NCBI GenBank assembly: GCA_009783115.1
Contig: WRHT01000087.1
Coordinates: forward strand, 1-6,425
Direction of reading: 5' to 3'
Origin: Desulfovibrionaceae bacterium
GTDB lineage: Bacteria > Desulfobacterota > Desulfovibrionia > Desulfovibrionales > Desulfovibrionaceae
DNA: 6,425 nt
Part shown: piece after piece, positions 1-6,425 of the stretch
How the letters are laid out: every line of letters starts with the position of its first letter
How positions within the stretch are numbered: the first letter of the stretch is position 1
Notes under the pieces: generated by a model
What the model saw: the letters and a program-made list of their open reading frames with translations, nothing else
Told to the model about the DNA's origin: nothing
Databases searched by the model: none
Position numbers and translations under genes: made by a program

Positions 1-90
1 AAGACCGCCCCGAAATAACTAAATCAATCGCTGGATGGAATTGGATAATTAACGCAATTTATACTTAGAAATGGAATAAAAGGGCTTTTT
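1..90 (+). promoter_or_regulatory. Upstream region of the vapBC-like operon, weak promoter
   Basis: This AT-rich leader holds a good -10 match, TATACT at 60-65, but no convincing -35 box at 16-18 nt from it; TTGGAT at 41-46 is only 13 nt away. A short inverted repeat, AATTG at 39-43 and CAATT at 55-59, lies just before the -10 and could be an operator half-site pair, since Phd/YefM antitoxins usually repress their own operon. A ribosome-binding AGGG at 81-84 lies 6 nt before the ATG at 91. The promoter assignment is tentative. Confidence 0.25.
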
Positions 91-330
91 ATGGAAATCA
101 TCGGCGCTTATGAAGCCAAAACTCATCTCTCCCAAATCCTGGACCGGGTTGCCGGAGGAGAAAAAATAACCATTGCCCGACATGGCGTGCCTGTGGCGGT
201 TTTGCAACCCGCCGCTCCCGCGAAACAGACGCCCGTGCGTGCGGTCATTGAACAGTTGCGGGGCTTTCGTAAGGGCCATCGCCTGGGAGATATTTCTCTG
301 CGCGAGTTGATTGAAGAGGGCAGAGATTGA
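91..330 (+). CDS. Phd/YefM-family antitoxin (VapB role)
   Basis: This 79-residue protein is the antitoxin of a type II TA pair. The N-terminal half matches the Phd/YefM fold: MEIIGAYEAKTHLSQIL, then the G-GEKITIARHGVPVAVL stretch (about residues 22-38), which in this family forms the dimeric DNA-binding domain. The C-terminal part (about 45-79) is charged and contains RGFRKG and LRELIEEGRD, the kind of flexible segment that wraps the toxin. Length is normal. The ATG at 91 has an AGGG 6 nt upstream. The stop overlaps the toxin start by 4 nt, so the two are translationally coupled. By family knowledge the antitoxin neutralises the toxin and, with it, represses the operon. Phd-type antitoxins pairing with PIN toxins are common. 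Confidence 0.9.
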   Translation: MEIIGAYEAKTHLSQILDRVAGGEKITIARHGVPVAVLQPAAPAKQTPVRAVIEQLRGFRKGHRLGDISLRELIEEGRD

Positions 331-752
331 GGCCCGTCCGGTTCGTGATCGACAACTCCATTGTCATGGCTTGGTGTTTTGATGATGCGGAAGACGATTA
401 TGCGGATGCGGTCCTGGAAAGCCTTGAAACCGGCCAAGCCCTCGCGCCTGCCGTTTGGCCTCTGGAAACAGGAAATGTCCTGCTCGTCGCTGAACGGAGA
501 CAACGAATAAACCGGGCCGCAACCGTCCGTTTTTTAGAACTTCTCGACGCCTTGCCCATCCAGGTGGAACAGGAACCGCCCGAGCGAATGTTCAAAGAAA
601 TCGTTTCCCTGGCCCGGGAACAGGAACTTTCCACCTACGACGCTTCCTATCTGGATCTCGCTATGCGGCGCGACCTCCCTCTGGCCACCAGGGACACCGC
701 CCTTTTAAAAGCGGCCCGACGATGCGGGATCCCATTATTTGAGCCTGATTAA
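327..752 (+). CDS. vapC: VapC-family PIN-domain RNase toxin
   Basis: This 141-residue protein is a Mg-dependent PIN-domain endoribonuclease, the toxin partner of the preceding gene. All four expected acidic active-site residues are visible: D9 in FVIDNS, E47 in PLETGN, D105 in TYDASYLDLA and D123 in TRDTALL. The toxin therefore looks catalytically intact, and its length is typical. The start is TTG at 327, overlapping the antitoxin stop as TTGA, with GAGGG at 316-320 as ribosome-binding site. The next ATG (codon 14) would remove D9, so the TTG is preferred. VapC enzymes usually cut initiator tRNA, other tRNAs or rRNA; the target here cannot be predicted from sequence. Confidence 0.92.
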   Translation: MRPVRFVIDNSIVMAWCFDDAEDDYADAVLESLETGQALAPAVWPLETGNVLLVAERRQRINRAATVRFLELLDALPIQVEQEPPERMFKEIVSLAREQELSTYDASYLDLAMRRDLPLATRDTALLKAARRCGIPLFEPD

Positions 753-927
753 GCAGAGCCCCGGTCTTCCCCGCCCGCCCCGGCACCTCGCTATATTTTC
801 CCAAAATGACCGAAGGCCGTTTTTTTATAAAAAATACATATATATCTAAATCTGGAACGGTAGCCTGTTAGACTGCTTCGCAAGTGGGCGGTTGCGGGCC
901 GCGTTTATAAATTTGGAAAGGGATAGT
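753..927 (+). other. Intergenic region before the MoxR operon
   Basis: The first part is C-rich and the middle is strongly AT-rich. A run of seven T at 820-826 follows GGCCG, but I cannot pair the preceding bases into a stem, so it is not called as a terminator. The AT-rich stretch 820-850 (TTTATA, ATATATAT) is the likeliest place for the operon promoter, but no hexamer pair stands out. A Shine-Dalgarno GGAAAGGG at 915-922 sits 5 nt before the ATG at 928. Confidence 0.3.
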
Positions 928-1983
928 ATGAATTTCACATCCGCGGTTTCACCAAAAGAGCTTTTCGAGGTGCTTCTCCACGTTGCGCCGGTCCGCCCGG
1001 TGTTCATCTGGGGTCCGCCCGGTATCGGCAAGTCCGCCTTGGTGGGACAGTTCGCCCAAGCTGTGGGCTTGCCCTGCGTCTCGCTTCTCGGCAGTCAACT
1101 GGCGCCGGAAGATATAATCGGCGTGCCGCAGATCGTTGACGAGTGCAGCGTCTTCCGCCCGCCGCGGCATATTGCCCGCCAGGAGGCCTACTGCCTTTTC
1201 CTGGATGAACTCAACGCCTGCTCCCAGGAAGTGCAGAAGGCGTTTTACAGCCTGATCCATGAGCGCAGGATCGGCGAATACGAATTGCCGGCCGGCTCGG
1301 TCGTCATAGGCGCGGGCAACAGGGCCCAGGACAGCGCCATCGTCAAGCCCATGTCCTCCGCCCTCATCAACCGTATGGTCCATTTTCAGCTTAAGGTGTC
1401 TTCGCGGCAATGGCTGGACTGGGCTGGGGAAAGCGGCATTCATCCCCATATCATGGAGTATGTCGGGCTCAGGCCGGATCACCTGTGGTCCCAGCCGCCC
1501 AAAACGGAAGAACCTTTTTCCACCCCCCGTTCCTGGCATATGCTGAGCGATGCCCTGAAAGAATATGGAGACGCCTTAAAGCCGGAGGATATATCCCGCC
1601 TGGCCAGGGCCTGCCTTTCCCCGCATCATGCGGTGCAGTTCAACGCTTTCATCAAGCAGATACAGAACCGCTTCCAGCTTTCGGCCATCATCGACGGCAA
1701 GGCCCCCTGGCCGGATGAGCCGGAAAATCGCGATGTGCTTTATTTTTTGGCCCAGTCGCTGCGGGCGCGGCTGATCAAGGAACTGCCAACGGACAAGAAA
1801 AAGCTTTCCTCCTCAAGCCAGCAACTTGCCCTTTCCGGCAAACGGGTTATCAAGGACCTGGCCCGCATAAGCGTGGAAATCGCGCGGATGGTAGTGAGCC
1901 CGGAAGAAGACGTCAAAAACCGCCTTCCCGAATGGTTCCTCATTGAACTCGTGCGCGATCTGCCCAGATTGGCGGCCAAGTAA
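928..1983 (+). CDS. MoxR-type AAA+ ATPase
   Basis: This 351-residue cytosolic AAA+ ATPase is of the MoxR group. Motifs in order: Walker A GPPGIGKS (residues 29-36), Walker B CLFLDELN (89-96), sensor 1 in GAGNR (N131), a candidate arginine finger in ALINRM (R149) and a sensor 2 motif STPRSW (R201). Residues 205-351 form a helical lid and a family-specific tail without a recognisable extra domain. The ATG at 928 is chosen over an in-frame TTG at 892 because GGAAAGGG lies 5 nt before it and the 12 extra residues look like leader. The stop is 4 nt before the next gene, so the two are one operon. MoxR ATPases typically act with a VWA-domain partner, here the next gene, to remodel protein complexes or help metal insertion. 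The substrate is unknown. Confidence 0.92.
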   Translation: MNFTSAVSPKELFEVLLHVAPVRPVFIWGPPGIGKSALVGQFAQAVGLPCVSLLGSQLAPEDIIGVPQIVDECSVFRPPRHIARQEAYCLFLDELNACSQEVQKAFYSLIHERRIGEYELPAGSVVIGAGNRAQDSAIVKPMSSALINRMVHFQLKVSSRQWLDWAGESGIHPHIMEYVGLRPDHLWSQPPKTEEPFSTPRSWHMLSDALKEYGDALKPEDISRLARACLSPHHAVQFNAFIKQIQNRFQLSAIIDGKAPWPDEPENRDVLYFLAQSLRARLIKELPTDKKKLSSSSQQLALSGKRVIKDLARISVEIARMVVSPEEDVKNRLPEWFLIELVRDLPRLAAK

Positions 1984-1987
1984 GCTT

Positions 1988-3766
1988 ATGGACAAGCCTT
2001 CCCTGGTGACGGCGGCCGAGCATTTTCACCGGCGTGGTTTTAAACCGCCGCCGCTCTTCCGGTATATATACAAGCAAGTGTACTTATCTACGGCCCCGCG
2101 CCAGGGATATCCGGCCAAGGGCCTGGCCAGGGTCAGCCAGGCGGGGAGCATCGTTTTCAACCCAAAGCGCAAGGCCTTGCCGGCGGAATGGGATTATGTC
2201 CTTGCGCATTGCCTCTTGCATCTGGTTTTTGGCCATATCGTGTCCAAGCCGTTTCCCTCGGAATGGGCCGTGGCCTGCGATGTTTTCACCGCCCGGTTCC
2301 TGGCGGAACTCAAAATAGGAAAGTCCCCGGCTGAATATCCGCAGCTTCCTCAACTGACGGTTTCAAATGAGGAACAACTATACGAACAGCTTGTCCGGGA
2401 TGGATTGGGCCAGGAGTTCCTCGGCTTTGGCGTGGCCGGAAATGAACCTGATTTTGAGGTGGGCAACCTTTCCGCCCGGCGAAATCAAGACTGGACTTTA
2501 TTGTTTGCCCAGGGCCTCGGGCAGGCCGTTGAGGATACCGTGCGCGGGGTCGGTTCCGGTGAATACGGCGACGCCGGCACCGTCCCGCTGACCGAAGCGC
2601 AAAAGGCCAAACAATGGTTCATTTCCAGTTATCCGCTGCTTGGTGCCCTGGCTTCTTCTTTCGCGGTCATTGAAGACTCGTTTGTCTGCGCCTCTCTTAA
2701 TATTTCCGTCGCCGCTGTCAGCGAAGAACTGCGGGAAGTATATGTCAACTCGAATTTCAGGCATACCGAAGGCGAGTACCGCTTCATCATGGCCCACGAA
2801 TTGCTCCATGTCGGGCTGCGTCATCGGGGCCGCCGCGGGGGCCGGGACGCCTATTTGTGGAACGTGGCCTGCGATTTCGTCATCAACGGGTGGCTGCTGG
2901 AGATGGAGGTGGGGCATATGCCCGGCTTCGGTATGCTCTACGATGAGGAATTCAAGGGGCTTTCCGTGGAAGAAGTCTACGCCCGCGTAGCGGTCGATTT
3001 GCGCCGCTGCCGGAAACTGGCGACCCTGCGCGGCGTGGGCTTGGGGGATATGTTGGAAGGGGGAGATCTGTCGGGAAAACAGGCCCCCAGCCCGGTGGTT
3101 GACCTGGACGATTTTTGCCGGGAAGCCCTGATGCAGGGCCTTCTCTATCACCAGGAACGTCAAAGAGGCTTTTTGCCCGCCGGCCTCATTGAGGAGATCC
3201 GCGCCCTGGCCCAGCCGCCCATCCCCTGGGACGTGGACTTGGCCCGCTGGTTTGATTCCTTTTTTGCTCCGCTGGAGAAAAGACGTTCTTACGCCCGTGC
3301 CAGCAGGCGCCAATCCGCCACCCCGGATATCGCCCGCCCCAGCCACCTGCCTCAGCCGGATAAGGAGGACGCCAGGACTTTCGGCGTGGTGCTGGACACC
3401 TCCGGCTCCATGGACAGGGCGCTTCTGGCCAGGGCCCTGGGAGCTATCGCCAGTTACGCCATTTCGCGGGATGTGCCGCTGGTGCGCGTGGTCTTCTGTG
3501 ACGCCGCGGCCTATGACGAAGGCTATATGCCGCCGGAAGATATCGCCTGGAGGGTGCGCATCAAAGGGCGGGGCGGGACCATTCTGCAGCCGGGAGTAGA
3601 TTTACTGGAAAAGGCCAAGGATTTCCCCTCCCAAGGGCCGCTTCTGATTATCACGGACGGTGAATGCGACAAGCTCGCCATTCGGCGGGAACACGCTTTT
3701 TTGATCCCCAAGGGCAAGCGCCTGCCTTTTTTCCCGTGGGGCAAAGTGTTCCTATTCTCGGATTGA
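1988..3766 (+). CDS. DUF2201-type VWA protein with duplicated metallopeptidase domain
   Basis: This 592-residue protein is the presumed partner of the MoxR ATPase. It has three parts. Copy 1 (about residues 7-137) carries HCLLHLVFGH (74-83) and WAVACD (93-98). Copy 2 (about 202-339) carries HELLHVGLRH (270-279) and WNVACD (291-296). Both have the H-x3-H-x4-H spacing of a zincin, but in copy 1 the catalytic Glu is Cys75. The C-terminal VWA domain (about 464-592) has a complete metal-ion-dependent adhesion site: DTSGS (470-474), T531 in GRGGTILQ and D557 in IITDGE. There is no signal peptide or membrane segment, so it is probably cytosolic. The ATG at 1988 lies 4 nt after the ATPase stop; an in-frame ATG at 1943 lies inside the ATPase gene and is less likely. 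By family (PF13203 plus PF09967) it is a putative metallopeptidase; activity and substrate are unproven. Confidence 0.9.
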   Translation: MDKPSLVTAAEHFHRRGFKPPPLFRYIYKQVYLSTAPRQGYPAKGLARVSQAGSIVFNPKRKALPAEWDYVLAHCLLHLVFGHIVSKPFPSEWAVACDVFTARFLAELKIGKSPAEYPQLPQLTVSNEEQLYEQLVRDGLGQEFLGFGVAGNEPDFEVGNLSARRNQDWTLLFAQGLGQAVEDTVRGVGSGEYGDAGTVPLTEAQKAKQWFISSYPLLGALASSFAVIEDSFVCASLNISVAAVSEELREVYVNSNFRHTEGEYRFIMAHELLHVGLRHRGRRGGRDAYLWNVACDFVINGWLLEMEVGHMPGFGMLYDEEFKGLSVEEVYARVAVDLRRCRKLATLRGVGLGDMLEGGDLSGKQAPSPVVDLDDFCREALMQGLLYHQERQRGFLPAGLIEEIRALAQPPIPWDVDLARWFDSFFAPLEKRRSYARASRRQSATPDIARPSHLPQPDKEDARTFGVVLDTSGSMDRALLARALGAIASYAISRDVPLVRVVFCDAAAYDEGYMPPEDIAWRVRIKGRGGTILQPGVDLLEKAKDFPSQGPLLIITDGECDKLAIRREHAFLIPKGKRLPFFPWGKVFLFSD

Positions 3767-3866
3767 AGGCGGCCCGGTGAAGCCTGGCCCCCGGCTTGCC
3801 GGAGACCTTCGGCGCGTCTATTGTGCCTGAATCAGGTTGACAGTGTTGCCAATTGAGGCTCCAGCA

Positions 3867-3895
3867 TTGACAACTATGCTACCAAGTATTATAGT
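3867..3895 (+). promoter_or_regulatory. Near-consensus sigma-70 promoter abutting the toxin ATG
   Basis: The -35 box TTGACA (3867-3872) is perfect. The -10 box TATAGT (3890-3895) has five of six consensus bases, and the spacer is exactly 17 nt. Transcription should begin at about 3901-3903, while the toxin ATG is at 3902, so the message would be leaderless or nearly so. This agrees with the lack of a Shine-Dalgarno sequence before 3902. A second TTGACA lies at 3837-3842 but has no -10 box at the right distance. Confidence 0.6.
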
Positions 3896-3903
3896 GGTGG
3901 CAT
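3876..3903. promoter_or_regulatory. Inverted repeat over the -10 box, candidate operator
   Basis: ATGCTACCA (3876-3884) and TGGTGGCAT (3895-3903) are inverted copies with eight of nine positions matching, separated by 10 nt. The pair encloses the -10 hexamer, and its right arm ends in the toxin start codon. A protein bound here would block RNA polymerase. TA operons are commonly autorepressed from such palindromes, so this is probably the original operator for the lost antitoxin. That is inference from position and symmetry. Confidence 0.5.
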
Positions 3904-4324
3904 GAAACGAATCCTTAAGACCCGCACCTTCTGCCGGTGGCTGCGCAAGACCGAATTGCAGGACAAGATGCTGTTTAAGGCGGTTGAGGAAATGGAAAAC
4001 GGGCTTGTGGATGCCGATCTGGGCGGAAGTGTTTTCAAAAAAAGGATAGCATTGCCCGGCCGGGGGAAAAGCGGAGGCGCCAGAACCCTGATCGCCACGA
4101 ATAGGGCAGACCGTTGGATTTTCATATATGGCTTTGAAAAAAATGAGAGAGACAACATCACGCAGCCCGAGCTTGTTTTCTTGCAAGGGATTGCCCACGA
4201 CTTGCTTGGCTGTTCAGAGGAGGCCCTGTTGAACGCCATAACTCAAGGAGATAGCCAGAGCTCTTTATGGCAACTATCGTCCGGAGCATCTGCTGCAATT
4301 AAGGCAAGCTGTCAGAAGTTATGA
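3902..4324 (+). CDS. RelE-superfamily toxin (PF06296-like) with IS-derived tail
   Basis: The first roughly 117 residues look like the RelE-type toxins of family PF06296 (formerly DUF1044): MKRILKTRTFCRWLRK at the N-terminus, AVEEMENGLVDADLGG, then KKRIALPGRGKSGGARTL (about 47-64), RWIFIYGFEKNER (71-83) and a C-terminal helix ending near AITQGD (112-117). Such proteins usually end near 110-120 residues. The last 23 residues here are an out-of-frame reading of transposase sequence, so the native C-terminus was replaced by the insertion scar. The antitoxin, normally a downstream helix-turn-helix gene, is absent. The gene has its own strong promoter, apparently leaderless, and no clear ribosome-binding site. 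Whether the product is still toxic is unknown; survival without an antitoxin suggests it is weak, silent or neutralised from elsewhere. Confidence 0.8.
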   Translation: MKRILKTRTFCRWLRKTELQDKMLFKAVEEMENGLVDADLGGSVFKKRIALPGRGKSGGARTLIATNRADRWIFIYGFEKNERDNITQPELVFLQGIAHDLLGCSEEALLNAITQGDSQSSLWQLSSGASAAIKASCQKL

Positions 4325-4964
4325 ATTCTATCAAGCTGAAATCCTTGAATGTGAGCAGGCGATCTCACATCAACTGGAATTGATCATGAGAAGAAGTGAC
4401 ACCGGCAATAATCAGGATGGAGGCTATGGCCCATCTGGAGACTTGACGCGGGCGGAAGCCCTGGAAAGAATTTGCGGCGTAGACCTGACCAAAATAGAAG
4501 GCATAAGTCCGGCTTCGGCTTTGACCATTTTAGCGGAAATAGGCACGGATATGAGCCGCTGGAAATCGGCCAAGCATTTTGCCTCTTGGCTGGGCTTGTG
4601 CCCGGGCATAAAAAAAAGCGGCGGCCGCCTGATCAGCGGCGCCAGCCGCCGGGTATTAAATCGCGCGGCAGTCGCTTTAAGGTTGTCCGCTTACTGTTTG
4701 CATCGCTCTAAAAGTGCTTTAGGCGGATATTTACGGCGCCTAAAAAGCCGAATCGGAGCGCCAAAAGCGATTACGGCCACGGCCCATAAATTGGCTCGTT
4801 TGATCTACACTTTGCTCAAACATGGTCAGGAATATGTACAAGCCGGTCAAGAGGCCTACGAAAAGCAATTCCAAACACGCAAACTCAGAGCATTGCATAA
4901 CAATGCTAAATCAATGGGCTTTAATCTGGTTCCCGTAGAACATACAACGGGTTGTTCTTTATAA
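4242..4964 (+). pseudogene. IS110-family transposase, 5'-truncated
   Basis: The frame is open from 4242 (a TAA lies just before, at 4239-4241) to the stop at 4962-4964, giving 240 residues without a credible start. It begins with LKEIARALYGNYRPEHLL, typical of the middle of IS110 transposases, followed by a helical linker. It then covers the whole C-terminal Transposase_20 domain: ICGVDLTKIEGISPAS, the FASWLGLCPG block, KKSGGRLISGASRR (Ser encoded at 4617-4619 is the likely catalytic serine), then LHRSKSALGGYLRRL and APKAITATAHKLARLIY. Intact IS110 transposases have roughly 400 residues; the missing N-terminal part holds the RuvC-like DEDD catalytic domain, so this is dead. It is fused onto the toxin gene with the two reading frames overlapping out of phase. 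Confidence 0.88.
4242..4964 (+). mobile_element. IS110-family element remnant
   Basis: Only the 3' coding half of the element remains. The left end, the catalytic DEDD region and any left-side noncoding (bridge RNA) region are gone, with the break at about 4240-4255 inside the toxin gene. The right boundary is uncertain: IS110 elements lack conventional terminal inverted repeats, and the dispersed-repeat sequence starts directly after the stop at 4965. No target duplication is visible. Confidence 0.7.
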
Positions 4965-5063
4965 GCGTAGCGAAGCAATCCAGAAAAAATAATCGCATCA
5001 TAACAAAGCATTATATCTTGCTCTTTACTGGATTGCTTCGTCGCAAGGCTCCTCGCAATGACG
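4965..5063. repeat. Inverted pair of a dispersed palindromic repeat
   Basis: CGAAGCAATCCAG (4971-4983) and CTGGATTGCTTCG (5028-5040) are perfect 13-bp inverted copies around a 44-nt AT-rich centre. The right copy continues to 5063 as GCAAGGCTCCTCGCAATGACG, which makes it a full-length unit; the left copy keeps only the inner end, GCGTAG plus the 13-mer. Units of the form CATTGCGAGGAG...GAAGCAATCC are widely scattered in many bacterial genomes, often as MITE-like or hairpin repeats. That recognition is from memory. The pair lies 3' of the transposase remnant and gives rise to a spurious minus-strand reading frame. Confidence 0.6.
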
Positions 5064-5108
5064 GATGAAGAAGTGACCTGTTCACCCAAATCTTCCATAA
5101 AAAAACGC

Positions 5109-5128
5109 CCTGAACTTGACCTGAACTT
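5109..5128. repeat. Short tandem direct repeat
   Basis: CCTGAACTT occurs at 5109-5117 and again at 5120-5128, an 11-bp period. It lies in otherwise gene-free sequence between the dispersed repeat and the DUF6166 gene. With only two copies it may be chance or a small binding site. Confidence 0.3.
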
Positions 5129-5198
5129 ATTGATAAACCAATATAAAGCTCTAATGACCGCCAATAGAAATAACGCCTATTGACTGATTTGGGATAAA

Positions 5199-5531
5199 TC
5201 AAAATTGAATGCTTTTTTGTAATGAACCGCTTTCTTGCTCAGTCAGCCATTTTTCAATCCGCTCCCCGGTCAATTCCCACCCCTCAAGCGGAAAATTGGC
5301 GACAATATCCAACTTAAATTTTTGATACCGCGTCATGACCAGAGAGCGAAAAGACGGCCCCCAAAAATCCGCCAGAATAGCCAAGGCCAATTGAGCCGGG
5401 CCAGGACCCCCATGGCCCCACTCAAAACCGGCAGGGTTGTGGTTATGCCAATCAAGACGCCAATCCAAGGGCCGATCATCAACCAAGACAGTAACACCCG
5501 ACTCAGACCGGGCGCCAGTGTAAATTTTCAT
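5199..5531 (-). CDS. DUF6166-family small protein
   Basis: This 110-residue soluble protein of unknown function resembles DUF6166: an N-terminal MKIYTGARSESGVTVLVDDR strand region, RPLDWRLDWHNHNP, and the family signature FEWGHGGPGPAQLALAIL (36-53), then a helical C-terminal part with YQKFKLDIVANFP and GWELT. The ATG at 5529-5531 is chosen over a TTG one codon upstream; a GGAAGGGA ribosome-binding site precedes it on the minus strand. It has no signal peptide and no recognisable catalytic motif. It diverges from the secreted-protein gene at 5699, sharing a 167-nt intergenic region. DUF6166 proteins are often seen on mobile or phage-related DNA, which fits here, but that gives no function. Confidence 0.75.
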   Translation of the reverse strand: MKIYTGARSESGVTVLVDDRPLDWRLDWHNHNPAGFEWGHGGPGPAQLALAILADFWGPSFRSLVMTRYQKFKLDIVANFPLEGWELTGERIEKWLTEQESGSLQKSIQF

Positions 5532-5592
5532 CAATATTCCCTTCCGGTTTATTTAATCCACTTCATTACTCCTTGACTTTACTAAACTCTTC

Positions 5593-5622
5593 TTGCTTTA
5601 GCAAGGCAACTAGAGTTATAAT
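5593..5622 (+). promoter_or_regulatory. Probable promoter of the secreted-protein gene
   Basis: A perfect -10 box, TATAAT, lies at 5617-5622. TTGCTT at 5593-5598 is a partial -35 box with an 18-nt spacer. A small perfect hairpin, CTTGC-TTTA-GCAAG (5592-5605), overlaps the -35 box and may be an operator. Transcription would start at about 5629, leaving a leader of some 70 nt that contains the mini-ORF at 5674. Confidence 0.4.
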
Positions 5623-5673
5623 TTCCAAAATCACACAAAAAGTCAGGTTTTTGGAATCGGCCAAGGAGGAAAC

Positions 5674-5688
5674 ATGAGCGCAAATTAA
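5674..5688 (+). other. Four-codon leader ORF (MSAN) with strong ribosome-binding site
   Basis: ATG AGC GCA AAT TAA follows a textbook Shine-Dalgarno AAGGAGGA (5663-5670) at 3 nt spacing. Its stop overlaps the next gene's AAGGAG (5687-5692), so ribosomes ending here would stop on the downstream initiation site. It may serve translational coupling or attenuation of the secreted-protein gene, or be a chance leftover of a deleted gene. Confidence 0.3.
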
Positions 5689-5698
5689 GGAGTTACCG

Positions 5699-6043
5699 AT
5701 GAAAAAAATCTGTCTTGCATTATTGTTTCTGTTTGCTTTGCCAAGTAACGCATTTGCATACGATGTGATGTTTAATACGAAAAGTCGTATTTATCATACG
5801 CCTTCATGCGGATGGGCTCGTAAATGTACTAAAAATTGCATAAAGATTGACCACACGCAAGCCCAACAAAGAGGCGGCGTTCCTTGCAAAGTTTGTGGGG
5901 GAGTAAAAATGAGTGGCAATTCCAAAAATCTAAACGGTGGTTATGCAAAAACAGAAAACAGGACCCGAATTGGTCCCTACCTATGGCCGGCCCCGAATCA
6001 GGCCCAACCTGACCCTGGCAAAGGCCATGAGCCTCGGATGTGA
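5699..6043 (+). CDS. Secreted cysteine-rich Ada-like metal-binding protein
   Basis: This 114-residue protein starts with a classic Sec signal peptide: MKK, a hydrophobic core ICLALLFLFALP and a cleavage site after SNAFA (residue 20), so it is probably periplasmic or exported. The mature part resembles the zinc-binding domain of Ada-type proteins (PF02805-like): FNTKSRIYHTPSCGW (25-39), C43 and C47, then GGVPCKVCGG (59-68). H33, C37, C63 and C66 are candidate metal ligands. The Pro-rich tail from about residue 88 is GC-richer than the rest and looks added. No methyltransferase domain is present, so it is not Ada itself. AAGGAG at 5687-5692 lies 6 nt before the ATG at 5699. The stop is 18 nt before the TacA start, so the TA pair may share its transcript. 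Confidence 0.85.
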   Translation: MKKICLALLFLFALPSNAFAYDVMFNTKSRIYHTPSCGWARKCTKNCIKIDHTQAQQRGGVPCKVCGGVKMSGNSKNLNGGYAKTENRTRIGPYLWPAPNQAQPDPGKGHEPRM

Positions 6044-6061
6044 TGAAGGAGGGTATTGATT

Positions 6062-6367
6062 ATGTCCTTAAGCAAGTCCGACAACCCCACAGTCCGTTTA
6101 GATGCCCGCATCCCCCTCCATATCAAGAAGAACCTGGTCACGGCCGCCGCCCTTTCCGGCCGTAGTCAGACCGATTTTCTCATCACCGCCGTCAACGAGG
6201 CGGCGCAAAAAGTCATTGCCGAACACAGCCTGATTACTCTCTGCTTGGAAGACCAGGAAGCCTTGGCCAAGGCTCTGCTGGATGAAAACGCGCCCTCGGA
6301 CGGACAACGGTGGGGCAGATTACGAAAAGCTCTCTCTCGGCATTCTCATGAAGTGGACAGCCGATGA
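6062..6367 (+). CDS. tacA: TacA-family (DUF1778) antitoxin
   Basis: This 101-residue protein is the antitoxin of a type II pair whose toxin is an acetyltransferase. The N-terminal ribbon-helix-helix is visible: strand TVRLDARIP (10-18), helices IKKNLVTAAALSGRSQTDFL and the following segment to about 54. The C-terminal toxin-binding part holds LCLEDQEALAKALLDE (60-75), close to the LSLEDQEAF signature of the family. The ATG at 6062 has AAGGAGGG at 6046-6053; a TTG two codons upstream is less well spaced. Its TGA overlaps the next ATG (ATGA), the normal TacAT arrangement. By family, TacA represses the operon with TacT and blocks its acetylation of aminoacyl-tRNA. Confidence 0.9.
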   Translation: MSLSKSDNPTVRLDARIPLHIKKNLVTAAALSGRSQTDFLITAVNEAAQKVIAEHSLITLCLEDQEALAKALLDENAPSDGQRWGRLRKALSRHSHEVDSR

Positions 6368-6425
6368 CTTTGAGGCACATTCGCCTGGAACCTTTTTCCT
6401 TCGAGCCGGGCCTCCACGACTGTTC
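6364..6425 (+). CDS. GNAT-family toxin (TacT-like), N-terminal fragment
   Basis: Twenty-one residues are visible before the window ends, starting at the ATG that overlaps the TacA stop by 4 nt. The sequence MTLRHIRLEPFSFEPGLHDC matches the usual opening of DUF1778-linked acetyltransferases (R-LEPLS...HD-S-F-CG). The acetyl-CoA binding core lies beyond the window. By family it should acetylate the amino group of charged tRNAs and stop translation. Identity rests mainly on the position after TacA. Confidence 0.75.
   Translation, partial: MTLRHIRLEPFSFEPGLHDC

What the first reader, a model, noticed from the sequence alone, without database searches (positions are those of the whole stretch)
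1988..3766. Tandem zincin domains, first copy with Glu-to-Cys at the catalytic position
Residues about 7-137 and 202-339 of the VWA protein align along their length. HCLLHLVFGH (74-83) and HELLHVGLRH (270-279) are 196 residues apart with identical H-x3-H-x4-H spacing. W-x-VACD follows 10-12 residues later in each, then LKIGKSP/MEVGHMP and NEEQLYEQLV/SVEEVYARVA. The second copy keeps the catalytic Glu; the first has Cys75. A Cys beside two His could bind metal or make a redox switch, so copy 1 may be a regulatory pseudo-peptidase. In the DUF2201 proteins I know, one copy is usual.
Basis: partly seen in the sequence, partly recalled or inferred. Interest (0 to 1): 0.75.

Follow-up and report, generated by a model that had tools for sequence, protein, structure and literature searches.

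The report
Twin protease domain, one copy dead
This bacterial protein carries two copies of a zinc-protease fold in a row, the first of which has lost its catalytic residue but kept its metal-binding histidines in relatives from several phyla, and it travels with a molecular motor gene that in about one sampled locus in five lies near genes for repairing cut RNA.

The parts
928..1983 (+). MoxR-type AAA+ ATPase gene, partner of the zincin-VWA protein (ATG 928 is the likelier start; the longer ORF begins at TTG 892)
   Evidence: AAA_5 E 1.1e-12, Walker A GPPGIGKS and Walker B LFLDEL in the translation (motif names recalled); GGAAAGG upstream of ATG 928; MoxR ORF upstream on the same strand in 80 of 80 relatives' loci
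1988..3766 (+). 592-aa DUF2201 protein: pseudo-zincin copy 1, zincin copy 2, VWA
   Evidence: starts 4 bp after the MoxR stop
2030..2413 (+). zincin copy 1, residues 15-142 (pseudo-peptidase)
   Evidence: hhalign to copy 2 98.9%; own model pLDDT 91.3, pTM 0.85; best VIA-align matches are zincins
2207..2236 (+). HCLLHLVFGH, residues 74-83; Cys75 codon at 2210-2212
   Evidence: His conserved 434/437, 435/437, 437/439; Glu at position 75 in 0 of 437
2264..2281 (+). WAVACD, residues 93-98 of copy 1
   Evidence: C97 314/439, D98 301/439; D98 is Arg in 122 of 439 rows
2594..3013 (+). zincin copy 2, residues 203-342 (catalytic-type)
   Evidence: Pfam DUF2201_N 203-451, 83.5 bits; 30 positions at 98% or more conserved
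2795..2824 (+). HELLHVGLRH, residues 270-279
   Evidence: H270 438/439; E271, H274, H279 and D296 439 of 439
3365..3763 (+). VWA domain, residues about 460-592; MIDAS D470-x-S472-x-S474 (3395-3412), T531, D557
   Evidence: Pfam DUF2201 467-563; these residues invariant in the 45-sequence alignment; VWA structures fill the fold search

Best explanation
SHOWN: the gene encodes a two-copy DUF2201 protein in which copy 2 has the sequence features of an active zincin and copy 1 is a conserved pseudo-zincin that has lost the catalytic Glu but kept the three-His motif; its gene lies 4 bp behind a MoxR AAA+ ATPase gene, and a MoxR gene was found upstream in all 80 loci examined. INFERRED: MoxR hexamers and the VWA domain form the usual MoxR/VWA remodelling couple; the VWA domain docks on the ring and grips a substrate through its MIDAS site; copy 2 cuts the remodelled substrate; copy 1 is a metal-stabilised, non-catalytic domain that positions substrate or holds copy 2 in a regulated state, in the way that dead copies serve in other duplicated metallopeptidases (recalled). 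INFERRED more weakly: in many bacteria this machine serves RNA repair and ribosome rescue, perhaps by clearing proteins from damaged RNA or ribosomes.
Confidence: 0.6

Rival explanations
1. Copy 1 is a metal or redox sensor in which Cys75 is a zinc ligand or switch that gates copy 2.
For: Cys is the commonest residue at position 75 (327 of 437) and a second Cys (C97) lies near in sequence in 314 of 439.
Against: Cys75 is replaced in 110 of 437, mostly by Ala, Ser, Asn or Gly, with at least 23 switches on the tree; Cys97 is Ala in 123 of 439.
Confidence: 0.1
2. Copy 1 is only a scaffold: the three His are kept for fold stability or helix capping and no metal is bound.
For: D98 is Arg in 120 of 120 rows from the search begun with an actinobacterial protein; L067 and L074 live without most of the motif.
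Against: Three His at zincin ligand spacing are three of only six positions at 98% or more in the domain, hard to explain without a metal.
Confidence: 0.2
3. Proteolysis is not what the protein is for: it is a MoxR/VWA chaperone for metalloenzyme or complex assembly, as NorQ/NorD is, and the zincin domains only bind.
For: Catalytic Glu is missing in 7 of 22 single-copy bacterial DUF2201 proteins sampled, so the family tolerates loss of catalysis; NorQ/NorD is needed for iron insertion into nitric oxide reductase (PMC9976466, passages).
Against: Copy 2 keeps Glu in 439 of 439 two-copy rows and 79 of 79 viral single copies fetched keep it.
Confidence: 0.2
4. The RNA-repair link is hitch-hiking: defence and repair genes gather in the same islands and the MoxR-DUF2201 pair is unrelated to them in function.
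For: The window pair sits among toxin-antitoxin genes and an IS110 remnant; 64 of 80 loci show no such gene; the single-copy comparison is small (0 of 20).
Against: Five repair families recur (RtcB, Hen1, Pnkp, RlaP, PrfH-like) and a sixth, Thg1, occurs once; in 11 of 80 loci such a gene is directly upstream on the same strand; the hosts are Bacillota, Pseudomonadota and Synergistota (phylum names partly recalled).
Confidence: 0.4

Closest known systems
DUF2201 / DUF2201_N (PF09967, PF13203), single-copy bacterial and viral members
   Same: zincin with H-x3-H-x4-H (HExxH in most) plus VWA in most, and a MoxR relative in the locus in 18 of 20 bacterial single-copy loci
   Different: mostly 370-550 aa with one zincin domain; the window protein has a second, Glu-less copy in front
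Jumbo-phage group 2.2 MoxR plus metallopeptidase-vWA pair (PMC7824862, passages read)
   Same: MoxR ATPase paired with an N-terminal metallopeptidase fused to vWA
   Different: described there with 'a' peptidase domain and proposed to act in virion assembly; 79 of 80 viral relatives fetched here are single-copy. I did not fetch the paper's own example proteins
NorQ/NorD and other MoxR/VWA couples (PMC9976466, passages read)
   Same: MoxR AAA+ ring with a VWA partner whose MIDAS is essential for function
   Different: the passages read do not give NorD zincin domains; the substrate here is unknown
vWA-MoxR ternary conflict systems (PMC7159879, passages read)
   Same: vWA and MoxR components, rarely with a metallopeptidase domain fused in the effector position
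   Different: DUF2201 is not named in that text; no third component was identified here
Minigluzincins selecase (MJ1213) and proabylysin
   Same: closest solved sequences to copy 2 (selecase E 1.9e-5, proabylysin 0.73) and among the closest folds to copy 1
   Different: single domains of about 105-110 residues; no VWA, no duplication
Wss1-Cdc48 (PMC4559962, abstract and passages read)
   Same: a minigluzincin-like protease working with an AAA+ ATPase to clear proteins during nucleic-acid repair
   Different: eukaryotic, DNA damage and SUMO; different AAA+ family; analogy only
M16 peptidases such as pitrilysin (recalled, not tested)
   Same: duplicated metallopeptidase domain in one chain with one copy inactive
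   Different: different fold and inverted HxxEH motif

Membership tests
DUF2201_N (PF13203) | Pfam match above the curated cut-off, copy 2 | tested here: met
   83.5 bits against 23.2, residues 203-451
DUF2201_N (PF13203) | Pfam match above the cut-off, copy 1 of the window protein | tested here: not met
   one stretch only in the window protein; copy 1 passes on its own score in four of the 12 genomes
Zincin fold, copy 1 | profile homology and predicted fold | tested here: met
Active zincin peptidase, copy 1 | catalytic Glu of HExxH | tested here: not met
   Cys75 in the window; Glu in 0 of 437 rows
Active zincin peptidase, copy 2 | HExxH with Glu | tested here: met
   E271 in 439 of 439; activity itself not testable here
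Metal-binding zincin site, copy 1 | candidate metal-ligand His kept in sequence | tested here: met
   H74, H78, H83 near invariant
Metal-binding zincin site, copy 1 | bound metal | not testable with these tools
   needs purified protein
MoxR/VWA couple | adjacent MoxR AAA+ gene | tested here: met
   4 bp gap in the window; MoxR upstream in 80 of 80 loci
MoxR/VWA couple | intact MIDAS in the VWA domain | tested here: met
   D470, S472, S474, T531, D557 invariant in 45 rows
MoxR/VWA couple | physical interaction | not testable with these tools
   no complex prediction available
RNA-repair system component | RNA-repair gene in the same locus | tested here: inconclusive
   no such Pfam match among the nine window ORFs scanned; 16 of 80 two-copy loci, 0 of 20 single-copy loci

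The most novel reading that the evidence does not exclude
The two-copy DUF2201-MoxR pair is a general protein-clearing protease machine of bacterial RNA repair and ribosome rescue, an RNA-side counterpart of Wss1/Cdc48, in which copy 1 is a metal-bound dead protease that recognises the RNA-protein or ribosome substrate and gates copy 2.
Probability: 0.18. Interest if true: 0.82.

Novelty: new variant of a known kind. Interest (0 to 1): 0.56.

Why it matters
I found no described function for DUF2201 in the papers I could search (four papers hold the word; I saw only the listing and abstract starts, and none is about it by title; COG3864: 0 papers). A conserved dead protease domain fused to a live-looking one, next to an AAA+ motor gene and recurrently linked to RtcB, PrfH-like release factors, Hen1/Pnkp and RlaP, makes an unassigned family testable: is there a bacterial protease step in RNA repair or ribosome rescue?

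Tried and rejected
Rejected: chance similarity of the two copies (column-shuffle, VWA and linker controls under 1%). Rejected as necessary: Cys75. Rejected: a pseudo-copy unique to this window; Glu is missing from copy 1 in all 437 rows that have a letter there, and is also missing in 7 of 22 single-copy bacterial DUF2201 proteins (rows dropped there: L093-L096 and L114 as weak matches, apparently other proteins, L118 cut by a contig end, L103 two-copy).

Led nowhere: Foldseek and VIA-align with the whole model are filled by VWA domains, and Foldseek with copy 1 alone finds nothing significant. The copy 1 profile finds no solved relative by sequence. PADLOC and NCBIfam give no family for the protein. 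Rfam gives nothing in the window, and there is no tRNA. Viral L184 looked two-copy by motif but its first motif is not a zincin domain. No coordinates of models are given, so the third metal ligand (H83, D98 or another) could not be measured.

Literature: the RNA-repair review cited as reference 73 in PMC6514570 is one I could not read (tried an id from memory and was not held), so prior mention of MoxR-DUF2201 there cannot be excluded. Searches: RNA repair, RtcB, Hen1, Pnkp, AAA+ ATPase, vWA with at least five needed: 0 papers; RtcB with MoxR: 3 papers, of which I read passages of PMC7824862 and PMC11090510; neither passage set links RtcB to a MoxR-DUF2201 pair; three or more of six related terms: 14 papers, 12 listed; MoxR, VWA and metallopeptidase: 4 papers.

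Limits: the 439 rows are 359 of the 360 proteins in the three capped lists (best 120 each; P0011 has no copy 1) plus 80 locus ORFs (77 from L001-L080, 3 from later loci), after removal of rows with identical ends; they are relatives, not independent draws. One search's text filter dropped 3 of 80 loci (L061, L069, L073); the profile search brought them back. L041 has the two copies in separate ORFs and is not among the 439. The RNA-repair seeds come from two-copy loci, which favours finding them there; the single-copy set is only 20 loci. RtcB was confirmed by Pfam in five of the 11 loci (L032, L033, L041, L048, L078), the other six by similarity. 'PrfH-like' rests on an RF-1 domain and small size in L005 and L048, in L048 also on RtcB next door; it is my inference.

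Full report
What is there. The window carries a two-gene unit: a MoxR-type AAA+ ATPase (likely 928-1983; AAA_5 E 1.1e-12) and, 4 bp later, a 592-residue protein (1988-3766) that Pfam splits into DUF2201_N at 203-451 and the VWA-like DUF2201 domain at 467-563. Pfam leaves the first 200 residues blank.

How is copy 1 changed? I aligned 439 two-copy rows: 359 proteins from three capped searches and 80 locus ORFs. In copy 2, E271 is Glu in 439 of 439. In copy 1, position 75 is Cys 327, Ala 64, Ser 14, Asn 14, Gly 12, others 6 of 437, and never Glu. The three His are kept in 434/437, 435/437 and 437/439. Only six copy 1 positions reach 98% (W68, H74, H78, H83, F104, E128) against 30 in copy 2, so the domain drifts fast while the His stay. 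D98, the match of the invariant D296 of copy 2, is Asp in 301 and Arg in 122 of 439; Arg is in all 120 rows of the search begun with an actinobacterial protein. A few members have lost most of the motif (L067 Comamonas, L074). Reading: a pseudo-zincin that most likely still holds a metal. This follows from the conservation pattern and is not shown.

Cys75. On a tree of 150 of these rows built from copy 2 and VWA only, Cys/non-Cys needs at least 23 changes (FastTree). Cys is favoured but exchanged for other small residues, which argues against an essential Cys ligand or redox switch.

Origin. In a tree of 75 domain sequences (19 copy 1, 19 copy 2, 20 bacterial and 17 viral single copies) copy 1 is one side of a branch (SH-aLRT 98), with members labelled Planctomycetota, Pseudomonadota, Chloroflexota, Acidobacteriota and Synergistota among others. 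The tree has only 144 columns, 34 of 72 inner branches are open, copy 1 sits on a long stem, copy 2 as a group has no support (12), and the program warns that long branches meet. So a single origin of copy 1 with early loss of Glu is the simplest reading, not a proven one. Of 80 viral loci fetched (best 80 of 212) 79 are single-copy and keep HExxH; the one two-copy case is L126; one phage record, MT835968, also matches over 95% of the query. Of 22 bacterial single-copy proteins sampled, 7 lack the Glu, so loss of catalysis is recurrent in this family.

Partners. A MoxR ORF lies upstream on the same strand in 80 of 80 genome loci found with the two-copy profile. A MoxR relative was also found in 18 of 20 single-copy bacterial loci. 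The MIDAS residues are invariant in 45 rows. This fits the MoxR/VWA couple, for which NorQ/NorD is a studied case (PMC9976466, passages), and resembles the MoxR plus metallopeptidase-vWA pair noted in jumbo phages and proposed there to act in virion assembly (PMC7824862, passages).

RNA repair. Clustering the neighbours of the 80 loci brought up RtcB RNA ligase. With seeds for RtcB, Hen1, Pnkp, RlaP, a PrfH-like RF-1 protein and Thg1, 16 of 80 loci carry at least one: L005, L009, L012, L024, L032, L033, L039, L041, L048, L061, L069, L070, L071, L072, L078, L079 (Pfam support for some). In 11 of these such a gene is directly upstream on the same strand, 7 to about 300 bp away (L005, L024, L032, L048, L061, L069, L070, L071, L072, L078, L079). 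L024 (Nitrosospira) has a partial RtcB, an RlaP-like gene and Hen1 before the pair and Pnkp after it; L048 has RtcB, a PrfH-like gene, then the pair. At the RtcB density of 19 genomes in hand (18 genes by my count, in 121 Mb) 0.10 RtcB genes are expected in the 681 kb of flanks; 11 loci have one. Kinship makes these fewer independent events: L070, L078 and L079 are Lachnospiraceae, L033 and L039 Paenibacillus, L061 and L069 Azospirillum. In 20 single-copy loci (303 kb, pair included) none of these seeds hit (Fisher p 0.02 for all families, 0.07 for RtcB alone). The immediate neighbours also include many unrelated genes: of 84 scanned, no Pfam family matched more than three. RtcB2-PrfH is reported to protect E. 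coli against colicin E3, which cuts 16S rRNA (PMC9223846, abstract), and PrfH-RtcB operons gather accessory genes (PMC6514570, passages); MoxR is not named in that text. The window has no such gene among the ORFs scanned, so for this copy the link is by family only.

Mechanism. Best reading: MoxR pulls, VWA grips, copy 2 cuts, copy 1 holds or gates. Wss1 with Cdc48, a minigluzincin-like protease with an AAA+ partner that clears proteins during DNA repair (PMC4559962, abstract and passages), is the working analogy for an RNA-repair role; it is an analogy, not a homology claim for the complex.

Verdict. Observation confirmed, interpretation partly supported. The tandem pseudo-zincin plus zincin is a conserved variant of DUF2201; the RNA-repair neighbourhood is the most useful new lead.

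Noticed in passing
window 91-752 +: Phd/YefM-type antitoxin (91-330) overlapping a PIN-domain toxin gene (327-752), just upstream of the MoxR gene.
   Followed up: no
window 3902-4324 +: RelE-type toxin (PF06296, 141 bits) downstream of the zincin-VWA gene; I did not look for its antitoxin.
   Followed up: no
window 4380-4964 +: IS110-family transposase remnant: only the Transposase_20 part is matched, so it looks truncated.
   Followed up: no
window 5199-5534 - and 6056-6367 +: A DUF6166 protein on the minus strand and a TacA-type antitoxin near the window end; with the two toxin genes the region is rich in toxin-antitoxin parts.
   Followed up: no
L091, L099, L105, L116, L117, L122, L123: Single-copy bacterial DUF2201 proteins without the catalytic Glu (HHVLH, HTVLH, HMILH, HHVGH twice, HIVLH, HMVLH), 7 of 22 sampled.
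   Followed up: partly
P0121-P0240: Copy 1 Asp98 replaced by Arg in 120 of 120 proteins of the search begun with an actinobacterial protein, while the three His are kept.
   Followed up: partly
L061:7829-9064: Downstream of the RlaP-MoxR-DUF2201 genes in Azospirillum lies a Cas_GSU0053-family gene, with a similar gene at the same place in L069, suggesting a CRISPR locus alongside.
   Followed up: no
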